Source of the DNA: Arcobacter arenosus
Lineage (GTDB): Bacteria > Campylobacterota > Campylobacteria > Campylobacterales > Arcobacteraceae
NCBI RefSeq assembly: GCF_005771535.1
Contig: NZ_VANU01000001.1
Coordinates: 186,001 to 250,000, forward strand
DNA: 64,000 nt
Reading direction: 5' to 3'
Each line of letters begins with the position of its first letter. Positions within the stretch are counted from its first letter, which is position 1. Both the position numbers and the translations under genes were made by a program. This document shows, piece after piece, positions 1-64,000 of this stretch. Below the pieces are notes generated by a model that was not told where the DNA came from, did not search any database, and saw nothing but the letters and a program-made list of their open reading frames with translations.

Positions 1-728
1 AATAAACTTACCATATTATGAATATCTACACCAAACTTTTCAACTAATAAAAATCCTGCAAATACTACAAAAATTTGTCTTCTAGCCCCTGCTAGAAAAG
101 TTAAGAGATAAAACAACCAATACTCTTTTTTCACTTTCAATTTTTTTTCTTGAATAACATCATCTTTAAAATGTTCAAACATTATCCATGAGATAATACC
201 TACTACAAGGGTAACTGCTCCAAAAAAAGCATAAACATATTTATACTCTATAGAATAAAACTTCATCATAATATATATTAAAACAAATACTACTAATGAG
301 GTAAAAGATTTTGCTGCTGTAATTTTCCCAAGTATTATTGGAGCTTTCTCTTTACTTAGCCATTGTAAAGATAATGACTGATTTAAAGTTTCTAGATAAT
401 GAAAGCCAACTGACATAATTACAGTTGTAATATAAAGACCTAAAGCTGTAGGGAAAAAACCAGTTAAAAATACACCCATTCCCAATAATATCATAGATAA
501 AAAAGCAAGCCTTTGTTGAGCAATAAAGATTATTGCTAAAACAACAGTAAATGCTAAAAATCCTGGGATCTCCCTAAGACTTTGTAAAATTCCAATTTGA
601 CTACCATTAAATGAAGCAACTTCTATAACAAAGTTATTTAATAAACTCATCCACGCTGAAAAAGAAAATACCATTGAGATGGACATTACATAAAGTAAGG
701 CAACCCTTGATTTAAATAAATTATTCAT
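1..728 (-). CDS. MFS transporter, 3' part cut off by window edge
   Basis: Reads leftward from an ATG at 728 and runs out of the window, so only about 242 residues are visible. They form a row of hydrophobic helices with short polar loops and one longer charged loop near residues 190-215 (SWIMFEHFKDD, then a lysine-rich stretch), as expected for the central cytoplasmic loop of a 12-helix major facilitator. This places the protein in the inner membrane. The substrate cannot be told from the sequence. The gene has no track entry of its own because it lacks a stop here; the reading frame is open over the whole 728 bases. Ribosome binding site is weak (AAAGTAT). MFS family is inferred from the overall pattern. 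Confidence 0.75.
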   Translation of the reverse strand, partial: MNNLFKSRVALLYVMSISMVFSFSAWMSLLNNFVIEVASFNGSQIGILQSLREIPGFLAFTVVLAIIFIAQQRLAFLSMILLGMGVFLTGFFPTALGLYITTVIMSVGFHYLETLNQSLSLQWLSKEKAPIILGKITAAKSFTSLVVFVLIYIMMKFYSIEYKYVYAFFGAVTLVVGIISWIMFEHFKDDVIQEKKLKVKKEYWLFYLLTFLAGARRQIFVVFAGFLLVEKFGVDIHNMVSL

Positions 729-791
729 ATATATACTTTAAAATTTTTCGCCATAATATCAATTAAAAAGCAAAAAGTCAAAATAATTTAT

Positions 792-1391
792 CTATTTTAT
801 TATATCTACTAAAAAAGCTCCTCTAAAATCATTTAAAGCATAACCTATTGCTTTATCAGTTGGATACATTTTTAAAATAATATCATAAGCCTTTTCATCT
901 CTAATTGTGTTTGTGCCGTGACATTTTAAACATATTGCATCAACTTTTATTGGCTTATATACTTGATAATGATTTGGTGATTTTTGTTTAACAATCATAT
1001 CAAGACTTTGATTTTTCTCAAAATTATTCTTTAATTGATTTAAAACTAGTAATTCTTCTTTTGAAGCTTTATTATTGGGATTTCTTGGTTTACTAGTTAT
1101 TCTTTTTAAAGAGATACCCTGCGGCAAAGTTTTAAAAACTTCTTGTGCTAAATCATGAGAATTTGTTGAACAAAAAGTTGCTGCATTAGGTAATCCACCA
1201 TTTGATATTTTTGAAGAAAGTGTTTTTTGAAAAGCACCGCCTACTACCTTTATAGCATCTAAAGCTTCTTTTTTCATCTCTTTTTCTTCAAAGTTATTTT
1301 TTGAAATTTCTGTAGGTTGATTATTAGAACAAGCACTAAATACTAATGTTACACCTATTGTGAATGTGATTAATTTTACTATAGTTTGCAT
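792..1391 (-). CDS. Haem-binding lipoprotein, DUF3365/Tll0287-like
   Basis: 199 residues. The first 20 residues are a lipoprotein signal ending in FSAC, so Cys21 is probably lipidated and the protein sits in the periplasm on a membrane. Near residues 153-158 there is CLKCHG, a CxxCH covalent c-type haem site. The middle (PNAATFCSTN, then ISLKRITSKPRNPNN) fits the DUF3365/Tll0287-like family of haem-containing periplasmic sensors, often found as input domains of kinases and chemoreceptors; here the domain stands alone. ATG is preceded by AAGGAT. The TSUP gene upstream points the same way but 54 bases separate the two. Role as redox or gas sensor is inference. Confidence 0.7.
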   Translation of the reverse strand: MQTIVKLITFTIGVTLVFSACSNNQPTEISKNNFEEKEMKKEALDAIKVVGGAFQKTLSSKISNGGLPNAATFCSTNSHDLAQEVFKTLPQGISLKRITSKPRNPNNKASKEELLVLNQLKNNFEKNQSLDMIVKQKSPNHYQVYKPIKVDAICLKCHGTNTIRDEKAYDIILKMYPTDKAIGYALNDFRGAFLVDIIK

Positions 1392-1445
1392 ATCATATCC
1401 TTATGCAAATTATAATATAAACTTAATTTTAAAAAGTTTATTCTT

Positions 1446-2162
1446 CTATATAAATAAGCTAACTATAAGTTTAATAGCCATTAAAGATAATAAAATCTTT
1501 AATACCAGTATAAATTTTTTACCATCGATTTTATCTCTTAATTTTGTTCCAGCCCAACTTCCAATAACAGCACCAATTATCATAGCAACTAAAATTCCTA
1601 AATAATCAAAAAATACAAAACCAAAAAATATAAAAGTGATAACTTTTAATGTATGTGTTATACTTTTTAATGCTGCTGCAGTTGATACAACTACATGCTT
1701 ATCATTATAATCTTTTACCAAAAGAGTAGTAGCAATTGGTCCTGTGGCACCAACAATTAATGAAAGTCCACTTTGTAAGAAACCTACTAAATAATAACTT
1801 TCAAATCTTTCAATTTTTTTATTAAACTTATCACTCCATAAAGAGAATAAAATATATAAACCAATAAACAAAGGTACATAAGTTAAAGAGATAAAATAAA
1901 GTATTGTTGCAAAGAAAGAAACTCCTAATATTGAACCAATTAAAAATTTTGGTATAACTTCAACCTTAACATCTTTCCAGCCAAAAACTGCACGACTTAG
2001 GTTACTTGACATTTGTGTTAAACCATGTACGGGAACAATTGCATTTACAGGTAAAAAACTAGGAAGAACAGCAATTAATATCATTCCCCCGCCAAGTCCA
2101 ACAATTCCCGCAATAGTTGATGTAAAAAAAGTGATTATTCCTAAAAGTAATTCTGTAGACAT
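1446..2162 (-). CDS. TauE/SafE (TSUP) family membrane exporter
   Basis: 238 residues with about seven to eight hydrophobic helices. The N-terminal GIVGLGGGMIL and the internal GATGPIATTLLV are the repeated glycine-rich signatures of the sulfite exporter TauE/SafE (TSUP) family, inner-membrane carriers of sulfite, sulfoacetate and other organosulfur anions. Length is normal for the family. Substrate cannot be assigned: no sulfur gene lies next to it. Start ATG has only a weak AAAGAT ribosome site, but the first helix starts at once so a later start is unlikely. The gene upstream is divergent. Confidence 0.82.
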   Translation of the reverse strand: MSTELLLGIITFFTSTIAGIVGLGGGMILIAVLPSFLPVNAIVPVHGLTQMSSNLSRAVFGWKDVKVEVIPKFLIGSILGVSFFATILYFISLTYVPLFIGLYILFSLWSDKFNKKIERFESYYLVGFLQSGLSLIVGATGPIATTLLVKDYNDKHVVVSTAAALKSITHTLKVITFIFFGFVFFDYLGILVAMIIGAVIGSWAGTKLRDKIDGKKFILVLKILLSLMAIKLIVSLFI

Positions 2163-2258
2163 TTTATATCTTTATTAAAATTTTTTCGTAAAATATCATG
2201 TTTAGACTTAGTATGTAAAGTTTTTGTAATAATACGAAACAAATTTAAAGGAAATATA

Positions 2259-2504
2259 ATGAAAAAGTTCAAAACTGTAACATTAATACTATTATTAAAT
2301 ACTTTTGCTTTTAGCTATGAAAAGGGTCAAATTGATATGCATGGAGGGAAAAGTGACTCTATGATTCAAAATAAAGGATTTTCTCAAAGTTTTAATTCTT
2401 TAGGTGATAATAAAAAACCAAATAATGAAATTAAAAAAGATGAAAAATTTATAAAAATTGATGATATTGAAAAAATTAAAGATGTAAAGGAAAAGAATGA
2501 CTAA
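2259..2504 (+). CDS. Small secreted protein of unknown function
   Basis: 81 residues, not recognised. Residues 1-19 form a signal peptide (MKKFKTVTLILLLNTFAFS); the rest is hydrophilic and lysine-rich with a repeated IKxIDDIEKIKD pattern at the end, so it is probably a small periplasmic or partly disordered protein. There is a clear AAAGGA ribosome site seven bases before the ATG. The last eight bases overlap the start of exonuclease III in another frame, so the two are probably translated together. No cysteines, no metal motif. Confidence 0.6.
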   Translation: MKKFKTVTLILLLNTFAFSYEKGQIDMHGGKSDSMIQNKGFSQSFNSLGDNKKPNNEIKKDEKFIKIDDIEKIKDVKEKND

Positions 2505-3282
2505 ATACAAATTTGTGTCATGGAATGTAAATGGAATAAGAGCAGTTGACAAAAAAGAAGCTTTGAAATGGGTTGATGAAGCAAATATTGATTTACTAGG
2601 TATTCAAGAAACAAAATCAACAAAAGAGCAAATTCCAAACTCTATTTTTGAAAAAGAGTATAAAACTGTTTTTGCTTCTGAATCTGCGATAAAAGGTAGA
2701 AGTGGAACTGCACTTTTTACAAACTTAGAACCTACCTTTACTTGTAATTGTCCAAGTGTGGATATTCTTGATGAGGGAAGAATAAATGAAGTTCATTTTA
2801 CTTTAGGTAATAAAGATATTGCTTTTTTTAATGTATATTTTCCTAATGGTCAATCAAAAGAGGAAAGACTAGTTTATAAAATGGAGTTTTATGATAGATT
2901 TTTAGAGCATTGTGAAAATCTTAAAAAAGAGGGAAAATCTATCATAGTTTGTGGAGATGTAAATACTGCTCATACTGAAATAGATATAGCACGACCTAAA
3001 GCAAATGAAAAAACTTCAGGTTTTTTACCAATGGAAAGAGACTGGATTACAAAATTTCTAGACCATGGATATATTGACACTTTTAGACTTATTAATGGTG
3101 ATATAAAAGATAAATACTCATGGTGGTCGTATAGAGCAAATGCTAGAGGGAACAATGTTGGCTGGAGAATCGATTATTTTTATGTAAGTGAAGATTTAAA
3201 AGATCATGTAAAAGATGCATTTATACTAGATGATATTATGGGAAGTGACCATTGTCCTATAGGAATTGAAATAGAGATTTAA
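2497..3282 (+). CDS. xth: Exodeoxyribonuclease III (AP endonuclease)
   Basis: 261 residues, full length for the ExoIII/APE1 group of the endonuclease-exonuclease-phosphatase fold. It cuts DNA 5' to abasic sites and removes 3' blocking groups in base excision repair. Visible motifs: SWNVNGIRA at the start (metal-binding Asn), LLGIQETK (metal-binding Glu), FNVYFPNG, CGDVNTAHTEID (catalytic Asp and Asn), SWWSYR and the final GSDHCPIGIEI with the catalytic Asp-His pair. Translation is probably coupled to the small secreted protein by an eight-base overlap. A perfect hairpin terminator follows the stop. Confidence 0.95.
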   Translation: MTKYKFVSWNVNGIRAVDKKEALKWVDEANIDLLGIQETKSTKEQIPNSIFEKEYKTVFASESAIKGRSGTALFTNLEPTFTCNCPSVDILDEGRINEVHFTLGNKDIAFFNVYFPNGQSKEERLVYKMEFYDRFLEHCENLKKEGKSIIVCGDVNTAHTEIDIARPKANEKTSGFLPMERDWITKFLDHGYIDTFRLINGDIKDKYSWWSYRANARGNNVGWRIDYFYVSEDLKDHVKDAFILDDIMGSDHCPIGIEIEI

Positions 3283-3315
3283 AAAAGTATTAGAGAACTT
3301 TCTCTAATACTTTTT
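3282..3315. terminator. Bidirectional terminator between xth and psiE-like gene
   Basis: A perfect 15-bp stem (AAAAAGTATTAGAGA, pairing with its complement at 3301-3315) with an ACTT loop. The A and T ends make it work in both directions, which suits the convergent genes on either side; the right arm ends on the stop codon of the leftward gene. Confidence 0.85.
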
Positions 3316-3736
3316 AATCATCAAATTCACAAGGTTTATTTTTACCTAAAATACATCTATGTGAAGTTTTAACTACTAAATATCTAACAAACAACAAAAA
3401 GATAATTACACCTGAAATAACCATAATATTAAAATTGTTTGGAGAGGTAAAAAGGGCATTCCAAGAATCAATATTCTTATCATTTATTTTTACAACATTT
3501 ACAATTAATTCCCTTAACGCTAATATTACAAATGCATCAACTAAAGTTGTTAATATGACCCTTTCTTCTCTAATATAATTAACTACTGCCCTAGTAATTT
3601 CTAAAACAATTACAAAATAAAGCATATAGATAATAGCATCCATCAATCTATCCATAAATAATGCAACTGCAAAAATTATAGAAGCTAAGGATAACTCAAC
3701 ATAAAATTTATTTGTGCTAATTAGTGATTTAATCAT
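3314..3736 (-). CDS. psiE: PsiE-like membrane protein
   Basis: 140 residues with four hydrophobic helices; the central run MLYFVIVLEITRAVVNYI and the following EERVILTTLVDAFVILALREL are typical of the phosphate-starvation-inducible PsiE family of small inner-membrane proteins, whose function is unknown. The start is placed at 3736, where the ATG has a strong GAGGAAATTT ribosome site; a start 14 codons earlier would overlap the upstream gene and has no such site. It lies 11 bases after the ADP-ribosylglycohydrolase-like gene, probably one transcript. No phosphate-regulation box could be identified. Confidence 0.72.
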   Translation of the reverse strand: MIKSLISTNKFYVELSLASIIFAVALFMDRLMDAIIYMLYFVIVLEITRAVVNYIREERVILTTLVDAFVILALRELIVNVVKINDKNIDSWNALFTSPNNFNIMVISGVIIFLLFVRYLVVKTSHRCILGKNKPCEFDD

Positions 3737-3747
3737 AAATTTCCTCT

Positions 3748-4614
3748 TTATATAATTGTTGCTTTTATATTTAACCAATCGCTTGGTATTTTCGTTAGAT
3801 TTCTATTTGGAGAAGCCATATAAATCAAACTTGCTAACATAGCTCTGGCACTATTATCTCCACCTGCTTTTGCATTTTCTATTAACATTTGTTTAAAATC
3901 ATCATATTTACATAATAGATGAATTACCCCTTGAAAACCACCATCTATATCACATGCTGGTCCAAAACCTCTTATAGCATCAAAAGTATCATCAGTTTTT
4001 GATGCAATACCACTATAAATATACGATTGTAATTTTGTATCAAATCTATCTTTTAAAGAAAGAATAGCTTCTTCAATATTCTCACCCTCATAAACTTTTA
4101 AAAATAGTTCACCAAAGAATCGTGAAGCTTCTAAAGCCTCTTTTGTATTGTGTGTACAAGATACAAACTTAGAAATATTTTCTAAAAACTCCTCTTTTGT
4201 TTTAGAAACCAATAACAATGGAGCGATTCTTCCAATGATTGATAAATCAGTTGAAGAACTTCCCGTTGGCTTTATTCCTTTGCTTATATTTTCTAAAGTA
4301 CCTTTTGTTGCACCATCAATATAACCATTGTATATATCTATTTTACTTTTCCAATAATCAATATATTCATCTACATTAAATTGATTTTTATCTTCTAAAA
4401 ATTGGTATAACCAAAATGTTTGATCACCAAAATGAGTAAACTCTCCTGCAACTTTACCTCTATGCCAAACACCCTTTGCATCATTTAATAATTCCCAATT
4501 AATATCAAGTTCACTTAATTGTTTTTCATCATAAATCCAATGGGTAGCCAAAGAGTATGAATCTGCTACAAGTGTACTTAAAACCAACTCTTTTACTTTT
4601 TTATTATCAAACAT
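3748..4614 (-). CDS. ADP-ribosylglycohydrolase-like protein (crystallin J1-type)
   Basis: 288 residues resembling the DraG/ADPRH fold: an N-terminal VLSTLVADSYSLATHW, then GEFTHFGDQT where classic members have a T-D-D-T metal site, and near residues 252-262 AKAGGDNSARAML where classic members have GGDTDT. The family removes ADP-ribose from proteins or nucleic acids with two Mg ions. The GGDN-S-R form is the one I associate with the crystallin-J1 side branch, so catalytic activity is uncertain. GGGGAT ribosome site before the ATG. Lies between the DUF4139-like gene and the PsiE-like gene, nine bases from the former, all leftward. Confidence 0.75.
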   Translation of the reverse strand: MFDNKKVKELVLSTLVADSYSLATHWIYDEKQLSELDINWELLNDAKGVWHRGKVAGEFTHFGDQTFWLYQFLEDKNQFNVDEYIDYWKSKIDIYNGYIDGATKGTLENISKGIKPTGSSSTDLSIIGRIAPLLLVSKTKEEFLENISKFVSCTHNTKEALEASRFFGELFLKVYEGENIEEAILSLKDRFDTKLQSYIYSGIASKTDDTFDAIRGFGPACDIDGGFQGVIHLLCKYDDFKQMLIENAKAGGDNSARAMLASLIYMASPNRNLTKIPSDWLNIKATII

Positions 4615-4623
4615 TTAATCCCC

Positions 4624-6054
4624 TTAATTTTTATTAGGTTTTAAAATCTCATACCCAAATTCTATTGTTTTTGTTTCATTTGGTTTTAGATTAAAATCAT
4701 AAGTGATTTTACCATTTTTTTCTAGCTTTGTTACTTTTGTTGAACCAATAAGCTCTATTTTAATATCCTCATGTTTAGATACTGGAACTCTCTCTATTAG
4801 TGAAACAAACTCTTCTTTATTGCTGTTATTTTTAATTTCATATTTCCATATTTTTTGAGTTTTTAATCTATTTAAACTAAAAAATGGCTCCTCTTTCATA
4901 TCTTTTATAAGTTCTTTTTTTACATCAATAAATCTATTATTTGAAAAGTATAAACTATTGTTTTCATCTTTTTTTATACCATTTAAATTTATTTTTCCAA
5001 TATATGAATCGTTTAAATATAGTCTTGAATTAATAAATCCATACAGTTTATCACTTTTAAAATCAACTTTGTAAAAAGCTTTAGAAGAAGCATATCCATC
5101 AATTTCTATAGAATTATTTGCTTTATATTTTTCATTTGAAAATAATACTTGTTGTTTTTTCCCACTTTTTAAAGTAACATTTAAAGCAGTGAAATATGAC
5201 CTAGTTGTATCTTCATTATATTCATAACTAGGTGCTGATGCCATATCATTAAATCTTTCAACTTTTGCCTTTTTTATCATCACCTTTGAAGAGCTCAATG
5301 CAACAGGCATATCTAAATCTAGATATTGTGGATAAAATTTTCTAGGTTGAACCGTATCAACATATGAAAAAGAATAAAGATTTATATCTATATTTTCAAA
5401 ATCAACTCCAGTTGATTGAGTTATAAAATAAGAATTTTTAATCTCTAACTCTTTTTTATTTGAGTTGTAATTTATATCATAAAGACCATCTTTGTTAATA
5501 TTATTTAAAGGGTAATAAACAAAAACATCTTTCTTACACTTTAAATCATAATTTAAAAAAGTACTGTTTTCAGTGTTTCTTCTTTTTAGAAGTTCATTGA
5601 GTTCTTTTTTATCCTCTTTTATAAAACCTTCTAGCTCGTAAATATAATTGTAACTTTCTAAAACCTCTTTTTTTAAAAAGTTTGAACTTTCTTCAAACAT
5701 CTTTGAATTACTTACAGAATTTAATGAAGTCTTTTCTAAAAAAGCTATATTACTTTTTAAGGCTTTAATCCTATTTTCTTTATAAACAATCTTATCTTTT
5801 GCTTCTGAAATCAATTTTGATAATTCATCACTCTCTTCTTTATTTTCTAAAGTGTAATCACCTATTGAACAATTATCCTCTTTTAAAAATCTTATATCCT
5901 CAATATTAACTTGTCCTAGTAGTTTTTGAGTATGTTTTTGAGAATCCAATTTTTGTTTTACAAAAGTTAAATTTTTATAAATATCTAAACTTTTGATATC
6001 AACATTTGCAAAAATTGATGTAACGAACATCAAAAATATGAGTAACTTTTTCAT
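4624..6054 (-). CDS. Secreted coiled-coil protein, DUF4139-like
   Basis: 476 residues from the ATG at 6054, chosen because it has GGAGATAAG just before it and begins a signal peptide (KKLLIFLMFVTSIFA); a longer frame would overlap the J-domain gene. After the signal comes a helical, probably coiled-coil region (about residues 70-160, rich in Glu and Lys), then a beta-rich region. The end (NSNKEEFVSLIERVPVS and later FNLKPNETKTIEFGYEI) looks like the DUF4139 domain of MuiA-like proteins, which resembles a beta-sandwich. Location is periplasmic or outer surface. Function unknown. It follows the J-domain gene by one base and is likely translated with it. Confidence 0.65.
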   Translation of the reverse strand: MKKLLIFLMFVTSIFANVDIKSLDIYKNLTFVKQKLDSQKHTQKLLGQVNIEDIRFLKEDNCSIGDYTLENKEESDELSKLISEAKDKIVYKENRIKALKSNIAFLEKTSLNSVSNSKMFEESSNFLKKEVLESYNYIYELEGFIKEDKKELNELLKRRNTENSTFLNYDLKCKKDVFVYYPLNNINKDGLYDINYNSNKKELEIKNSYFITQSTGVDFENIDINLYSFSYVDTVQPRKFYPQYLDLDMPVALSSSKVMIKKAKVERFNDMASAPSYEYNEDTTRSYFTALNVTLKSGKKQQVLFSNEKYKANNSIEIDGYASSKAFYKVDFKSDKLYGFINSRLYLNDSYIGKINLNGIKKDENNSLYFSNNRFIDVKKELIKDMKEEPFFSLNRLKTQKIWKYEIKNNSNKEEFVSLIERVPVSKHEDIKIELIGSTKVTKLEKNGKITYDFNLKPNETKTIEFGYEILKPNKN

Positions 6055-6055
6055 C

Positions 6056-6319
6056 TTATCTCCAATTTTTATAGTTTGTAAAAGATGGAAATTGAGTTTT
6101 AAACTCCTCTTCATCAAAAGAGAAAGCAAATCCATCCATATATGAGTTTAACAATTCATATGCCTCTTGCAATTCTTGAAACTTTTCATCACTACCATTT
6201 GGCATATCAGGATGAAGTTCCTTTGAAAGCTTTAAATACTTTTTTTTCAAATCTTTTTTTGATGTCTTAGTTAAGATACCAAATAAATCAACTGCTTTTT
6301 CAAAATCTTCATAATCCAT
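6056..6319 (-). CDS. Small J-domain protein
   Basis: 87 residues, nearly all J-domain. Helix II (TKKSKKDL KKKYLKLSKEL pattern) leads into the invariant HPD triplet at about residues 37-39, followed by a helix III (DEKFQELQEAYELLNSY). J-domains stimulate the ATPase of DnaK-type chaperones. There is no zinc or substrate-binding part as in DnaJ, so this is a minimal co-chaperone. The C-terminus is a short tail ending NYKNWR. Promoter region lies in the AT-rich spacer to its right. Confidence 0.82.
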   Translation of the reverse strand: MDYEDFEKAVDLFGILTKTSKKDLKKKYLKLSKELHPDMPNGSDEKFQELQEAYELLNSYMDGFAFSFDEEEFKTQFPSFTNYKNWR

Positions 6320-6616
6320 TGTTTTCCCTAATATATTTTATAAATGTGTAAAATCTGTGAAATCATAATACTTTATAAAAATTAAAATCTCTTTAATAAG
6401 AATATTTCAAACTATCAATTAATAACTAATAAAAACACTAAAAATAACTTATAAAAGCTTATAAAACTAAACTTACTATAATAAACTAATTATTGATTTT
6501 AATAATATTATTTAGTTACATTTTTTAACATAAATATGAATAAAATAGTATAATATAATCAAATTTAATATTAATAAAACTACATATGTTAGAATTGTTT
6601 TTATTAGGAGTGGGGT
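6320..6616. other. AT-rich divergent spacer with promoter for the PAS gene
   Basis: Almost 300 bases without a gene, made mainly of A and T. On the + strand a TATAAT at 6549-6554 is a good -10 box for the PAS gene; an AGGAG ribosome site lies at 6606-6610. The left side must hold the promoter for the leftward J-domain gene, but no convincing -35 is seen. No RNA gene or repeat recognised. Confidence 0.5.
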
Positions 6617-7018
6617 ATGGAAATAATTAATAATGAACTAATTTTAGATGATAAATCTTTTTTAGTTTCGGAAACTGATGAAAAAGGTATTATAAAGTTT
6701 GCAAATGATGAATTTTGTGAATTTGCTGAATATACCTTAGAAGAACTAGTTGGCAATCCACATAATATGGTAAGACATGAAGATATGCCAAAGGCTGCTT
6801 TTGAAGACTTATGGAAAACTGTACAAAGTGGAAACAAATGGAAAGGTTTTGTAAAAAACAGAACAAAATCAGGAAAATTTTACTGGGTATTTGCAACGGT
6901 TTTCCCATTTACCTCCTCTGATGGATCCAAAGGTTATATCTCTTGTAGAAGAAAAGCTTCAAGGAAAGAAGTTGATAAGTATACTATGCTTTATGCTGAA
7001 ATGAAAAAGGGAGAATAG
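6617..7018 (+). CDS. PAS-domain signal protein, CetB/Aer-like
   Basis: 133 residues, a single PAS domain: [41 protein letters not shown]-type sequence (residues 18-58), then [17 protein letters not shown] and CRRKASR. The motif around [17 protein letters not shown] is the Aer/CetB signature, where FAD is bound and used for energy taxis. The protein is soluble with no transmembrane segment. It ends two bases before a chemoreceptor gene, as CetB pairs with CetA in Campylobacter, so a bipartite redox/energy taxis receptor is the likely role (inference). Good AGGAG ribosome site and TATAAT upstream. Confidence 0.85.
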
Positions 7019-7020
7019 CC

Positions 7021-9231
7021 ATGTTTAATTCTATTTTATCAAATATAAAAATCAAAAGAAAATTAATTTTACTAATTGTTATCCCTTTTTTATTAGCCAT
7101 AGCTTTCTCATTAATTTTTATTTATGATAGTTATGAAAAAAAGTCTGAATATCAAAAACTTAATGAAATCATGAAAGTTTCAACATCAATATCTCTTCTA
7201 ATTCATGAAACACAAAAAGAAAGAGGTATGACAGCGGGATATATTGGTAGTCAAGGTGGAAAATTTAAAGACAAACTACCTGAGCAAAGAAAATTAACAG
7301 ACAATAGACTTCAAGAGTTTAAATTAATTTACGAAAATTTAGATAAATCTATGTTAAAAGAAGATACTTTAGCTAAATTTGATAAGGCTTATGATGATTT
7401 TAGTAGATTAAGTTCAACAAGAAATGATGTTACAGGATTAAATATAAAAATAGGTGATGCCTTAGCATACTACACAAATATGAATGGTGTTTTGCTAAGT
7501 ATAATTCCATCATCAATGAATCTAGTAAAAGATAAAAAAATCTCAAGAAAGGTACTTGCATATTATAATTTTTTAATGAGTAAAGAAAGAGCAGGAATTC
7601 AAAGAGCTGTTGGAACAAATATGCTTGCTTCTAAAAAACTAAACCTTTATAATAAATTTCTATCACTAGTTGTAGTTCAAGAAACTTTTATGAATCAATT
7701 TTTAACATTTGCAATAAAAGAGTATAAACAAACTTATCAATCATTATTAAAAGGTGATGATGTAGATGAAGTAAAAAGAATAGAAAATGAAATTTTAGAT
7801 AAAAAACTTGAGGCAGAAGCAACTTATTGGTTTGCAAAGATTACTGGTAAAATCAATATTCTTAAAAAAATTGATGACTCAATCTCAAAGGAGATTATAG
7901 AAAGCTCAAAAAGCAAAATGGATGAGATTTCAAATATGTTAAATACAAAAATATTTCTTTTGATTCTATTTTTCTTAATTATGGCACTAATCTCTTCTAT
8001 GATAAATAAAAATATCAGTGATTCCCTTGATAAAGTTTATGGAGGTTTTTTAGGTTTTTGTAACTATATAGAAAGAAAATCAAATGAATTTGAGCCTATA
8101 GATTTAGAAGGGAAAGATGAGTTTTGTGACCTTGGAAAACTTATTAATAAAAATGTAATAGATATTGCTGAGTCAACTGAATTAGATATGTTATGTGCAG
8201 GTGAAACAATTTTAACATTAAATAAAATGCAACAGGGTAATTTAAACTATAGAATTTATAATCCAGCATCTACTCCACAAGTACAAACATTTGTTAATAT
8301 TGTAAACAAAACAATGGATGAACAACAAAAAATGTTTAATGAGATATTATCTGTGTTAAAAAAATATGTTCAATATGATTATAGTGAAAAAATTCACTTA
8401 AATTCTAAAATGTCAGGTCAATATAAAGAGTTAGTTGAGGGTATAAATTCTGTAAGAGATTCTATTGTTGAAATGCTAAATGAAAATAAAAATCAAGGTG
8501 AAATATTAAGAAACAACTCTAACATTTTATTAAAAAATGTTGATTCATTAAATACAAACTCTAATCATGCCGCGGCTTCTATTGAAGAAACTTCTGCTGC
8601 TATTAATGAAATTACAACAACCATAAAAGAGAGTACTAGAGATGTTCACCAAATGTCTGAATTCTCAAAAGAGTTGTTTGTTGTCTCAGAAAATGGTCAA
8701 AAACTAGCACGTGAAACTACCTCTTCTATGGATGAGATTAATTCTGAAGTTCAAGCTATTAATGAAGCTATTTCATTTATTGACCAAATTGCTTTCCAAA
8801 CAAATATTCTTTCATTAAATGCTGCAGTTGAAGCTGCAACAGCAGGAGAAGCAGGAAAAGGTTTTGCAGTTGTTGCTCAAGAGGTTAGAAACCTTGCAGG
8901 AAGAAGTGCAGAAGCAGCAAATGAAATAAAAAGATTAGTTGAAAATGCTGCAACAAAAGCAAATCAGGGTAAAAATATTTCAGCAGAGATGATATCTGGT
9001 TATAATAATTTAACTCAAAAACTAAATCAAACAATTGAACTTATAAATAGAGTAGAATCATCAAGTAAAGAGCAAGAGAGTAGGATTATTCAAGTTAATG
9101 ATTCAATTGCATTACTTGATAGACAAACCCAAGAAAATGCGCAAATTGCAGCACAAACAAATGATGCATCTATTGAGATGAACAAAATCTCAAATAGAAT
9201 TGAAGATGAACTAAATAAAAAAAGATGGTAA
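7021..9231 (+). CDS. Methyl-accepting chemotaxis protein with NIT sensor domain
   Basis: 736 residues. First membrane helix at about 15-32; a periplasmic NIT-type domain follows ([15 protein letters not shown] near residues 60-75 is the hallmark, associated with nitrate/nitrite sensing in some proteins); second helix at about 310-330. A weak HAMP-like part ([17 protein letters not shown]) and further helical repeats lead to the signalling hairpin around residues 590-640 ([20 protein letters not shown], then [22 protein letters not shown]), the CheA/CheW contact tip. No C-terminal CheR-tether peptide. Starts right behind the PAS gene with GGGAGAATAGCC before the ATG. True ligand unknown. Confidence 0.9.
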
Positions 9232-9236
9232 TAGTT

Positions 9237-9266
9237 AAAACTACAAGATATTAATCTTGTAGTTTT
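9237..9266. terminator. Bidirectional terminator between chemoreceptor and bioA
   Basis: A 13-bp perfect stem (AAAACTACAAGAT and its complement) with an ATTA loop and T-rich ends on both strands. It sits between two convergent genes; the end of bioA lies inside it. Confidence 0.85.
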
Positions 9267-10519
9267 TCTACAGTAGCATAAATAGCATCTACTAATTTTT
9301 GTAATTGCTCATTTGTAGTTATAAATGGAGGCATAATATAGATTAACTTCATAAAGGGTCTAATCCAAACACCTCTTTTTACAAACTCTTGTGTGGCTTT
9401 TACCATATCTACATTTTCATGTAATTCAACAACTCCAATAGCACCTAACACCCTAACCTCTTTAACTAAATTAAGGTTTTCACAAATAATTAGATTCTCT
9501 TTTAAATACTTTTCAATTCTTAAAACATTTTCCTGCCAATTGTTTTCTTCTAATAAATCAATACTAGTTGAGGCAACTTTACAAGCAAGGGGATTGCCCA
9601 TAAACGTTGGGCCATGCATTAAGATATTTCCATCTTTTTCTATCCCTTGTGCAACCTCTTTTGTTGTAATTGTTGCAGCCATTGTCATATATCCAGCAGT
9701 TAAAGCTTTTCCAATTGTCATAATATCAGGGACAATATTTGTATGTTGATAAGCAAAAAGTTTTCCAGTTCTTCCAAATCCTGTAGCGATTTCATCAAAA
9801 ATCAATAAGACGTTGTATTTTTTTGTTAATTCTCTTAAACCTTCTAAATATTTTGGAGAATAAAATCTCATACCTCCAGCGCCTTGAACTATTGGTTCAA
9901 TTATAACAGCGGCTATATTTTCATGATTTTCCTCAAGAAATTTTTTTATCTCATCTAAGTCACTTTTATCAAACTCTTCATCAAATTTTGATTTTGGTTC
10001 ACTAACAAAATAATTTTTTGTTAGAAATTCACTAAAAATTGTATGCATTCCTGTAACTGGGTCACAAACAGACATTGCACCAAAAGTATCACCATGGTAC
10101 CCTCTTCTAACAGTTAAAAATCTAGTTTTTGTATTATTATTTTTTTTATAGTGGTATTGTAATGCCATTTTCATAGCAATCTCAACAGAAACAGAACCAG
10201 AATCACAATAAAATATTTTTTCTAAGCTATCATCTAGTAAATTGAGTAGTTTTTGAGTTAATTCTATTGCAGTGTCATGGGTTAAACCACCAAACATCAC
10301 ATGGGACATTTTTGATGTTTGTTCATTTATTGCTAAATTTATTTTTTTATTATTGTATCCATGGATAACTGACCACCATGAAGACATTCCATCAATTAAA
10401 GAGGTACCATCTTCAAGATTTAAATATACTTCATTTGCACTTTTTATTTTGATTGTATCTTTTGGATTTAAAACAGAAGCGTAAGGATGCCAGATATGTT
10501 CTTTGTCTATATTTGTCAT
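9251..10519 (-). CDS. bioA: Adenosylmethionine-8-amino-7-oxononanoate aminotransferase (BioA)
   Basis: 422 residues, normal size. Makes 7,8-diaminononanoate from 7-keto-8-aminononanoate and S-adenosylmethionine, the third-last step of biotin synthesis, using PLP. Seen: HIWHPYAS at the N-terminus, DGMSSWWSVIHGYNN (the BioA-specific W-W-S substrate pocket), DSGSVSVEIAMKMALQYH for PLP phosphate, LLIFDEIATGFGRTGK with the Asp that pairs with the PLP nitrogen, and GKALTAGYMTMA with the Schiff-base lysine. AAAGGGACACT precedes the ATG. No other bio gene lies nearby; it is a single-gene unit between two terminators. Confidence 0.95.
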   Translation of the reverse strand: MTNIDKEHIWHPYASVLNPKDTIKIKSANEVYLNLEDGTSLIDGMSSWWSVIHGYNNKKINLAINEQTSKMSHVMFGGLTHDTAIELTQKLLNLLDDSLEKIFYCDSGSVSVEIAMKMALQYHYKKNNNTKTRFLTVRRGYHGDTFGAMSVCDPVTGMHTIFSEFLTKNYFVSEPKSKFDEEFDKSDLDEIKKFLEENHENIAAVIIEPIVQGAGGMRFYSPKYLEGLRELTKKYNVLLIFDEIATGFGRTGKLFAYQHTNIVPDIMTIGKALTAGYMTMAATITTKEVAQGIEKDGNILMHGPTFMGNPLACKVASTSIDLLEENNWQENVLRIEKYLKENLIICENLNLVKEVRVLGAIGVVELHENVDMVKATQEFVKRGVWIRPFMKLIYIMPPFITTNEQLQKLVDAIYATVEKLQD

Positions 10520-10530
10520 AGTGTCCCTTT

Positions 10531-10562
10531 AAAAAAAATGAGGGCAATTATACCCTCATTTT
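10531..10562 (-). terminator. Terminator of lctP
   Basis: Stem AAAATGAGGG pairing with CCCTCATTTT around an eight-base loop, followed on the minus strand by a run of eight T. It stands between the end of lctP and the start of bioA and so separates the two leftward genes. Confidence 0.85.
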
Positions 10563-10595
10563 ACTTTTTGGACACTTTTATAAGTGATTAAGTTT

Positions 10596-12287
10596 TTATT
10601 TCATTAATGGGTCAGCAAGCCCCATAACATACATACCAATAAGTCCTAAAATACCAGCTACTAAACAATAATAGATAGTAGGAATAATTGTTCTTCTTAA
10701 TGTTTCACCCTCTTGGTCAAGTAAACCAACAGTTGCACTTGCCGCAACAACATTATGAATTGCAATCATATTACCAGCTGCTGCACCAACTGCTTGAAGT
10801 GCAACCATAAATGCAGTTGAGATACTTAAAGCATCAGCCACACCAAATTGGAACTGAGATAACATCATATTTGAAACAGTATTAGAACCAGCAATAAAAG
10901 CACCTAATGCCCCAACCATTGGTGCAAATAATGGATAAATATCACCCACTGATACTGCTACCCAGTTTGCCATTGCTACAGGCATAGAATCAAATCCTGC
11001 TGCGTTTACACCTGAGTTAATTAAAATTCTAACAAGTGGAATAGTAAATATAAGTACAAATCCTGCTCCAAGCATAACTTTTGAAGATTCACTTAAAGCC
11101 TCTTTCATCTCTTTGAATTCCATTCTATGTAAGAAGTAAGTAATTAATACAACAAATACTAAAATACCACCTGGAAGATATAATGGAACAATAGAATAAC
11201 CTAAACCTTCACCTAAAATATCTTTAAATGGAATAACCCAAGATTTTGCAATTGCCATAGCATCAGAACTTACTCTAGTTAAAACTAAAATTGCAGCAAC
11301 TAATAAATAAGGAATCCATGCTCTAGTTAAAGACATATCAACTTTTTCATTCATAGCATCCATTTTGATTTCTAATTTAGATACCCAGTGAATTGGCCAC
11401 TCCTCTTTTGGAGCAAAATCCCAAGTGTTTTTAGGAACTAAGAAACCTTTTTTAGCCGCAGTTGTAACAATTGCAAGTCCAACTAAAGCACCAATTAATG
11501 ATGGGAATTCAGCTCCTAAGAATATACCTGTTAATGCATAAGGAATTGTAAATGCTAATCCACCAAAAATAGCAAATGGAATTGCTGATAAACCTTCTGT
11601 CCAAGATTTATTTTTACCAAAAAATCTTGTCATCATCATAATCATAAATAAAGGAATTAATGTACCAGTAATCGCATGTACAATAGCAACTTCACTAGTG
11701 ATAATTTGTAAATATGTTTCCCAGTTAGAACCTAAACCTTGTAGTGTTACTGCAATACCTTCAGAGTCTAAACCTTTATTTACACCGATTAAAATTGGAG
11801 TTCCAACTGCACCAAATGATACAGGAGTTGATTGAATCATCATACCAATCATTACCGCCGCCATTGCAGGGAATCCAATTGCAACCATTAATGGTGCAGC
11901 AATTGCAGCAGGTGTTCCAAATCCAGAAGCACCCTCAATAAATGAACCAAATAACCATGCAATAATTACAACTTGAATTCTTCTATCTGGTGAGATATTG
12001 TTAAAACCTTGTCTAATTACTTTAATAGCACCTGAGTGTTTTAAAGTATTTAACAATAAAATCGCACCAAAGATAATCCATAAAACTGCTATTGTGATTA
12101 ATAGCCCTTGAATAGTAGAAGCTAATACTCTGTTGAATGTAACTTCCCAAACATATAATGCAACAGCTGTAGTAACTAAATATACAACTGGCATAGCTTT
12201 TTTAGCTGGTAATCTGAAACCAACTAAAAGAATTGCAGCTACAATAATTGGTAGTGCTGCAAAAAAGGCTTGTGTACCTATTTCCAT
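10596..12287 (-). CDS. lctP: L-lactate permease LctP
   Basis: 563 residues, about 13-14 membrane helices. The sequence [20 protein letters not shown] and the later [19 protein letters not shown] are the family signatures of LctP/LldP, a proton-coupled carrier for L-lactate and glycolate in the inner membrane. Length agrees with the family. GAAGGAGAAGAAG before the ATG is a strong ribosome site. No lactate dehydrogenase gene lies beside it, so it is transcribed alone, from a promoter carrying three similar boxes (described separately), and ends at a strong terminator. Confidence 0.95.
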
Positions 12288-12348
12288 CTTCTTCTCCTTC
12301 TTTCGTTAGTAAAATGATAAATCAAGGAAATGAAAAACGCATGATAAA

Positions 12349-12422
12349 TTGTCATATGTTTATTATTTAAACAACTTTTAAGCATATGTCAACAGTTTTA
12401 TCACACAAATATCATATGACAA
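12349..12422 (-). promoter_or_regulatory. lctP promoter with three TTG(T/A)CATATG boxes
   Basis: On the minus strand a -35 TTGACA (12387-12392) stands 17 bases from a weaker -10 TAAATA (12364-12369). The -35 lies inside a box TTGACATATG (12383-12392). A second box TTGTCATATG in the same direction lies exactly 30 bp upstream (12413-12422), and a third, inverted, lies downstream of the -10 (12349-12358). The first and third arms are perfect 10-base complements. The arrangement suggests binding of a dimeric regulator on the promoter. The regulator is unknown. Confidence 0.55.
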
Positions 12423-12505
12423 GAAAAAACTACACAAAAGAAACACATTAAAAGGGTAAAAATAGTATAATCAAATTCAAAAATTTTAAGGTTATTTACA
12501 ACAAT

Positions 12506-13015
12506 ATGGGTAGAGAATTAGCATATATTATTAGTAGTTTAATTAAATGGGGAATATTTTTCGGAATACTTTATTTGATATTTACAAATTTTGGAACATT
12601 TTTAATTATAGTTTTTGTTTTAATTGCAGTGGCTTATTACGCTTTTTATCAGTTTAAAAAGAAATTTAAAGAACAAGTTCATAATCAAGGTTTTAGATTT
12701 ACATTTAATGGTCAAGATTTTAGTTCAAATTCAAGTAGTAACGGCGGGTTTGATTTTAGGGAATTTGAAGAGAGATTTAGACAAGGTGGTTTTAATCAAG
12801 GTAATTTTAATCACGGAGGGTTTAACTCTTTATCAGAGCTTAGTGAAGCAAAAGATTTTTTCGGCTTTACAAGTGATCCAACAAGAGATGAGATAAAAAG
12901 AAGATATAAAGAGTTAGCTAAAAAATATCACCCTGATATAAATAATCATGGTGATGGATTGATGCAAAAACTAAATCACTATAAAGATGTACTTTTAAAG
13001 GCATTTCCTAATTAG
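12506..13015 (+). CDS. Membrane-anchored J-domain protein
   Basis: 169 residues. Two adjoining hydrophobic segments (about 10-48) anchor the N-terminus in the membrane; a glycine, phenylalanine and asparagine-rich linker follows (GGFDFREF to GGFNQGNFNHGG, about 75-105), like the G/F linker of DnaJ but placed before the J-domain. The C-terminal J-domain has RRYKELAKKYHPDINNH with the HPD triplet near 142-144. This layout is like DjlA/TIM14-type co-chaperones, which recruit DnaK to the membrane. A TATAAT at 12466-12471 is the likely -10; TTAAGG lies 16 bases before the ATG. Ten bases separate it from the SprT-like gene. Confidence 0.8.
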   Translation: MGRELAYIISSLIKWGIFFGILYLIFTNFGTFLIIVFVLIAVAYYAFYQFKKKFKEQVHNQGFRFTFNGQDFSSNSSSNGGFDFREFEERFRQGGFNQGNFNHGGFNSLSELSEAKDFFGFTSDPTRDEIKRRYKELAKKYHPDINNHGDGLMQKLNHYKDVLLKAFPN

Positions 13016-13024
13016 GAGATTAAG

Positions 13025-13522
13025 ATGTTTTTAAAAAGATTGAACTATTTTTTCTTAAGTATTACAATCTTAGGTTCAATCTTTTTAGTCTACTCATGGA
13101 TTAATACTTACAATTTTAAGAACAACCCCCTTGATGAAAAGATAGTTAAAAAAGTCAAAGAAAAACAATATTATCTAGAAAAACTAAGTTACCAAAAATT
13201 TGGAATAAATAGAAAAATCCCTTTGATTATCTCAGATAAAATGCCCTCAAAACTTTTTGGTGCAGCTACTTATTCTAAAAATGGACAAATATCTATATAC
13301 CTAAATAAAAAAAGATTTAAAGAAAGCTCTGAGTATATGATAAATGATGTATTACCCCATGAATATGCCCATGCACTAATGTTTGTAAAAGGGTATTTTA
13401 CAGATGAAAATGGTGGACACTCTAAACAATGGCAAAATATTTGTATAGAACTAGAGGGTATAAACTGTAATAGATTTGTTGACCATGATGATGTTATCAT
13501 GGGTAAAAGTATCTTTTTTTAG
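13025..13522 (+). CDS. Membrane-anchored SprT-like zinc metalloprotease
   Basis: 165 residues. One membrane anchor at residues 9-27, then a SprT-like domain: HEYAH at 112-116 (HExxH zinc site with catalytic Glu113) and a third likely ligand at His132 in GGHSKQW, the usual SprT spacing. SprT/Spartan domains are zinc proteases, best known for DNA-protein crosslink repair, but the membrane anchor here points to an envelope job instead (inference). AGGAG before the ATG; it follows the J-domain membrane protein by nine bases, so the two may act together in protein quality control. Confidence 0.75.
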   Translation: MFLKRLNYFFLSITILGSIFLVYSWINTYNFKNNPLDEKIVKKVKEKQYYLEKLSYQKFGINRKIPLIISDKMPSKLFGAATYSKNGQISIYLNKKRFKESSEYMINDVLPHEYAHALMFVKGYFTDENGGHSKQWQNICIELEGINCNRFVDHDDVIMGKSIFF

Positions 13523-13589
13523 TATTAACTAATCAAAAATCCATACTAAAAGATTCTAAATATTGATAAAATTCAAAAAAGGATTTAAA

Positions 13590-14135
13590 ATGATATTAAA
13601 AATATTAATGACACTTGTATTAAGTTTGTCATTTTCATTAGCAAAAGGGAATGAAATGAGTATTTATGACTTTAAAGTAAAAGATATAGAAGGCAAAGAG
13701 ATATCAATGTCAAAGTATAAAGACAAGGTTTTACTTATTGTGAATGTTGCTAGTAAATGTGGTTTTACAAATCAATATGAAGGATTGGAAAAACTTTTTG
13801 ATAAATATAAAGACAAAGAGTTTATGGTTTTAGGTTTTCCATCAAATCAATTTGCTAACCAAGAACCAGGAACAAATAAGCAAATTCAAGAGTTTTGTTC
13901 CCTAACTTTTGGAGTAAAGTTTGATATGTTTGCTAAAATTGATGTTAATGGTGATAATGCAGATCCTTTATATGTTTATTTAAAAGAAAACGCACCTGGT
14001 TTTGCAGGAACAGAAGCTATAAAATGGAATTTTACAAAATTTCTAATTGATAAAAATGGAAAAATTGTTGAAAGATATGGTTCTATAACCACTCCTCAAG
14101 AGATTGAACCAAAAATTGTAGAACTACTAAAATAG
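13590..14135 (+). CDS. Glutathione peroxidase-family thiol peroxidase, exported
   Basis: 181 residues from the ATG at 13590 (AAGGA six bases before); an in-frame TTG nine codons earlier is less likely. Residues 1-19 look like a signal peptide, so the enzyme may be periplasmic. The GPx core is complete: VNVASKCGFTNQY with the peroxidatic Cys (in place of selenocysteine), LGFPSNQFANQEPG with the catalytic Gln, and KWNFTKFLID with the Trp-Asn pair. A Cys in FCSLTFGV is the usual resolving Cys of thioredoxin-dependent members. Reduces hydrogen and lipid peroxides. Its last nine bases overlap the end of the opposite SRAP gene. Confidence 0.88.
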   Translation: MILKILMTLVLSLSFSLAKGNEMSIYDFKVKDIEGKEISMSKYKDKVLLIVNVASKCGFTNQYEGLEKLFDKYKDKEFMVLGFPSNQFANQEPGTNKQIQEFCSLTFGVKFDMFAKIDVNGDNADPLYVYLKENAPGFAGTEAIKWNFTKFLIDKNGKIVERYGSITTPQEIEPKIVELLK

Positions 14136-14813
14136 AGTTTTTTGCCCTATTTCTATTTTTTCTACCTTTTTTATACAAGAAGATTCATCAAATAAAACCT
14201 TATTTACATTTGATGAAACTTCGTAAAGTTCAAGTTTTTCACTTGAATATATATTAAAAAGTGAATTTATCTCTTTTAAATTTTCATCATATAACCATTT
14301 TGAAAAATCTTTTTTTTCTAATACCACTGGCATACGATGATGAATCTTCCCTAACTTTTCATTTGCATCACAAGTAATTAGTGCAACGGTAACTATTTTC
14401 ATATTTAAATCAATATCAAAATATTCATCCCAAATACCAGCAATAGCTAAATAATCATCTTTACTATCTTTTACAAAATATGGAGTTTTCTGTTTATCTT
14501 CTACTTCCCACTCATAAAAACCATTTATAGGAATAATACAACGTCTATATCGAAAGGAATCCCTAAAATAAAGCTTTTCAAAAATAGATTCACTTCTAGC
14601 ATTTATATTCATACTTTTTTTATCTTTTGCCCAAGAAGGGATATATCCAAAATGGGTATATAAATAGTTTCCATTGTTTAAAAGTGCAGGTATTGGCAAA
14701 GTTGGAGCTATATTATATTTTGGCAATAAAGCCCCAACCATATCATTTTTTATTAAATCTTTTGAGTCCTCTTTAAATTTTTCATCATCAAAAATAGCTA
14801 AACGTCCAGGCAA
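14127..14813 (-). CDS. SRAP/YedK-HMCES family protein with Pro at position 2
   Basis: 228 residues. The SRAP family binds abasic sites in single-stranded DNA and forms a stable crosslink through Cys2, exposed after Met removal. Most active-site residues are present: NARSE with Asn71, GFYEW with Glu101 and HHRMP with His159. But the N-terminus reads M-P-G-R rather than M-C-G-R, so the crosslinking Cys is absent. The start is a TTG set directly after the TAG of the msrAB gene; the codon before it is that stop, so no longer version exists, and the next Met (residue 25) would cut the fold. GAGATGAGG lies nine bases upstream. Co-transcribed with msrAB. Confidence 0.85.
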   Translation of the reverse strand: MPGRLAIFDDEKFKEDSKDLIKNDMVGALLPKYNIAPTLPIPALLNNGNYLYTHFGYIPSWAKDKKSMNINARSESIFEKLYFRDSFRYRRCIIPINGFYEWEVEDKQKTPYFVKDSKDDYLAIAGIWDEYFDIDLNMKIVTVALITCDANEKLGKIHHRMPVVLEKKDFSKWLYDENLKEINSLFNIYSSEKLELYEVSSNVNKVLFDESSCIKKVEKIEIGQKTLF

Positions 14814-15992
14814 CTATTGAACCTCATCTCTTGGAACAAAATCTAAAACTGTTGCATTGATACAAAATCTTCTATGCCCCATCTCATCAAAAACATGACC
14901 TAAATGAATTCCACTTTTTTTAGCTAATACTTCTGTTCTAATCATTCCATAACTTAAATCAGTTTTTTCAATAGTTGAACCATCAACTGCTTTATAAAAA
15001 CTTAGCCATCCAGTACCTGAATTAAATCTATCTTTTGTATCAAATAAAATTTCACCTGACAATTTATCTACAAAGACTCCATCAGGAGTATTTTTAAAAA
15101 TTTCATACTGTTTACAAAACCTATTGTCAGTGCCTTTATTAAAAGCTACATTATAACTTTCAGTATCCTCACCTAATTTGAACTTTCCAAAGACTTCATA
15201 AAACTCTTTACTACTTAAGTAACCTTTGTGAGAGAAGACCTCTTTTCCATCTTCAATAAATAAAATTGTTGGTGTTGCATCTAGTTTTGTTTTTATTTCA
15301 AACTTATCCAATTGTTTTGAAACTGCTTTTCTTATGGGAAGTGTACCTTTATAAGAAGATAAAACATCCTTTTCAAACTTTTCACAATAAGGGCAATAAC
15401 CTTCTGACTCCACTACAATAATCTCTTTATCGCCTAAAGGTAAAAGAACAGGATAATTTATCTTTTCAGGTTCAAATTTTATTCCTGTAGCATGGTTTGG
15501 ACAGTAGCCATTTGGATTGTTTTTCAAATAGTCTTGATGATAGTTTTCAGCTTCCCAAAACTTTTGTAGAGGTTGTATTTGTGTAACTATTTTTCCATAA
15601 TCAGCTTGTTCTAGGAGTTTTTGATATTTTACTTTAGTATTAAAAGCTGTTTCTTTTTGATAATTGTTTGTATAAAAAATTGCACTTCTATAATTGTTTC
15701 CAATATCATTACCCTGACGATTTAACTGCGTGGGGTCATGAATTTCCCAAAATGATTTAATAAGTTCTTTTGCATCAATCTTGTCTTTATCAAACTTTAC
15801 AAGAACACCTTCTGTATGATTTATTATAGTTTTATTATTTGACATTCTATATTTTAAAACTTGATTATATGTTGGATTTTCATAATTACCACCGACATAG
15901 CCAGATTTTACATCAACAACCCCAGGAATTGATTCAAAATGTTTTTCAACACCCCAAAAACATCCTGCAGCAAATACAATTTCAGCAATCAT
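14814..15992 (-). CDS. msrAB: MsrA-thioredoxin-MsrB fusion, methionine sulfoxide reductase
   Basis: 392 residues in three domains. Residues 1-170: MsrA, with GCFWG at 10-14 (catalytic Cys11) and YHQDYL at 151-156. Residues 185-275: a thioredoxin-like domain with CPYC at 200-203 and a cis-Pro site in DATPT. Residues 285-392: MsrB with GTGW near 327-330, HLGHVF and RFCINA (catalytic Cys377); the usual zinc-binding CxxC pairs are missing, and Cys293 could resolve. MsrA and MsrB repair the S and R forms of methionine sulfoxide; the built-in thioredoxin domain can return electrons. No signal peptide, so cytoplasmic. Followed directly by the SRAP gene. Confidence 0.9.
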   Translation of the reverse strand: MIAEIVFAAGCFWGVEKHFESIPGVVDVKSGYVGGNYENPTYNQVLKYRMSNNKTIINHTEGVLVKFDKDKIDAKELIKSFWEIHDPTQLNRQGNDIGNNYRSAIFYTNNYQKETAFNTKVKYQKLLEQADYGKIVTQIQPLQKFWEAENYHQDYLKNNPNGYCPNHATGIKFEPEKINYPVLLPLGDKEIIVVESEGYCPYCEKFEKDVLSSYKGTLPIRKAVSKQLDKFEIKTKLDATPTILFIEDGKEVFSHKGYLSSKEFYEVFGKFKLGEDTESYNVAFNKGTDNRFCKQYEIFKNTPDGVFVDKLSGEILFDTKDRFNSGTGWLSFYKAVDGSTIEKTDLSYGMIRTEVLAKKSGIHLGHVFDEMGHRRFCINATVLDFVPRDEVQ

Positions 15993-16065
15993 AATAAATC
16001 CTTTAAAACTTTATAATGGAAATATATCACATAAATGTTTACTCTATGTGAAGTGATATTTTAAA

Positions 16066-16749
16066 TCAACTTATTGAAAACTGATTTTTGTAGTTTTCTT
16101 CAAGGGGTGTTTTATCTTTATAAGAGATAATATTTCCAATTTGGATTTTTATTTTTAAATTTTTTGTTCTTTTATTTATAGCTTCTTTTAATACTTCATT
16201 TGCATTTGTTTTTATATATACAGGCAAAATATCAAGCCTATTTTTTAAAGCAATAATTCTTGAACCATCTTTAAATGAACTAAGTGGTGTATTCTCTTTG
16301 TTTCTTGTACCTTCAGGAAAAATATAAATTGAGTGACCCTCTTTTACAACCTCTTTAGTCTCTTTAAAAAAAGATGACATATTTGAAGCTTCTCTATCTA
16401 AAAGAATAGAGCCAGCATTTTTAACAAATGAGCCAAAGAAAAAAGAGTTATACAATTCTTTTTTTGAAACCCAAAATCCATTGATTTCACTTTTTTCTAA
16501 AGCTAACTCGATAATCAATGGGTCAATAATACTTCTGTGATTTGAGATTAATAGATATTTACCCTCTTTAGGTATTGCTTCTTCATTTAATACTTCTACA
16601 CTAATATTTAGCTTATTTAAGAGTGTTTTAGAGTATTCTTCCCTTAGACTTATTCTTTCTTTTGATGTTTTTGCTTTTTTTAGTTTAAATCCATAACTGT
16701 TTGTTAGATATGTGGCATAAATTGCCATGCTTATTTGTTTTAAATTCAA
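16066..16749 (-). CDS. Lysophospholipid acyltransferase (PlsC-like)
   Basis: 227 residues. Carries the acyltransferase motifs: NHRSIIDP (NHx4D catalytic pair) near residues 67-75 and FPEGTRNKENTPLSSFKDGS (phosphate-binding FPEGTR) near 142-160. Such enzymes move an acyl chain to lysophosphatidate or a related lipid at the inner membrane. It is shorter than typical PlsC (about 240-250) and has only a weak hydrophobic part, so the exact acceptor is open. Start is the TTG at 16749 with AGGATACTA before it; the ATG seven codons on has no ribosome site. Confidence 0.82.
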   Translation of the reverse strand: MNLKQISMAIYATYLTNSYGFKLKKAKTSKERISLREEYSKTLLNKLNISVEVLNEEAIPKEGKYLLISNHRSIIDPLIIELALEKSEINGFWVSKKELYNSFFFGSFVKNAGSILLDREASNMSSFFKETKEVVKEGHSIYIFPEGTRNKENTPLSSFKDGSRIIALKNRLDILPVYIKTNANEVLKEAINKRTKNLKIKIQIGNIISYKDKTPLEENYKNQFSIS

Positions 16750-16918
16750 TAGTATCCTAATATATTTAGAGATTGAGAGTTCGAATCATACCAAAGCTAT
16801 CATGTAATATCAATTAATCAAAATCTATCAAAAAAATAAAAATTTTGCTCTTAGTTAAATTAGATTTTATTATATTACATTATACTTCCACTTTTAAAAT
16901 ATTTTGGGGAAAATAATA

Positions 16919-17806
16919 ATGGGAAAATTTATAAAAACATCAATGCTTTTTATATTATTTTTTGTAAACAATAGCTTTGCAAATAATACACTAAAAACTG
17001 CCATTGAAAAGGAAAAAATCTTAATAGGTTTTTATGGAAGACCCAATACAAAATCTCTTGGTATCTTAGGACAAAGTAGTTTAGATGAACTAGTAAAAAA
17101 AATGCACGAAAAAAAATTATTTTATGAAAAAGAATTAGGTGACAAATTTGAAGTTCAAATGGCATTTCATATTATCTATGGATTAGCTACTCCTGATGCA
17201 GGAAGAAGAAATGATTATATGCTAAGACTATCTCACAAAAGTTTAATGAACTTTATCAATAGAGCAAAGAAGGAAAACTTTAAAGTAATAATAGACCTTC
17301 AAATGGGAACAAATAGCCCAAGTGAAGCAGTAAAGATTGTATTAGAATATCTTAAATATGATAAAGTACACCTTGCAATTGACCCAGAATTTAAAATCCC
17401 AAAACATAGAAGATATCCTCCGGGAAGATATGTAGGTCATATATTTGCTCAAGATTTAAATGAAGTACAAAGATTAGTAAATGATTATATTCAAGAGAAT
17501 AATTTAAATAAAAAAGAGTTAATAGTTCATATGTTTCATCCAAGAATGTTAAGAAAAAAAGATGAAGTTGAAAAATTTAATAATGTGAATCTAATCTATA
17601 ATATAGATGGGCATGGGAACCCTGCCGTAAAAATAAAAATTTATAATAATCTTTATACTCAAGAAGAACTAGATATTGCAAAAAGTGGATTTAAAATATT
17701 TTATGAAACTGATACAAAAATCATGAGTCCAAAAGAGATTTTAGGTTTTGAAGAGAGTTTTGGTAGAAAAATTTGGGAAAAGCCTTATTATATAAATTAT
17801 CAATAA
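16919..17806 (+). CDS. Secreted protein of unknown function, TIM-barrel-like
   Basis: 295 residues from the ATG at 16919 (GGGGA eight bases before). Signal peptide at 1-20 (ending NNSFA). The mature part alternates beta strands and helices: ILIGFYGRPNT, then KVIIDLQMGTN, VHLAIDPEFKI, LIVHMFHPRM, NVNLIYNIDGHG. Acidic residues stand at the strand ends (DLQ, DPEF, NIDGHG), as in barrel-shaped glycoside hydrolases, so an enzyme acting on envelope sugar is possible but not shown. I do not recognise a named family. It stands alone between a divergent acyltransferase gene and uvrC. Confidence 0.55.
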   Translation: MGKFIKTSMLFILFFVNNSFANNTLKTAIEKEKILIGFYGRPNTKSLGILGQSSLDELVKKMHEKKLFYEKELGDKFEVQMAFHIIYGLATPDAGRRNDYMLRLSHKSLMNFINRAKKENFKVIIDLQMGTNSPSEAVKIVLEYLKYDKVHLAIDPEFKIPKHRRYPPGRYVGHIFAQDLNEVQRLVNDYIQENNLNKKELIVHMFHPRMLRKKDEVEKFNNVNLIYNIDGHGNPAVKIKIYNNLYTQEELDIAKSGFKIFYETDTKIMSPKEILGFEESFGRKIWEKPYYINYQ

Positions 17807-17835
17807 ACTACTCCTTCAGGTTAAGATATTTTTGA

Positions 17836-17841
17836 TATAAT
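17836..17841 (+). promoter_or_regulatory. -10 box of uvrC, implying a leaderless mRNA
   Basis: A consensus TATAAT ends only six bases before the uvrC ATG. Transcription would start at or next to the A of the ATG, and no ribosome site is seen in CCAAAA, so the mRNA is probably leaderless. Confidence 0.55.
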
Positions 17842-17847
17842 CCAAAA

Positions 17848-19677
17848 ATGAATTTAGAAGAGAAACTAAAACAACTACCTAAAGATGCTGGAGTATATCA
17901 ATACTTCGATAGAAATGGAAAACTACTTTACATAGGAAAAGCAAAGGTTTTAAAAAACCGTGTAAAGTCATACTTTAAATTTACTCCAAAACTTCTACCA
18001 TCTGATAAACTAAGCCCTAGAATTTATAAGATGATTAGTGAAGTTGAGTCTTTAGAGTGGATTGTTGTACCAAATGAGCATGATGCTCTTATTTTGGAAA
18101 ATTCTCTTATCAAACAGTTAAAACCAAAATACAATATTTTACTTAGAGATGATAAAACCTATCCATATATTTATATAAATCTAAATGAAGATTTCCCAAG
18201 GCTTGAGATTACAAGACGAGTATTAAAAGATAAAAATGTCAAATACTTTGGTCCCTATTCTACTGGTGCAAGAGATATGCTTGATTCTATTTATGAAATA
18301 GTTCCATTAGTTCAAAAAAAATCTTGTATCAAAGGTAAAGAGGCTTGTCTTTTTTACCAAATAAAAAAATGTCATGCTCCATGTGAAGGAAAGATTACAA
18401 AAGAGGATTATGCAAAACTTATTGATGAAGCATTGGGATTTATTTACAATAAAAACAAACTAATTTCAAAACTAACATCAAAAATGGAAGAGTATAGTAG
18501 TGAATTTAGATTTGAAGAAGCAATGAAACTTCGAGATAGAATCACAACAATCAAAAAATCTCAAATCCAAACAGGTATGGATTTAGCTACAAATGAAGAC
18601 ATAGACCTTTTTGCAATAAGTATCAAAGACAATAAAGCTGCCTTAGTTAGAATGTTTTTCAGGGACGGGAAACTTGCATCTTCAAACCATGATTATATTA
18701 AACCAAATAAAGAAGATATTACAATTGATATAAATGAAGCCTATGAAAGAGCCATTGTAAATTACTATGATAATGAAATTCCACTTTTACCAAAAGAGAT
18801 TATCGTTGCCCATGATATAGAAGAGAAACAAGAGATTGAAGAGTTTATTCAAAATAAATTTTCAAAAAATATCCCAATAACAAACCCAAAAAGAGGAAAG
18901 AAAAAAGAGATTGTTCAAGTTGGACTGAACAATGCAAATGAACTTTTAAGACTAAGTGGTGCAACATCAAAATCAGTTTATGATGAGATAAAAGAGCTTT
19001 TTAGCTTAGAAAAAACACCTTATAGATTTGAGTGTTTTGATAACTCTCATATGATGGGACAAGCAACAGTTGGAGCAATGGTTACTTGGGAAGAAAAGTT
19101 TGTAAAGTCTGATTTTAGACATTATAACCTTGAAGCTAAAGATGAATATGCCCAAATGAGAGAAACTCTAATAAGAAGAGTTGAAAGTTTTGAAAAAAAT
19201 CCTGCTCCTGATATGTGGGTTATTGATGGGGGAGAAACACTTCTTAAACTTGCCATTGATATTAGAAATTCTTGTGGAGTAAATCTTGATATTTGTGCAA
19301 TTGCAAAAGAGAAACTAGATTTCAAAGCCCATAGAGCAAAAGGAAGTGCAAAGGATATTGTATTTTTTGAAAATAATGGCGAAATAGAAAAGCTTGAACT
19401 TCTTCCAACAGATAAAAGGCTACAATTTATACAAAGACTTAGGGATGAAGCCCATAGATTTGCTATATCATTTCATAAGAAGCAAAAAAGAAAAGAGGAT
19501 AGTAAAATTTCACTCCTTCAAATCAAAGGGATTGGAGAAGCAAAGGTAAAAAAACTTCTTTTATATTTTGGATCTTTTGAAAATATAAGAAATGCAAATA
19601 AAGATGAATTAAAAGATGTTCTAAACGAAAAAGATGCTATTCTTCTACAAGAATTTTTTAACACACTTAAGGATTAA
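17848..19677 (+). CDS. uvrC: Excinuclease ABC subunit C
   Basis: 609 residues, full length. UvrC makes both cuts around a lesion with UvrA and UvrB in nucleotide excision repair. N-terminal GIY-YIG nuclease (GVYQYFD...LLYIGKAKVLKNRVKSYF, about 15-40); a CxxxC-type cluster (CLFYQIKKCHAPCEG, about 167-181); UVR domain for UvrB contact (about 205-240); RNase H-like domain with CFDNSHMMGQATVGAMV (about 395-410) and WVIDGG; C-terminal helix-hairpin-helix (LLQIKGIGEAKVKKLL). Six bases before the alr start, so co-transcribed. Confidence 0.97.
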   Translation: MNLEEKLKQLPKDAGVYQYFDRNGKLLYIGKAKVLKNRVKSYFKFTPKLLPSDKLSPRIYKMISEVESLEWIVVPNEHDALILENSLIKQLKPKYNILLRDDKTYPYIYINLNEDFPRLEITRRVLKDKNVKYFGPYSTGARDMLDSIYEIVPLVQKKSCIKGKEACLFYQIKKCHAPCEGKITKEDYAKLIDEALGFIYNKNKLISKLTSKMEEYSSEFRFEEAMKLRDRITTIKKSQIQTGMDLATNEDIDLFAISIKDNKAALVRMFFRDGKLASSNHDYIKPNKEDITIDINEAYERAIVNYYDNEIPLLPKEIIVAHDIEEKQEIEEFIQNKFSKNIPITNPKRGKKKEIVQVGLNNANELLRLSGATSKSVYDEIKELFSLEKTPYRFECFDNSHMMGQATVGAMVTWEEKFVKSDFRHYNLEAKDEYAQMRETLIRRVESFEKNPAPDMWVIDGGETLLKLAIDIRNSCGVNLDICAIAKEKLDFKAHRAKGSAKDIVFFENNGEIEKLELLPTDKRLQFIQRLRDEAHRFAISFHKKQKRKEDSKISLLQIKGIGEAKVKKLLLYFGSFENIRNANKDELKDVLNEKDAILLQEFFNTLKD

Positions 19678-19683
19678 CTCACT

Positions 19684-20706
19684 TTGGCAAAAATTGTTTT
19701 AAACAAAGAAAACTACTTTCATAATTTAGAAATAATTACAAAACAAACAGGCTCAAAAGAAAAAACTGCTGTAGTACTAAAAGATAATGCATATGGACAT
19801 GGACTTCTTGAGATTGCTAGCTTAGCAAAAGAGTTTGGAATAACAAAAGCAGTAGTGAGAACTCTTGAAGAAGCTAAAAAAATTGAGTCTTTTTTTGAGC
19901 AAATCTTAATTCTTGCTGAGAGAAGTTATTCAACTTATTCACATACTTTTCACATAGTTGTGAATACAATTGAAGAAATCGAAAGGTTACCCGAAAATAC
20001 GAATGTTCACTTAAAAGTTGATACAGGAATGCATAGAAATGGAATAACCACCAAAACTCTGAAAGAGGCTATTTTAGGGCTTTCTAGTAAAAATTTAAAT
20101 TTAACGGGTGTAATGACCCATTATAGAAGTGCTGATGAGCTTTCATGTGACTTTTTCTTTCAAAGGTCAGTTTTTAATCAAGTGAAAAAACAAGTGTGTG
20201 AAATATGTGAACAACTTTTTTTACCAATTCCTAAGTTTCATTCTGCTAATTCATCCGCTTTATTTAGATTTAAGAATTTCGATGAAGATTTTGCAAGAGT
20301 AGGAATAGCTCAATATGGATATTTAGAAACAAATCCTATCTTTGACAATCCAAAATTGAAACCTGTAATGTCACTTTGGGCAAATAAAATTTCAACAAGA
20401 ACAATAGAAAAAAATCAAAAAGTTGGATATGGTGGAAAATTTATTGCAAAAGAAAAAATGGAAATATCAACATATGATGTTGGATATGGAGATGGATTTT
20501 TAAGACTTAATGGAGAACATAAATATTTTACTCCTAAAGGATATGAAGTTTTAGGTAAAGTTTCAATGGATAATCTTTCTATAAACTCTTCAGATGAAGA
20601 GGTTTGTATTTTTGATGATGTAAAAAAATTAGCAGAAATTCATGACACAATCACTTATGAAATAACAACAACATTAATGCCAGGTATCAAAAAAGTTATA
20701 AAATGA
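19684..20706 (+). CDS. alr: Alanine racemase
   Basis: 340 residues, PLP fold type III. Interconverts L- and D-alanine for peptidoglycan. Seen: [16 protein letters not shown] with the PLP lysine and the YGHG tail, [13 protein letters not shown], and YDVGYGDGF near the C-terminus followed by GKVSMDN, whose Met/Asp region is part of the second active-site half. Slightly shorter than E. coli Alr (359). Start is TTG with AAGGA ten bases before. Overlaps the next gene by four bases (ATGA). D-Ala made here feeds ddl and murF at 54.8-58 kb. Confidence 0.92.
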
Positions 20707-21365
20707 AAAAAACAATTGTTGCATTAGTTGTTTTCATAAATATATTAAATGCAATAAGCTTTGAAGAAGTAAAAAACCATGAAAAAAAATATGGGACTTT
20801 AGAAGCTTTATCCCACTACAGAAACTTAGCTTCAAAAAACAATACAAAAGCAATGATTGAAATTGCAAAAATTTATGCAAATGGTAAAGAGGTTCAAAGA
20901 AGTTTTCAAACTTCATATGAATATTTACAAAAAGCTTCAAAACTAAACGACCCTGAAGCTTTTTATCTATTGGGAAAACTTCAATTAAATAAAAAAACAC
21001 CCTACTACAATCTAGTTGATGCATATAACTCTTTTATAAAATCTTCAAAACTAAACTACGCACCTGCTCAAAATATCTTGGGAGTATTTTTAGTTAATGG
21101 TGTAGTTATAGAAAAAGATTTTAAAATGGCAGTGAAATATTTTGAACGAGCATCAAAGCAAGGATTAATAGAGGCCCAATGTAATTTAGCTTTTATGTAT
21201 GCAAGTGGTAAAGGAGTTTTCCCAAACTTTGGTAGAGCCCATGCCTTTGCAAAAAAAGGTAAAGAGATTGGAAATAAAAAATGTATCAAAGTTTGGAAAG
21301 ATTATAATTTAAAAAAATATCCAGAAGATAAAGGTTGGAAATTTAACTTTTATAATAAACCTTAG
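20703..21365 (+). CDS. Secreted Sel1-repeat protein
   Basis: 220 residues with a short signal peptide ([17 protein letters not shown]). Then four to five Sel1-like repeats with the A-x-x-x-L-G pattern: [45 protein letters not shown] and [17 protein letters not shown]. Sel1 repeats form helical solenoids that bind other proteins. Unlike the Helicobacter Hcp proteins, there are too few cysteines for repeat disulfides, so beta-lactamase-like Hcp assignment is not supported. Four-base overlap with alr shows translational coupling. Its stop codon overlaps the stop of the opposite oxygenase gene. Confidence 0.8.
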
Positions 21366-22072
21366 TTTATCAAAGCATCATGCCATTGAACTAAACTTAA
21401 TCTATATCCACTTTTTACTTCTAAAACTTCATGGGTAAAATAGGGATTACTTAAAAAAACAATCATCTCCCCAGCTTTTGGAATATACTTTATGTTGTTT
21501 CCCTTTTCATCATATAAAAAATTAAAAACTAACTCTCCACCACTAAATGTGTTAAAATCATCGTTATCTTTACAAGAACTAGCAAACAATACAGTTGTAA
21601 TTTTTCTATTTAAAGCTACATTTTTAAAACCTACTAATTCATCATCTTTTAAAATCATATTTGAATCATCGCTATGTGCTTTATAAAAAGAACCCTTTTG
21701 GTACTCTAAAACTTGAACTTTTGTACTAGTTGTTAAAGCCATTGAAAAAAAATCTTCAATCAGTTTTTGACATTCTAAAAATCTTTTTTTATAAATATTT
21801 TTATATTCATTTGATAGCTTATAGATTTTTGTTTTTCTAATACTTTTATCTGTTTCATTTAGATAGTTTTCTTTTTTAATCTTTGCATCAATATAATCAT
21901 CTTCTTTTTTGATATTTTTAATAATATCATCACATAAAGATTCAGCTAAAAAGTCTTTGATAATCAAAAATGGATAATCGTAATATGGATTAGGAAGTAA
22001 TCCAAACTCTAACTCAAATTCATTTAGTCTATTGTCACAAAAGACAAAATTACTAATTTGTTCTAATTTCAA
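21362..22072 (-). CDS. 2-oxoglutarate/Fe(II) oxygenase, prolyl-hydroxylase-like
   Basis: 236 residues. The double-stranded beta-helix is recognised by FYKAHSDDSN (His and Asp iron ligands of the HxD motif, near 131-135) and FTHEVLEVKSGYRLSLVQWH (third iron His and the Arg that binds 2-oxoglutarate, near 212-230). Between them GGELVFNF and PKAGEMIVFLSNP are typical of the P4H/PiuC-like branch. Substrate unknown: protein proline, or a small molecule. Start is TTG with AGGAACAAGA before. Single gene, tail-to-tail with the Sel1 gene. Confidence 0.82.
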   Translation of the reverse strand: MKLEQISNFVFCDNRLNEFELEFGLLPNPYYDYPFLIIKDFLAESLCDDIIKNIKKEDDYIDAKIKKENYLNETDKSIRKTKIYKLSNEYKNIYKKRFLECQKLIEDFFSMALTTSTKVQVLEYQKGSFYKAHSDDSNMILKDDELVGFKNVALNRKITTVLFASSCKDNDDFNTFSGGELVFNFLYDEKGNNIKYIPKAGEMIVFLSNPYFTHEVLEVKSGYRLSLVQWHDALIN

Positions 22073-22162
22073 TCTTGTTCCTAAAATAAAATAAGGATGA
22101 CATTATAATTGAAAAAAAAGGTTTTTTACTAAAAATAAACTTAACTTAAATTGTAGGGGAAT

Positions 22163-22190
22163 AAAGTACCTAGAAAAGGCACTTTTTTTT
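22163..22190. terminator. Hairpin between CinA-like and oxygenase genes
   Basis: Stem AAAGTACCT / AGGCACTTT with one mismatch and a five-base loop, with eight T after it on the + strand and A/T-rich flank on the other side. It lies just past the stop of the leftward CinA-like gene, so it may act for that transcript, though the T run is stronger in the other direction. Confidence 0.5.
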
Positions 22191-22203
22191 AACTAATAAA
22201 AGA

Positions 22204-22968
22204 TTAATTTGGGTTGCTTACATCTTCTAAAATAAATTCTATATTATTTTTTTGACAATATTTTATATATTTTTCAAAGTTATCATCTAAAATTTTTTCA
22301 TTAAATGATGCTAAAGATAATACTACTTGTCTTTTTTTATTCAGTATTTTAGGTAATGAAGATAGTTCAATCTCTTTTGGCATTTGTTTCATTACAGGGA
22401 TTAAATCATTTTCTCCACAAAATGCAGTTAAAGTTTTTCTATATTTTTCAATCTCATTTTTAGGATAAAATTTATCTAATGCTTCAATAACCATTGATTG
22501 ACTCATAGAAGGAAAACCTGGAGTAAAAAAGAATCTATTTTCTAAATAAAAACCAGGAACATTGTTTACAACATTTTTTAATAATCCTGCATTTAATGGT
22601 AAATGTCCCATCTCTATTCTAAAAGGATAAGCTTCGTCACCAAATTGATTTATTATTAATTCTTTTGCTTTTTCATGGTATTCCATTTTATCATCAGTAA
22701 AAACTTTTGCAGCTATGGCTCTTGTATAATCATCAGGAGTTGCACCAATTCCTCCAAAACAAAACATTACTGAGTTTTTATCTGACTTAATAAGTTGGAA
22801 TATTTTTTCCATAAGTTCCACATCATCTTCAATTACAAATGAGGCTTTATGATTCCAATTTCGTTTTAATAATTGTTCATTTAAAAAAGAGAAATGGGCA
22901 TCTTTTCTTCGCCCATTTAGTAATTCTGTTCCAATAATTACGCTGTAAAAGTTAGGTTGATTTTTCAT
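22204..22968 (-). CDS. CinA/MoaB-like molybdopterin-binding domain protein
   Basis: 254 residues. The MoCF-biosynthesis fold is seen in FYSVIIGTELLNGRRKDAHFSFL (start) and FCFGGIGATPDDYTRAIAAKVF (near 80-100), where classic CinA has GGLGPTxDD. This is the N-terminal domain of CinA; the C-terminal NMN deamidase domain is absent, so it is a short standalone member. Known CinA N-domains act as ADP-ribose pyrophosphatase or in cofactor turnover, but activity here is not shown. Its start overlaps the end of the short adenylate kinase gene (TAATG), giving translational coupling and a link to nucleotide metabolism. Confidence 0.78.
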   Translation of the reverse strand: MKNQPNFYSVIIGTELLNGRRKDAHFSFLNEQLLKRNWNHKASFVIEDDVELMEKIFQLIKSDKNSVMFCFGGIGATPDDYTRAIAAKVFTDDKMEYHEKAKELIINQFGDEAYPFRIEMGHLPLNAGLLKNVVNNVPGFYLENRFFFTPGFPSMSQSMVIEALDKFYPKNEIEKYRKTLTAFCGENDLIPVMKQMPKEIELSSLPKILNKKRQVVLSLASFNEKILDDNFEKYIKYCQKNNIEFILEDVSNPN

Positions 22969-23537
22969 TATATTTTTGATTTTATAAAAGTATCCATTTC
23001 ATCAACAATCTCTTTGATTGTTCTTTCCCCATCTATTTTTGCTAATAGATTTTTAGATTCATAAAACTCTTGAATTGTTTTCAAAGGCTCAATATAAACT
23101 TTCATTCTATTGTTAAAAACTTCCACATTATCATCGGCACCCCTTGCTCGACCTAAAACTCTGTCTCTTGCTACTTCAGGTGAAACAACAACTTCAATAA
23201 CATTAACTAATTCCACTTCAGTTTCATCTACTAAATATTTATCTAATTCATTCATTTGTTCGAAACTTCTTGGATATCCATCTATTATAATTACATCAGT
23301 TGGAGCGTTTTTTATTGCTGTTATAATTGTTTCAATGGCAATATCAATTGGAACAATAAGACCTTTACTAATATATGTATCAATTAAAGCTCCCCTTTGA
23401 CTTCCACTTGCAACTTCTGCTCTAAACATATCACCAGTTGAATAATGTGTAATATTTTTGTGATTTTCAGCTATTAGTTCGGCATCTGTAGTTTTTCCAC
23501 TTCCAGGTGCACCAATAATTAAAAATAATTTTTTCAT
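22968..23537 (-). CDS. Adenylate kinase-like NMP kinase, short lid-less form
   Basis: 189 residues. P-loop IIGAPGSGKTT, then HYSTGDMFRAEVASGS, IIDGYPRSFEQMNEL and GRARGADDNVEVFNNRM: the P-loop, NMP-binding part, DG(F/Y)PR motif and arginines of an adenylate kinase. The lid is the short kind, without zinc cysteines. Similar short forms are the main adenylate kinase of Campylobacter and Helicobacter (from memory). Converts ATP + AMP to two ADP. AAAGGTCTTAA before the ATG. Head-to-head with a second, long-type adenylate kinase 121 bases away. Confidence 0.85.
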   Translation of the reverse strand: MKKLFLIIGAPGSGKTTDAELIAENHKNITHYSTGDMFRAEVASGSQRGALIDTYISKGLIVPIDIAIETIITAIKNAPTDVIIIDGYPRSFEQMNELDKYLVDETEVELVNVIEVVVSPEVARDRVLGRARGADDNVEVFNNRMKVYIEPLKTIQEFYESKNLLAKIDGERTIKEIVDEMDTFIKSKI

Positions 23538-23658
23538 TTAAGACCTTTAATTTTTGAAGTGGCAATTATATCAAAACTCTTATGAATTGTTTATTTGATA
23601 TTAAATGGTTTTTGAATACAATACTCAAATCAAAAAAGAAAAACTAAGGAAAAGAAAC

Positions 23659-24300
23659 ATGAACTTAATGCTATTTGGAGCACCTGGAGCTGGTAAAGGA
23701 ACTCAAGCAAAATTTTTAATAGAAAAATATAATATTCCACAAATCTCAACTGGAGATATCCTAAGAGCAGCAATTGCTGATAAAACAGATATGGGTATGG
23801 AAGCTAAAAAATTTATGGATGCTGGGCAATTAGTTCCTGATTCAACAATTATTGGTATTATTAAAGATAGACTTGCTGAAAATGACTGTAAAGAAGGTTT
23901 TATTTTAGATGGTTTCCCAAGAACTTTAGCTCAAGCTGAAGCTTTAAATGAGTTAATGGCAACAATGAAAATTAGCTTAGATAAAGTGATTTCACTAAAT
24001 GTTCCAGATGAATTAATTGTTGGAAGAATCACAGGAAGAAGAGTATGTTCTAAATGTGGAGCATCATTTCACGTAGAGTTTAATCCTTCAAAAGAAGAAA
24101 ATGTATGTGACTACTGTGGTGGTGAATTAATTATTAGAAAAGATGATAATGCCCAAACTGTAAAAAGCAGATTAGAAGCTTACCATGCACAAACTGCACC
24201 ACTAATTGATTTCTATACTAAAATGGGTGTATTTATGGAACTTGATGGAACAAAAGAGGTTTCAGAAGTAACAGAAGATATGTTTAACGCTTTAGCGTAA
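23659..24300 (+). CDS. adk: Adenylate kinase, long zinc-lid form
   Basis: 213 residues from the ATG at 23659 (AAGGA nine bases before; the frame is open further up but lacks a site). P-loop LFGAPGAGKGTQA, ISTGDILRAAI, FILDGFPRTLAQAEAL, and a full lid (about 122-158) with four cysteines CSKC and CDYC that bind zinc or hold the lid, followed by DDNAQTVKSRLEAYH. This is the classic long form of Gram-positives and many others. Its presence beside a short form of the same enzyme is unusual. Ends at a terminator. Confidence 0.95.
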   Translation: MNLMLFGAPGAGKGTQAKFLIEKYNIPQISTGDILRAAIADKTDMGMEAKKFMDAGQLVPDSTIIGIIKDRLAENDCKEGFILDGFPRTLAQAEALNELMATMKISLDKVISLNVPDELIVGRITGRRVCSKCGASFHVEFNPSKEENVCDYCGGELIIRKDDNAQTVKSRLEAYHAQTAPLIDFYTKMGVFMELDGTKEVSEVTEDMFNALA

Positions 24301-24316
24301 TTTCTTACACAAAATA

Positions 24317-24352
24317 TAAAAAGGGACGACTTTATTGTTGCCCCTTTTTTTT
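24317..24352. terminator. Terminator after adk
   Basis: Stem AAAAGGGACGAC / GTTGCCCCTTTT with one mismatch and one G-U pair, loop TTTATT, then a run of T on the + strand. It also lies just past the end of the leftward unknown gene, so it may serve both. Confidence 0.8.
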
Positions 24353-24357
24353 ATGAT

Positions 24358-24795
24358 TTAATTTTCAGCTTTATATTGTTCTATAAAATCTTCTAACAAA
24401 TAATCAACTATAGATTCATAAATATCTACTTCTAAATTTTCAGCAATAAAACTATCATCTTTTTTATAAGTAATTGCTATGGTAAGAAGAGATTCATCTC
24501 TTACAGGCTTGATATCCTCAACTATCATAATAGAGGTTTGAACAAATTGTTTATCAGCAATTTTCACTATTTTTGCTTTAATTATAAAGTTTGAATAGTT
24601 TTGAGTATTTGTTTTAATTCCTAATTTTTCAAGCTCTTCTTTTACTTTTTTAGTAATCTTTTCTTCAAGCTTTTTTGAGATATTTTCTTTTTTATTTAAA
24701 AATTTTAGGTTTACCTCTTTTATATTTTCTAAAGAGTATGGAGTAAGGGCAAAAGAATAAACAAACGTAAGAAACAGAATAATCAACTTTTTCAT
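24358..24795 (-). CDS. Secreted protein of unknown function
   Basis: 145 residues with a signal peptide (about 1-16, ending SFA). The mature part has a lysine/glutamate-rich helical start (KKLEEKITKKVKEELEKLG) and then strands (NFIIKAKIVKIADK, TSIMIVEDIKPV, LLTIAITYKKDD). I do not recognise a family. Four-base overlap (ATGA) with the thioredoxin-like gene upstream means the two are translated together and probably both periplasmic. Confidence 0.6.
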   Translation of the reverse strand: MKKLIILFLTFVYSFALTPYSLENIKEVNLKFLNKKENISKKLEEKITKKVKEELEKLGIKTNTQNYSNFIIKAKIVKIADKQFVQTSIMIVEDIKPVRDESLLTIAITYKKDDSFIAENLEVDIYESIVDYLLEDFIEQYKAEN

Positions 24796-25199
24796 TTTGA
24801 AACCACCTCATCTAAGATTTTAGAAAACTCTTTTTTATTTTTATATCCTAAAACTTTTTTTATTACACTTTCATCTTTAGGATTAATAAAATATACAGTT
24901 GGCACAACTTTTACTTCATACTTTTTTGGATAATTTTTTAAGTCTTGGTCAACAGCTAAAGGGACAAAGTTTTTTTGAATTATATTATTAATATTATCTC
25001 TTGTAAGTGTCTGTCTTTCTAGTTTTCGGCACCAAGGACAAGATTTAGTACTAGCAATCATCATAATAGACTTATTTTCTTTTATTGCCCTTTCTAAAGC
25101 TTTTTCATAAATAGTTTCATAATTCATCTTCTCAATAAACTCTGAAGATGATGCAAATAATCCATTTAATAAAAGGATTAATAATAAAATATATTTCAT
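24792..25199 (-). CDS. Periplasmic thioredoxin-fold protein
   Basis: 135 residues from the ATG at 25199, picked for its AAGGAGTAGCT site; 11 codons more are open upstream but overlap the YgiQ gene. Signal peptide at about 1-16. Thioredoxin fold of the DUF255/thioredoxin_7 sort: ASTKSCPWCRKLERQTL with CPWC near 53-56, and VKVVPTVYFINPKD with the cis-Pro. Likely a thiol-disulfide reductant or chaperone in the periplasm. Sits between YgiQ and a secreted unknown in one leftward unit. Confidence 0.8.
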   Translation of the reverse strand: MKYILLLILLLNGLFASSSEFIEKMNYETIYEKALERAIKENKSIMMIASTKSCPWCRKLERQTLTRDNINNIIQKNFVPLAVDQDLKNYPKKYEVKVVPTVYFINPKDESVIKKVLGYKNKKEFSKILDEVVSK

Positions 25200-25209
25200 A
25201 GCTACTCCT

Positions 25210-26958
25210 TTAGCTTTGCATTGATGCGCCACTACTTTTTCTTCTTTGATAGTATTTTTTATCTATCACAATATTTTTTTGTTTTTCTTTTCTTAAAGTA
25301 TCTTTTTCAACAAAAATCGGTTTTCTTGTTTCTGGATCAAGTTCTGTATAATACATTACAGCAGAATATGTTCCAGGAGTTGGTGTGAAAACTTGAGCTT
25401 GTTCAGGATTCATTTTTAGTTCATGGGTTGTAAATTGTTTTAATTCATGCATATCTCTTTCTTCACATCCTGGGTGTGCTGCAATTAGATAATATGTCAA
25501 GAACTGTTTCTTACCAGCTTCTTTGTTTAATCTATCATACATCTTTTTAAATTCTATTAATGGCTGTTTCCCTGGTTTACCCATAAGTTTTAAAACTCTA
25601 TCAGAGGTATGTTCAGGAGCTACTTTCATTTGTCCAGATATATGGTGTTCAACTAACTCTTTTAAATATGTATAGCCATGTTTTTTATCTGCTGGAATAA
25701 AATCATATCTTAATCCAGAAGCAACGAAAGCTTTTTTAACCCCTGGTACTTCTCTAATATCTCGAAGCAATTTAATACTTCTACTGTGGTCAACTTTCAT
25801 AACCTTACAAAGTCTATCAAAGTCTACACATCTTATATCATCACAAGTTCCCTTTTTAAGTTTTTTACCACACTCATATCCATACATATTAGCAGTAGGA
25901 CCTCCTACATCAGAAATGATTCCTTTAAAGTCTTTCATTTTTGTAAAATCTTTTGCTTCTTGGATAATATTTGCTTCACTTCTAGTACGGATTGTTCTTC
26001 CTTGATGAACTCCAATAGCACAGAAGTTACACTCTCCCCAACAACCATGATGAGTTTGAATAGAAAATTTAATTGTTTCTAAACATTTTACTTTTCCCTC
26101 TGGCTTGTGGTAAGGGTGTAAATCCCTTTGATATGGGTACATTGCAATCTCATCCATCTCTTTTTCATCAAGATAATCACATGGAGGATTTTGAATAGCA
26201 TATCTAGTATCAACTTTTTGACAAAGACCATTTGCATTTATAGGGTCATTGTTTTGATAAAAATGATCAAAAAGGTCTATATATTTCTCTTTATCATCTA
26301 AACACTCTTGGTGTGATGGAAGTTGGATATACTCTTCAACTGGCTCCTTTGAGATATAACATACACCTCTAACTTTTCTAGGATCTGTTCCATCTCTAAG
26401 GGCTAAAGAGAACTCTCTAATTGCCATTTCACCCATACCATATATTAAATAATCAGCTTTTGCATCAAAAAGTACTGGTTTTCTTAACTTATTTGTCCAA
26501 TAGTCATAGTGAGTAACTCTTCTTAAACTTGCTTCAATTCCACCTAAAACAACGGGAACTGTATTTTTATAAAATCTTCTAATTAGATTTGTGTAAACTA
26601 ATGTTGCCCTATCAGGTCTTTTATCATTTTTTCCACCTGGAGTATAATCATCAGAATTTCTAAACTTTTTTGTAGCAGTGTAGTTTGATACCATTGAATC
26701 AATACTTCCACCACTAACTCCCCAATAAAGTTTTGGTTCACCAAGTCTAGTAATATCATCACTTTTAATATCAGGTTGCCCAATAATTCCAACTTTAAAT
26801 CCAAGTTGTTCTAAAATTCTCCCAACAACAGCAACGCCTATAAAAGGAGAATCTATATATGCATCACCACTTATTAGGATAACATCGCATTGATCCCAGC
26901 CTAAGGCATCCATCTCTTTTTTAGTTGTTGGTAAAAATTTTGTTTTTATATTATTCAT
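25210..26958 (-). CDS. YgiQ family radical SAM protein
   Basis: 582 residues. N-terminal B12-binding-like part (DVILISGDAYIDSPFIGVAV), then the radical SAM core with HHGCWGECNFCAIG near 308-321: CxxxCxxC holds the 4Fe-4S cluster that cleaves SAM. GRTIRTRSEANIIQEA and VAPEHTSDRVLKLMGKPG are typical of the UPF0313/YgiQ family. The substrate of YgiQ proteins is not established to my knowledge. First gene of a leftward unit with a thioredoxin-like and a secreted protein. Weak ribosome site (GAGTC). Length is a little shorter than the E. coli protein (about 740). Confidence 0.92.
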   Translation of the reverse strand: MNNIKTKFLPTTKKEMDALGWDQCDVILISGDAYIDSPFIGVAVVGRILEQLGFKVGIIGQPDIKSDDITRLGEPKLYWGVSGGSIDSMVSNYTATKKFRNSDDYTPGGKNDKRPDRATLVYTNLIRRFYKNTVPVVLGGIEASLRRVTHYDYWTNKLRKPVLFDAKADYLIYGMGEMAIREFSLALRDGTDPRKVRGVCYISKEPVEEYIQLPSHQECLDDKEKYIDLFDHFYQNNDPINANGLCQKVDTRYAIQNPPCDYLDEKEMDEIAMYPYQRDLHPYHKPEGKVKCLETIKFSIQTHHGCWGECNFCAIGVHQGRTIRTRSEANIIQEAKDFTKMKDFKGIISDVGGPTANMYGYECGKKLKKGTCDDIRCVDFDRLCKVMKVDHSRSIKLLRDIREVPGVKKAFVASGLRYDFIPADKKHGYTYLKELVEHHISGQMKVAPEHTSDRVLKLMGKPGKQPLIEFKKMYDRLNKEAGKKQFLTYYLIAAHPGCEERDMHELKQFTTHELKMNPEQAQVFTPTPGTYSAVMYYTELDPETRKPIFVEKDTLRKEKQKNIVIDKKYYQRRKSSGASMQS

Positions 26959-27040
26959 TTAAATTTTGACTCTTTATATATTTTTCCGTATTGTGCCAAA
27001 ATCTTTGTTAATCTACATATATTTAAGACTTTAATTCTAA

Positions 27041-29617
27041 TTATAAATTTTCAGTTAAATTTTCATCAATCTTTTTAATATCAAGTAACATCGCAACTTG
27101 TGATTCTCCAAAATCATTTATATCAACTAAACTTTTTATTAATGTTCCTGAACCTAAAAAGTGACTTTCAATATTTTGTATTGAAGATCTTTGAACAACT
27201 GAAATACTTTCAAGGGAAGAAACTAAAATTCCAACACAATGTCCTTTATTATCTTTATCGTACTCAAAAAGAATAATATTATCTACTTCATTGTCTTTTA
27301 TCTCTTCATTTAAAAAATCTCTTATATCAAGTACTGAGATTAATCTTTCTTTGTGTAAAACCATCCCTTTAAAGTGGTTTTTCTTGTCCATTTCTATTGA
27401 TTCTTGTAATTGTTCAATTCCTACAGATTCAATTACATTTGATGCTTCAACTGCTAAAAATTTATTTCCTAAATAAAATGTTGCAAGTTCTACACTGTTT
27501 TCATCAAACTTTTTATTTGTGTTTTTATTTAAAAACTTCTCTGTACTGCTTTCTTTGTAAATTAATTTGTCTTTCTTCTCACCTATATAAATAAAAACAA
27601 AAGATAAAACATCGTTTTTATATTTATCATTACTACTTTTATATTCCCTATAACCACTTGAGCATCTAACTCCAATAGCATAGTATTTACCATTTCTTTC
27701 TATAATTTCACTTAGTTTTTCACCATTTTTAAGTTCAAAAAATTTATCTTCAATTTCAAGTCTTGAACCAACTTCATATTTTTCACTTGTTGTTGAGATA
27801 ATTGTTTTATCTCTATTTGTAAAAAAGGCATAAACTCCATCGTTTTTTGTAGGCAAACAATCTTCAAGCATTGCTTTAAATTGTGGTTTTGAATCAAATA
27901 CAATGGCTATTCCACCATTTATTATTGAATCATCCTTAGATGACCTAATTGCAGCACAATAAACATAGGTTGACTCATTATTGTATAGATTTGTTTTTTC
28001 AAATTTTGAAACACAATACTCTTGTGTATCTTGTAATTTAAAAGTATCACCAACCCAATTTTGAGACAGTACTTTCCCAACAAGATGTTTTTCATTATCA
28101 TTTGATACAGCTATAATCTTCCCATCTTTATCAAATACTATTAAATTTGTGTATACTGTATATAAGTCATTGATATATTTTAAAATTGAAGAGATTTCTT
28201 TTTCATTATAAGCTAAAGAAGAAGGCTCATCAAACATCTCTCTAAAAGATGATGTTAAAGCCCACCATCTACAATCATTTGCTCTTTCATAAAGATTTCT
28301 ATCCATAATATCAATAGCCAAAGATGATAGAAACTCACTATCTTTTAAAATTGAACTTATAATAGTTTTATTTAAATTATTTAAAGAGGAATTTGCCTTT
28401 GTACCAGTTATTCCAATCTCATTTAAAAGTGATTTAGAGAATCCTCTATTTGAAGAGTTTAATTTACTTTGAGCAATATTACCATTCCAAATTACACGAC
28501 TTAGATTATCTTGAATAGTTTTACTTTTATTAAATACCTCTTTTAAATCTTTTGAGAAATGGTTTTCATTTTCCATCATTGAATCAATAACTTTTTTATC
28601 ATAATTTACGTCATTTAATACATCACTTAAAAAAGCATATTCTAAAGGAATCATTATATGACCATACCAATTTAAACCCATAAAACCTTGATATCCTTTG
28701 GTTTCACAACTTTTTGCTATATAATCTCTACCTTGAAAAGTTATAATTTTATAAGTTTCATCTTTTACAATAGGTACTTTTACATCCCATGGGATATGAT
28801 TTCTATCACTTGAAGCTATAACATAACCATTTTCATCTAATAAAACTAGACACTCTTTATTTGAAGGGTCAATTAGATTATCAAAGACACCTCTCATCTC
28901 ATCAATAAATTTAAAACATAAACATAAAACACCCATTGTCGTAGAGTTTGGGTCATTGTTTTCTGTAACTTTATAAGAATATACTAATGACCTATTTAAT
29001 TTTGGTAAAAAGTCATGGGACTGATAAGTTTCTACATACTCATCACTAGTATTAACAACTTTATCAATAAATTTTTTATCAATAAAATCACCAGAAGTAT
29101 TTTCATCTAACCTAGCTAAAATTCTTCCATTTCTATCTGCTAGGACAATGTCAAAATAAACAGAATACTTATCAACATATTCTTGAAATCTATTTTTTAT
29201 TTTATCTTTTAAACCTTTGCTATCATCATTATACTTTGAAACATAGTTTTTAATAAAATATCTAATATCATCATCAGTTGCAAGAAAACCAATATCAGCT
29301 GTTCTTTCAAAAAGATTTCTTATAACAATATCAATTGCAACTTGTGCTTTAAAATTCATTTCAGCAGTTACTTTTTTGATTGTTTCTTCACTTAAATGGT
29401 TTAATAAAGTTGAAGTAAGATTTAAAAAGTTTTCTTTTGTTTTCCCTATATCAATATTTATATCTCCTAATTGTCCTAAAAGTGCATAGATATCCCAAGA
29501 TGAACTTAAAGTTCCTAACTCTTCTCTATATTTTTCAACATCTTCAATATATTTTATTATGGGATAGAGCTCTTTTTTTACATTTATACCTTTATAATTG
29601 ATTAGATTTTTTGACAT
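27041..29617 (-). CDS. Soluble tandem-sensor protein fused to CheW
   Basis: 858 residues. No convincing membrane helix. Two similar sensor modules are seen: the first around 95-330 (FERTADIGFLATDDDIR, then VDKYSVYFDIVLADRNGRILAR), the second around 440-660 (YERANDCRWWALTSSFRE, then NDLYTVYTNLIVFDKDGKIIAV), both Cache/PAS-like. The C-terminal 155 residues (from FYLGNKFLAVEASNVIESVG to AMLLDIKK) form a CheW domain, which couples receptors to CheA. So a cytoplasmic sensor may plug straight into the chemotaxis array. Start at 29617 since AAGGATGTTT gives good spacing there, not to the ATG six bases upstream. Confidence 0.8.
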   Translation of the reverse strand: MSKNLINYKGINVKKELYPIIKYIEDVEKYREELGTLSSSWDIYALLGQLGDINIDIGKTKENFLNLTSTLLNHLSEETIKKVTAEMNFKAQVAIDIVIRNLFERTADIGFLATDDDIRYFIKNYVSKYNDDSKGLKDKIKNRFQEYVDKYSVYFDIVLADRNGRILARLDENTSGDFIDKKFIDKVVNTSDEYVETYQSHDFLPKLNRSLVYSYKVTENNDPNSTTMGVLCLCFKFIDEMRGVFDNLIDPSNKECLVLLDENGYVIASSDRNHIPWDVKVPIVKDETYKIITFQGRDYIAKSCETKGYQGFMGLNWYGHIMIPLEYAFLSDVLNDVNYDKKVIDSMMENENHFSKDLKEVFNKSKTIQDNLSRVIWNGNIAQSKLNSSNRGFSKSLLNEIGITGTKANSSLNNLNKTIISSILKDSEFLSSLAIDIMDRNLYERANDCRWWALTSSFREMFDEPSSLAYNEKEISSILKYINDLYTVYTNLIVFDKDGKIIAVSNDNEKHLVGKVLSQNWVGDTFKLQDTQEYCVSKFEKTNLYNNESTYVYCAAIRSSKDDSIINGGIAIVFDSKPQFKAMLEDCLPTKNDGVYAFFTNRDKTIISTTSEKYEVGSRLEIEDKFFELKNGEKLSEIIERNGKYYAIGVRCSSGYREYKSSNDKYKNDVLSFVFIYIGEKKDKLIYKESSTEKFLNKNTNKKFDENSVELATFYLGNKFLAVEASNVIESVGIEQLQESIEMDKKNHFKGMVLHKERLISVLDIRDFLNEEIKDNEVDNIILFEYDKDNKGHCVGILVSSLESISVVQRSSIQNIESHFLGSGTLIKSLVDINDFGESQVAMLLDIKKIDENLTENL

Positions 29618-29658
29618 AAACATCCTTCATTTTTGATAGTATAATGATACTACATATC

Positions 29659-29689
29659 AAAAAAAAAGCTTTTATACAACTGTATAAAA
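29659..29689 (-). terminator. Terminator of the aspS-ZnuA-like unit
   Basis: On the minus strand, stem TTTTATAC / GTATAAAA with a four-base loop, then G-C and a run of nine T. It follows the stop of the ZnuA-like gene by about 50 bases. Confidence 0.7.
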
Positions 29690-29738
29690 AATCTACTTTT
29701 CAAATAAATAATTTTTTCTTATGATTAAAAAAGGGATT

Positions 29739-30536
29739 TTATAAAGTAGTTAATCTTCTAACTAATGCATAAATTGATATTTTCCAATTTCTTTCAAAAA
29801 CATCAATTTCAATAATTTGTCCATCTATATAGTTTGCATAAGATTGTGCAATTTTATAGTTATTTCCAACATCAAGAAGAATATGTCGTAAATGCACTTG
29901 TTGAGAAAATTCTAAAAAATTTGAAACTTCATTTAAATAAATCACTCTATTTTCTTTGTGATATACATTTAATCTAAATCTTTTTGCAAAGTAATCAAGT
30001 TTTTCATTAAATACCAAAAATCCATATACTTCGGAGTTATCAATTCTTTTTTTTAAATATAAATATGTTTCGTCTAATTCTTCTAAAAATTTTTCATAAT
30101 TATCTTTGAAAAAATCTTTATTGTATTCTTGCATATTTACTAATTGTTCATAGATGTTTTTTGCATACTCTCTACAAAGAACTGGATCCATCCAAAGATA
30201 AGGATTGTCTAAACCATTTTTGGTTTTAAGTTTTGAGATATTTTTATTAAGATTAATAACTTTTATCTCTTTATTTTTAGATTTAAAAATATCAATAATC
30301 TTTTTTTCAATGGGTAAGTCAAAGGTAAAATAATATTTGCTAAAAGCTAAATCATCAAAAGTTTTCTCTTCAATTTTTGATAAGTCATAATCTTCAGAAA
30401 AAATTGTTTTAATATAAAGTTCATCGTTAGCTATTTTTTTTATAAAATATTCCTGTACAGGATAAGTAATTGTGACAGTGTCTCTACAGAATAAAAAAGT
30501 TGTAAAAAGAAGTAGTATTAAGAATATTTTTTTCAT
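29739..30536 (-). CDS. Exported ZnuA-like protein, metal site apparently degenerate
   Basis: 265 residues, signal peptide at 1-18. Distant similarity to cluster A-I metal-binding proteins (ZnuA/TroA): an N-terminal strand VTITYPVQEYFIKKIANDE, the central NPYLWMDPVLCREYAKNIYEQL, and a long backbone helix. In true ZnuA the central motif is P-H-x-W-L-D-P with a zinc His; here Tyr replaces it. No ABC ATPase or permease gene is near. It follows aspS by 17 bases and has GAGGTAGT before the ATG. May bind something other than zinc, or hand metal to another partner. Function uncertain. Confidence 0.6.
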   Translation of the reverse strand: MKKIFLILLLFTTFLFCRDTVTITYPVQEYFIKKIANDELYIKTIFSEDYDLSKIEEKTFDDLAFSKYYFTFDLPIEKKIIDIFKSKNKEIKVINLNKNISKLKTKNGLDNPYLWMDPVLCREYAKNIYEQLVNMQEYNKDFFKDNYEKFLEELDETYLYLKKRIDNSEVYGFLVFNEKLDYFAKRFRLNVYHKENRVIYLNEVSNFLEFSQQVHLRHILLDVGNNYKIAQSYANYIDGQIIEIDVFERNWKISIYALVRRLTTL

Positions 30537-30553
30537 ACTACCTCTTTTTCTAA

Positions 30554-32317
30554 TTAGATTTCTGTTTTTCTAACTCTTAGTGCAAGTTCTTTTAATTGAT
30601 CATTATCAACTTCACTTGGTGCTTGAGTTAATAAACATTGTGCTCTTTGAGTTTTAGGGAACGCAATTACATCTCTAATTGAATCAGTTCCAGCTAGTAA
30701 CATAATCATTCTATCAAAACCTAGAGCAAAACCTCCATGACTTGGAGCACCATATCTTAATGCTTCAAGTAAGAATCCAAATTTTTCATTAGCTTCTTCT
30801 TGAGAGATTCCCATAAGTTCAAATACTTTTTCTTGAATCTCTTCTTTATGAATTCTGATTGAACCACCACCTAATTCTGTACCATTTAATACTATATCAT
30901 AAGCAATTGATTCAATATCCTCTAAATCTTCAACATTATTTAAATCACATTTTTCTAAATTTGGCATTGTAAATGGGTGGTGAAGTGCTTTTGTTTTTCC
31001 ATCTTCAGTTTCAAACATTGGGAAATCAACAACCCAGATAAATTCATAAGTATCTGCAGGGATAATATCCATTTGCTCTGCAAGGTAAAGTCTAAATCTT
31101 CCCATATAATCACAAACAGTTTTTTTATCTCCAGCTCCAAAGAATACAACATCTCCAACTTCTAACTCTGTTGTTTTTACGATTGCTTCTAAATCCTCTT
31201 CTGAAAAGAATTTAGTTAAAGGACCTTTTAAACCATCCTCTTTCATTTGGAAGTAACCTAAACCTTTAGCTCCAAATTTTCTAACATAATCTTCAAAACC
31301 TTTCATCTGTCTTTTTGAGAATAGATTATCTCCATTTGGACATCTTAGTGCTTTGATTCTATTGTTTTTCTTATCTTGTGCAATTGAAGCAAAAATTTCA
31401 TTTGTAGAATTTGCAAAAATATCGATAACATCAACCATTGCCATATCGAATCTCATATCAGGTTTATCTGAACCATATTTTTCCATTGCATCTTTATATG
31501 TAATTCTTGGGAAAGTTGTTGGAACATTTTTACCACAAGCTGTGAAAGTATCATGGATTAATTTTTCAGCTACTTTAATCACATCCTCTTGGTTACAAAA
31601 ACTCATCTCAACATCTATTTGAGTAAATTCAGGTTGTCTATCTGCTCTTAAGTCTTCATCTCTAAAACATTTAGCAATTTGGAAATATTTATCAAACCCA
31701 GATACCATCAATAATTGTTTAAATAATTGTGGAGATTGTGGTAATGCATAAAATTCACCTGGATGAACTCTACTTGGAACAAGATAATCTCTAGCTCCTT
31801 CTGGAGTTGATTTTGTTAAAATTGGAGTCTCAACATCTAAAAATCCTAAATCATTTAGGCAATTTCTAACTGCAATATTTGCTGTACTTCTTAATTTAAA
31901 AATATCAAGAGATCTTTTTGTTCTTAATTCTAAAAATCTATTTCTTAATCTAATCTCTTCATTAACTTTTTCATCACCTAATTCAAAAGGCATAGGTTTT
32001 GATTTGTTTTCAATAACTAACTTTTCAACTACAATTTCGATTTTTCCAGTGATAAGATTTGGATTTTCTAAACCTTCACCTCTAGCTCTTACTTTACCTG
32101 TTGCAATTAAAACAAACTCATCTCTTACACTGTCAGCTACTTCCCATGCATCTTTATTATCTGCTGGGTCACAAACTAGTTGAACTAAACCACCTCTATC
32201 TCTTAAATCAATAAAAATAATTCCACCGTGGTCTCTTCTACTATTTACCCATCCAGCTACTGTTACAATTTCGTCAATGTTTTTTTCTGTTACTTCTGTA
32301 CAATAATGCGTTCTCAA
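30554..32317 (-). CDS. aspS: Aspartyl-tRNA synthetase
   Basis: 587 residues, full length bacterial class II synthetase. N-terminal OB-fold anticodon domain ([26 protein letters not shown]), the catalytic core with motif 2 ([21 protein letters not shown]) and motif 3 ([16 protein letters not shown]), plus the bacterial GAD insert at about 290-420. Charges tRNA-Asp. In Campylobacterota, as in other bacteria lacking AsnRS, it can be non-discriminating and also charge tRNA-Asn; the sequence alone does not settle this. Start is TTG with GGAG before it. Same transcript as the ZnuA-like gene. Confidence 0.97.
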
Positions 32318-32374
32318 ATCTGACTCCGTCTATATATCTTTTTTTAATAATTCGCGATTATATCTAAATCTTAC

Positions 32375-33547
32375 TTAATTAAGTTCCATTTTAGAAAAGC
32401 CATATGGCGTTGTTCCATATAATGTAGATTTATAATCTGCTTGATTCTCAATTACTTTTGTTTTTATAATCTCTTTTTTTAACTCTTTATCATTTTCATT
32501 TTTTTCTTCCATAATTATAAAACTATTACTTTTTTCCTCTTGTTTATTTTGAGAATACAATAAATAGTTTGCTCCAACTAAAGATGAATAATCAACCCAA
32601 TTATAAGTTACATCACCCCCAAGAAGTTTTGTATACTCTTCAAGAAAACTATCAACATTTTCGATTGAACTTACAACAAAAAAGTTTTCTCTATCTCTTT
32701 CTTGAGTTAGTTTTATCAAAAGTGGATTATAGTTTAACTGTGTTGATAAAACTTTTATAGGATTAACTTCAAAGGCTGTAAGTTGAGAAAGGATAATTGA
32801 AGTTTTTACAATTGGAGTATTAACAATAATTGTATTTCCTACAATTCTTTCATCTTCCATAATATACTTATATCTATTATTAGCCCTTTCTATCTCTTTA
32901 ATTATCCCTGGATTTGAAAATATTTGTTCATATGATTCTTTTAATTTATTTCCAAGATACGACTTAACGTAAAACATTGTATTTCTATTACTTGATAAAG
33001 TTTCTAATACCTGTAATTGTTCTTCATATGAAATTCCACCAAAAATAAAATTTGATTTTTGAGTTTTAACTTCAGATTTATTAATTAAAGGAAAGTAAAA
33101 ATTAGCAAAAGAGCTATCACTATCTAAATTTAAAGTATTAAAACCATTAGATGTAAACATTGCAATAACTTTTGAAAAACCACCCTCTTTTAAAAAATTT
33201 AATTGTTCAAGAATATTTTCTGGATTTTCATCATAAGTATCAAATGTTTCAATCACAAAAGGCTTGTCATTGTAAATTAAAAAAGCAGAAATTGTACTAA
33301 TTGTACTTTTTGCATATTTTCCTACTATTCTTGAAGGATATAAAATAGCAATTTTATTTATGCCATTATCTTCAATAATTGTATTCTCTTTTACCCTTTG
33401 ATACATTGAATTTTGATTTGATTCATTTTGAATTAAAACAAACTCTTCTTTTTTTGTTTGAACAGGTTTTTTATCAATAACAACCTCTTTAGGTGCACAA
33501 CCAATAAAAACAAAAAATGCTACTAATATTAATATTATATTTTTCAA
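32375..33547 (-). CDS. Lipoprotein with periplasmic-binding (LpoA-like) fold
   Basis: 390 residues. Lipobox VFIGC gives a lipidated Cys17. After a lysine-rich linker, the pattern NKIAILYPSRIVGKYAKSTISTISAFLIYN and the later FSKVIAMFTSN, NFIFGGISYEEQLQVL, TMFYVKSYLGNKLKESY are those of a type 1 periplasmic-binding protein. LpoA (LppC), which activates a penicillin-binding protein, has a similar C-terminal fold, so a role in peptidoglycan or a solute sensor is possible. No close family was recognised. Overlaps the UDG gene by four bases, so translated with it. Confidence 0.68.
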   Translation of the reverse strand: MKNIILILVAFFVFIGCAPKEVVIDKKPVQTKKEEFVLIQNESNQNSMYQRVKENTIIEDNGINKIAILYPSRIVGKYAKSTISTISAFLIYNDKPFVIETFDTYDENPENILEQLNFLKEGGFSKVIAMFTSNGFNTLNLDSDSSFANFYFPLINKSEVKTQKSNFIFGGISYEEQLQVLETLSSNRNTMFYVKSYLGNKLKESYEQIFSNPGIIKEIERANNRYKYIMEDERIVGNTIIVNTPIVKTSIILSQLTAFEVNPIKVLSTQLNYNPLLIKLTQERDRENFFVVSSIENVDSFLEEYTKLLGGDVTYNWVDYSSLVGANYLLYSQNKQEEKSNSFIIMEEKNENDKELKKEIIKTKVIENQADYKSTLYGTTPYGFSKMELN

Positions 33548-34212
33548 TTTAACTCCAAAATAGATTTAATTTTAAGCATATCATGAAAGGCTTCTTTTTT
33601 TGAAGAAGGATTTCTTAAAAGATATGAAACACTATGAGTTGGCAAAACATCATACTCATTGAACTTTGTCATTTGACCTCTAATTTTTAAAAATGAACTA
33701 CTAGTATCATTACACAGATATTGATATGTTTTTTCACCTAAAAGAACAATCAACTTAGGTTTTATAATATCAATTTGTTTATATAAATATGAATTACAAC
33801 TGTTAAAACATGCCGGTGTTATACTATCTAAACTTTTACATTTAGTTAAAGTAGTTATAAATACATCCTCTTTTTTTAATAGTAATACATTTTCAATCAT
33901 TTTGGCTAAGGTTTCACCCGTTTTTCCAACAAAAAAACTTTTTAATTCATCTTCACTTGCAGTTGGTTCATCTGCAATAAACATAATTTGGGCATTGGGA
34001 TTTCCCTGACCACATAAAACATTTCTTCTTGATTTTGATAATTCACATAAATAACAGTTTTCCATAATTAAATTTAACTCATTCAGATTATTAGGCAAAC
34101 TGTTTCCATTTACATCAAAATTTGAAATTGTAACTGTTTCATGATAGTTATAACCAATTGTTTTTAGAAAATTTAGTTGGTGTAAAATTTTATTTTTAAC
34201 TGTTTTTGTCAT
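33544..34212 (-). CDS. Uracil-DNA glycosylase family 4-like, Fe-S
   Basis: 222 residues from the ATG at 34212; a longer frame would reach into the operator region of the opposite gene. Family 4/5 UDG marks: CYLCELSKSRRNVLCG (CxxC of the 4Fe-4S site), IADEPTASEDELKSFFVGKTGETL in place of GExPGxxED, ACFNSCNSYL (further cluster cysteines), IVLLGEKTYQYL and the closing PTHSVSYLLRNP motif. Removes uracil from DNA. Ribosome site is poor. Head of a unit with the LpoA-like lipoprotein and perhaps aspS. Confidence 0.82.
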   Translation of the reverse strand: MTKTVKNKILHQLNFLKTIGYNYHETVTISNFDVNGNSLPNNLNELNLIMENCYLCELSKSRRNVLCGQGNPNAQIMFIADEPTASEDELKSFFVGKTGETLAKMIENVLLLKKEDVFITTLTKCKSLDSITPACFNSCNSYLYKQIDIIKPKLIVLLGEKTYQYLCNDTSSSFLKIRGQMTKFNEYDVLPTHSVSYLLRNPSSKKEAFHDMLKIKSILELN

Positions 34213-34246
34213 AATGAATTTTACAAAAAAACTTCTTTTGTATATA

Positions 34247-34311
34247 TTTGTTCCATTGTTTTGAACAAAACTAATAAATATATTGACTTTTGTTCCATTA
34301 TATTGTACGAT
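34247..34311 (+). promoter_or_regulatory. Promoter and operator-like repeats of the small HTH gene
   Basis: A -35 TTGACT (34283-34288), spacer 17 and -10 TACGAT (34306-34311) point to the small HTH gene. TTTTGTTCCATTA (34288-34300) fills the spacer. A copy TTTGTTCCATTG begins at 34247, and its TTGTTC is mirrored by GAACAA at 34263-34268. This gives one inverted pair plus one half-site, over the region between two divergent genes, as expected for an autorepressor. Confidence 0.55.
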
Positions 34312-34332
34312 ACCATTCACATAAGGATTATA

Positions 34333-34545
34333 ATGGGTATACCAAGTTTTAGAAAATTAGAAGAAGATTTAGATGTAAATAAAACAACCTTGCATAACTG
34401 GAAAAAGAATAGGCCAAAATTGTATGAGTTTATTATAAAATCCTATGAAGATAAAGAGTTATTAAAAAAACATTTAGATTTTATGATTGAACAAAAAAAG
34501 TTTATTGAAGAAGAGATTAATATAACAAAAAGAACAATTAAGTAA
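34333..34545 (+). CDS. Small helix-turn-helix protein
   Basis: 70 residues from the ATG at 34333 (AAGGATTATA before it; the frame is open 24 codons further up but that part holds the promoter). The N-terminal half FRKLEEDLDVNKTTLHNWKKNRPKLYEFI reads as a helix-turn-helix in which DVNKTTLHNWK is the recognition helix; the rest is a charged helix (LLKKHLDFMIEQKKFIEEE). Similar small proteins occur as phage-like or autoregulated DNA-binding factors. Repeats in its own promoter fit autorepression (inference). Followed by a GC-loop hairpin. Confidence 0.65.
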   Translation: MGIPSFRKLEEDLDVNKTTLHNWKKNRPKLYEFIIKSYEDKELLKKHLDFMIEQKKFIEEEINITKRTIK

Positions 34546-34551
34546 ATAGTT

Positions 34552-34607
34552 CTATGAAGACTTATTTGTAAATTCACGCGCGGCAGAATTTCATTTAGTC
34601 TTCATAG
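34552..34607 (+). ncRNA. Long hairpin with GC-rich loop, candidate structured RNA
   Basis: Outer arms CTATGAAGACT (34552-34562) and its exact complement AGTCTTCATAG (34597-34607), inner arms AAATTC / GAATTT, and an exposed loop ACGCGCGGCA, which stands out in AT-rich DNA. There is no T run, so it is not a simple terminator. It lies between the end of the small HTH gene and the end of the diguanylate cyclase gene. RNA role is inference. Confidence 0.4.
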
Positions 34608-34616
34608 TTGTGTTTA

Positions 34617-35867
34617 TTATAATACTTCATTATTATCAAGTATTATTTTATTTCTTCCTAAACCTTTTGCTTTATACAAAAGTTTATCAGCAAAATTCAA
34701 GGTCTCATCAAAATTATTATAATTTATTCTAAGGGCAACACCTGCTGAAAATTTTACTTCAATTTTATTTTCTCTATATATAAACTTATTGCTTGAGATA
34801 ATATTTTTGACTCTTTTTAGGTAATTTGTTACATCAAATAAACAATTATAATGAATTATTGCAACAAACTCTTCACCACCATATCTACAAATAATATCTT
34901 CATTTCTAGTTAATCTATTTAAGATTGAAGCAAAGGTGTAAAGTACACTATCACCGCAATCATGGCCATATTTATCATTTATTTTTTTAAAATGATCAAT
35001 ATCAAAAAATACAACGGCATATTTTGCATCAAAAACATTATATTCGTTATCAGCTCTTTTACTCTCTTGGGCAAAGGCTCTTCTAGTTAAAACACCAGTT
35101 AGATAATCAATTGATTTTTCCTCTTCTGCTTTATCTAGACTACATTTTAAATTTTCAATTTGATCATATAAATCATTAGTATCTTTTTGTGAATTAATAA
35201 TTGATTCATTATTTACTTTTAGTTTATTTTCAATCTCATCAATATTATTAATCAATTTTTTATGTAATAAACTAATTTGCTTAGCTGAAGAATCAGATAA
35301 ATCCAAATTCTTTATTTCATTTTTTATTTCAATAATTTTATCAAGTGTAATATTTGTTTCATTAACAGTTTTTGTAAATATATCAACTAAAAATCTAATA
35401 AGTTTTTTTATATCTTCATTTTTTTCGTTGTAAATATTTTTATCATCTTTTATTCTAAGATTTGTTAATTCACGTAGTCTTCTAAGATTATCAATATTTA
35501 TTAATTGATTTGGATTATTTGATATCTCTTCACAAAATTTATCAATATCGTTTTTAATATCTTTTGATAATGATGGTGTCATAAAATGAGATAAATCTTT
35601 TAAAAAAAGTTTTACCTGTTGGCTATTTATTCTTTTAATTAAAATCTCTGAAATCTCTTTAAAAGTAACATTCTCATTAATTGATTTTTTTTCTATTTTA
35701 CATAAGTTATTTTTTATTGAATCTAATTGTTGTTTTTCTTCAAAAAATATATTTTGTTGTGTTGAAAGTTTAAAGAATTCCCTTTCATAATTTTCAGGGC
35801 TAAATACTTTATTTTGTTGTTTTAAATTCTCTAAAGTTTGTTTTGAAAGTAGTTCTATGTTTTCCAT
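34617..35867 (-). CDS. Diguanylate cyclase (GGDEF) with N-terminal coiled coil
   Basis: 416 residues. The first 240 are helical and rich in Asn, Lys and Glu (coiled-coil), without membrane helices, so the enzyme is cytoplasmic. The GGDEF domain spans about 250-415: DYLTGVLTRRAFAQE, FFDIDHFKKINDKYGHDCGDSVL (metal Asp and substrate site) and ICRYGGEEFVAII, where GGEEF is an active-type signature. It should make cyclic di-GMP from two GTP. No EAL domain. A -10 TATAAT with a -35 TTGTCT, 16 bp apart, lies just upstream and overlaps the terminator of the ribosomal operon. ATG at 35867 or GTG four codons before are both possible. Confidence 0.88.
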   Translation of the reverse strand: MENIELLSKQTLENLKQQNKVFSPENYEREFFKLSTQQNIFFEEKQQLDSIKNNLCKIEKKSINENVTFKEISEILIKRINSQQVKLFLKDLSHFMTPSLSKDIKNDIDKFCEEISNNPNQLINIDNLRRLRELTNLRIKDDKNIYNEKNEDIKKLIRFLVDIFTKTVNETNITLDKIIEIKNEIKNLDLSDSSAKQISLLHKKLINNIDEIENKLKVNNESIINSQKDTNDLYDQIENLKCSLDKAEEEKSIDYLTGVLTRRAFAQESKRADNEYNVFDAKYAVVFFDIDHFKKINDKYGHDCGDSVLYTFASILNRLTRNEDIICRYGGEEFVAIIHYNCLFDVTNYLKRVKNIISSNKFIYRENKIEVKFSAGVALRINYNNFDETLNFADKLLYKAKGLGRNKIILDNNEVL

Positions 35868-35896
35868 TATAATATGCACTTAATAAATTTTTACAT

Positions 35897-35924
35897 ATTA
35901 TAACACAAAAGAATATAGAGACAA
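35897..35924 (-). promoter_or_regulatory. Promoter of the diguanylate cyclase gene
   Basis: On the minus strand TTGTCT (35919-35924) is followed after 16 bases by TATAAT (35897-35902). The -35 lies in one arm of the infA terminator hairpin. Confidence 0.5.
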
Positions 35925-35953
35925 TAAAAATAATCTATATTTATATTGTCTCT
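35917..35953 (-). terminator. Hairpin after infA, end of the S10-spc operon
   Basis: Perfect 10-bp arms AGAGACAATA and TATTGTCTCT with four further pairs after two mismatches. It lies six bases past the infA stop. The T run that would follow is broken (ATATTCTTTT), so read-through into the cyclase gene may happen. Confidence 0.6.
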
Positions 35954-35958
35954 AATTG

Positions 35959-36177
35959 TTATTTATATCTATGTGTAATTCTTCCCTTATCTAAAGAATA
36001 AGGAGTTATTTCAACTTTTACCTTATCTCCAGGTAAGATCTTAATATAGTGCATTCTCATTTTTCCTGAAATATGACACAATACAACATGTCCATTATCT
36101 AGTTCAACCCTAAACATAGCATTTGGTAAAGCTTCAATCACTTTTCCATCAATTACTATTACATCATCTTTTGCCAC
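35959..36177 (-). CDS. infA: Translation initiation factor IF-1
   Basis: 72 residues, a single OB-fold: [22 protein letters not shown], then [17 protein letters not shown] and [13 protein letters not shown], which is close to IF-1 everywhere. Binds the A site of the 30S subunit during initiation. Start is GTG with AGGAGACAAA before it. Last gene of the S10-spc operon; 14 bases after map. Confidence 0.97.
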
Positions 36178-36191
36178 TTTGTCTCCTAAGT

Positions 36192-36956
36192 TTACTCATC
36201 TACTTGACTTAAAATCACTGCTTTTCCGTCTACTACAGCAACTGTATGCTCATAATGACTACCTCTTAATCCATCTTCACTTACTACATCCCATTCATTT
36301 TCTAAAATAACTGGTTCTCGTGAGTTATGACAAATCATTGGCTCAATACAAAATACCATACCATTTTTTATTTTTGGACCTGATTTTGCATTTCCTGATT
36401 CCAAATAATTAGGAATTTCAGGTTCTCCATGAGGTTTTTTACCAATACCATGTCCACAAAATCTTGTTAATGGTTGAAAACCTCTATTAACAATAAATTT
36501 CTCTATTTCTAAAGATAATTCTTTAAATCGCATTCCCTCTTTTATTATGCTAATTGCATGATATAAAGCATCTTTCGAACAAGCAATTAAAGCTTCATCT
36601 TCTTTTGATATTTGTCCTATAGGCATAGTAATTGCCGCATCACCATACCATCCATCTATTTCACTACCTACATCTAATCCTAAAATATCACCCTCTTTTA
36701 AAACTGTATCATCAGGAATTCCATGAATAATAACTTCATTTAATGAAGTACAAATAGCTCCAGGGAAGCCATATAATCCTTTAAAAGATGGTCTTGCACC
36801 AAGGTTTCGCAAATATGCTTCACCCATTTCATCAACCTCTTTTAGAGTCATTCCTGCTTTAACATTTTGTTCTAGGTATTTTAGTGTTTTAGCAACGGCT
36901 TGAGATGCCGTTGCTAATTTAGATATTTCGTTTGGTTTTCTTAAAGGAATAGCCAT
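36192..36956 (-). CDS. map: Methionine aminopeptidase, type I
   Basis: 254 residues. Removes the first Met from new proteins. Metal ligands are seen in [19 protein letters not shown] (two Asp), [19 protein letters not shown] (His) and the closing GMVFCIEPM and [11 protein letters not shown] (Glu residues), with HGIPDD for substrate. No ribosome site is evident: the start follows the secY stop by six bases and is probably translated by coupling. The standard place after secY. Confidence 0.96.
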
Positions 36957-36962
36957 AATTAA

Positions 36963-38225
36963 TTACAGTCCAACTGCACTTAAAGTTTCATACTTATTCA
37001 TATATTGTTGAGCTTCAATTTTTCTCATAGTATCAATTGCAACTTGAACAACAATAAGTACAGCAACCCCTCCGAAATAGAAAGGAACACCCATAGCTTT
37101 TACAATTAGCCATGGTAAAGTTGAAATAAGTCCTAAATAGATTGCACCCCAAAGAGTTAATCTACTAGCTACTTCATTTAAAAAATCAGCAGTTGATGCT
37201 CCAGGTCTAACACCAGGAATAAAACCACCTTGTTTTTTTAAGTTTTCAGAAATGTCTTTTGCATTAAATGTAATTGATGCATAGAAGAATGCAAAGAAAA
37301 CTACAAATAAAAACATAAGTACATTAAATGTATATGATTGTGGACTTAAAAAGTCAGCTACCATAAGTAAATATTTATTTTGAGTTCCTTGTAACACTGT
37401 TGCTGGGAACATTAAAATAGCACTTGCAAAAATAGCTGGAATAACACCTGATAAATTCACTTTAATTGGAATATAATTCATTACTCTTTTTTTCTGATTT
37501 TGCATCATAACTTTTCTAGAGTAAGAAACAGGTACTCTTCTTTCACCTAATTCTACATAGATAATTGCTCCAACAGTAGCTAAAATAATTACTAAAATAG
37601 CAATTACTGTTAAGAAATTCATTTGTCCATTATTAACTAAATCAACAGTTCCACCAATTGCACTTGGAATTGCAGAAACAATACCAGCGAAGATAATTAA
37701 TGAAATACCGTTACCAATACCTTTTTGAGTGATTTGTTCACCAATCCACATAAGAAGCATTGTTCCAGTTAACATAGAAATTGATGATACAGCTACAAAT
37801 GTATCCATATCAATTGAAATTGCACTTTGTCCACTTTGTCCAGTTAATGAATTAAGACCCATTGATACACCAACAGATTGAATTAAAGTAATTACAATAG
37901 TTGTATATCTAATGATTTGCATATATTTTTGCATACCATCTCGTTCTTTTTTCATTTTACCAAGGTTAGGGAAAGTTGCTGCTAATAACTCCATAATAAT
38001 TGAAGCTGTAATGTAAGGCATAATACCTAGTGAAATAATAGACAGTCTTTCAACTGCATTACCACTAAACATATTAACAAGACCTAATGCATTGTTTGCA
38101 TTTGAATCGAAGAATTCTTTAACTACGTCTATATTAACTCCAGGAACTGGCACGTATGCCAGTAACCTGTAAAGTAAAATAAAACCTAATGTAATAAGAA
38201 TCTTATTTATTAGATCTTTACTCAT
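36963..38225 (-). CDS. secY: Protein translocase subunit SecY
   Basis: 420 residues, ten membrane helices. The pore protein of the SecYEG channel. Start motif LINKILITLGFILLYRLLAYVPVPGVN with the plug following, SIISLGIMPYITASIIMELL, cytoplasmic loop around AIIYVELGERRVPVSYSRK, and C-terminal GGFIPGVRPG. Start follows rplO by two bases, so translation is coupled. All residues expected for function are present. Confidence 0.97.
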   Translation of the reverse strand: MSKDLINKILITLGFILLYRLLAYVPVPGVNIDVVKEFFDSNANNALGLVNMFSGNAVERLSIISLGIMPYITASIIMELLAATFPNLGKMKKERDGMQKYMQIIRYTTIVITLIQSVGVSMGLNSLTGQSGQSAISIDMDTFVAVSSISMLTGTMLLMWIGEQITQKGIGNGISLIIFAGIVSAIPSAIGGTVDLVNNGQMNFLTVIAILVIILATVGAIIYVELGERRVPVSYSRKVMMQNQKKRVMNYIPIKVNLSGVIPAIFASAILMFPATVLQGTQNKYLLMVADFLSPQSYTFNVLMFLFVVFFAFFYASITFNAKDISENLKKQGGFIPGVRPGASTADFLNEVASRLTLWGAIYLGLISTLPWLIVKAMGVPFYFGGVAVLIVVQVAIDTMRKIEAQQYMNKYETLSAVGL

Positions 38226-38227
38226 AA

Positions 38228-38626
38228 TTAATTTCCAGTAGTTGTTACGTTTTCGTCTTTAATTTTAGATGCTAAGTCTTTTGCAGTTGCACCAATTAAT
38301 TTCACTTTAGTAACAGACTTAGAAAGTTTGTATACAGATTTAATAGTTTCAACTGTAATCTCTTCAAGTGCTGCCACTTGTTTTACTTTTTCAACGTTAA
38401 TTGTATAAGGCTTAGATACTCTTGAAAAGAATCCAATTTTTGGAACTCTTTTTTGAAGTGGCATTTGACCACCTTCAAAGTGTCTTTTAATTTTGTATCC
38501 AGATCTTGATTTTTGACCTTTTTGACCTCTAGTAGAAGTCTTACCCATTCCTGAACCTTGACCTCTACCAACTCTTTTTACGTTTTTAGTACTACCAGAT
38601 GCTGGTTGTAAATTATCTAATGCCAT
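38228..38626 (-). CDS. rplO: 50S ribosomal protein L15
   Basis: 132 residues. Glycine- and arginine-rich N-terminus ([28 protein letters not shown]) that threads into 23S rRNA, then a globular part. AAAGGATAAGAAAG before the ATG. Sits directly after rpsE: rpmD (L30), found between them in many bacteria, is absent, as usual in this phylum. Confidence 0.97.
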
Positions 38627-38631
38627 CTTTC

Positions 38632-39075
38632 TTATCCTTTGATTCTTGCTAATGCTTCAACTGTAGCTTGTACAAGGTTATTTGGATTGTTTGAACCTAA
38701 AGATTTTGCAATAATATCTTTAACACCTGCTAACTCAAGTACTGGTCTAGCCGCACCACCTGCGATAAGTCCTGTACCTTCTGAAGCTGGTTTTAAAAGA
38801 ATTTTACTTGAATTATATTTATGTTCAATATCATGTGTAATTGTAGTACCATGAATGTTAACTTTAACTAAAGACTTGAATGCATCATCTAAAGCTTTTT
38901 TAATTGCATCAGGAACCTCTTTTGCTTTTCCTGTTCCAAATCCTACTGTACCGTTTTTATCTCCAACAACAACTAAAGCTGTAAATCTGAATCTTCTACC
39001 ACCTTTTACAACTTTTGTTACTCTTCCGATTTTAACGATTGCTTCTTGAAAATCTTCTCTATTTACTGCTGCCAT
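38632..39075 (-). CDS. rpsE: 30S ribosomal protein S5
   Basis: 147 residues. [25 protein letters not shown] (double-stranded RNA-binding part) and [18 protein letters not shown] are S5 hallmarks; mutations here affect accuracy and spectinomycin response. Start taken at the second of two adjacent ATG codons, which gives better spacing to AAGGG; the first is possible. Confidence 0.97.
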
Positions 39076-39084
39076 CATTAACCC

Positions 39085-39447
39085 TTATAATTTAATACCG
39101 TTATCTCTAAGTGCATCAGCGAATGCTGCAACAACACCATGATAAAGGTACCCATTTCTATCAAATTTAACTACTTCAATTCCAGCAGCTTTTAGTTTTT
39201 CTGCAAACTCTGCCGCAACTTTTACTGCACTTTCTTTATTAGCACCAAGTCCTAAAGCTTTAGAACCTGAAGCTGCTAATGTAACACCATCAATATCATT
39301 AATTGCTTGTGCACTTAAGTATTTATTTGATTTGAAAATTGTTACTCTAGGTGTTTCAGCTGTACCTCTTCCGATACTTCCTCTAACTCTTCTTTTTCTG
39401 ATTGCTCTTAAAGAGTTCTTTTTTAATAAATCTTTTGCTCTACTCAT
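39085..39447 (-). CDS. rplR: 50S ribosomal protein L18
   Basis: 120 residues. [35 protein letters not shown] and the end [19 protein letters not shown] are standard for L18, which holds 5S rRNA with L5. AAGGTGTGAAGT before the ATG. Confidence 0.97.
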
Positions 39448-39457
39448 ACTTCACACC

Positions 39458-39991
39458 TTACTTAGCAGTTTTACCAGCTTTTCTAACGATATGCTCGTCA
39501 GTATATTTCACACCTTTACCTTTGTATGGTTCAGGAGCTCTAAAGCCTCTAATAATTGCAGCAGCTTGACCAACTTGTTGTTTGTCAGCACCTTTTACGT
39601 GAATAATGTTTTTCTCAACAGTAATATCTAATCCATCAGCGATATCATAGTTAATTGGGTGAGAATAACCTAATTGTAGTTCTAATACTTTACCTTTTAC
39701 AGCAGCTCTATAACCAACACCGTTGATTTCAAGAGATTTTTGGAAACCTTCAGATAAACCAACAACTGCATTGTTAATTAATGCTCTATAAGTTCCCCAG
39801 AAAGCAGAAGATTCTTTAGTTTCTCCAACTTTTTCTAAAACAATTTCATTGTTTTCAATTTTAGTTTCAACTCTTCCGTGTGTTTCAACAGGAATAGTTT
39901 TGTTCCCTTTTTTTACGTTTACTACTGTACCATCAACTGTTACTTCAACACCTGATGGGATAGCGATAGGTTTTTTTCCAATTCTAGACAT
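39458..39991 (-). CDS. rplF: 50S ribosomal protein L6
   Basis: 177 residues: [16 protein letters not shown] at the start, two similar alpha-beta domains, and the C-terminal signature [22 protein letters not shown]. Binds 23S rRNA near the sarcin-ricin loop. GGAGAGTGTA before the ATG. Confidence 0.97.
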
Positions 39992-40000
39992 TACACTCTC

Positions 40001-40399
40001 CTACCATACAGTACAAAGCACTTCACCACCAACTTTTGCAGCGTGTGCTTCATCATTTGCAATTACACCTTTGTTTGTAGAAACAATGATTGTACCATAT
40101 CCGTTTTTAAAACTTTTAATCTCTTCAGCACCCTTGTAAACTCTTCTACCTGGTGTTGAAACTCTTTTGATTTCGTTAATAACTGAGTTGTCGTTATCGT
40201 CATATTTCAATGTTACTTGAATAGTCTTTTTGTTATTTTCACCATCAATTACTTTGAAAGATTCAATATACTCTTTTTGTTGTAAAACTTCTAAGATACC
40301 AACAACTGTATTAGAATGTAATAATGTTGCAACTTCTAATTTTCTCATTGCAGCATTTCTAATTCTAGTTAAAGCATCTGCGATAATATCATTCATCAT
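40001..40399 (-). CDS. rpsH: 30S ribosomal protein S8
   Basis: 132 residues: [20 protein letters not shown] at the start and [26 protein letters not shown] at the end, as in other S8 proteins. Binds helix 21 of 16S rRNA and represses the spc operon in E. coli. First of two ATG codons, with GGAGAATAAAAGCT before it. Confidence 0.97.
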
Positions 40400-40412
40400 A
40401 GCTTTTATTCTC

Positions 40413-40598
40413 CTACCAACTAGATTTCTTAACGCCAGGAAGTAATCCCTCGTTAGCCATTTTTCTTAAACATACTCTACAAAGACCAAAGTCTCTATAT
40501 ACTGAATGTGGTCTACCACATACTGAACATCTTGTATATGCTCTTGAAGAGAACTTAGGAGTTCTCTTTTGTTTAGCAATCATAGATTTCTTTGCCAT
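40413..40598 (-). CDS. rpsN: 30S ribosomal protein S14, zinc-binding type Z
   Basis: 61 residues, the short C+ form: [21 protein letters not shown] holds two CxxC pairs for zinc. Start overlaps the rplE stop by one base, so translation is coupled. The longer zinc-free form is not present in the window. Confidence 0.97.
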
Positions 40599-41146
40599 TA
40601 CGCTCTTCCTTTAGTAAATGGAACTCCAACAAGCTCTAATAATCTATATGCTTCTTGATCATTGTTAGCAGTTGTTGAAATTGAAATATTCATACCGTGA
40701 GTTTTGATAATGTTATCATAAACTACTTCTGGGAACATTAATTGTTCATCAAGACCAAAGTTAAAGTTACCTTGACCATCAAAACCATTTCTGTTTAAAC
40801 CTCTAAAGTCTTTTACTCTTGGTAAAGCGATTGAACATAATTTATCTAAGAATGTATACATTTGTTCACCTCTAAGAGTTACTTTAACACCTACAGGATA
40901 ACCTTCTCTTACTTTAAAACCAGCAACTGATTTTTTAGCAATAACTTTAACAGCTTGTTGACCAGCGATTAAAGAGATTGTATCTTGAATGTTTTGCATT
41001 AATTTAGAATCTTTCATTGCTTCACCTGCACCAACAGAGATAACAACTTTGTCTAATTTAGCAGTTAACATTTTATTTTTAGGAAATTCAGTTTCTAAAA
41101 CTGGTTTAATCTCTTCGTTATATCTTACTTGTAATCTTGATGCCAT
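40598..41146 (-). CDS. rplE: 50S ribosomal protein L5
   Basis: 182 residues from the ATG at 41146 (AAGG eight bases before); it begins one base after the rplX stop. Motifs: [51 protein letters not shown] and the end [14 protein letters not shown]. Binds 5S rRNA and contacts P-site tRNA. Confidence 0.97.
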
Positions 41147-41147
41147 A

Positions 41148-41378
41148 TTATTCACCTTCTACTTTTGCTACATTTGAGATATCAATTGGCATCTCTTTGT
41201 TTACAAATCCACCATCTTTATTTTCTTCAGATGGTTTAACAGTTTTTTTAGCAACTTTACAATCTTTTACAATTACTTGTTTTTTTGATGGGATTACAGC
41301 TAAAACTTCACCAGTTTTACCTTTATCATCACCAGCGATGATTTTTACAGTATCACCTTTTTTAATTTTTAAAGCCAT
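41148..41378 (-). CDS. rplX: 50S ribosomal protein L24
   Basis: 76 residues: a KOW domain ([25 protein letters not shown]) starts the protein. Initiates 50S assembly. It is short compared with E. coli L24 (104), as usual in this phylum. Shares one base with the rplN stop. Confidence 0.97.
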
Positions 41379-41746
41379 TATAGTACCTCCGGAGCAAGTG
41401 AAACAATTTTCATGAATCCTGCATATCTAACTTCTCTAGCTACAGGTCCAAAGATTCTTGTTCCAATTGGTTCTTTTTTAGCATCAAGGATAACTGCAGC
41501 GTTGTCATCAAATCTAATTAAAGATCCGTTTTCTCTTTGAACTTCTTTATGAGTTCTTACAACAACAGCTTTAACAACAGCACCTTTTTTAACTTTACCA
41601 GTTGGTAAAGCTTTTTTAACTGATGCTACAATTACATCACCAACAGAAGCATATCTTCTGTGACTTCCACCAAGAACTTTGATACACATGATCTCTTTAG
41701 CACCAGTGTTATCAGCTACATTTAATCTAGTAAAACTTTGAATCAT
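41378..41746 (-). CDS. rplN: 50S ribosomal protein L14
   Basis: 122 residues: [20 protein letters not shown] and the end [21 protein letters not shown] are invariant L14 marks. It contacts the 30S subunit at a bridge and is the site bound by RsfS. Shares one base with rpsQ. Confidence 0.98.
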
Positions 41747-41997
41747 TATTTAACTCCTGTAGCAACAATTTTCTTTAATCTGAAAGATTTAGTTTTTGAT
41801 AATGGTCTACACTCAATAGCAATTACAGTATCACCTTCATTTAACTCATTTCTTTCATCATGAACTAAGTATTTTTTAAATCTCTTAACAGTCTTGTGGT
41901 ATTTTGGGTGTAAAACGTATCTAGTAACTAATACTGAAGCAGTTTTATCACCAGATTTTTTTACTACAACACCTTGAATCTCTCTTTTATGTGTCAT
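41746..41997 (-). CDS. rpsQ: 30S ribosomal protein S17
   Basis: 83 residues: [24 protein letters not shown] and [28 protein letters not shown] are the OB-fold of S17. Binds the 5' domain of 16S rRNA. Twelve bases after rpmC. Confidence 0.97.
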
Positions 41998-42008
41998 ACT
42001 TTAGATCC

Positions 42009-42200
42009 TTACTTAGCTTTAGCTGCAGTAATTGCTGTTTGAATTCTAGCGATATCTTTTTTTGCCGCTCTTAATTCAGAAGTATTTGTTAACTGCATAG
42101 TTTTTAGCTTAGCTTTTAATTCAAAAAGAAGCACCTTTTTCTCTTTTAATAACTCGTTTAGCTCTTGTAAGCTTTTTTCATTTAAATCAGAATAAATCAT
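42009..42200 (-). CDS. rpmC: 50S ribosomal protein L29
   Basis: 63 residues, two helices ([19 protein letters not shown] and [20 protein letters not shown]). Sits at the peptide exit, near SRP and trigger factor. Start taken as the ATG at 42200 with AGAGAAAG before it; a GTG two codons earlier is possible. Overlaps the end of rplP by 14 bases. Confidence 0.94.
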
Positions 42201-42612
42201 TTTCACTTTCTCTACTTACAATTTTAGTTTTGAATGGTAATTTATGTTGAGCTAAAGTTAATGCTCCTTTAGCTAATTCTTCAGAAACACCAGCCATTTC
42301 GAAACATACTCTACCTGGCTTGATATTCATTACCCACTTATCGATTGGACCTTTACCTTTACCCATTCTCACTTCTAGTGGTCTTTTAGTTAAAGGTTTA
42401 TGAGGGAATACCATAATCCAAACTTTACCTTGTCTTTTGATAGCTCTTGTCATTGCAATTCTGGCAGCTTCAATTTGTCTTGAATCGATTCTTCCATGTT
42501 CAACTGCTTTGATTCCAAACTCACCATAAGCAAGAGAGTTAGCTCTCATAGATTTACCTCTATTTCTTCCCTTCATTTGCTTTCTGTATTTTGTTCTTTT
42601 AGGCATTAACAT
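42187..42612 (-). CDS. rplP: 50S ribosomal protein L16
   Basis: 141 residues: [19 protein letters not shown], then [27 protein letters not shown] and [18 protein letters not shown]. It shapes the A site and peptidyl transferase centre. Its last 14 bases overlap rpmC, an unusually long overlap but the L16 end reads normally ([14 protein letters not shown]). Confidence 0.97.
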
Positions 42613-42615
42613 AAT

Positions 42616-43317
42616 TTATTTACCTCTTCTTTTACTTGGTCTTCTTTTTTGTGGTTTTGAAGATTCTGGTTTTTCTGCAGGGATACCTTTAGCAAGTACT
42701 TCACCTTTGAAAATCCAAACTTTAATACCAATACAACCATAAGTTGTATGTGCTTCAGCGAAACCATAATCAATTCTTGCTCTTAGTGTATGTAAAGGAA
42801 CTCTACCCTCTAAATACCACTCAGTTCTAGCCATTTCAGCTCCACCAAGTCTACCAGAAACAGAAACTTTGATACCCTTAGCACCAGATTTAATTGCATT
42901 TTGCATAACTCTTTTCATAGCTCTTCTAAATGCAACTCTTCTTTCTAGTTGTTGTGCAACGTTTTCAGCAGCTAATTGACCAGAAAGTTGTGGCTTTCTC
43001 TCTTCTTTAATGTTAACTGCGATTTCTTTACCAACTAATGCAGAAAGATTGTTTTTTAATTTTTCAACATCTGCACCTTTTTTACCAATGATGATACCAG
43101 GTCTAGCTGCAACAACAGTAACTCTAACTTTCTTAGCAGTTCTTTCTACGATTGTTTGAGCAATACCAGCATAGTATAATTCTTTTTTAACATACTTTCT
43201 GATTTTGTCATCTTCAGCAACGTTTGCAGGCATATTAGAGAATTTAGGAAACCATCTTGATTCCCAGTTTCTGTTGATACCTAATCTTAAACCTATTGGA
43301 TTAACTTTTTGACCCAT
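42616..43317 (-). CDS. rpsC: 30S ribosomal protein S3
   Basis: 233 residues: [21 protein letters not shown], the KH domain [22 protein letters not shown], and [31 protein letters not shown]. Part of the mRNA entry helicase with S4 and S5. Shares one base with rplV and has a basic tail. Confidence 0.98.
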
Positions 43318-43649
43318 TACTTATCTCCTTTTTCAGCAGCCGCTACTTCAATCATAATGTGTGCAGTTGGTTTATGTTTTGGTGATGCACTACCTCTTGC
43401 TCTTGGAGTGAATCTTTTTAAAACTGGACCTTTATCTACTCTAGCAGATGTAATTACCGCTTCTTCTGGCTCTAAACCAGCATTTGCTACAGCAGAAGCA
43501 ATAACTTTTGAAATAATACCAGCAGCTTTGTTAGGAGTGAACTCTAAAGATGCAATAGCATACTCAGCATTCATACCTTGAACTTCTCTTGCAATTAATC
43601 TTGCTTTTGTTGGAGAAACTCTAATAAATCTTAATATAGCTTTACCCAT
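43317..43649 (-). CDS. rplV: 50S ribosomal protein L22
   Basis: 110 residues: [22 protein letters not shown] and the end [23 protein letters not shown], where the loop lines the exit tunnel (macrolide site). Three bases after rpsS. Confidence 0.97.
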
Positions 43650-43651
43650 TA

Positions 43652-43927
43652 TTACGCCTTCTTCTGTACAGAGCCTTTATGACCCTTGAATGTTCTAGTT
43701 GGAGCAAATTCACCTAATTTGTAACCAACGTGGTTTTCAGTAACTAGTACTGGTACAAAGTTTCTTCCGTTATGCACATTAAATGTTAAACCAATCATAT
43801 CAGGTAAAACCATTGATCTTCTTGACCAAGTTTTAATTGGTTTTTTATCGTTAGCTTCATTAGCTTTGATAACTTTTTTCATTAAGTGTGCGTCTACAAA
43901 TGGACCTTTTTTTATTGATCTTGCCAT
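43652..43927 (-). CDS. rpsS: 30S ribosomal protein S19
   Basis: 91 residues: [19 protein letters not shown] and [28 protein letters not shown] with the C-terminal [14 protein letters not shown]. Lies in the 30S head, in bridge B1a. Nine bases after rplB. Confidence 0.98.
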
Positions 43928-43936
43928 CTTAAACCC

Positions 43937-44764
43937 TTACTTCTTTCTTCTTGAAATGATTAATTTATCACTAGCTTTTTTCTTTCTAGTTTTATAACCT
44001 TTAGTTGGCATACCCCAAGGAGTAACTGGATGTCTTCCTGAGTTAGTTTTACCTTCACCACCACCATGAGGGTGATCAATTGGGTTCATCGCAGAACCTC
44101 TAGTTTGTGGTCTAATACCAAGGTGTCTAGTTCTACCAGCTTTACCAATTACCATGTTTGAGAAATCTTCGTTTCCAACAACACCAATAGTTGCAATACA
44201 AACACCTAAGATTTTTCTCATCTCACCTGATGGTAATCTTAAAATAACATATTTGTCTTCTCTACCCATAATTTGTGCATATGCACCAGCAGATCTTACT
44301 AATTGTCCACCTTTTCCAGGTTTAAGCTCAACATTGTGAACCATTGTACCAACTGGAATTGCTTTTAAAGTCATTGCGTTACCTGGGATAATATCTAATC
44401 CAGATTCAGCTGCTTGAACTTTATCTCCAACTTTTAATCCTGATGGTTGTAAGATATATCTTTTATCACCATCTAAGTAGTTTACTAAACAAATTCTACA
44501 GTTTCTGTATGGATCGTACTCAATAGTAGCTACTGTTCCTTCAACACCAAATTTATTTCTTTTGAAGTCAATAATTCTATATAATTTTTTAGCACCTGCT
44601 TCTTTGTGTCTTGAAGTAATTCTACCGTTATTATTTCTACCAGCTTTTGCGCTAATTCTTTTTAATAAAGATCTAACTGTTGGCTTAGAAGTAATATCAG
44701 AAGTATCCATAACAGACATGAATCTTCTTGCAGGAGTTATTGGTCTAAATTTTTTAATTGCCAT
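43937..44764 (-). CDS. rplB: 50S ribosomal protein L2
   Basis: 275 residues: [21 protein letters not shown] at the start, and [21 protein letters not shown]-type motif ([17 protein letters not shown]) near the C-terminus, with the conserved His close to the peptidyl transferase centre. Needed for subunit joining and activity. Confidence 0.98.
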
Positions 44765-44775
44765 CTATAATCTCC

Positions 44776-45057
44776 TTACGCTGATAAGTTCGCAATTTCT
44801 GCGTCTTCTGGTAATGTAACATAGAATTTTTTGAAGTCTGGTCTTTTTCCAGGTCTTCCTCTAAATCTTTTAACTTTACCATCTTGTCTTAAAGAGTTGA
44901 TTTTTAATGGAGTAACACCAAAATACTCTTTAAATACTTCTTTTAAACCGTTTTTAGTCATTCTAGGACTAGTTTGAACAACGATTACACCGTTTTCTTG
45001 AAGCTCGATTGTCTTTTCTGTGTATAATATTGCTTTAATATCTGTAATATCTGCCAT
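44776..45057 (-). CDS. rplW: 50S ribosomal protein L23
   Basis: 93 residues: [23 protein letters not shown] and the C-terminal [23 protein letters not shown]. Docking site of trigger factor and SRP at the tunnel exit. One base after rplD. Confidence 0.96.
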
Positions 45058-45058
45058 C

Positions 45059-45649
45059 TTACGCCTCTTTTGTTAATGATTCAAGTACTTCTTTTTCAAC
45101 AAGTACTGAATGGTATGCTGCAACTACATAAGCATTTACTTCTTGTCTTTCAATCATGTAACAGTTTTTAACGTTTCTGAACGCTAAGTATGTTTTTTCA
45201 TCAATTGTATTAACAATTACTAATGTATCTCTTGCATTTAATGCACTAATGATTGAAACCGCATCTTTAGTTTTACCAGATTCAACTTTGATTGAATCAG
45301 CAACAAATAAAGAACCATTGTCAGCTTGAGCGTTAATAGCATATTTTAATGCTAAAGCTTTTTGCTTTTTGTTGATCTTTTGGTTGTAGTTTCTTTTTGT
45401 AGGTCCAAATACTTGACCCCCACCAACGAATAATGGTGATCTTTTAGAACCCCATCTAGCTCCACCAGAACCTTTTTGAGCTTTAGGTTTTTTACCACCA
45501 CCGCTTACTTCAGATCTATTCTTAACTCTAGCAGTGTTTGCTCTTTGAGCAGCTAAGTAAGATTTAACATAAAGATATAAATTGTGTGAGTTAATGTCTT
45601 TAAAAGACTCTGGTAACTCATTTGTGTTTACTGCTACTGCGTTACTCAT
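45059..45649 (-). CDS. rplD: 50S ribosomal protein L4
   Basis: 196 residues. The extended loop [36 protein letters not shown] reaches the tunnel; in E. coli L4 is the repressor of the S10 operon, acting on the leader. Overlaps rplC by four bases. Confidence 0.97.
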
Positions 45650-46221
45650 TTAGCAATCCTTACTTTTCCTAATCTACCATTTGATCCAGAAACTGAACCT
45701 TTTACAACTAATATACCTGTTTCTGCGTCAAATGAAACAACTTCATTTTTAACAGTTACATTTGTATTTCCGTATTGTCCTGGCATTTTTTTACCTGGCA
45801 TAACTCTACCTGGCCATTCACAGTTACCGATAGAACCAACTCTTCTACCCATTCTGTGTCCGTGTGATGCTCTACCACCAGCGAAGTTCCATCTTTTAAC
45901 TCCACCTGAAAAACCTCTACCTTTAGTTTTAAAAGTTGTTTTTAAAACTTTAGCTTCAGCTAATACAGATACATCTAAATCACCAGCTTCAGTATTTGCT
46001 ACATTTAATGTTGCAAATCTATTAAACTCTTTGCTTAATCCGAATTTTTTTTGTTGACCTTCGATTGCTTTATTGAATTTCTTCCCTGAAGCATACGAAA
46101 CAAGTGCTACACCCTCATTAACGTCACATACTTTAGTATCAAGAACTTTTAAAAGTGTAACTGGTGTTGCAGGAACTGAAACAGTTCTACTCATACCGAT
46201 TTTTTCTACGATAAATTCCAT
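45646..46221 (-). CDS. rplC: 50S ribosomal protein L3
   Basis: 191 residues. Start [13 protein letters not shown] and the central [30 protein letters not shown] with [17 protein letters not shown] are normal L3; the loop reaches the peptidyl transferase centre. Starts 16 bases after rpsJ. Confidence 0.97.
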
Positions 46222-46237
46222 TTATTACCCTTTCTTC

Positions 46238-46552
46238 TTATTCTTGACCCATTGATCTAACTTCAACATCAACTTCTGGAGCTAAGTCTAGCTTCATAAG
46301 AGAATCAACTGTGTCTGGAGTTGCAGCAATGATATCAATCATTCTTGTGTGAACTCTAATTTCAAATTGCTCTCTAGCGTCTTTGTTTACGTGAGGACCT
46401 TTAAGAACTGTATATTTTCTGATCTTTGTTGGTAAAGGTATTGGACCTCTCAACTCAGCACCAGTTCTTTTAACAGCTTCAACGATTGAAGCAACACTTC
46501 TGTCTAAAACTCTATGATCATAAGCTTTAAGCTTTAATCTAATTTTTTCCAT
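46238..46552 (-). CDS. rpsJ: 30S ribosomal protein S10
   Basis: 104 residues: [42 protein letters not shown] and VHTRMIDI are standard S10. First gene of the operon; AAAGGAAAAAAC before the ATG. S10 also serves as NusE in antitermination. Confidence 0.98.
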
Positions 46553-46574
46553 GTTTTTTCCTTTAAAGAACTCG

Positions 46575-46649
46575 TTAGATGTACCGAAAAAAGTACTCTA
46601 ACCACTTTTAGTGGACGCGGATTATAACTTAATCTTTGTTAAATGTCAA
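46575..46649 (-). promoter_or_regulatory. rpsJ promoter and hairpin-rich leader of the S10-spc operon
   Basis: On the minus strand a perfect TTGACA (46644-46649), a 17-base spacer and a perfect TATAAT (46621-46626) form a consensus promoter. The about 60-base leader folds into two hairpins: CCACT-AAA-AGTGG (46602-46614) and TTAGA-GTAC / GTAC-TCTAA type arms (46575-46601) with a CGAAAAAA loop, as read on the + strand. Such a leader could carry L4 or other control; this is inference. Confidence 0.75.
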
Positions 46650-46801
46650 GAGTTATGGTATTTCTATGAATATTTTAGAATATTTTTATCCTTTTTAAAA
46701 GGACAATAAGTATTAATTGTGATATCTTTTAAGCAATATGAAAGTTTAACCCTATTTTTATGACAATTTATATAAAGTTATATTTTTAAAAAGGAGACAA
46801 T

Positions 46802-47218
46802 GTGATTCAAAAAACACATTTAATAGAAGATGACAATGGTTACAAAAAATATAACTATTTTGAGATATCTGAAGGATTAAAAGAGATATTAGATGATGAA
46901 TACTATTTATATAATAGTAATGAATTCAAAAAAACTGATTTGGTAGAAGAGTTATATAAAACAAATTTTATAGATAAATATGATGAAGTTACACAAAAAG
47001 AGGTTTTTGATTTATATATTAATAATGAAGAGTTTAAGAAAAAAGCTCAATTTGTATATTCTATTATTGATAGGGATAAATATATTAATTTTGTAAATAA
47101 AAACAGTGAGTTGGAAAATCCAAATGATTTAATTATCAAATACTTTATATTAGATTCTTCTGGAGTAAAAGTTCAAATTTACCATATAAGTATAATTGAC
47201 GTATCTTTTGTATTTTAG
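46802..47218 (+). CDS. Hypothetical protein, no family recognised
   Basis: 138 residues, soluble, rich in Asp, Glu, Lys and Tyr; no signal peptide, cysteine or metal motif. The sequence KEILDDEYYLYNSNEF and later FDLYINNEEFKKKAQFVYSIIDRDKYINF suggest an all-helical fold with a closing strand. GTG start with a strong AAGGAG six bases before. It stands alone at the beginning of the rather loosely packed stretch after the ribosomal operon. Function cannot be inferred. Confidence 0.55.
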   Translation: MIQKTHLIEDDNGYKKYNYFEISEGLKEILDDEYYLYNSNEFKKTDLVEELYKTNFIDKYDEVTQKEVFDLYINNEEFKKKAQFVYSIIDRDKYINFVNKNSELENPNDLIIKYFILDSSGVKVQIYHISIIDVSFVF

Positions 47219-47269
47219 TCTGTATTTTATTTATATATAAATTGATTCTTTATAGTAATCAATTTTCGT

Positions 47270-47275
47270 TATAAT
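47270..47275 (+). promoter_or_regulatory. -10 box of the FAD dehydrogenase gene, implying a leaderless mRNA
   Basis: TATAAT ends six bases before the ATG and no ribosome site is visible, the same layout as at uvrC. Confidence 0.5.
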
Positions 47276-47281
47276 AGTTTT

Positions 47282-48559
47282 ATGGAAAATTTTAATATAC
47301 ACTATAACTCAATAATTGTAGGTTCTGGACCATCTGGACTAGGAGCTGCATTTAAACTAGCTGAAAACTCTAATCAATCTATTCTTTTAATAGAAAAGAA
47401 AAAAATAAGCTCTGGTGGTTTACGTAATGATTGTAAACAGAACTATACCTACCCTGTTGGTTTTCCCTTTGAACATTGGGAAAAAGAAGAAGCCGATGAA
47501 CTACTTGAAGAGGTAAAACAACATCTAAATCCCAAAATGGAAACTAGGCTTGATATTGAAAAATATATCCAAAGAGCTAAAAAACTTGATGTTGATATTT
47601 TAGCAATAGACCAAGCCCATGTAGGAACTGATAAATCATCAGAATTAATTAACTCTTTAATTGATAAATTAAAAGTTCTTGGTGTAAGTGTTGCTTTAGA
47701 AACTCAAGTTGAACAATTAGATGAAAATAAAAAAGAGTTAACTCTTGCTACTGGAGAGATTATTACCTTTGATAATATCATTCTTGGTCCAGGGAGAGCT
47801 GATTATGACTGGATGCAAGAACAAATGGATAGAATTGGTGTTGAATACAAAGATAATATTGTAGATATTGGAATAAGAGTTGAATTAAAAGAGGAAAATT
47901 ATCCAATAGTAAAAGAGTATTATGACCCTAAAATTTTATTTCCAAATAAGGTTAGAACATTTTGTACAAACTCAGGGTGTGCTCATATAGTTAGAGAAAA
48001 ATATAAAGGGTATTACTCTGTAAATGGTCACTCTATGTCAAAGGATAAAAAACCAAATAAACTTGTAAACTTTGCAATGCTTAAAACTATAAGACTAACT
48101 GAACCAGTTGTAAGTGGTCAACAGTTTGGAAAAATCTTAGGGGAAATGGTTATGCAACTTTCGGGTGGTTCTGTTATTATGCAAAGAGTTGGTGATTTTA
48201 GATTAGGTCAAAGAAGTAAAAAAGAAACATTTAACAATGATTTATATGATTTTAAACCTAGTTTATCAAATGCAGTTGCAGGAGATTTATCTCTTAGTAT
48301 GCCTGCAAAAATACTAAGGGATATTTGGAGTGCGCTTAAAAAACTTGATTCAATTGTTCCAGGTGTTTTACACCCATCTACAATACTTTATTATCCTGAG
48401 ATAAAAACCTACTCAAATAGACCTCAATTTATAAATAAAAATTTTTGTGTAAAAGAGGGATACTATATAATAGGTGATGGAGCGGGAACATCAAGGGGTA
48501 TTACTGCTGCTTGGTCATCTGGGATTAGAGCTGCTAATGATATTTTAAATAAGAGTTAA
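47282..48559 (+). CDS. FAD-dependent dehydrogenase (COG2509-like)
   Basis: 425 residues. FAD-binding Rossmann fold at the start (SIIVGSGPSGLGAAFKLAENS, GxGxxG, with IEKKK for the ribose), then GLRNDCKQNY, IILGPGRADYDWM, and a C-terminal GDGAGTSRGITAAWSSGIRAANDI second FAD motif. This layout fits uncharacterised COG2509 dehydrogenases, a family whose substrate is not known to me. Cysteines in FCTNSGCAHIV are conserved-looking and may be redox active. Terminator follows the stop. Confidence 0.8.
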   Translation: MENFNIHYNSIIVGSGPSGLGAAFKLAENSNQSILLIEKKKISSGGLRNDCKQNYTYPVGFPFEHWEKEEADELLEEVKQHLNPKMETRLDIEKYIQRAKKLDVDILAIDQAHVGTDKSSELINSLIDKLKVLGVSVALETQVEQLDENKKELTLATGEIITFDNIILGPGRADYDWMQEQMDRIGVEYKDNIVDIGIRVELKEENYPIVKEYYDPKILFPNKVRTFCTNSGCAHIVREKYKGYYSVNGHSMSKDKKPNKLVNFAMLKTIRLTEPVVSGQQFGKILGEMVMQLSGGSVIMQRVGDFRLGQRSKKETFNNDLYDFKPSLSNAVAGDLSLSMPAKILRDIWSALKKLDSIVPGVLHPSTILYYPEIKTYSNRPQFINKNFCVKEGYYIIGDGAGTSRGITAAWSSGIRAANDILNKS

Positions 48560-48577
48560 TTTAAACTCTTATTTAAA
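48544..48577. terminator. Bidirectional terminator between FAD dehydrogenase and ridA
   Basis: Fourteen-bp perfect stem TTTAAATAAGAGTT / AACTCTTATTTAAA with a six-base loop, A/T ends on both sides; overlaps the stop codons of both convergent genes. Confidence 0.8.
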
Positions 48578-48923
48578 TCTTTGCTGCGGTTATAACCAAT
48601 TCTACTAAAGTATTATGGCTTGCCATATTTGCTTGAACACATGACCTTGCTGGTTTATCATCTTGGGGAATCCATACTTTCCAAATATCATTGAAATCAT
48701 TAAAATCCCTATAAATATCTTTTAAAAAAATTTCTGTTCTTAAAATGTGATGTTTATCACTACCTGCTTCTTTTAATCTTTCATCAACTATTTCTAAAGC
48801 TCTTTTAGCTTGAACTTTTATATCTAATTCTTTGTCATCCGAAACAATACCTGCTAGATAAATTGTACCATTATGTTCAACTATTCTACTCATTTTTTCA
48901 TTTACAATTTTTCTAGTAATCAT
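48573..48923 (-). CDS. ridA: RidA family enamine/imine deaminase
   Basis: 116 residues, normal RidA/YjgF size. Signs: VEHNGTIYLAGIV near the start, TEIFLKDI, and KPARSCVQANMASHNTLVELVITA at the end, with Arg that binds the carboxylate of the imine substrate. RidA turns reactive 2-aminoacrylate and other imines to ketoacids. A D-amino-acid dehydrogenase 2 kb away produces imino acids, so a link is likely. GGATTAGT before the ATG. Confidence 0.88.
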   Translation of the reverse strand: MITRKIVNEKMSRIVEHNGTIYLAGIVSDDKELDIKVQAKRALEIVDERLKEAGSDKHHILRTEIFLKDIYRDFNDFNDIWKVWIPQDDKPARSCVQANMASHNTLVELVITAAKI

Positions 48924-48990
48924 ACTAATCCTTTATCTAAATTATAAATAAAAGTATAACATCATAAACAAAAGAAAATATTTTAAAAAT

Positions 48991-49557
48991 CTAAAAATAG
49001 AGTTTTTTTATAATAGCTTCAATTTGTCTTCTATGAACTGCTGTATGAATAAAACAAAATGTTGCCCAATCTTTATTGTTAAATTCAATAAACCAAGGGT
49101 GTGATTTAGTTGCTTTAGATATATTTTTTGGATGTTTTTCAATAAATGATACATATTTTTGCACACTTAGAAAAAACTTTTTATCTTCATCCTTTCCATT
49201 TTGACTTGGTTTTACCTCTTCTATTTTTACCTCTTTTTCTATCACATTCTCTTTTGACAAAGAATCAATTAAAAAAACCATTGCTGTAATGACAATTGAT
49301 AAATGCTCTAATGTCATATTTATAGAATAATTACAACTATGATCTTCAATACCAAATACTCTATCTATTTTTACCCTCTCTTGAAGTTTATCTTGAGGAA
49401 TATCTTTTATTAACTCTTTAATTTTAAGTGATTCTTTTTGAAGCAATTTTAAAGAACTATCCCAAGATAAAAAAACTCTAGCAAATGGTACACCAATATA
49501 TTTTATAAAACTCCTCTCACAGAAAGGTAATCCTGCTCCTGGCTTTGGCTCTGACAT
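48991..49557 (-). CDS. DinB/DUF1569-like four-helix protein
   Basis: 188 residues, all helical. Three possible metal ligands: IEDHSCN (His), MTLEHLSIV (His) and FIHTAVHRRQIEAI (His), which fit the DinB/YfiT metalloenzyme fold of DUF1569-type proteins. Such proteins include thiol-dependent transferases and are often of unknown function. AAAGGAGTTTTA before the ATG. Divergent from a TetR gene, with a perfect palindrome between, so the TetR protein may control it. Confidence 0.7.
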   Translation of the reverse strand: MSEPKPGAGLPFCERSFIKYIGVPFARVFLSWDSSLKLLQKESLKIKELIKDIPQDKLQERVKIDRVFGIEDHSCNYSINMTLEHLSIVITAMVFLIDSLSKENVIEKEVKIEEVKPSQNGKDEDKKFFLSVQKYVSFIEKHPKNISKATKSHPWFIEFNNKDWATFCFIHTAVHRRQIEAIIKKLYF

Positions 49558-49622
49558 TAAAACTCCTTTGTAATCTTTTATAATGATTAAATGTATATTG
49601 TCAGTATAAAATATTTAAACTT

Positions 49623-49648
49623 AAAATTAGAGTAATCACTCTAATTTT
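49623..49648. promoter_or_regulatory. Palindrome between DinB-like and TetR genes, candidate operator
   Basis: Arms AAAATTAGAGT and ACTCTAATTTT (11 bp, perfect) around AATC. A further half-site GCTCTAAT lies at 49659-49666, near the -10 of the TetR gene. Between divergent genes and with no transcript ending here, an operator is more likely than a terminator. Confidence 0.55.
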
Positions 49649-49681
49649 TAAAGTAAAAGCTCTAATATGATAAAATACACT

Positions 49682-50311
49682 ATGGAAAAAAAAAAGATAT
49701 CAACAATTGACAAAATAAAAAATACTGCATTAAAATTGTTTAATGAAAATGACACTTTAAGTATAAGTACAAACCATATAGCAAAAGCAGCAGCTATTTC
49801 TCCGGGAAATCTTTACTATCACTTTAAAAACAAAGAAGAGATTATCTTATCTTTATATATTGATTTATCACAAATATACTCTTCTCAAAAAAGTTTTGAA
49901 ATGATAAGAATCTCATCAAATCCTATTAAACAACTACAATTAAATTTTGACAAGATGGGTGAACTTTTTTATGAATATCGTTTTTTATTAAGAGATTCGA
50001 TGGTTATTATGGCATTAAACCCCAGCTTAAAAGAACTATTTGTAAAAAATCAACAAAAAAGGATATTACAAATTCAAGATATTTTAGAGTTTTTTGTAAA
50101 TGAAAATATTTTAGTTTCTTCAATAAAACAACATTTAGAAAAAAGAGCAAGACTTCATTGGTTTATTACTTCCTATTGGCAAGTATTTGCTTCAACAACT
50201 GGAGATGTTACAAAAGAATCAATTAAAGAAGCAAAAGAGGTTTTTTTTGAATTTATGATTTACCCTTATCTGACAACAAAGGGTAAAAATCTATTAAATG
50301 TAATTGAATAG
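49682..50311 (+). CDS. TetR/AcrR family regulator
   Basis: 209 residues from the ATG at 49682. N-terminal helix-turn-helix: TALKLFNENDTLSISTNHIAKAAAISPGNLYYHFKNKEEI, the core of TetR DNA-binding domains, then an all-helical ligand-binding part. The ligand is not known. The start is followed by a run of ten A (49686-49695), in codons 2-5, which may slip. A -10-like TATGAT lies ten bases before the ATG and no ribosome site is seen, so translation may be leaderless. A start five codons earlier would lie in the -10. Confidence 0.85.
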   Translation: MEKKKISTIDKIKNTALKLFNENDTLSISTNHIAKAAAISPGNLYYHFKNKEEIILSLYIDLSQIYSSQKSFEMIRISSNPIKQLQLNFDKMGELFYEYRFLLRDSMVIMALNPSLKELFVKNQQKRILQIQDILEFFVNENILVSSIKQHLEKRARLHWFITSYWQVFASTTGDVTKESIKEAKEVFFEFMIYPYLTTKGKNLLNVIE

Positions 50312-50378
50312 TATTATTAGTATTATTTCTTTTTTTTGACTGATTATGCTATAATTAAATCAAAAAATGGAGGTAATT

Positions 50379-50885
50379 ATGCAAATTGCACCTGTAGATC
50401 CAATCTATTCAGCTTATGATCCATTTGATATATCTGAGATTTCTGCTGATAACATTGCTATTGTTAATAATGCTTCCAATGAAGAATCACTAACTACAAA
50501 CAGAGTAAGTGGTTTAGAATTACCTGCAACTGCTGTTGCTATAAATCCTATATCTCAAGAGAGTATAGAATTTCAAGAATTACAAGATAATATAGTCTCA
50601 TCTTTTAATGATTTAAAAGAAGGTAAAATTTCAAATGAAGATTTTACAAATACTTTAGAAGAGCTAAGTGTTAAACCTCAAAACTTTTCTGTAGATGAAC
50701 AAAATAATCAAAATATTACAGATTTAACTTCAAGCTTGATTGAATCCTTAAAAGGAAACAACCAAGGTACTGGAGAGATTGAATTATCAGCATATGCTTC
50801 TATAATGGATATTGTAAATAAAGAAACACAAACACCAAAAATAAACGAACAATTACAAGCTTATACTCAAAATTTAAAATACTAA
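50379..50885 (+). CDS. Hypothetical low-complexity protein
   Basis: 168 residues, starting at the ATG with GGAGGT before it; an ATG four codons earlier is inside that site. No signal peptide, no Cys, very acidic and rich in Asn, Ser and Gln; the first part (IYSAYDPFDISEISADNIAI) and FQELQDNIVSSFNDLKEGKISNEDFTNTLEELS suggest a disordered start and a helical middle. Not recognised. Could be a small effector or flagellar helper, but nothing in the sequence proves this. Confidence 0.55.
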   Translation: MQIAPVDPIYSAYDPFDISEISADNIAIVNNASNEESLTTNRVSGLELPATAVAINPISQESIEFQELQDNIVSSFNDLKEGKISNEDFTNTLEELSVKPQNFSVDEQNNQNITDLTSSLIESLKGNNQGTGEIELSAYASIMDIVNKETQTPKINEQLQAYTQNLKY

Positions 50886-50899
50886 TTTAAATCTTTTAC

Positions 50900-52144
50900 T
50901 TACTGATAAAATCCAGAAAACAATAATATATCATCAGATTTAGCATTTGATTTATCTTTAACTATTAATTCTGTAATGATTTTTCCAACAGCTGGTGCAA
51001 ATGTCATACCAAGCCATCCTAATCCCATGGCATATGTTAAGTTTTTAATCTCATCATCTCTTCCAATAAGTGGAATATCGTTTGGTGTTAAAGGTCTAAA
51101 TCCACTCCAAAACTCTTCATTAATCATCTCAAATTCTTTATTATATTCAAAAAAATTTTTCTTGATACTTTCTATTTGCTTTTTAACAACATTTGGATTT
51201 TCACTACCTATTTCAAGTTTAGAGGTTAATCTTACATTATCCCGTCTTGGAGTCATAACGATAAATAAGTCATTAAATAAAGTTGATACTTTGGGTTTTA
51301 ACTCTTCTGGCATATTAAAAGTTATACTATAACCTTTGGCAGGTGTCATCATTAATGGTTTTTTTCTGATATCAGCTAAAAGAGTTTGATATCCAGTTGA
51401 CATAATAAAATGTTCTGCTTCATAAAATTCACCATTTTTAGAGTGGATATAACTAACTTTACTATCTTTGAAACTGATATTATCAATTTTCTCATTTAAT
51501 ATAAACTCTACACCCGCTTGTTCTAAATGTCTTTTTAATTCGGACATTGCCCTTTTAGGATCAAATCTCGCATTTCTTTTAAATAAAATTCCACCTTTAA
51601 TCTTATCTGTTCCACTTGGCAAATATTCATTTATCTCTTCTTTATCTAAAACCTTAAATCTCTTTTCATCTACAAAATTGTATTTTTTTAATTTTTCTTG
51701 ATATGTTTTTTCTTCTGTGAAAATAGATAACATCCCATCATGATGAAAATCAAAATCTAAGTTATCATCTTTTTGCATTTTTTTATAAAGTCTATTTGAA
51801 ATCTCACCATATTTTTCAAACAACATCATTGTTTTATTTGTTCTTTTTTCATTTGCATTTATTATAAATTTTAATAACCATTTATACACATTTAAATCTG
51901 TAGTGGGATGGACTATGGCAGGGGATTGATTTTTAAGCATCAATTTTAAAGTATTTGTTACAACACCAGGATAACTTAATGGAGATTTATCAAAAGCTGA
52001 AAGTAAGCCAGCGTTTCCAAATGATGTGGAATTAGTAATATTCCCCTCATCTATAATAGTAACTTCTCTTCCTGCTTTATTTAAAAAATAAGCACAAGTT
52101 AAACCAACAATACCACCACCAATAATAATTATGTCTCTTTTCAT
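50900..52144 (-). CDS. dadA: FAD-dependent D-amino-acid dehydrogenase (DadA-like)
   Basis: 414 residues. FAD motif DIIIIGGGIVGLTCAYFLNKAGREVTIID at the start, NSTSFGNAGLLSAF (the DadA motif), and a closing GFRPLTPNDIPLIGRDDEIKNLTYAMGLGWLGMTFAPAVGK. Oxidises D-amino acids to imino acids and feeds electrons to quinones at the inner membrane. Alr at 20 kb could supply D-Ala. Fits DadA more than glycine oxidase by length and end, though other DAO-family substrates are possible. AAGGATAATAT before the ATG. Confidence 0.82.
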   Translation of the reverse strand: MKRDIIIIGGGIVGLTCAYFLNKAGREVTIIDEGNITNSTSFGNAGLLSAFDKSPLSYPGVVTNTLKLMLKNQSPAIVHPTTDLNVYKWLLKFIINANEKRTNKTMMLFEKYGEISNRLYKKMQKDDNLDFDFHHDGMLSIFTEEKTYQEKLKKYNFVDEKRFKVLDKEEINEYLPSGTDKIKGGILFKRNARFDPKRAMSELKRHLEQAGVEFILNEKIDNISFKDSKVSYIHSKNGEFYEAEHFIMSTGYQTLLADIRKKPLMMTPAKGYSITFNMPEELKPKVSTLFNDLFIVMTPRRDNVRLTSKLEIGSENPNVVKKQIESIKKNFFEYNKEFEMINEEFWSGFRPLTPNDIPLIGRDDEIKNLTYAMGLGWLGMTFAPAVGKIITELIVKDKSNAKSDDILLFSGFYQ

Positions 52145-52361
52145 ATATTATCCTTCTAATACTTTTCCCAAAGAATAATATACTAAATTTTTTTGTAAAT
52201 TGGTAGAATAATTGTATATAGTTTATATAGTTAATGTTTATTTTAAATAAAATATTTTACTTGAATCAAAAAATTATATTTTTATATTTTAAGGCTATAA
52301 AAAAATATAAATAAGGGGATTGATAAGATATAATATAAAAAATATAAGGATATATAAAATT

Positions 52362-52631
52362 ATGACACAGATTAAAAAAGATTTATTAGAAGTTGTAGAA
52401 AATATGATGATACCAGAAGTAGAAGCGTATTTAGAAGATTTACATACGATTATTGAAAAAAAAGAACAAACTGAAGAAAATATGGAAGAAGTAAGAGATA
52501 TGGAGTCTTTTCTTGTGGAGTTACAAAATATTATTTATGCTGTAAATGAAGGTAAAATTGATGATGAACAAGCTAAAGAAATTTATGAAAAAATTCAGGG
52601 ATTGATTAAAGAAAGTCATTCCCATGAGTAA
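52362..52631 (+). CDS. Small acidic coiled-coil protein, unknown
   Basis: 89 residues from an ATG with AAGGA eleven bases before; a start 14 codons earlier is less likely. All helical and acidic: LLEVVENMMIPEVEAYLEDLHTIIEKKEQTEENMEEV, then VELQNIIYAVNEGKIDDEQAKEIYEKIQGL. No signal peptide. Ends HSHE. Not recognised. Followed by a terminator and the structured non-coding element. Confidence 0.55.
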   Translation: MTQIKKDLLEVVENMMIPEVEAYLEDLHTIIEKKEQTEENMEEVRDMESFLVELQNIIYAVNEGKIDDEQAKEIYEKIQGLIKESHSHE

Positions 52632-52636
52632 ATTCT

Positions 52637-52660
52637 GAGGAGTTATATACTCCTCTTTTA
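52637..52660 (+). terminator. Terminator after the small acidic gene
   Basis: Stem GAGGAGT / ACTCCTC with a five-base loop, then TTTTA. It follows the stop by five bases. Confidence 0.8.
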
Positions 52661-52946
52661 TATTTTGTACTAACGAGGTGAGTACGCTTTCATACTTTTT
52701 TGTTGAAAAAAGTATGGCAAAAAACAACCAGACGAATTGTTGAAGGCAGAGCTACCCTACAGTTTGCTAATTTTTTCCTGACCTGCGGAACTCCTTCCTA
52801 AAGGTACATTTGGTACCTTTTATCCAATCAAACAGTCCTCGGTCTTTTTCGGAAATAATTAGAAAACTTCCGGATTCAACAAAGTCTGGACTTTTCTAAT
52901 CTTAGCACATTATTCCCCAACTCCTTACATTTTAAAACCCAATGTT
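52661..52946. repeat. Structured non-coding element, candidate interspersed repeat
   Basis: About 285 bases with no gene, richer in G and C than its surroundings. Contains a perfect hairpin CATACTTTTTT / AAAAAAGTATG (52691-52716), a perfect AAAGGTAC / GTACCTTT hairpin (52800-52820), and a long-range pairing CTAATTTTTTCC (52767-52778) with GGAAATAATTAG (52851-52862), one mismatch, which encloses GACC / GGTC. Further arms TTAGAAAA / TTTTCTAA lie at 52859-52899. The style recalls intergenic repeats seen in many copies in some proteobacteria; only one copy is visible here. Confidence 0.5.
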
Positions 52947-54227
52947 TTATTTACTTTTTAAAGAAGAAATTACGTCTGTAACCGTTACACTGTTCTCATC
53001 TTTAATTATTCCATTGTTAGTTTGCCTAAATATACTTTCTATCATAATACGTTTATCATTTTCATTAATAGCATTTCCTTCTTGCATTAATGCAATATAT
53101 GTATTAATCATTGTAACTCTTTCTTTTGCATCAATTGACAGATGATAACTACTTAAAGCAATTTTCATAAAAATTCGTATTATCCAAATTGCTAAAGAAA
53201 TTAATAAAATAATAAATCCATAAGCTATAATTTCTTTTATTCCTAAATCTGAGCTTTTTGTATTAATTATTGAACTTAAATATGCATATTTATAAATAGC
53301 TAATAAAATAACGAAGATTACAGTTGTAATGATTGTCGTCCACAAATACCATTTATATTTTTCATCAAAAAACTTTACTTGATTTTCCCAAAAACTTTTT
53401 GAAGTATTTGTTTCTATTTTACTTAAAATACTTTCTTCTGTATTTTTAAAATTTTCTTCTGCAACTTTTGCTTTTTCATAAATTTCATCAATATTATTTA
53501 CTTTATCTAATTTCAGTTCCAACTGTTTAATTTGACTAAAAAGTATATCTCCATTTTCTTCAAGTTTTTTAAGTCGTTGCCCTTCAGTAGTAGAATTTTT
53601 TAGGTTATCAATAAAACTATTATCTTTTATTTCATTAAATATTGTATTATCAATTAATTTCTCAATAATTAATGGCTCATAAGATTTATATGTTGGTTCT
53701 TTATCTTCAAATGCAACTTGCATCAAACTATCTTTTGATACAGACATATCTGTTTTTTCTTCTCCGCTTATAAAAACTAATGATTCATTTCTATTCTTAA
53801 ATACTTTAAAAACTTTATTTTTAACTTTTGTTTCTAGGATAAGATTTGATTCTTGTGCTGGTAAATTTAATAAATTAATTAATTTATCATATCTCAAAGA
53901 AAATTCATCTCTTGAGATATCAATTGTTACTGGATAAAAATTAAATAATTTATTAATTTCATCTACAATATATATTTTTGCTTTAATTATTGTATTTTCT
54001 GATTGTAAATATGATAATATTCTACTCAATAATAAATCTAAATCATTTACTTTATCCTGCTCTATTTTTCCAGCTTTTGCCTTATTAAGTAAATAATCTA
54101 TATAACTAATATATTTATTAATTAATTCTATGTCACCAACGTGCTTTAATAATAAATTAATTATTAAGTGATTAGATAACTTAACTTTTACATTATTTAA
54201 TGATTCAATAAGTTTTGGATATTGCAT
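52947..54227 (-). CDS. Membrane protein of DUF6161 type
   Basis: 426 residues. The first 270 are soluble and mostly helical, with a coiled coil at about 215-285 (LKKLEENGDILFSQIKQLELKLDKV). Two membrane helices follow (TTIITTVIFVILLAIYKYAY and IIAYGFIILLISLAIWIIRI), then IRIFMKIALSSYHLSIDAKERVTMINTYIALM and IFRQTNNGIIKDE, which I match to DUF6161 (moderate certainty). Proteins of this kind are patchily distributed, often among accessory genes; no function is known to me. AGGGAAAAAC before the ATG. Lies next to the structured element, with an AT palindrome in its promoter. Confidence 0.6.
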   Translation of the reverse strand: MQYPKLIESLNNVKVKLSNHLIINLLLKHVGDIELINKYISYIDYLLNKAKAGKIEQDKVNDLDLLLSRILSYLQSENTIIKAKIYIVDEINKLFNFYPVTIDISRDEFSLRYDKLINLLNLPAQESNLILETKVKNKVFKVFKNRNESLVFISGEEKTDMSVSKDSLMQVAFEDKEPTYKSYEPLIIEKLIDNTIFNEIKDNSFIDNLKNSTTEGQRLKKLEENGDILFSQIKQLELKLDKVNNIDEIYEKAKVAEENFKNTEESILSKIETNTSKSFWENQVKFFDEKYKWYLWTTIITTVIFVILLAIYKYAYLSSIINTKSSDLGIKEIIAYGFIILLISLAIWIIRIFMKIALSSYHLSIDAKERVTMINTYIALMQEGNAINENDKRIMIESIFRQTNNGIIKDENSVTVTDVISSLKSK

Positions 54228-54235
54228 GTTTTTCC

Positions 54236-54268
54236 CTATCTAGATTTAATAATATATTATCTAAATAG
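54236..54268 (-). promoter_or_regulatory. Imperfect palindrome in the promoter of the DUF6161-like gene
   Basis: Arms CTATCTAGAT (54236-54245) and ATCTAAATAG (54259-54268), one mismatch in ten, flank an AT-only centre with TATTAT/TAATAT -10-like sequences, about ten bases before the ATG. It could be an operator or only AT-rich promoter sequence. Confidence 0.3.
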
Positions 54269-54296
54269 TTATTAATGTCTACAAAAGAATAACTTT

Positions 54297-54788
54297 TTAA
54301 ACAAAATACTTAGAAGCTTCTTCTTTAAGATTTAAAAATATTTTATCAAAGTCAACTGGATATACTCTTGTATTTCCAATAGATGAGATAAAGTTTGTAT
54401 CACCTAGCCATCTTGGTAGTACATGATAATGAACATGTTCAGCAATTCCTGCTCCAGCAGCTTTACTAAGATTCATTCCTATATTGACACCTTGTGCATT
54501 TAAAACCTCTTTAAGCATCTTTGTAGCTTGTCTAACTCTAATAGACATATCAATCCATGTTTGCTCATCTAAATCTTCAATTTTATCAGTATGAAAATTA
54601 GGTATTATCATCATATGCCCAGGAGAATATGGATATTTATTCATCACTACATAACAGTTTTTATCTCGAAATAAAACCCCAAGTTTTTCATCTTTATCAA
54701 CATTTTTATGTATGTGACAAAATATGCAACCTTCGATTTTTTCCTCTGTTACGTATTCAAATCTCCAAGGAGCATAAAGTCTATCCAT
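54297..54788 (-). CDS. HIT family hydrolase
   Basis: 163 residues. HIT signature HVHYHVLPRW near residues 109-118 (three His, catalytic His), plus CIFCHIHKN near the start (CxxCH, a possible zinc site of HIT proteins) and YPYSPGHMMIIPNFH. Members split nucleotide-phosphate conjugates such as Ap4A or AMP-lysine. AGGAAAACCCATA before the ATG, twelve bases after the murF stop; so it ends the ruvA-ddl-murF unit. Confidence 0.92.
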   Translation of the reverse strand: MDRLYAPWRFEYVTEEKIEGCIFCHIHKNVDKDEKLGVLFRDKNCYVVMNKYPYSPGHMMIIPNFHTDKIEDLDEQTWIDMSIRVRQATKMLKEVLNAQGVNIGMNLSKAAGAGIAEHVHYHVLPRWLGDTNFISSIGNTRVYPVDFDKIFLNLKEEASKYFV

Positions 54789-54799
54789 TATGGGTTTTC

Positions 54800-56236
54800 C
54801 TATATAAAGTTTGGCGCATCATTTGCAAAAAGTATTAAATCACCAGCCTTTGTTTTTTGAGCAAGAGTATCTTGTAATTTCTCTTTATCTTTTAAAATAA
54901 ACAGTTTACTATCATCAATATTTGCACTTAATAAATGAGTATTTAAAGAACCTGTAATAATTGCAAAATCAAATTTCTCATTAATCTCATTTGCCAATAA
55001 AATATTTGCTTCAGAAGTTGATTCAACAAGTCCAGGGGTTACAATAACCTTTCTTCCTTCATGGTGTGTACAAATATTAATTGCTTCAAGCATACCCTCT
55101 AGATTTCCATTAAAACTATCATCAATAATAATTTTACCACCTGCTTCTATTTTTTGAAGTCTATGTTCAACTTGTGGTAAATCTTTTATTGCAATTTTAA
55201 TCTCATCAATACTCATTCCAAGTTCATATGCAACTAAGATTACAGCTGTTAAATTTATTGCATTAAAACTTCCAAGTATTGGAGCGTGGAAATGTTGTTG
55301 TTCACCATTAATTAAAATATCAAACCAGATACCATCTAAATTTGACATTGTAACATTCAAATTATCTGGAAATTTTGTGATAGTGTCATACTCTTTAATA
55401 GGAACTGATTCATGTACAAAACCTCTTTTCATTTTAGGACTTTGTAAAATCTCCATTTTTGTATGAATAATATTATCTAAAGTTTTAAAATACTCAATAT
55501 GTTGTTCTCCAACTGAACCTAAAACACAATATTCTGGCTCTAAAAAAAGTGTAATCTCTGCGATATCACCAGTTTGTCTTGCACCTGCTTCAGCAATATA
55601 AATTTGCGTATCTAAAGGTAAATCTCTGTTTACATCTAAAACAATACCAGCTATAGTATTTACTGATCTTGGTGTTTTATAAACCTTATATTTATTTTTA
55701 AGTACTTGATATAAATAGTTTTTAATTGATGTTTTTCCATATGAAGCTGTAATTGCTATTGTCTTTAAACATGGTATGGTTTCAAGTCTTTCTTTTGCTT
55801 TATGTTTGAAAGATATAAAAAACATTTTTTCTAGAAGTGCAGATATACCATATGCTAAAAACAAAGGAATAAATACTGCTGTTGAATGACAAGCTTCACT
55901 TGCTAAACATAATGAGGTTATTGCAAAAGTAGTAAATAACAGTATTGCCAAGAATCTTTTTACTCTGCCTGTTAAAACTAAAGACTTATCAAGCTTTTTA
56001 TTCCATAAAACAAAGCTTGTCATAAATATTAAATAAAAATAGATTGTAAAATATAGTTCTGGTAAAAGATGAAATAAAACAATTGGTGCCACAAAATAAG
56101 TGATATGCCATTGCCATTTATGGTGTTTTAATACAACTCTTTCAATTTTATAATTATACCATTGAAGGTTAGTTATTAGGTACCAACCTAATGCCATAAT
56201 TAAAATTATATGTGTAAAAATATATAAGTATTCCAT
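54800..56236 (-). CDS. murF: UDP-N-acetylmuramoyl-tripeptide-D-Ala-D-Ala ligase
   Basis: 478 residues. Adds D-Ala-D-Ala to the UDP-MurNAc-tripeptide. The N-terminal 130 residues are very hydrophobic (several helices), longer than in E. coli MurF; the Mur ligase part then shows TASYGKTSIKNYL (P-loop), AEAGARQTGDI, EHRLQKIEAGGKIIIDDSFNGNLEGM and GSLNTHL. Membrane-anchored MurF is found in Campylobacter relatives (from memory). Start overlaps the hydrolase stop by one base. Confidence 0.93.
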   Translation of the reverse strand: MEYLYIFTHIILIMALGWYLITNLQWYNYKIERVVLKHHKWQWHITYFVAPIVLFHLLPELYFTIYFYLIFMTSFVLWNKKLDKSLVLTGRVKRFLAILLFTTFAITSLCLASEACHSTAVFIPLFLAYGISALLEKMFFISFKHKAKERLETIPCLKTIAITASYGKTSIKNYLYQVLKNKYKVYKTPRSVNTIAGIVLDVNRDLPLDTQIYIAEAGARQTGDIAEITLFLEPEYCVLGSVGEQHIEYFKTLDNIIHTKMEILQSPKMKRGFVHESVPIKEYDTITKFPDNLNVTMSNLDGIWFDILINGEQQHFHAPILGSFNAINLTAVILVAYELGMSIDEIKIAIKDLPQVEHRLQKIEAGGKIIIDDSFNGNLEGMLEAINICTHHEGRKVIVTPGLVESTSEANILLANEINEKFDFAIITGSLNTHLLSANIDDSKLFILKDKEKLQDTLAQKTKAGDLILFANDAPNFI

Positions 56237-56955
56237 TAAATAATTCCGTTTTCTATTTTTTGTGAAATATCATTTGCATGTTTCAAAAAAAAGTAGTGGT
56301 CACCTTTATATGAATTAAAACTACTGTTTTGAATCAATGAATGTATTTTTTCCCCAGAAGGAAGAGTTGTTGCTTTATCTTCTTCACCCCAAAAAATCAT
56401 ACCATTTTTTTTATAAGATTTAAAAGAGTTTGTAAAGTCTTCATCAACGACATTTTTAAATGTTGAGTACATAGATTCACTCATTTGATTTACGTCTTTA
56501 CTTCTAAAAGCTTTTGTTATACCTTTTAAACCTAAGGCATTTAAGATTTTTGAGAATTTTATTTTTAGTTTAACATCTAGTGGCTTTTCTTCTAAGATTC
56601 CAGCAGTACTTAGTAAAACAAGATTGTCAGGATTTATCAAAGTTGCTACTTTCCCACCAAAAGAGTGTCCTGCGATAATTTTTTTATTTGAGTTTAATTC
56701 TTTTAAAAAAGCATCTACTATTTTGGCATAATCACTTGTTGTAAGGACATAATCATTTGAACTTTTTCCAAAACCAGGCATATCAATATATATATGCCTA
56801 AAATCTTTTAAATAAGGACTAAAAGCTTGTTTCATTATCTCTTTATTTGAACCCCAACCATGTAAGACAACAAAGTCGTTTTTTAAAGAGGGGTTTACTA
56901 AATCATAAGAGATATCAAATTTTTTATTATCAATATTTATACTCTTTTGAGCCAA
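56236..56955 (-). CDS. Alpha/beta hydrolase
   Basis: 239 residues. VLHGWGSNKEIMKQAF (oxyanion loop), AGHSFGGKVATLI (nucleophile Ser), a lid (KFSKILNALGLKGITKAF) and a C-terminal GDHYFFLKH with the catalytic His. Esterase-like, substrate unknown. TTG start set right after the ddl stop with AAGGGAAAATAA before it. Between ddl and murF, as in Campylobacter, where a hydrolase gene has this same place. Confidence 0.85.
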   Translation of the reverse strand: MAQKSINIDNKKFDISYDLVNPSLKNDFVVLHGWGSNKEIMKQAFSPYLKDFRHIYIDMPGFGKSSNDYVLTTSDYAKIVDAFLKELNSNKKIIAGHSFGGKVATLINPDNLVLLSTAGILEEKPLDVKLKIKFSKILNALGLKGITKAFRSKDVNQMSESMYSTFKNVVDEDFTNSFKSYKKNGMIFWGEEDKATTLPSGEKIHSLIQNSSFNSYKGDHYFFLKHANDISQKIENGII

Positions 56956-57990
56956 TTATTTTCCCTTTGATGCTTGTATTTTATTTACATACTCATAGTT
57001 AATTGTAATGTTTCTTTGTTTTGGTAAAGAAGAAGCTAAAGATGTGAAAACGGCATTAAAATCTTCAAACAAATAATTTGCCATTGAACCAGGAATAGGA
57101 TTTATTTCATTTAAATAAACCTCACCTTCATGGATAAATAAATCACATCTTATTAAAGAACCCTCAAAAGTATTATTGTAAATTTTTTTAAATGTCTCTT
57201 TTACTTTATTTGCCATTTCATCATCTAAATTGGCTTCAATAGCTTTTGAAGTTCTTGCAAAATCTAAATATTTTTTATCAAAATCTAAAAACTCTGCTTT
57301 TTGAGGTTCCTCAATTATAGAGAATACAAACTCCCCATCAATTTTACAACCTGCTAGGTTATACTCTTTTATACCTTGAATAAATGGTTCAATTATAACA
57401 GCGTCATCAAACTCAAAGGCAACATCTAAAGCATAGTCTAACTCTTCTTGATTTTTTACAATTGAAACTCCAATTGAACTTCCTAGTGTTACTGGTTTAA
57501 TTATAACTGGATATTGAACAACTGAAATTTGTGATTTATTAGTATAATATTTATATTGAATAGTTTTTACATCAACACTTGATGCATATCCTTTTGTTAA
57601 AAACTTATTGAAAGCTACAGAACAAGCACCCTTTCTAGGTCCAAGATATTGAATATTATTAAACTCTAAAAGTGATGAAACAAGCCCATCTTCACCATCA
57701 CCACCATGAATAATATTTAAAGCAATATCAAAATCTAATGTTTTTTCACCAAACATTGCTTTTTTTGTAAATGCTCCATTTTTTAAAAGAAGTTTATCAC
57801 TCTTTTTATATTCACCACTACTAAAAAGTTTTGATTTTATTGTATCTGTTGGTATATGATAAAACTCTCTATTTGTATTTAAAAAAATATATATCAATTC
57901 GTGTTTTAAAATATCTTTCATAGCAATTGCAGATACTATTGAAATCTCATGTTCATAAGATTTCCCTCCAAAAATGATAGCTAATTTCAA
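56956..57990 (-). CDS. ddl: D-alanine-D-alanine ligase
   Basis: 344 residues. ATP-grasp enzyme joining two D-Ala. FGGKSYEHEISIVSAIAM at the start, HGGDGEDG, YPVIIKPVTLGSSIGVSIV (ATP lysine and the serine loop), FIQGIKEYNLAGCKI, and NEINPIPGSM with metal ligands at the end. A Ser-Ile-Gly loop is the normal D-Ala-D-Ala type, not the D-lactate kind. TTG start with GGAGACATATA before it. Confidence 0.95.
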   Translation of the reverse strand: MKLAIIFGGKSYEHEISIVSAIAMKDILKHELIYIFLNTNREFYHIPTDTIKSKLFSSGEYKKSDKLLLKNGAFTKKAMFGEKTLDFDIALNIIHGGDGEDGLVSSLLEFNNIQYLGPRKGACSVAFNKFLTKGYASSVDVKTIQYKYYTNKSQISVVQYPVIIKPVTLGSSIGVSIVKNQEELDYALDVAFEFDDAVIIEPFIQGIKEYNLAGCKIDGEFVFSIIEEPQKAEFLDFDKKYLDFARTSKAIEANLDDEMANKVKETFKKIYNNTFEGSLIRCDLFIHEGEVYLNEINPIPGSMANYLFEDFNAVFTSLASSLPKQRNITINYEYVNKIQASKGK

Positions 57991-58011
57991 TATATGTCTC
58001 CTATAGTTTTA

Positions 58012-58572
58012 TTATTTTTGTAAAAATTTAAGTGCTTCTCTTACTAAGTCACTTGTGTTTGTAGATTTACAGCTTTTAAGTACTTTTGATACTATATCTT
58101 TTTTAAACCCTAAAGACTCTAAAGCAAGGGCAGCTTCTATATTATGATTTGAATCAATGTTACCATCATCTTCACCATCAATTATAAATCCTGATAACTC
58201 TACTAAGATTCTACTTGCACCTTTTGGACCAATTCCTGGAACTCTTTTTAACATTGAAATATCATTTGTACTAACAATATTTGAAAAAGAGCTAGGAGTA
58301 AATGTTGAACAAATAGCTAAAGCTACCTTTGGACCAACACCATTAATTTTTATTACTGTATCAAAAAGTTTTTTTTCATTTGGGTCTAAAAAACCATATA
58401 AAGTTTGTGAATCTTCCCTAATAATATGTGTTATAAAAAGTTTGACTTTTGTATCAATAATTTTTGAACTACAGTTAACTGAAACAAAAACTTCATAAAT
58501 AATTCCACCAACATTTACATTTAATAATGTTGGCTCTTTTTTCTCAATTGTTCCTTCAATACCTACAATCAT
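58012..58572 (-). CDS. ruvA: Holliday junction helicase subunit RuvA
   Basis: 186 residues. [31 protein letters not shown] (OB domain), then two helix-hairpin-helix motifs ([15 protein letters not shown] and [19 protein letters not shown]), then an acidic linker and domain III at the end ([18 protein letters not shown]), which binds RuvB. Leads the ruvA-ddl-hydrolase-murF-HIT unit. Confidence 0.95.
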
Positions 58573-58669
58573 ACAATTCTCTACATCTTTTGAGTTAATT
58601 TAATATTTTATTAATAATTATAATAGTACATTATACAGCATATATGCTTAATTCATGGGGATGAGGAAG

Positions 58670-60856
58670 ATGCTAGAATTAATAACAAAAAAAATAAGTA
58701 ATAAAATTATATTTTCATTACTTATATTAATGACGATTTCAAGTTTGATTGTAACTTACTTTACAACACAGCAAGTAAAAAAAGATTCTATTATTGTCAC
58801 AAAAGAGAATCTTGAGATGTTAAATACTGCGATGTTTCAAAGTCTTAGAAATGCAATGAATACAGGTGACCCTGCACAAATAATGAAAGCTGAAGATGAA
58901 GCAAGAACTATTAAGGGTGTAAAAGTATTAAATATTGCAAAAAGTAAAGCTTTAATTGAAATGTATGCGCCAGGGACAAAGTATACAACAGATAAAGATA
59001 TTTTAAAATCATTTAAAACAAAAGAGAATCAACTTATTGAAACAACTGAAAATGGTGTACACGATTTAAGAATGATTAAACCTATGGTTGCTACACAAGA
59101 ATGTTTACTCTGCCATGCTAATCAACAAGAAGGTGATGTTATTGGGGTAATGGACTTAACATTTTCACTTAATGAATCAGATGATAGAATTGCAGATTTA
59201 GTAGTTGAAATTTTAATTTTATCTACACTATTTGGATGGATTACTATTGGATTAATTTTTATCATTGTAAAAAGAACTACAAATCCAATTAACAAACTAA
59301 AAGAGGGATTCCAAAATCTACTTACATCAAATGATGCAAATATAAAATTAGATGTTGTATCAAAGGATGAAGTTGGAGAGGTTGCTGAATTATTTAATTC
59401 ATATATGGATAAAGTAAGAGAAGGTTTAAAACAAGACGAAAAAGTAATAGAAGAAGCAAATGATATTTTAGAAAAAACAGGAAATGGTTTCTTTGTTTAT
59501 AAAGTTGAGTCAAAAGCTGCTAACCCATATGTTGAAGATTTAAAAAATAAACTAAATATTATGATCTCAAATACAAAAGAGACATTAGATAAAATAAATA
59601 TAACTCTAAGAGAATACTCAAGTTCAAGATTTAATTATAAAATTGATGATAAAGGTATATATGGAGATTTAGGTTCATTAACTGCAGGTATAAAATTAGT
59701 AGGGAATAATACTTCAGAGATACTAGCAATGATTATGAATACAGGTGATTCTTTAGATAAAAATACCCATACTCTTTCAAAAGCATCTAATGACTTATCT
59801 CAATCATCAAATCAACAAGCGGCATCACTTGAAGAAACAGCTGCGGCATTAGAGCAAATTACAGCTAATATTCAAGGTAATACAAGAGCTTCTGAAGAGA
59901 TGGCAGAATTAGCTCAAAAAGTTACAAAATCTGCTGAAAGTGGTCAAAGTTTAGCAAACAGAACCGCAAATGCAATGGATGATATTAATACTCAAGTTAG
60001 TTCGATAAATGAAGCCATTGAAGTGATTGACCAAATCTCATTCCAAACAAATATTTTATCATTAAATGCTGCAGTTGAAGCTGCAACTGCTGGTGAAGCA
60101 GGAAAAGGTTTTGCAGTTGTTGCTCAAGAAGTTAGAAATCTAGCTAGTAGAAGTGCCGAAGCAGCAAAAGAGATTAAAGAGATAGTTGAAAAAGCAACAC
60201 AAAAAGCTCAAGATGGTAAAAAAATATCTGATGATATGATTTCAGGATATAGTGTGTTAAATGATAATATTAATTCAACTATTGAAAAAATTGAATTTGT
60301 AGCAACCTCATCAAAAGAGCAAGAAAGAGGAATTACACAAATTAATGATGCAGTTAATATGCTTGATCAAGCAACTCAACAAAATGCTCAAGTAGCTGAT
60401 AGAATTTCTAAAATGTCTGCTGAAATTGCACATATGTCTAGTTCTTTAGTAACAGCAGCTTCTAGAGCAGAGTTTTTACAAGAAGCAAGAGATGAAGTTT
60501 GTAATATTGATTTAGTATATGATACAGCAAGTTTAAAAGTTGGAATATTATCTTTAAAAGATAAAGTCTATTCTAACCTTGGTTCATATTCACAATATCA
60601 AATTGAAAGAAAAGATACAATAGGAGCTTGGATTGACAATTATGTAAAAATCAATCCAAATGCAAATCATCAATCTATTGAGGAATTAAAGAAATTAAAT
60701 CAAAATTTAACAATAAAATTACAAAACCTAATTGATGTTAATGCACAAAAACAAGACAACTCAATAATTAATGAAAAAGCTAAAGAGGTAGAAATAGAAT
60801 CATTAAGAATTTTTGGAAACCTTAACCATCTTAAAAAAGATGTATGTAAAAGATAA
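58670..60856 (+). CDS. Haem-motif chemoreceptor with C-terminal CZB-like tail
   Basis: 728 residues. Start at the third in-frame ATG, which has GGGGA eight bases before. Membrane helices at about 14-32 and 175-200. The periplasmic domain has a CxxCH haem site ([11 protein letters not shown], about 143-151) in a single-Cache-like part. HAMP follows ([16 protein letters not shown]), then a helical repeat and the signalling tip [20 protein letters not shown] with [22 protein letters not shown]. The last 110 residues resemble the CZB zinc-binding domain ([11 protein letters not shown]) but lack its His and Cys. Binds CheA/CheW. A TATAAT at 58619-58624 is the likely -10. Confidence 0.88.
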
Positions 60857-60879
60857 AAAGGAGACTCCTTTTTATCTTT
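60849..60879. terminator. Bidirectional terminator between chemoreceptor and CheZ-like gene
   Basis: Fourteen-bp stem AAAGATAAAAAGGA / TCCTTTTTATCTTT with a GAC loop; overlaps both convergent gene ends. Confidence 0.85.
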
Positions 60880-61237
60880 AAGAATTCATACTTTTAATTA
60901 GAGCATCAAGTTCATCTTGAGACATAAACTCATTACAATCTTCACTTGAAATAGTTTTAGCAGAATTAGATATATTATACTCACTAGAATCTATATTATT
61001 TTTTTCACAAACATAATTTACAACTCTTTCTATTTTTTGTCTATGCAAATCTTGGTGTTGAAGAAGACCTAATGAATTTGAAATATTATCTTGAATTTTA
61101 TTCTTATCATGTGCGGGAATATCAAAGTTTTCAATTTTTAAATTTAACTCTTCTAAGTTTTCATATATTGAAACTGAATTTACTTCAGATTCTTTTATAA
61201 CATCACATAACTCTTTTATCAACTCTTTATAAGTCAT
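60878..61237 (-). CDS. Small CheZ-like protein with FliM-like C-terminal peptide
   Basis: 119 residues, helical, cytoplasmic. Residues 58-74 (LLQHQDLHRQKIERVVNYV pattern) hold D63-L-x-x-Q67 followed by K-I-E-R-V, matching the CheZ phosphatase motif D-L-x-x-Q in E. coli (Asp143, Gln147). The last 15 residues (MSQDELDALIKS) match the CheY-phosphate-binding N-terminal peptide of FliM (S-Q-x-E-I-D-A-L-L). CheZ also has a CheY-binding end peptide. Size is half that of E. coli CheZ, so a minimal form. Likely partner: CheY, and the array served by the neighbouring receptor (inference). AAAAAGGGTTAAATA before the ATG. Confidence 0.6.
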   Translation of the reverse strand: MTYKELIKELCDVIKESEVNSVSIYENLEELNLKIENFDIPAHDKNKIQDNISNSLGLLQHQDLHRQKIERVVNYVCEKNNIDSSEYNISNSAKTISSEDCNEFMSQDELDALIKSMNS

Positions 61238-61327
61238 TATTTAACCCTTTTTTTCATTCATTGAAAAAGTTTAACCTAAATTAACTTAAAAATAATAAAG
61301 TAAAATATCTATTTATAGCTTCTTTTT

Positions 61328-62392
61328 TTAATGAATAATTTCTGCAATAAACTCAGTTGCATAAGAACCTTTTGGTAAATAAAATTGTAATTCCATCCAG
61401 TTTTTATCCTCTTTATAGTTTGATTCAATTTCTGTAGGGAAAATCCAAGCAAATCTTCTTGCTCCATCTTCTTTCATCTCTTTATCAAACTCTTTTTCTA
61501 TTGTTTGGGCTAAATCTTCTGATTTTTTCACCCTTCTTCCACAAAGTAAACCAGTTGGAACTCTATCAAATTTTGAAAATTTACTAGCTTCTTCTTCTAT
61601 GTTTTCAACGTAAAAAATTCTTCCATAAGGGTAATGACTCATTAAATCACCTAAAAGAATTTTAAATGGATGCTCTTGAGATTTCATAAGTTTTACTACA
61701 TCTAATGGTAATTGTAATTTTTCATATATCTCTTTTGGTTCAAAGGCCTCAATTAATTTTGAAATCTCTATTCTTTTTGATAACCAAGAATTAAAAAGAT
61801 AACTTTGATAAGCATTTATATACATCTGCTTTAGTTTTCTATTTTTTTCTTTTAACTCACCATTTATAATAGCTTCACCTTTTTTATAATTATCCCCTTC
61901 AATTCCAAATCTTTGAAAACCGAAATAATTTGGCATACCATATTTAGCAATACTTGCAACCGCCTCTTCAATTTTTTTTGCATCTAAAGGTGTAACTCTT
62001 TTTAGTCTAATAAAAAATTTATTTCCTTTTAAATGCCCCACTCTAACTTTATTGTTATGATAAGTTCTTTCTAAAATTTTAATATTATCATGTGCAAATT
62101 TTTCTATATTTGCTTCACATTGTTTTGGAACTGAGATATGTTGCACTGTCATTGCATTTTTATCTTTTAAACCAGCATACCCAATATCCCTACTTTTACA
62201 CCCAAGTTGCTCTGAAAAAATTTGAACTGCATCCCATGTCGTTAAATCTTTTTTTCTAAACTTTATAATTATATGGTCACCTTCACCTGAAAACTCATAT
62301 AATGGAACTTCTGTAACAACAAAGTCTTCTTTACTTTGTTTAAAATGAACATCAATTTTTGAATGATTTAAATACCTTTGTAAATTTTTCAA
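61328..62392 (-). CDS. truD: tRNA pseudouridine(13) synthase TruD
   Basis: 354 residues. GYAGLKDKNAMTVQHISVP contains the catalytic Asp, and NYFGFQRFG and NAYQSYLFN are further TruD signatures; the core insert and the closing part WMELQFYLPKGSYATEFIAEI are normal. Makes pseudouridine at position 13 of tRNA-Glu. TTG start with AAAAAGGAAAATATAAT before it; 15 bases after thiL. Confidence 0.93.
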   Translation of the reverse strand: MKNLQRYLNHSKIDVHFKQSKEDFVVTEVPLYEFSGEGDHIIIKFRKKDLTTWDAVQIFSEQLGCKSRDIGYAGLKDKNAMTVQHISVPKQCEANIEKFAHDNIKILERTYHNNKVRVGHLKGNKFFIRLKRVTPLDAKKIEEAVASIAKYGMPNYFGFQRFGIEGDNYKKGEAIINGELKEKNRKLKQMYINAYQSYLFNSWLSKRIEISKLIEAFEPKEIYEKLQLPLDVVKLMKSQEHPFKILLGDLMSHYPYGRIFYVENIEEEASKFSKFDRVPTGLLCGRRVKKSEDLAQTIEKEFDKEMKEDGARRFAWIFPTEIESNYKEDKNWMELQFYLPKGSYATEFIAEIIH

Positions 62393-62407
62393 ATTATATT
62401 TTCCTTT

Positions 62408-63232
62408 TTAAAAATGGTGATTTTTACAATCACATCTAAATTTGCCTTTATTGGCTTTTGCAAAAATGTTTAAAATTACATCATGCTTTTTTGCTATCTC
62501 TTCGATTTTATTAATATTTTTAGGTGAAAAAGAGAATAAAAGTTCATATTCTTCACCTGAACAAGCTATTTCTGGTGAAATATCATCAAAAAACTTGAAA
62601 CCAACTTTACTTTGTTTAGACATTCTTTCAAGTTCAAAAAATAAACCATCAGAAATATCCATTGCAGCATTTACATATTTTGAAACTTCATAAAAGAAAT
62701 CTGCTTTTAATTTAGGCTCATAAAACTTTGATTTTTTTGAAATTTTCTTTCCAGCTAAAAGTTTTTCTAAGTCCTTTTTACAAGTACCTAAATCTCCCGT
62801 ATAGCAAATTAAATCATCTTTTTTAATTCCACTTCTTAATTTTGCATCATTTGTTTTTGAAATAATAGTAACACTAATATCAAGCTTTATATTTGAGATG
62901 GTATCTCCACCAATTATCTCTATCCCATACTCTTCTGCAACTTCCAAAAAACCTTGAGACAATTCTTTTATATCTTTTTTAGAGTATTCTTTAGGAATTG
63001 CAACTGTAAGAAGTGCATATTTTGGAACTGCATTCATAGCAATGGCATCTGAAATATTTACTAACATTGCTTTTCTTGCAATTTGCTTTAAACTAAACCA
63101 GTTTTTTTTAAAATGAACATCTTCAAAAAAAGCATCATTGCTGTATACAATATTATCAACTAAAGCACCATCATCTCCTATAAAAGATGAGTTCTTATCA
63201 AATTGTTTTATAAAATAATCTTCTTTATTCAT
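62408..63232 (-). CDS. thiL: Thiamine-monophosphate kinase
   Basis: 274 residues. Phosphorylates thiamine monophosphate to the diphosphate, the last step of the cofactor pathway. GDDGALV at the start (ATP/Mg Asp residues), YSNDAFFEDVHF, NISDAIAMNAVPKYALLTVAIP, IGGDTISNIKLDISVTII, AAMDISDGLFFELE and GEEYELLFSF follow in the usual order. Somewhat shorter than E. coli ThiL (325). No other thi gene or TPP riboswitch was seen. Ribosome site weak. Confidence 0.93.
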   Translation of the reverse strand: MNKEDYFIKQFDKNSSFIGDDGALVDNIVYSNDAFFEDVHFKKNWFSLKQIARKAMLVNISDAIAMNAVPKYALLTVAIPKEYSKKDIKELSQGFLEVAEEYGIEIIGGDTISNIKLDISVTIISKTNDAKLRSGIKKDDLICYTGDLGTCKKDLEKLLAGKKISKKSKFYEPKLKADFFYEVSKYVNAAMDISDGLFFELERMSKQSKVGFKFFDDISPEIACSGEEYELLFSFSPKNINKIEEIAKKHDVILNIFAKANKGKFRCDCKNHHF

Positions 63233-63327
63233 TGGGGAATGTTATCATAATGAAGCTTTTATTTCTGATATTTTTCTTAAAAACAATTTTAATAAAATAA
63301 TTATCTTATTAATTCAAGATTTTTCGG

Positions 63328-63333
63328 TATAAT
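63328..63333 (+). promoter_or_regulatory. -10 box of the superoxide reductase gene
   Basis: TATAAT in an otherwise AT-rich upstream region, 28 bases before the ATG; a strong AAGGAG at 63349-63354 gives the ribosome site. Confidence 0.6.
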
Positions 63334-63360
63334 GCACGCAATTTTATTAAGGAGAAATAT

Positions 63361-63747
63361 ATGCCAAAAATTAACAAATATGTTGACATCGATACTGTTG
63401 AGAGAGAAGCAAAAAAAGACTTAATTGATAGACACTCGCCATTTATTCACTGTGCTGAAACTGCAAAAAAAGGTGAACCATTTGAAGTAACTGTAAAAAT
63501 GGGTAATGAATATACTCACCCAGATGATTTTGATCACTATATTGAGTCTGTAACACTATTTAATGGTGATACTCAGTTAGCAAAAGCATCATATGTTCCA
63601 GGAACATTAGGAAATGTTAAAGCTCATAACACTACAACATTTACAATTATTCCAACTGGTAAAAAATTAAATTTAGTTGCTCATGGTTACTGTACAAAAC
63701 ATGGTATCTGGGAATCTACTCCAGTAGAAGTTTCTGTAGCTGAATAA
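63361..63747 (+). CDS. Class II superoxide reductase (neelaredoxin type)
   Basis: 128 residues. Single-iron enzyme that reduces superoxide to peroxide without making oxygen. Iron ligands can be placed: His25 (RHSP), His53 and His59 (THPDDFDHYI), Cys111 and His114 (CTKHG). The desulforedoxin domain of class I is absent. The usual E-K-H-V-P is D-R-H-S-P here, a mild change at the lysine that helps superoxide. Soluble, no signal peptide. Matches the peroxidase and Msr genes elsewhere in the window. Confidence 0.9.
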   Translation: MPKINKYVDIDTVEREAKKDLIDRHSPFIHCAETAKKGEPFEVTVKMGNEYTHPDDFDHYIESVTLFNGDTQLAKASYVPGTLGNVKAHNTTTFTIIPTGKKLNLVAHGYCTKHGIWESTPVEVSVAE

Positions 63748-63773
63748 TCTATTTTTTTAATCTTAAAATACGA

Positions 63774-63801
63774 AAAGCTCTAAGATTTATTTTAGAGCTT
63801 T
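63774..63801 (+). terminator. Hairpin after superoxide reductase gene
   Basis: Ten-bp perfect stem AAAGCTCTAA / TTAGAGCTTT with an eight-base loop. The T run is poor (TTTCC), so it may be weak. Confidence 0.6.
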
Positions 63802-63895
63802 CCATTAACTAAAATTATTTTATAATTTACTTTTTATTTACTTTTATATATTATTATGTTATTAATTTAACTTAAGGTTTCAGGTATGAAATATT

Positions 63896-64000
63896 TATTA
63901 ATGACCCTGTTTTTTTTTATTTTATTGGTATTAACTTTTTATATTCCATTATTTTGGATGATAACTACAATAATTGTATCATTAGTGATAATTGAAATTT
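63896..64000 (+). CDS. Membrane protein, 3' part cut off by window edge
   Basis: The first 35 residues are visible and very hydrophobic (MKYLLMTLFFFILLV, then IPLFWMITTIIVSLVIIEI), giving at least one and probably two membrane helices or a signal anchor. AAGG lies before the ATG and the frame is open to the edge. Nothing more can be said about family. Confidence 0.55.

What the first reader, a model, noticed from the sequence alone, without database searches (positions are those of the whole stretch)
52661..52946. Structured, GC-richer non-coding element with nested inverted repeats
Several perfect hairpins and a long-range stem lie in under 300 bases, with no reading frame. Composition differs from the neighbours. 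It stands directly before a patchy accessory gene, at the edge of what may be an insertion between dadA and the HIT/murF unit. It might be an intergenic repeat family, a REP-like element or a regulatory RNA.
Basis: partly seen in the sequence, partly recalled or inferred. Interest (0 to 1): 0.55.

Follow-up and report, generated by a model that had tools for sequence, protein, structure and literature searches.

The report
Cross-phylum folding DNA repeat family
The stretch is one arm of a repeated, elaborately folding, non-coding element that is scattered through many bacterial genomes, has look-alikes in distant phyla, was not found in the RNA family catalogue searched, and probably spreads or works as folded single-stranded DNA.

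Summary
Window 52637-52891 is one arm ("rod A") of a dispersed, structured, non-coding repeat. The own genome has 2 copies; a model of 41 copies hits 24 of 60 genomes, own included, up to 40 per genome, and 13 of 298 in the phylum. The fold is real: 49 of 59 pairs show changes on both sides; no shuffle of 500 reached this. In 23 of 30 loci the unit is two rods facing each other; the window keeps rod A only. The same architecture was read by eye in Pasteurellaceae-like, Lysobacter-like, Bacteroidota-like and Ilyobacter loci, with a pseudoknot whose two sides match better than swapped ones. Rfam has no match. Equal G.T and A.C mispairs (68:74; tRNAs 18:2) and an apical GNA mini-hairpin in the distant copies point to DNA, not RNA. 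Six of six close copies of one IS110-family element sit in the rod's apex. Mobility and the ssDNA form are inferred. The mobilising enzyme is unknown; Y1 (RAYT-type) transposase genes do not track copy number.

The parts
52637..52655 (+). Outer leader hairpin GAGGAGT/ACTCCTC followed by T-rich tail; terminator-like, directly after the stop of the 103-aa ORF
   Evidence: same hairpin in L007, L008, L011, L021, L033
52667..52685 (+). Second leader hairpin GTACT/AGTAC
   Evidence: sequence; GTACTCAC..GTGAGTAC in L007, L011, L033
52686..52891 (+). Rod A, the conserved structured arm (covariance model match, 211 bits)
   Evidence: covariation
52691..52716 (+). H1: hairpin CATACTTTTTT-loop-AAAAAAGTATG
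   Evidence: helix 1
52702..52705 (+). H1 loop GTTG, proposed pseudoknot side 1 (partner 52725-52728)
   Evidence: significant across distant copies, not within Arcobacteraceae alone
52725..52728 (+). CAAC, proposed pseudoknot side 2, after an A-rich linker
52728..52746 (+). P1 outer stem, 5' side (CCAGAC..TGTTGAA)
   Evidence: helices 3 and 4
52872..52889 (+). P1 outer stem, 3' side (TTCAACA..GTCTGG)
   Evidence: helices 3 and 4
52760..52778 (+). P3 inner stem, 5' side
   Evidence: helix 6 (18 of 18 pairs with changes on both sides)
52851..52869 (+). P3 inner stem, 3' side
   Evidence: helix 6
52780..52839 (+). P4 and apex; GGAACT^C (52787-52793) corresponds to the place where IS110-family copies sit in other genomes
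   Evidence: helices 7-9
52800..52820 (+). Variable apical hairpin AAAGGTAC/GTACCTTT (stands where distant copies have GCTNCGC)

Best explanation
SHOWN: 52637-52891 is a solo arm of a dispersed non-coding repeat. The fuller unit is leader hairpin - rod A (about 205 nt) - spacer (57-58 or about 92-106 bp) - rod B inverted - leader hairpin, about 520-560 bp. The fold is kept while sequence drifts; units occur in many copies per genome, mostly intergenic and seldom between divergent genes; the architecture recurs in other phyla. INFERRED: the unit is a non-autonomous mobile element recognised and copied as folded single-stranded DNA. Rods would form when a strand becomes single (replication, uptake, conjugation); a trans-acting protein, not identified here, would bind the H1/pseudoknot end and the apex and place the unit in other intergenic sites. 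As a palindrome of about 500 bp the unit is unstable, so slippage deletions would leave solo rods, half-rods or one terminal hairpin; the window copy would be such a remnant. Also inferred from its insertion sites: one IS110-family element uses the apex as its landing site.
For: Copies. Covariation: 49 of 59 pairs; 364 cells changed on both sides against 127 in shuffles and 79-135 when slid. Facing pairs in 23 of 30 loci in two main spacer classes. Ten short-spacer units in G029 at different sites, 80-94% identical over roughly 460-590 aligned bases, with shared inverted ends and unlike flanks. One intergenic site in 15 genomes of a Pasteurellaceae-like genus: 8 filled, 3 remnants, 4 empty. 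Distant copies; 22 of 23 copies fold at z -1.8 or lower on both strands, mean -3.9 and -4.2. Pseudoknot: mean 4.38 matched pairs against 2.67 with swapped partners, maximum 3.5 in 500. DNA rather than RNA: G.T 68, A.C 74 against 18 and 2 in tRNAs, Fisher p 5e-4; GCTNCGC reads GC-GNA-GC on the other strand, a DNA mini-hairpin described as extraordinarily stable (passages of PMC4686876). IS110: 6 of 6 close copies in the apex.
Against: No mobilising gene found; Y1_Tnp does not track copy number. No target-site duplication visible by eye at 12 G029 units. The 15-genome site does not tell insertion from loss. Pseudoknot not significant within Arcobacteraceae alone (3.56 against 3.22, maximum 3.71). 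The structure was chosen on the same alignment on which it was counted. The mispair test treats related copies as independent, and the tRNA count chose the register with the best pairing, which favours G.T slightly. GC-GNA-GC was part of my search pattern; among copies found by the model instead, L080, L091, L092, L100 and L101 have a GNA loop by eye, L094 has not, and the window's apex is a longer hairpin. L182 folds no better than shuffles. No transcript or ssDNA data.
Confidence: 0.5

Rival explanations
1. The rods are transcribed structured RNAs (3' UTR stabilisers, terminators or small RNAs) that spread by duplication, and the fold is selected in the RNA.
For: Pseudoknot and helices are the kind seen in RNA; units often follow a stop codon closely and divergent sites are rare, 5 of 58; terminator-like hairpins at 52637 and 52869.
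Against: G.T and A.C mispairs are equal, unlike tRNAs; both strands fold equally well; facing A-B unit with a conserved spacer; no Rfam match.
Confidence: 0.22
2. Palindromic arms are kept complementary by a mutational process (template switching in quasi-palindromes) and not by selection; the repeats are inert debris of an old transposon.
For: Balanced mispairs without strand bias; deletion remnants at palindromes.
Against: Does not explain the covarying pseudoknot, the conserved apical sequence or the same architecture over several phyla.
Confidence: 0.13
3. REP-type element moved by a RAYT/TIRYT (Y1 HUH transposase).
For: Long self-complementary repeats beside Y1 transposase genes (TIRtrons) are described in PMC3733652 (section read); facing pairs and extragenic sites fit.
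Against: G023 has 21 copies and no Y1_Tnp, G036 has 17 Y1_Tnp matches and no copy, G002, G003, G005 have copies and none; the own genome's RAYT at L057 has its own short palindromes. Tested in the window's order only.
Confidence: 0.08
4. Integron-type recombination sites (attC) or single-strand origins.
For: Long imperfect hairpins with little sequence conserved; IS110/IS1111 elements are known to use attC folds (passages of PMC11187229).
Against: No R''/R' boxes, 0 of 41 rods; facing pairs instead of direct arrays. Single-strand origins were only considered from memory.
Confidence: 0.04

Closest known systems
REPs / BIMEs and TIRtrons (PMC3733652: abstract, one section and passages seen)
   Same: Extragenic palindromes, often as facing dimers, mostly between co-directional and convergent genes, patchy over phyla; REPs are also IS110-family targets (PMC11187229, passages)
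   Different: Rod of about 205 nt with several helices, unit of about 520-560 bp; ends not GTAG or CGTC; no tracking of Y1 transposase genes in the window's order
MITEs with secondary structure (bcr1, ERIC, NEMIS, Nezha; named in PMC3733652, passage)
   Same: Non-coding, short terminal inverted repeats, dispersed
   Different: Longer than the 70-300 bp given there; two diverged rods around a spacer; pseudoknot; look-alikes in several phyla; no parent insertion sequence found in the loci read
Integron attC sites (recalled, plus passages of PMC11187229)
   Same: Long imperfect hairpins, fold kept more than sequence, IS1111 targets
   Different: No R''/R' boxes (0 of 41); facing pairs
Intergenic dyad sequences of Haemophilus influenzae (Read and Farley 1997; Read et al. 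2000; cited in PMC4144887)
   Same: Conserved extragenic dyads thought to matter for mobility of loci; may be the Haemophilus branch of this family
   Different: Could not be compared: neither paper is held; one sentence about them was read

Membership tests
REP (GTAG/CGTC) | 20-40 bp palindrome with unpaired GTAG or CGTC at one end | tested here: not met
   Unit about 520-560 bp, ends TCTCWTGAAG..CTTCAAGAGA in G029; definition from the abstract of PMC3733652
REP / TIRtron | Associated RAYT or TIRYT (Y1_Tnp) gene | tested here: not met
   PF01797 in 60 genomes against copy counts in the same 60; not tested outside the window's order
MITE | Short terminal inverted repeats, no coding capacity, dispersed copies | tested here: met
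   G029 units; length exceeds the 70-300 bp quoted in PMC3733652
MITE | Ends match an autonomous insertion sequence | tested here: inconclusive
   No transposase between facing rods in the loci I looked at, apart from IS110 in the apex; most copies were not looked at
MITE (DDE type) | Target-site duplication | tested here: inconclusive
   None seen by eye at 12 G029 units; no empty site with unchanged flanks was found for them
Integron attC | R'' (RYYYAAC) and R' (GTTRRRY) boxes at the ends | tested here: not met
   0 of 41 rods on either strand
Rfam RNA families | Match to a curated model | tested here: not met
   0 at gathering score in the window; 0 up to E = 1 in 52400-53200; 8 foreign loci gave two weak hits outside the rods, below gathering score
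H. influenzae intergenic dyad sequences | Sequence identity with the published dyads | not testable with these tools
   papers not held

The most novel reading that the evidence does not exclude
An undescribed and old class of genetic element, present in several bacterial phyla, that propagates as folded single-stranded DNA: two facing rods, each with a pseudoknotted hairpin at its outer end and a DNA-specific GNA mini-hairpin (or a replacement hairpin) at its apex, recognised by fold more than by sequence, by a machinery not yet known.
Probability: 0.25. Interest if true: 0.88.

Novelty: new variant of a known kind. Interest (0 to 1): 0.66.

Why it matters
A family this structured and this widespread, with no match in Rfam, would be an unmapped part of bacterial intergenic DNA. 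If it moves, the fold must be recognised although little sequence is shared, which makes it a test case for structure-guided ssDNA mobility outside integrons and IS200/IS605. It gives a clear natural target for an IS110-family (bridge-RNA type) element, and it would explain presence, absence and remnant patterns between otherwise conserved genes.

Tried and rejected
Rfam: no family for the element (neighbours of G043 and G029 copies; foreign loci). BLASTN of the window element against plasmids and phages: no match; of the L156 copy against phages: none, against plasmids: three Pasteurella multocida records and one Pseudoalteromonas, partial (not read further); of the L163 copy against plasmids: 15 records, but only its REP-like 3' flank matched (query 260-299). 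RAYT as mobiliser: disfavoured. attC: rejected. Clean empty site for G029 units: one orthologous site carries a unit (L122), one a deletion hybrid (L124), one is rearranged (L123). In the alignment of 15 Pasteurellaceae-like sites three filled sites (L212, L216, L218) were turned the wrong way because the unit is palindromic, and part of the print was cut; for filled sites I rely on the full-length matches. A tRNA parse failed and one found a single tRNA; one search replaced them. Mispairs before leaving out unreliable pairs: GU 75, AC 102 (56 pairs); after: 68 and 74 (46 pairs). From 44 extracted copies 3 broken ones were dropped before alignment A1. RNAalifold by itself found only 19 pairs, energy -2.9 kcal/mol; the fuller structure was built by hand from covarying columns. 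Literature: motif strings in 0 papers; term searches listed no description that I recognised as this family (titles and abstract starts seen); subscription papers are not covered.

Full report
WHAT IS THERE. The window lies in genome G000, contig C1 186001-250000. Named relatives of its dadA are an uncultured Campylobacterales bacterium (L003, 82%) and Aliarcobacter vitoriensis (L004, 64%), so an Arcobacteraceae-like genome is inferred. The element proper runs from a terminator-like hairpin at 52637, 5 bp after the stop of the 103-aa ORF, to about 52891.

COPIES. The own genome has 2 copies. By DNA search 27 of 100 genomes match, own included. A covariance model, R1, built from 41 copies aligned by sequence only (3 of 44 extracted copies dropped), finds 24 of 60 genomes, own included; 15 of the 16 genomes of the window's genus have at least one copy; counts reach 40 in G030 (40 candidates are scored per genome), 39 in G029, 34 in G011, 25 in G007, 21 in G023. 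In 298 genomes of the phylum 13 match, own included, with four genomes of other families (f16, f20) at E from 1e-13 to 1e-8 (8 candidates scored per genome, so a lower bound).

STRUCTURE. The proposed structure has 83.5% of cells paired, 49 of 59 pairs with a change on both sides and 364 such cells; shuffles give 67.9%, 37 and 127, none of 500 as high; slid versions give 79-135 such cells. The structure was chosen on the same alignment, which favours it over the slid versions; RNAalifold alone gave 19 of these kinds of pairs. Helices: H1 (52691-52716), outer stem P1, a small hairpin, inner stem P3 (18 of 18 pairs with changes on both sides), P4 and a variable apical hairpin. The H1 loop GTTG can pair with CAAC beyond an A-rich linker, an H-type pseudoknot. 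Within Arcobacteraceae this is not significant by itself (3.56 matched pairs against 3.22 swapped, maximum 3.71, 41 copies). In 26 more distant copies, 24 of them from other phyla or viral contigs and 2 from the window's order, it is: 4.38 against 2.67, maximum 3.5 in 500 swaps; 21 of 26 have at least 4 pairs against a mean of 5.4 and a maximum of 12. Some of these copies are close to each other, and one contains Ns and counts as zero. Loops and partners read, for example, CTTGAT/ATCAAG, GTCGCC/GGCGAC, GTGGCC/GGCCAC, GCGAG/CTCGC.

THE UNIT. Of 30 loci fetched around strong hits in G029 (14), G030 (8), G023 (6) and G007 (2), 23 have a second, diverged rod (B) facing the first, with gaps of 57-58 bp (10), 92-106 bp (12) or 139 bp (1); one has a partial partner at a contig end and 6 have none above threshold. 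Spacers are alike within a class. The ten short-spacer units of G029 lie at different sites and are 80-94% identical to each other; the two long-spacer units there are about 70-79% identical to most of these. They share terminal hairpins TCTCWTGAAGA.. and the inverse at the other end, with unlike flanks in most cases; no target duplication was seen by eye at 12 units, one of which lacks the right terminal hairpin. In G043 copies lie beside the ends of rRNA operons at six places and in a tandem array with a 559-bp period at another. At the window's own locus the 103-aa orthologue is followed by an A-B unit in G002 (L033), by rod A with IS110 inside plus rod B in G010 (L036, L225), by rod A alone in the window, and by another gene 35 bp on in L003.

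CONTEXT. Of 60 loci, 58 had both neighbours called by a simple ORF rule: 35 between co-directional genes, 18 between convergent, 5 between divergent ones.

OTHER PHYLA. A 19-base apical motif seen in more distant copies, ACTCGCTNCGCTCAAACAG, occurs in 14 viral contigs; I looked at all 14, and 10 show the whole 5' part of the rod by eye (L154-L158, L160, L161, L163-L165); the others are cut by a contig end or look different. Organisms are inferred from uptake signals or recalled sequence style. In 398 genomes of the phylum of a Caulobacter genome 7 have the motif, 26 places in all, 12 in one genome; the reversed pattern has none. Most of their loci show hairpin, linker, pseudoknot partner and stems, some in facing pairs; the copies of G642 lack the T/A-rich hairpin and have a long outer stem instead. 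A plasmid of Ilyobacter polytropus (Fusobacteriota) has 10 places; the one I read has a facing second hairpin. With DNA parameters 23 copies, the window and two of its order included, have mean z -3.9 (plus) and -4.2 (minus); L182 is no better than chance.

PRESENCE, ABSENCE, REMNANTS. In 15 genomes of the genus of G371, one intergenic site (between genes that I take for ilvY and ilvC from recalled protein starts) is filled in 8 (G371, G759, G762, G764, G765, G766, G768, G771), empty in 4 (G758, G760, G769, G770) and holds a remnant in 3: one terminal hairpin in G761 and G767, terminal hairpin plus H1 in G763 (remnants judged by eye). Such remnants are what slippage across a long palindrome would leave. 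They do not tell insertion from loss.

DNA OR RNA. If one strand acted as RNA, G.U should be tolerated and its mirror A.C not. In A1 there are 68 G.T and 74 A.C mispairs (46 pairs); without leaving out unreliable pairs 75 and 102. In 26 tRNAs of the own genome there are 18 and 2 (Fisher p 5e-4, with the caution that copies are related). GCTNCGC reads GC-GNA-GC on the other strand; GNA loops with two G-C pairs are described as extraordinarily stable DNA mini-hairpins (passages of PMC4686876). N was A 24, T 15, G 12, C 0 in 51 distinct contexts, but the motif was my search pattern. Among copies found by the model, L080, L091, L092, L100 and L101 have a GNA loop by eye and L094 has not. The window and the Arcobacteraceae copies of A1 carry other apices.

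IS110 TARGET. A 323-aa DEDD transposase (Pfam PF01548 and PF02371) has 8 matches in 5 of 16 genomes of the genus. The 6 copies with 82-100% identity (G002 two, G007 three, G010 one) all have rod pieces on both sides in one orientation, joined by eye at GGAACT^C of the apex or its variant; the two more distant ones (54%, and a 49% fragment) have none. IS110/IS1111 elements that use REP or attC folds as targets are known (passages of PMC11187229).

MECHANISM. The best reading is a non-autonomous mobile element that acts as folded ssDNA with an unknown enzyme. Shown: copies, fold, unit, shared ends, remnants, IS110 sites. Inferred: mobility as against other ways of spread, the ssDNA form, the trans-acting enzyme. 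A RAYT is unlikely here, since Y1_Tnp and copy number do not go together in the same 60 genomes. Whether the Haemophilus branch equals the published intergenic dyad sequences could not be checked, so part of this family may already be in print under that name.

Noticed in passing
window:52150-54284: Stretch absent between dadA and the HIT gene in L003 (62 bp there); it holds the 103-aa gene, the element and a DUF6161 gene (PF19658).
   Followed up: partly
window:52947-53082; L054:967-1101: DNA of the end of the DUF6161 gene matches, at 79%, a stretch close to an element pair of the same family in genome G024 of another genus.
   Followed up: no
L057:530-2060 (own genome, C4): A Y1 transposase gene with several short palindromes around it (TTCCCAAGCT..AGCTTGGGAACTAG), a REP-like set unrelated to the rods.
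   Followed up: partly
L047:261-480 (G007): A rod whose apex carries short inverted copies of the IS110 end, apparently an internally deleted insertion.
   Followed up: no
L173-L191 (G642): In this Pseudomonadota genome the motif-bearing copies lack the T/A-rich hairpin and have a long GC-rich outer stem; a separate branch.
   Followed up: no
L115 and L118, left flanks (G029): Two units share a similar left flank of some 50 bases, and L110 and L116 a similar right flank, apparently other repeats.
   Followed up: no
L163:2440-2480: The Bacteroidota-like copy is flanked by a CTCCTTCGGAGAGGGG-type palindrome that matches plasmids of cyanobacteria and others.
   Followed up: no
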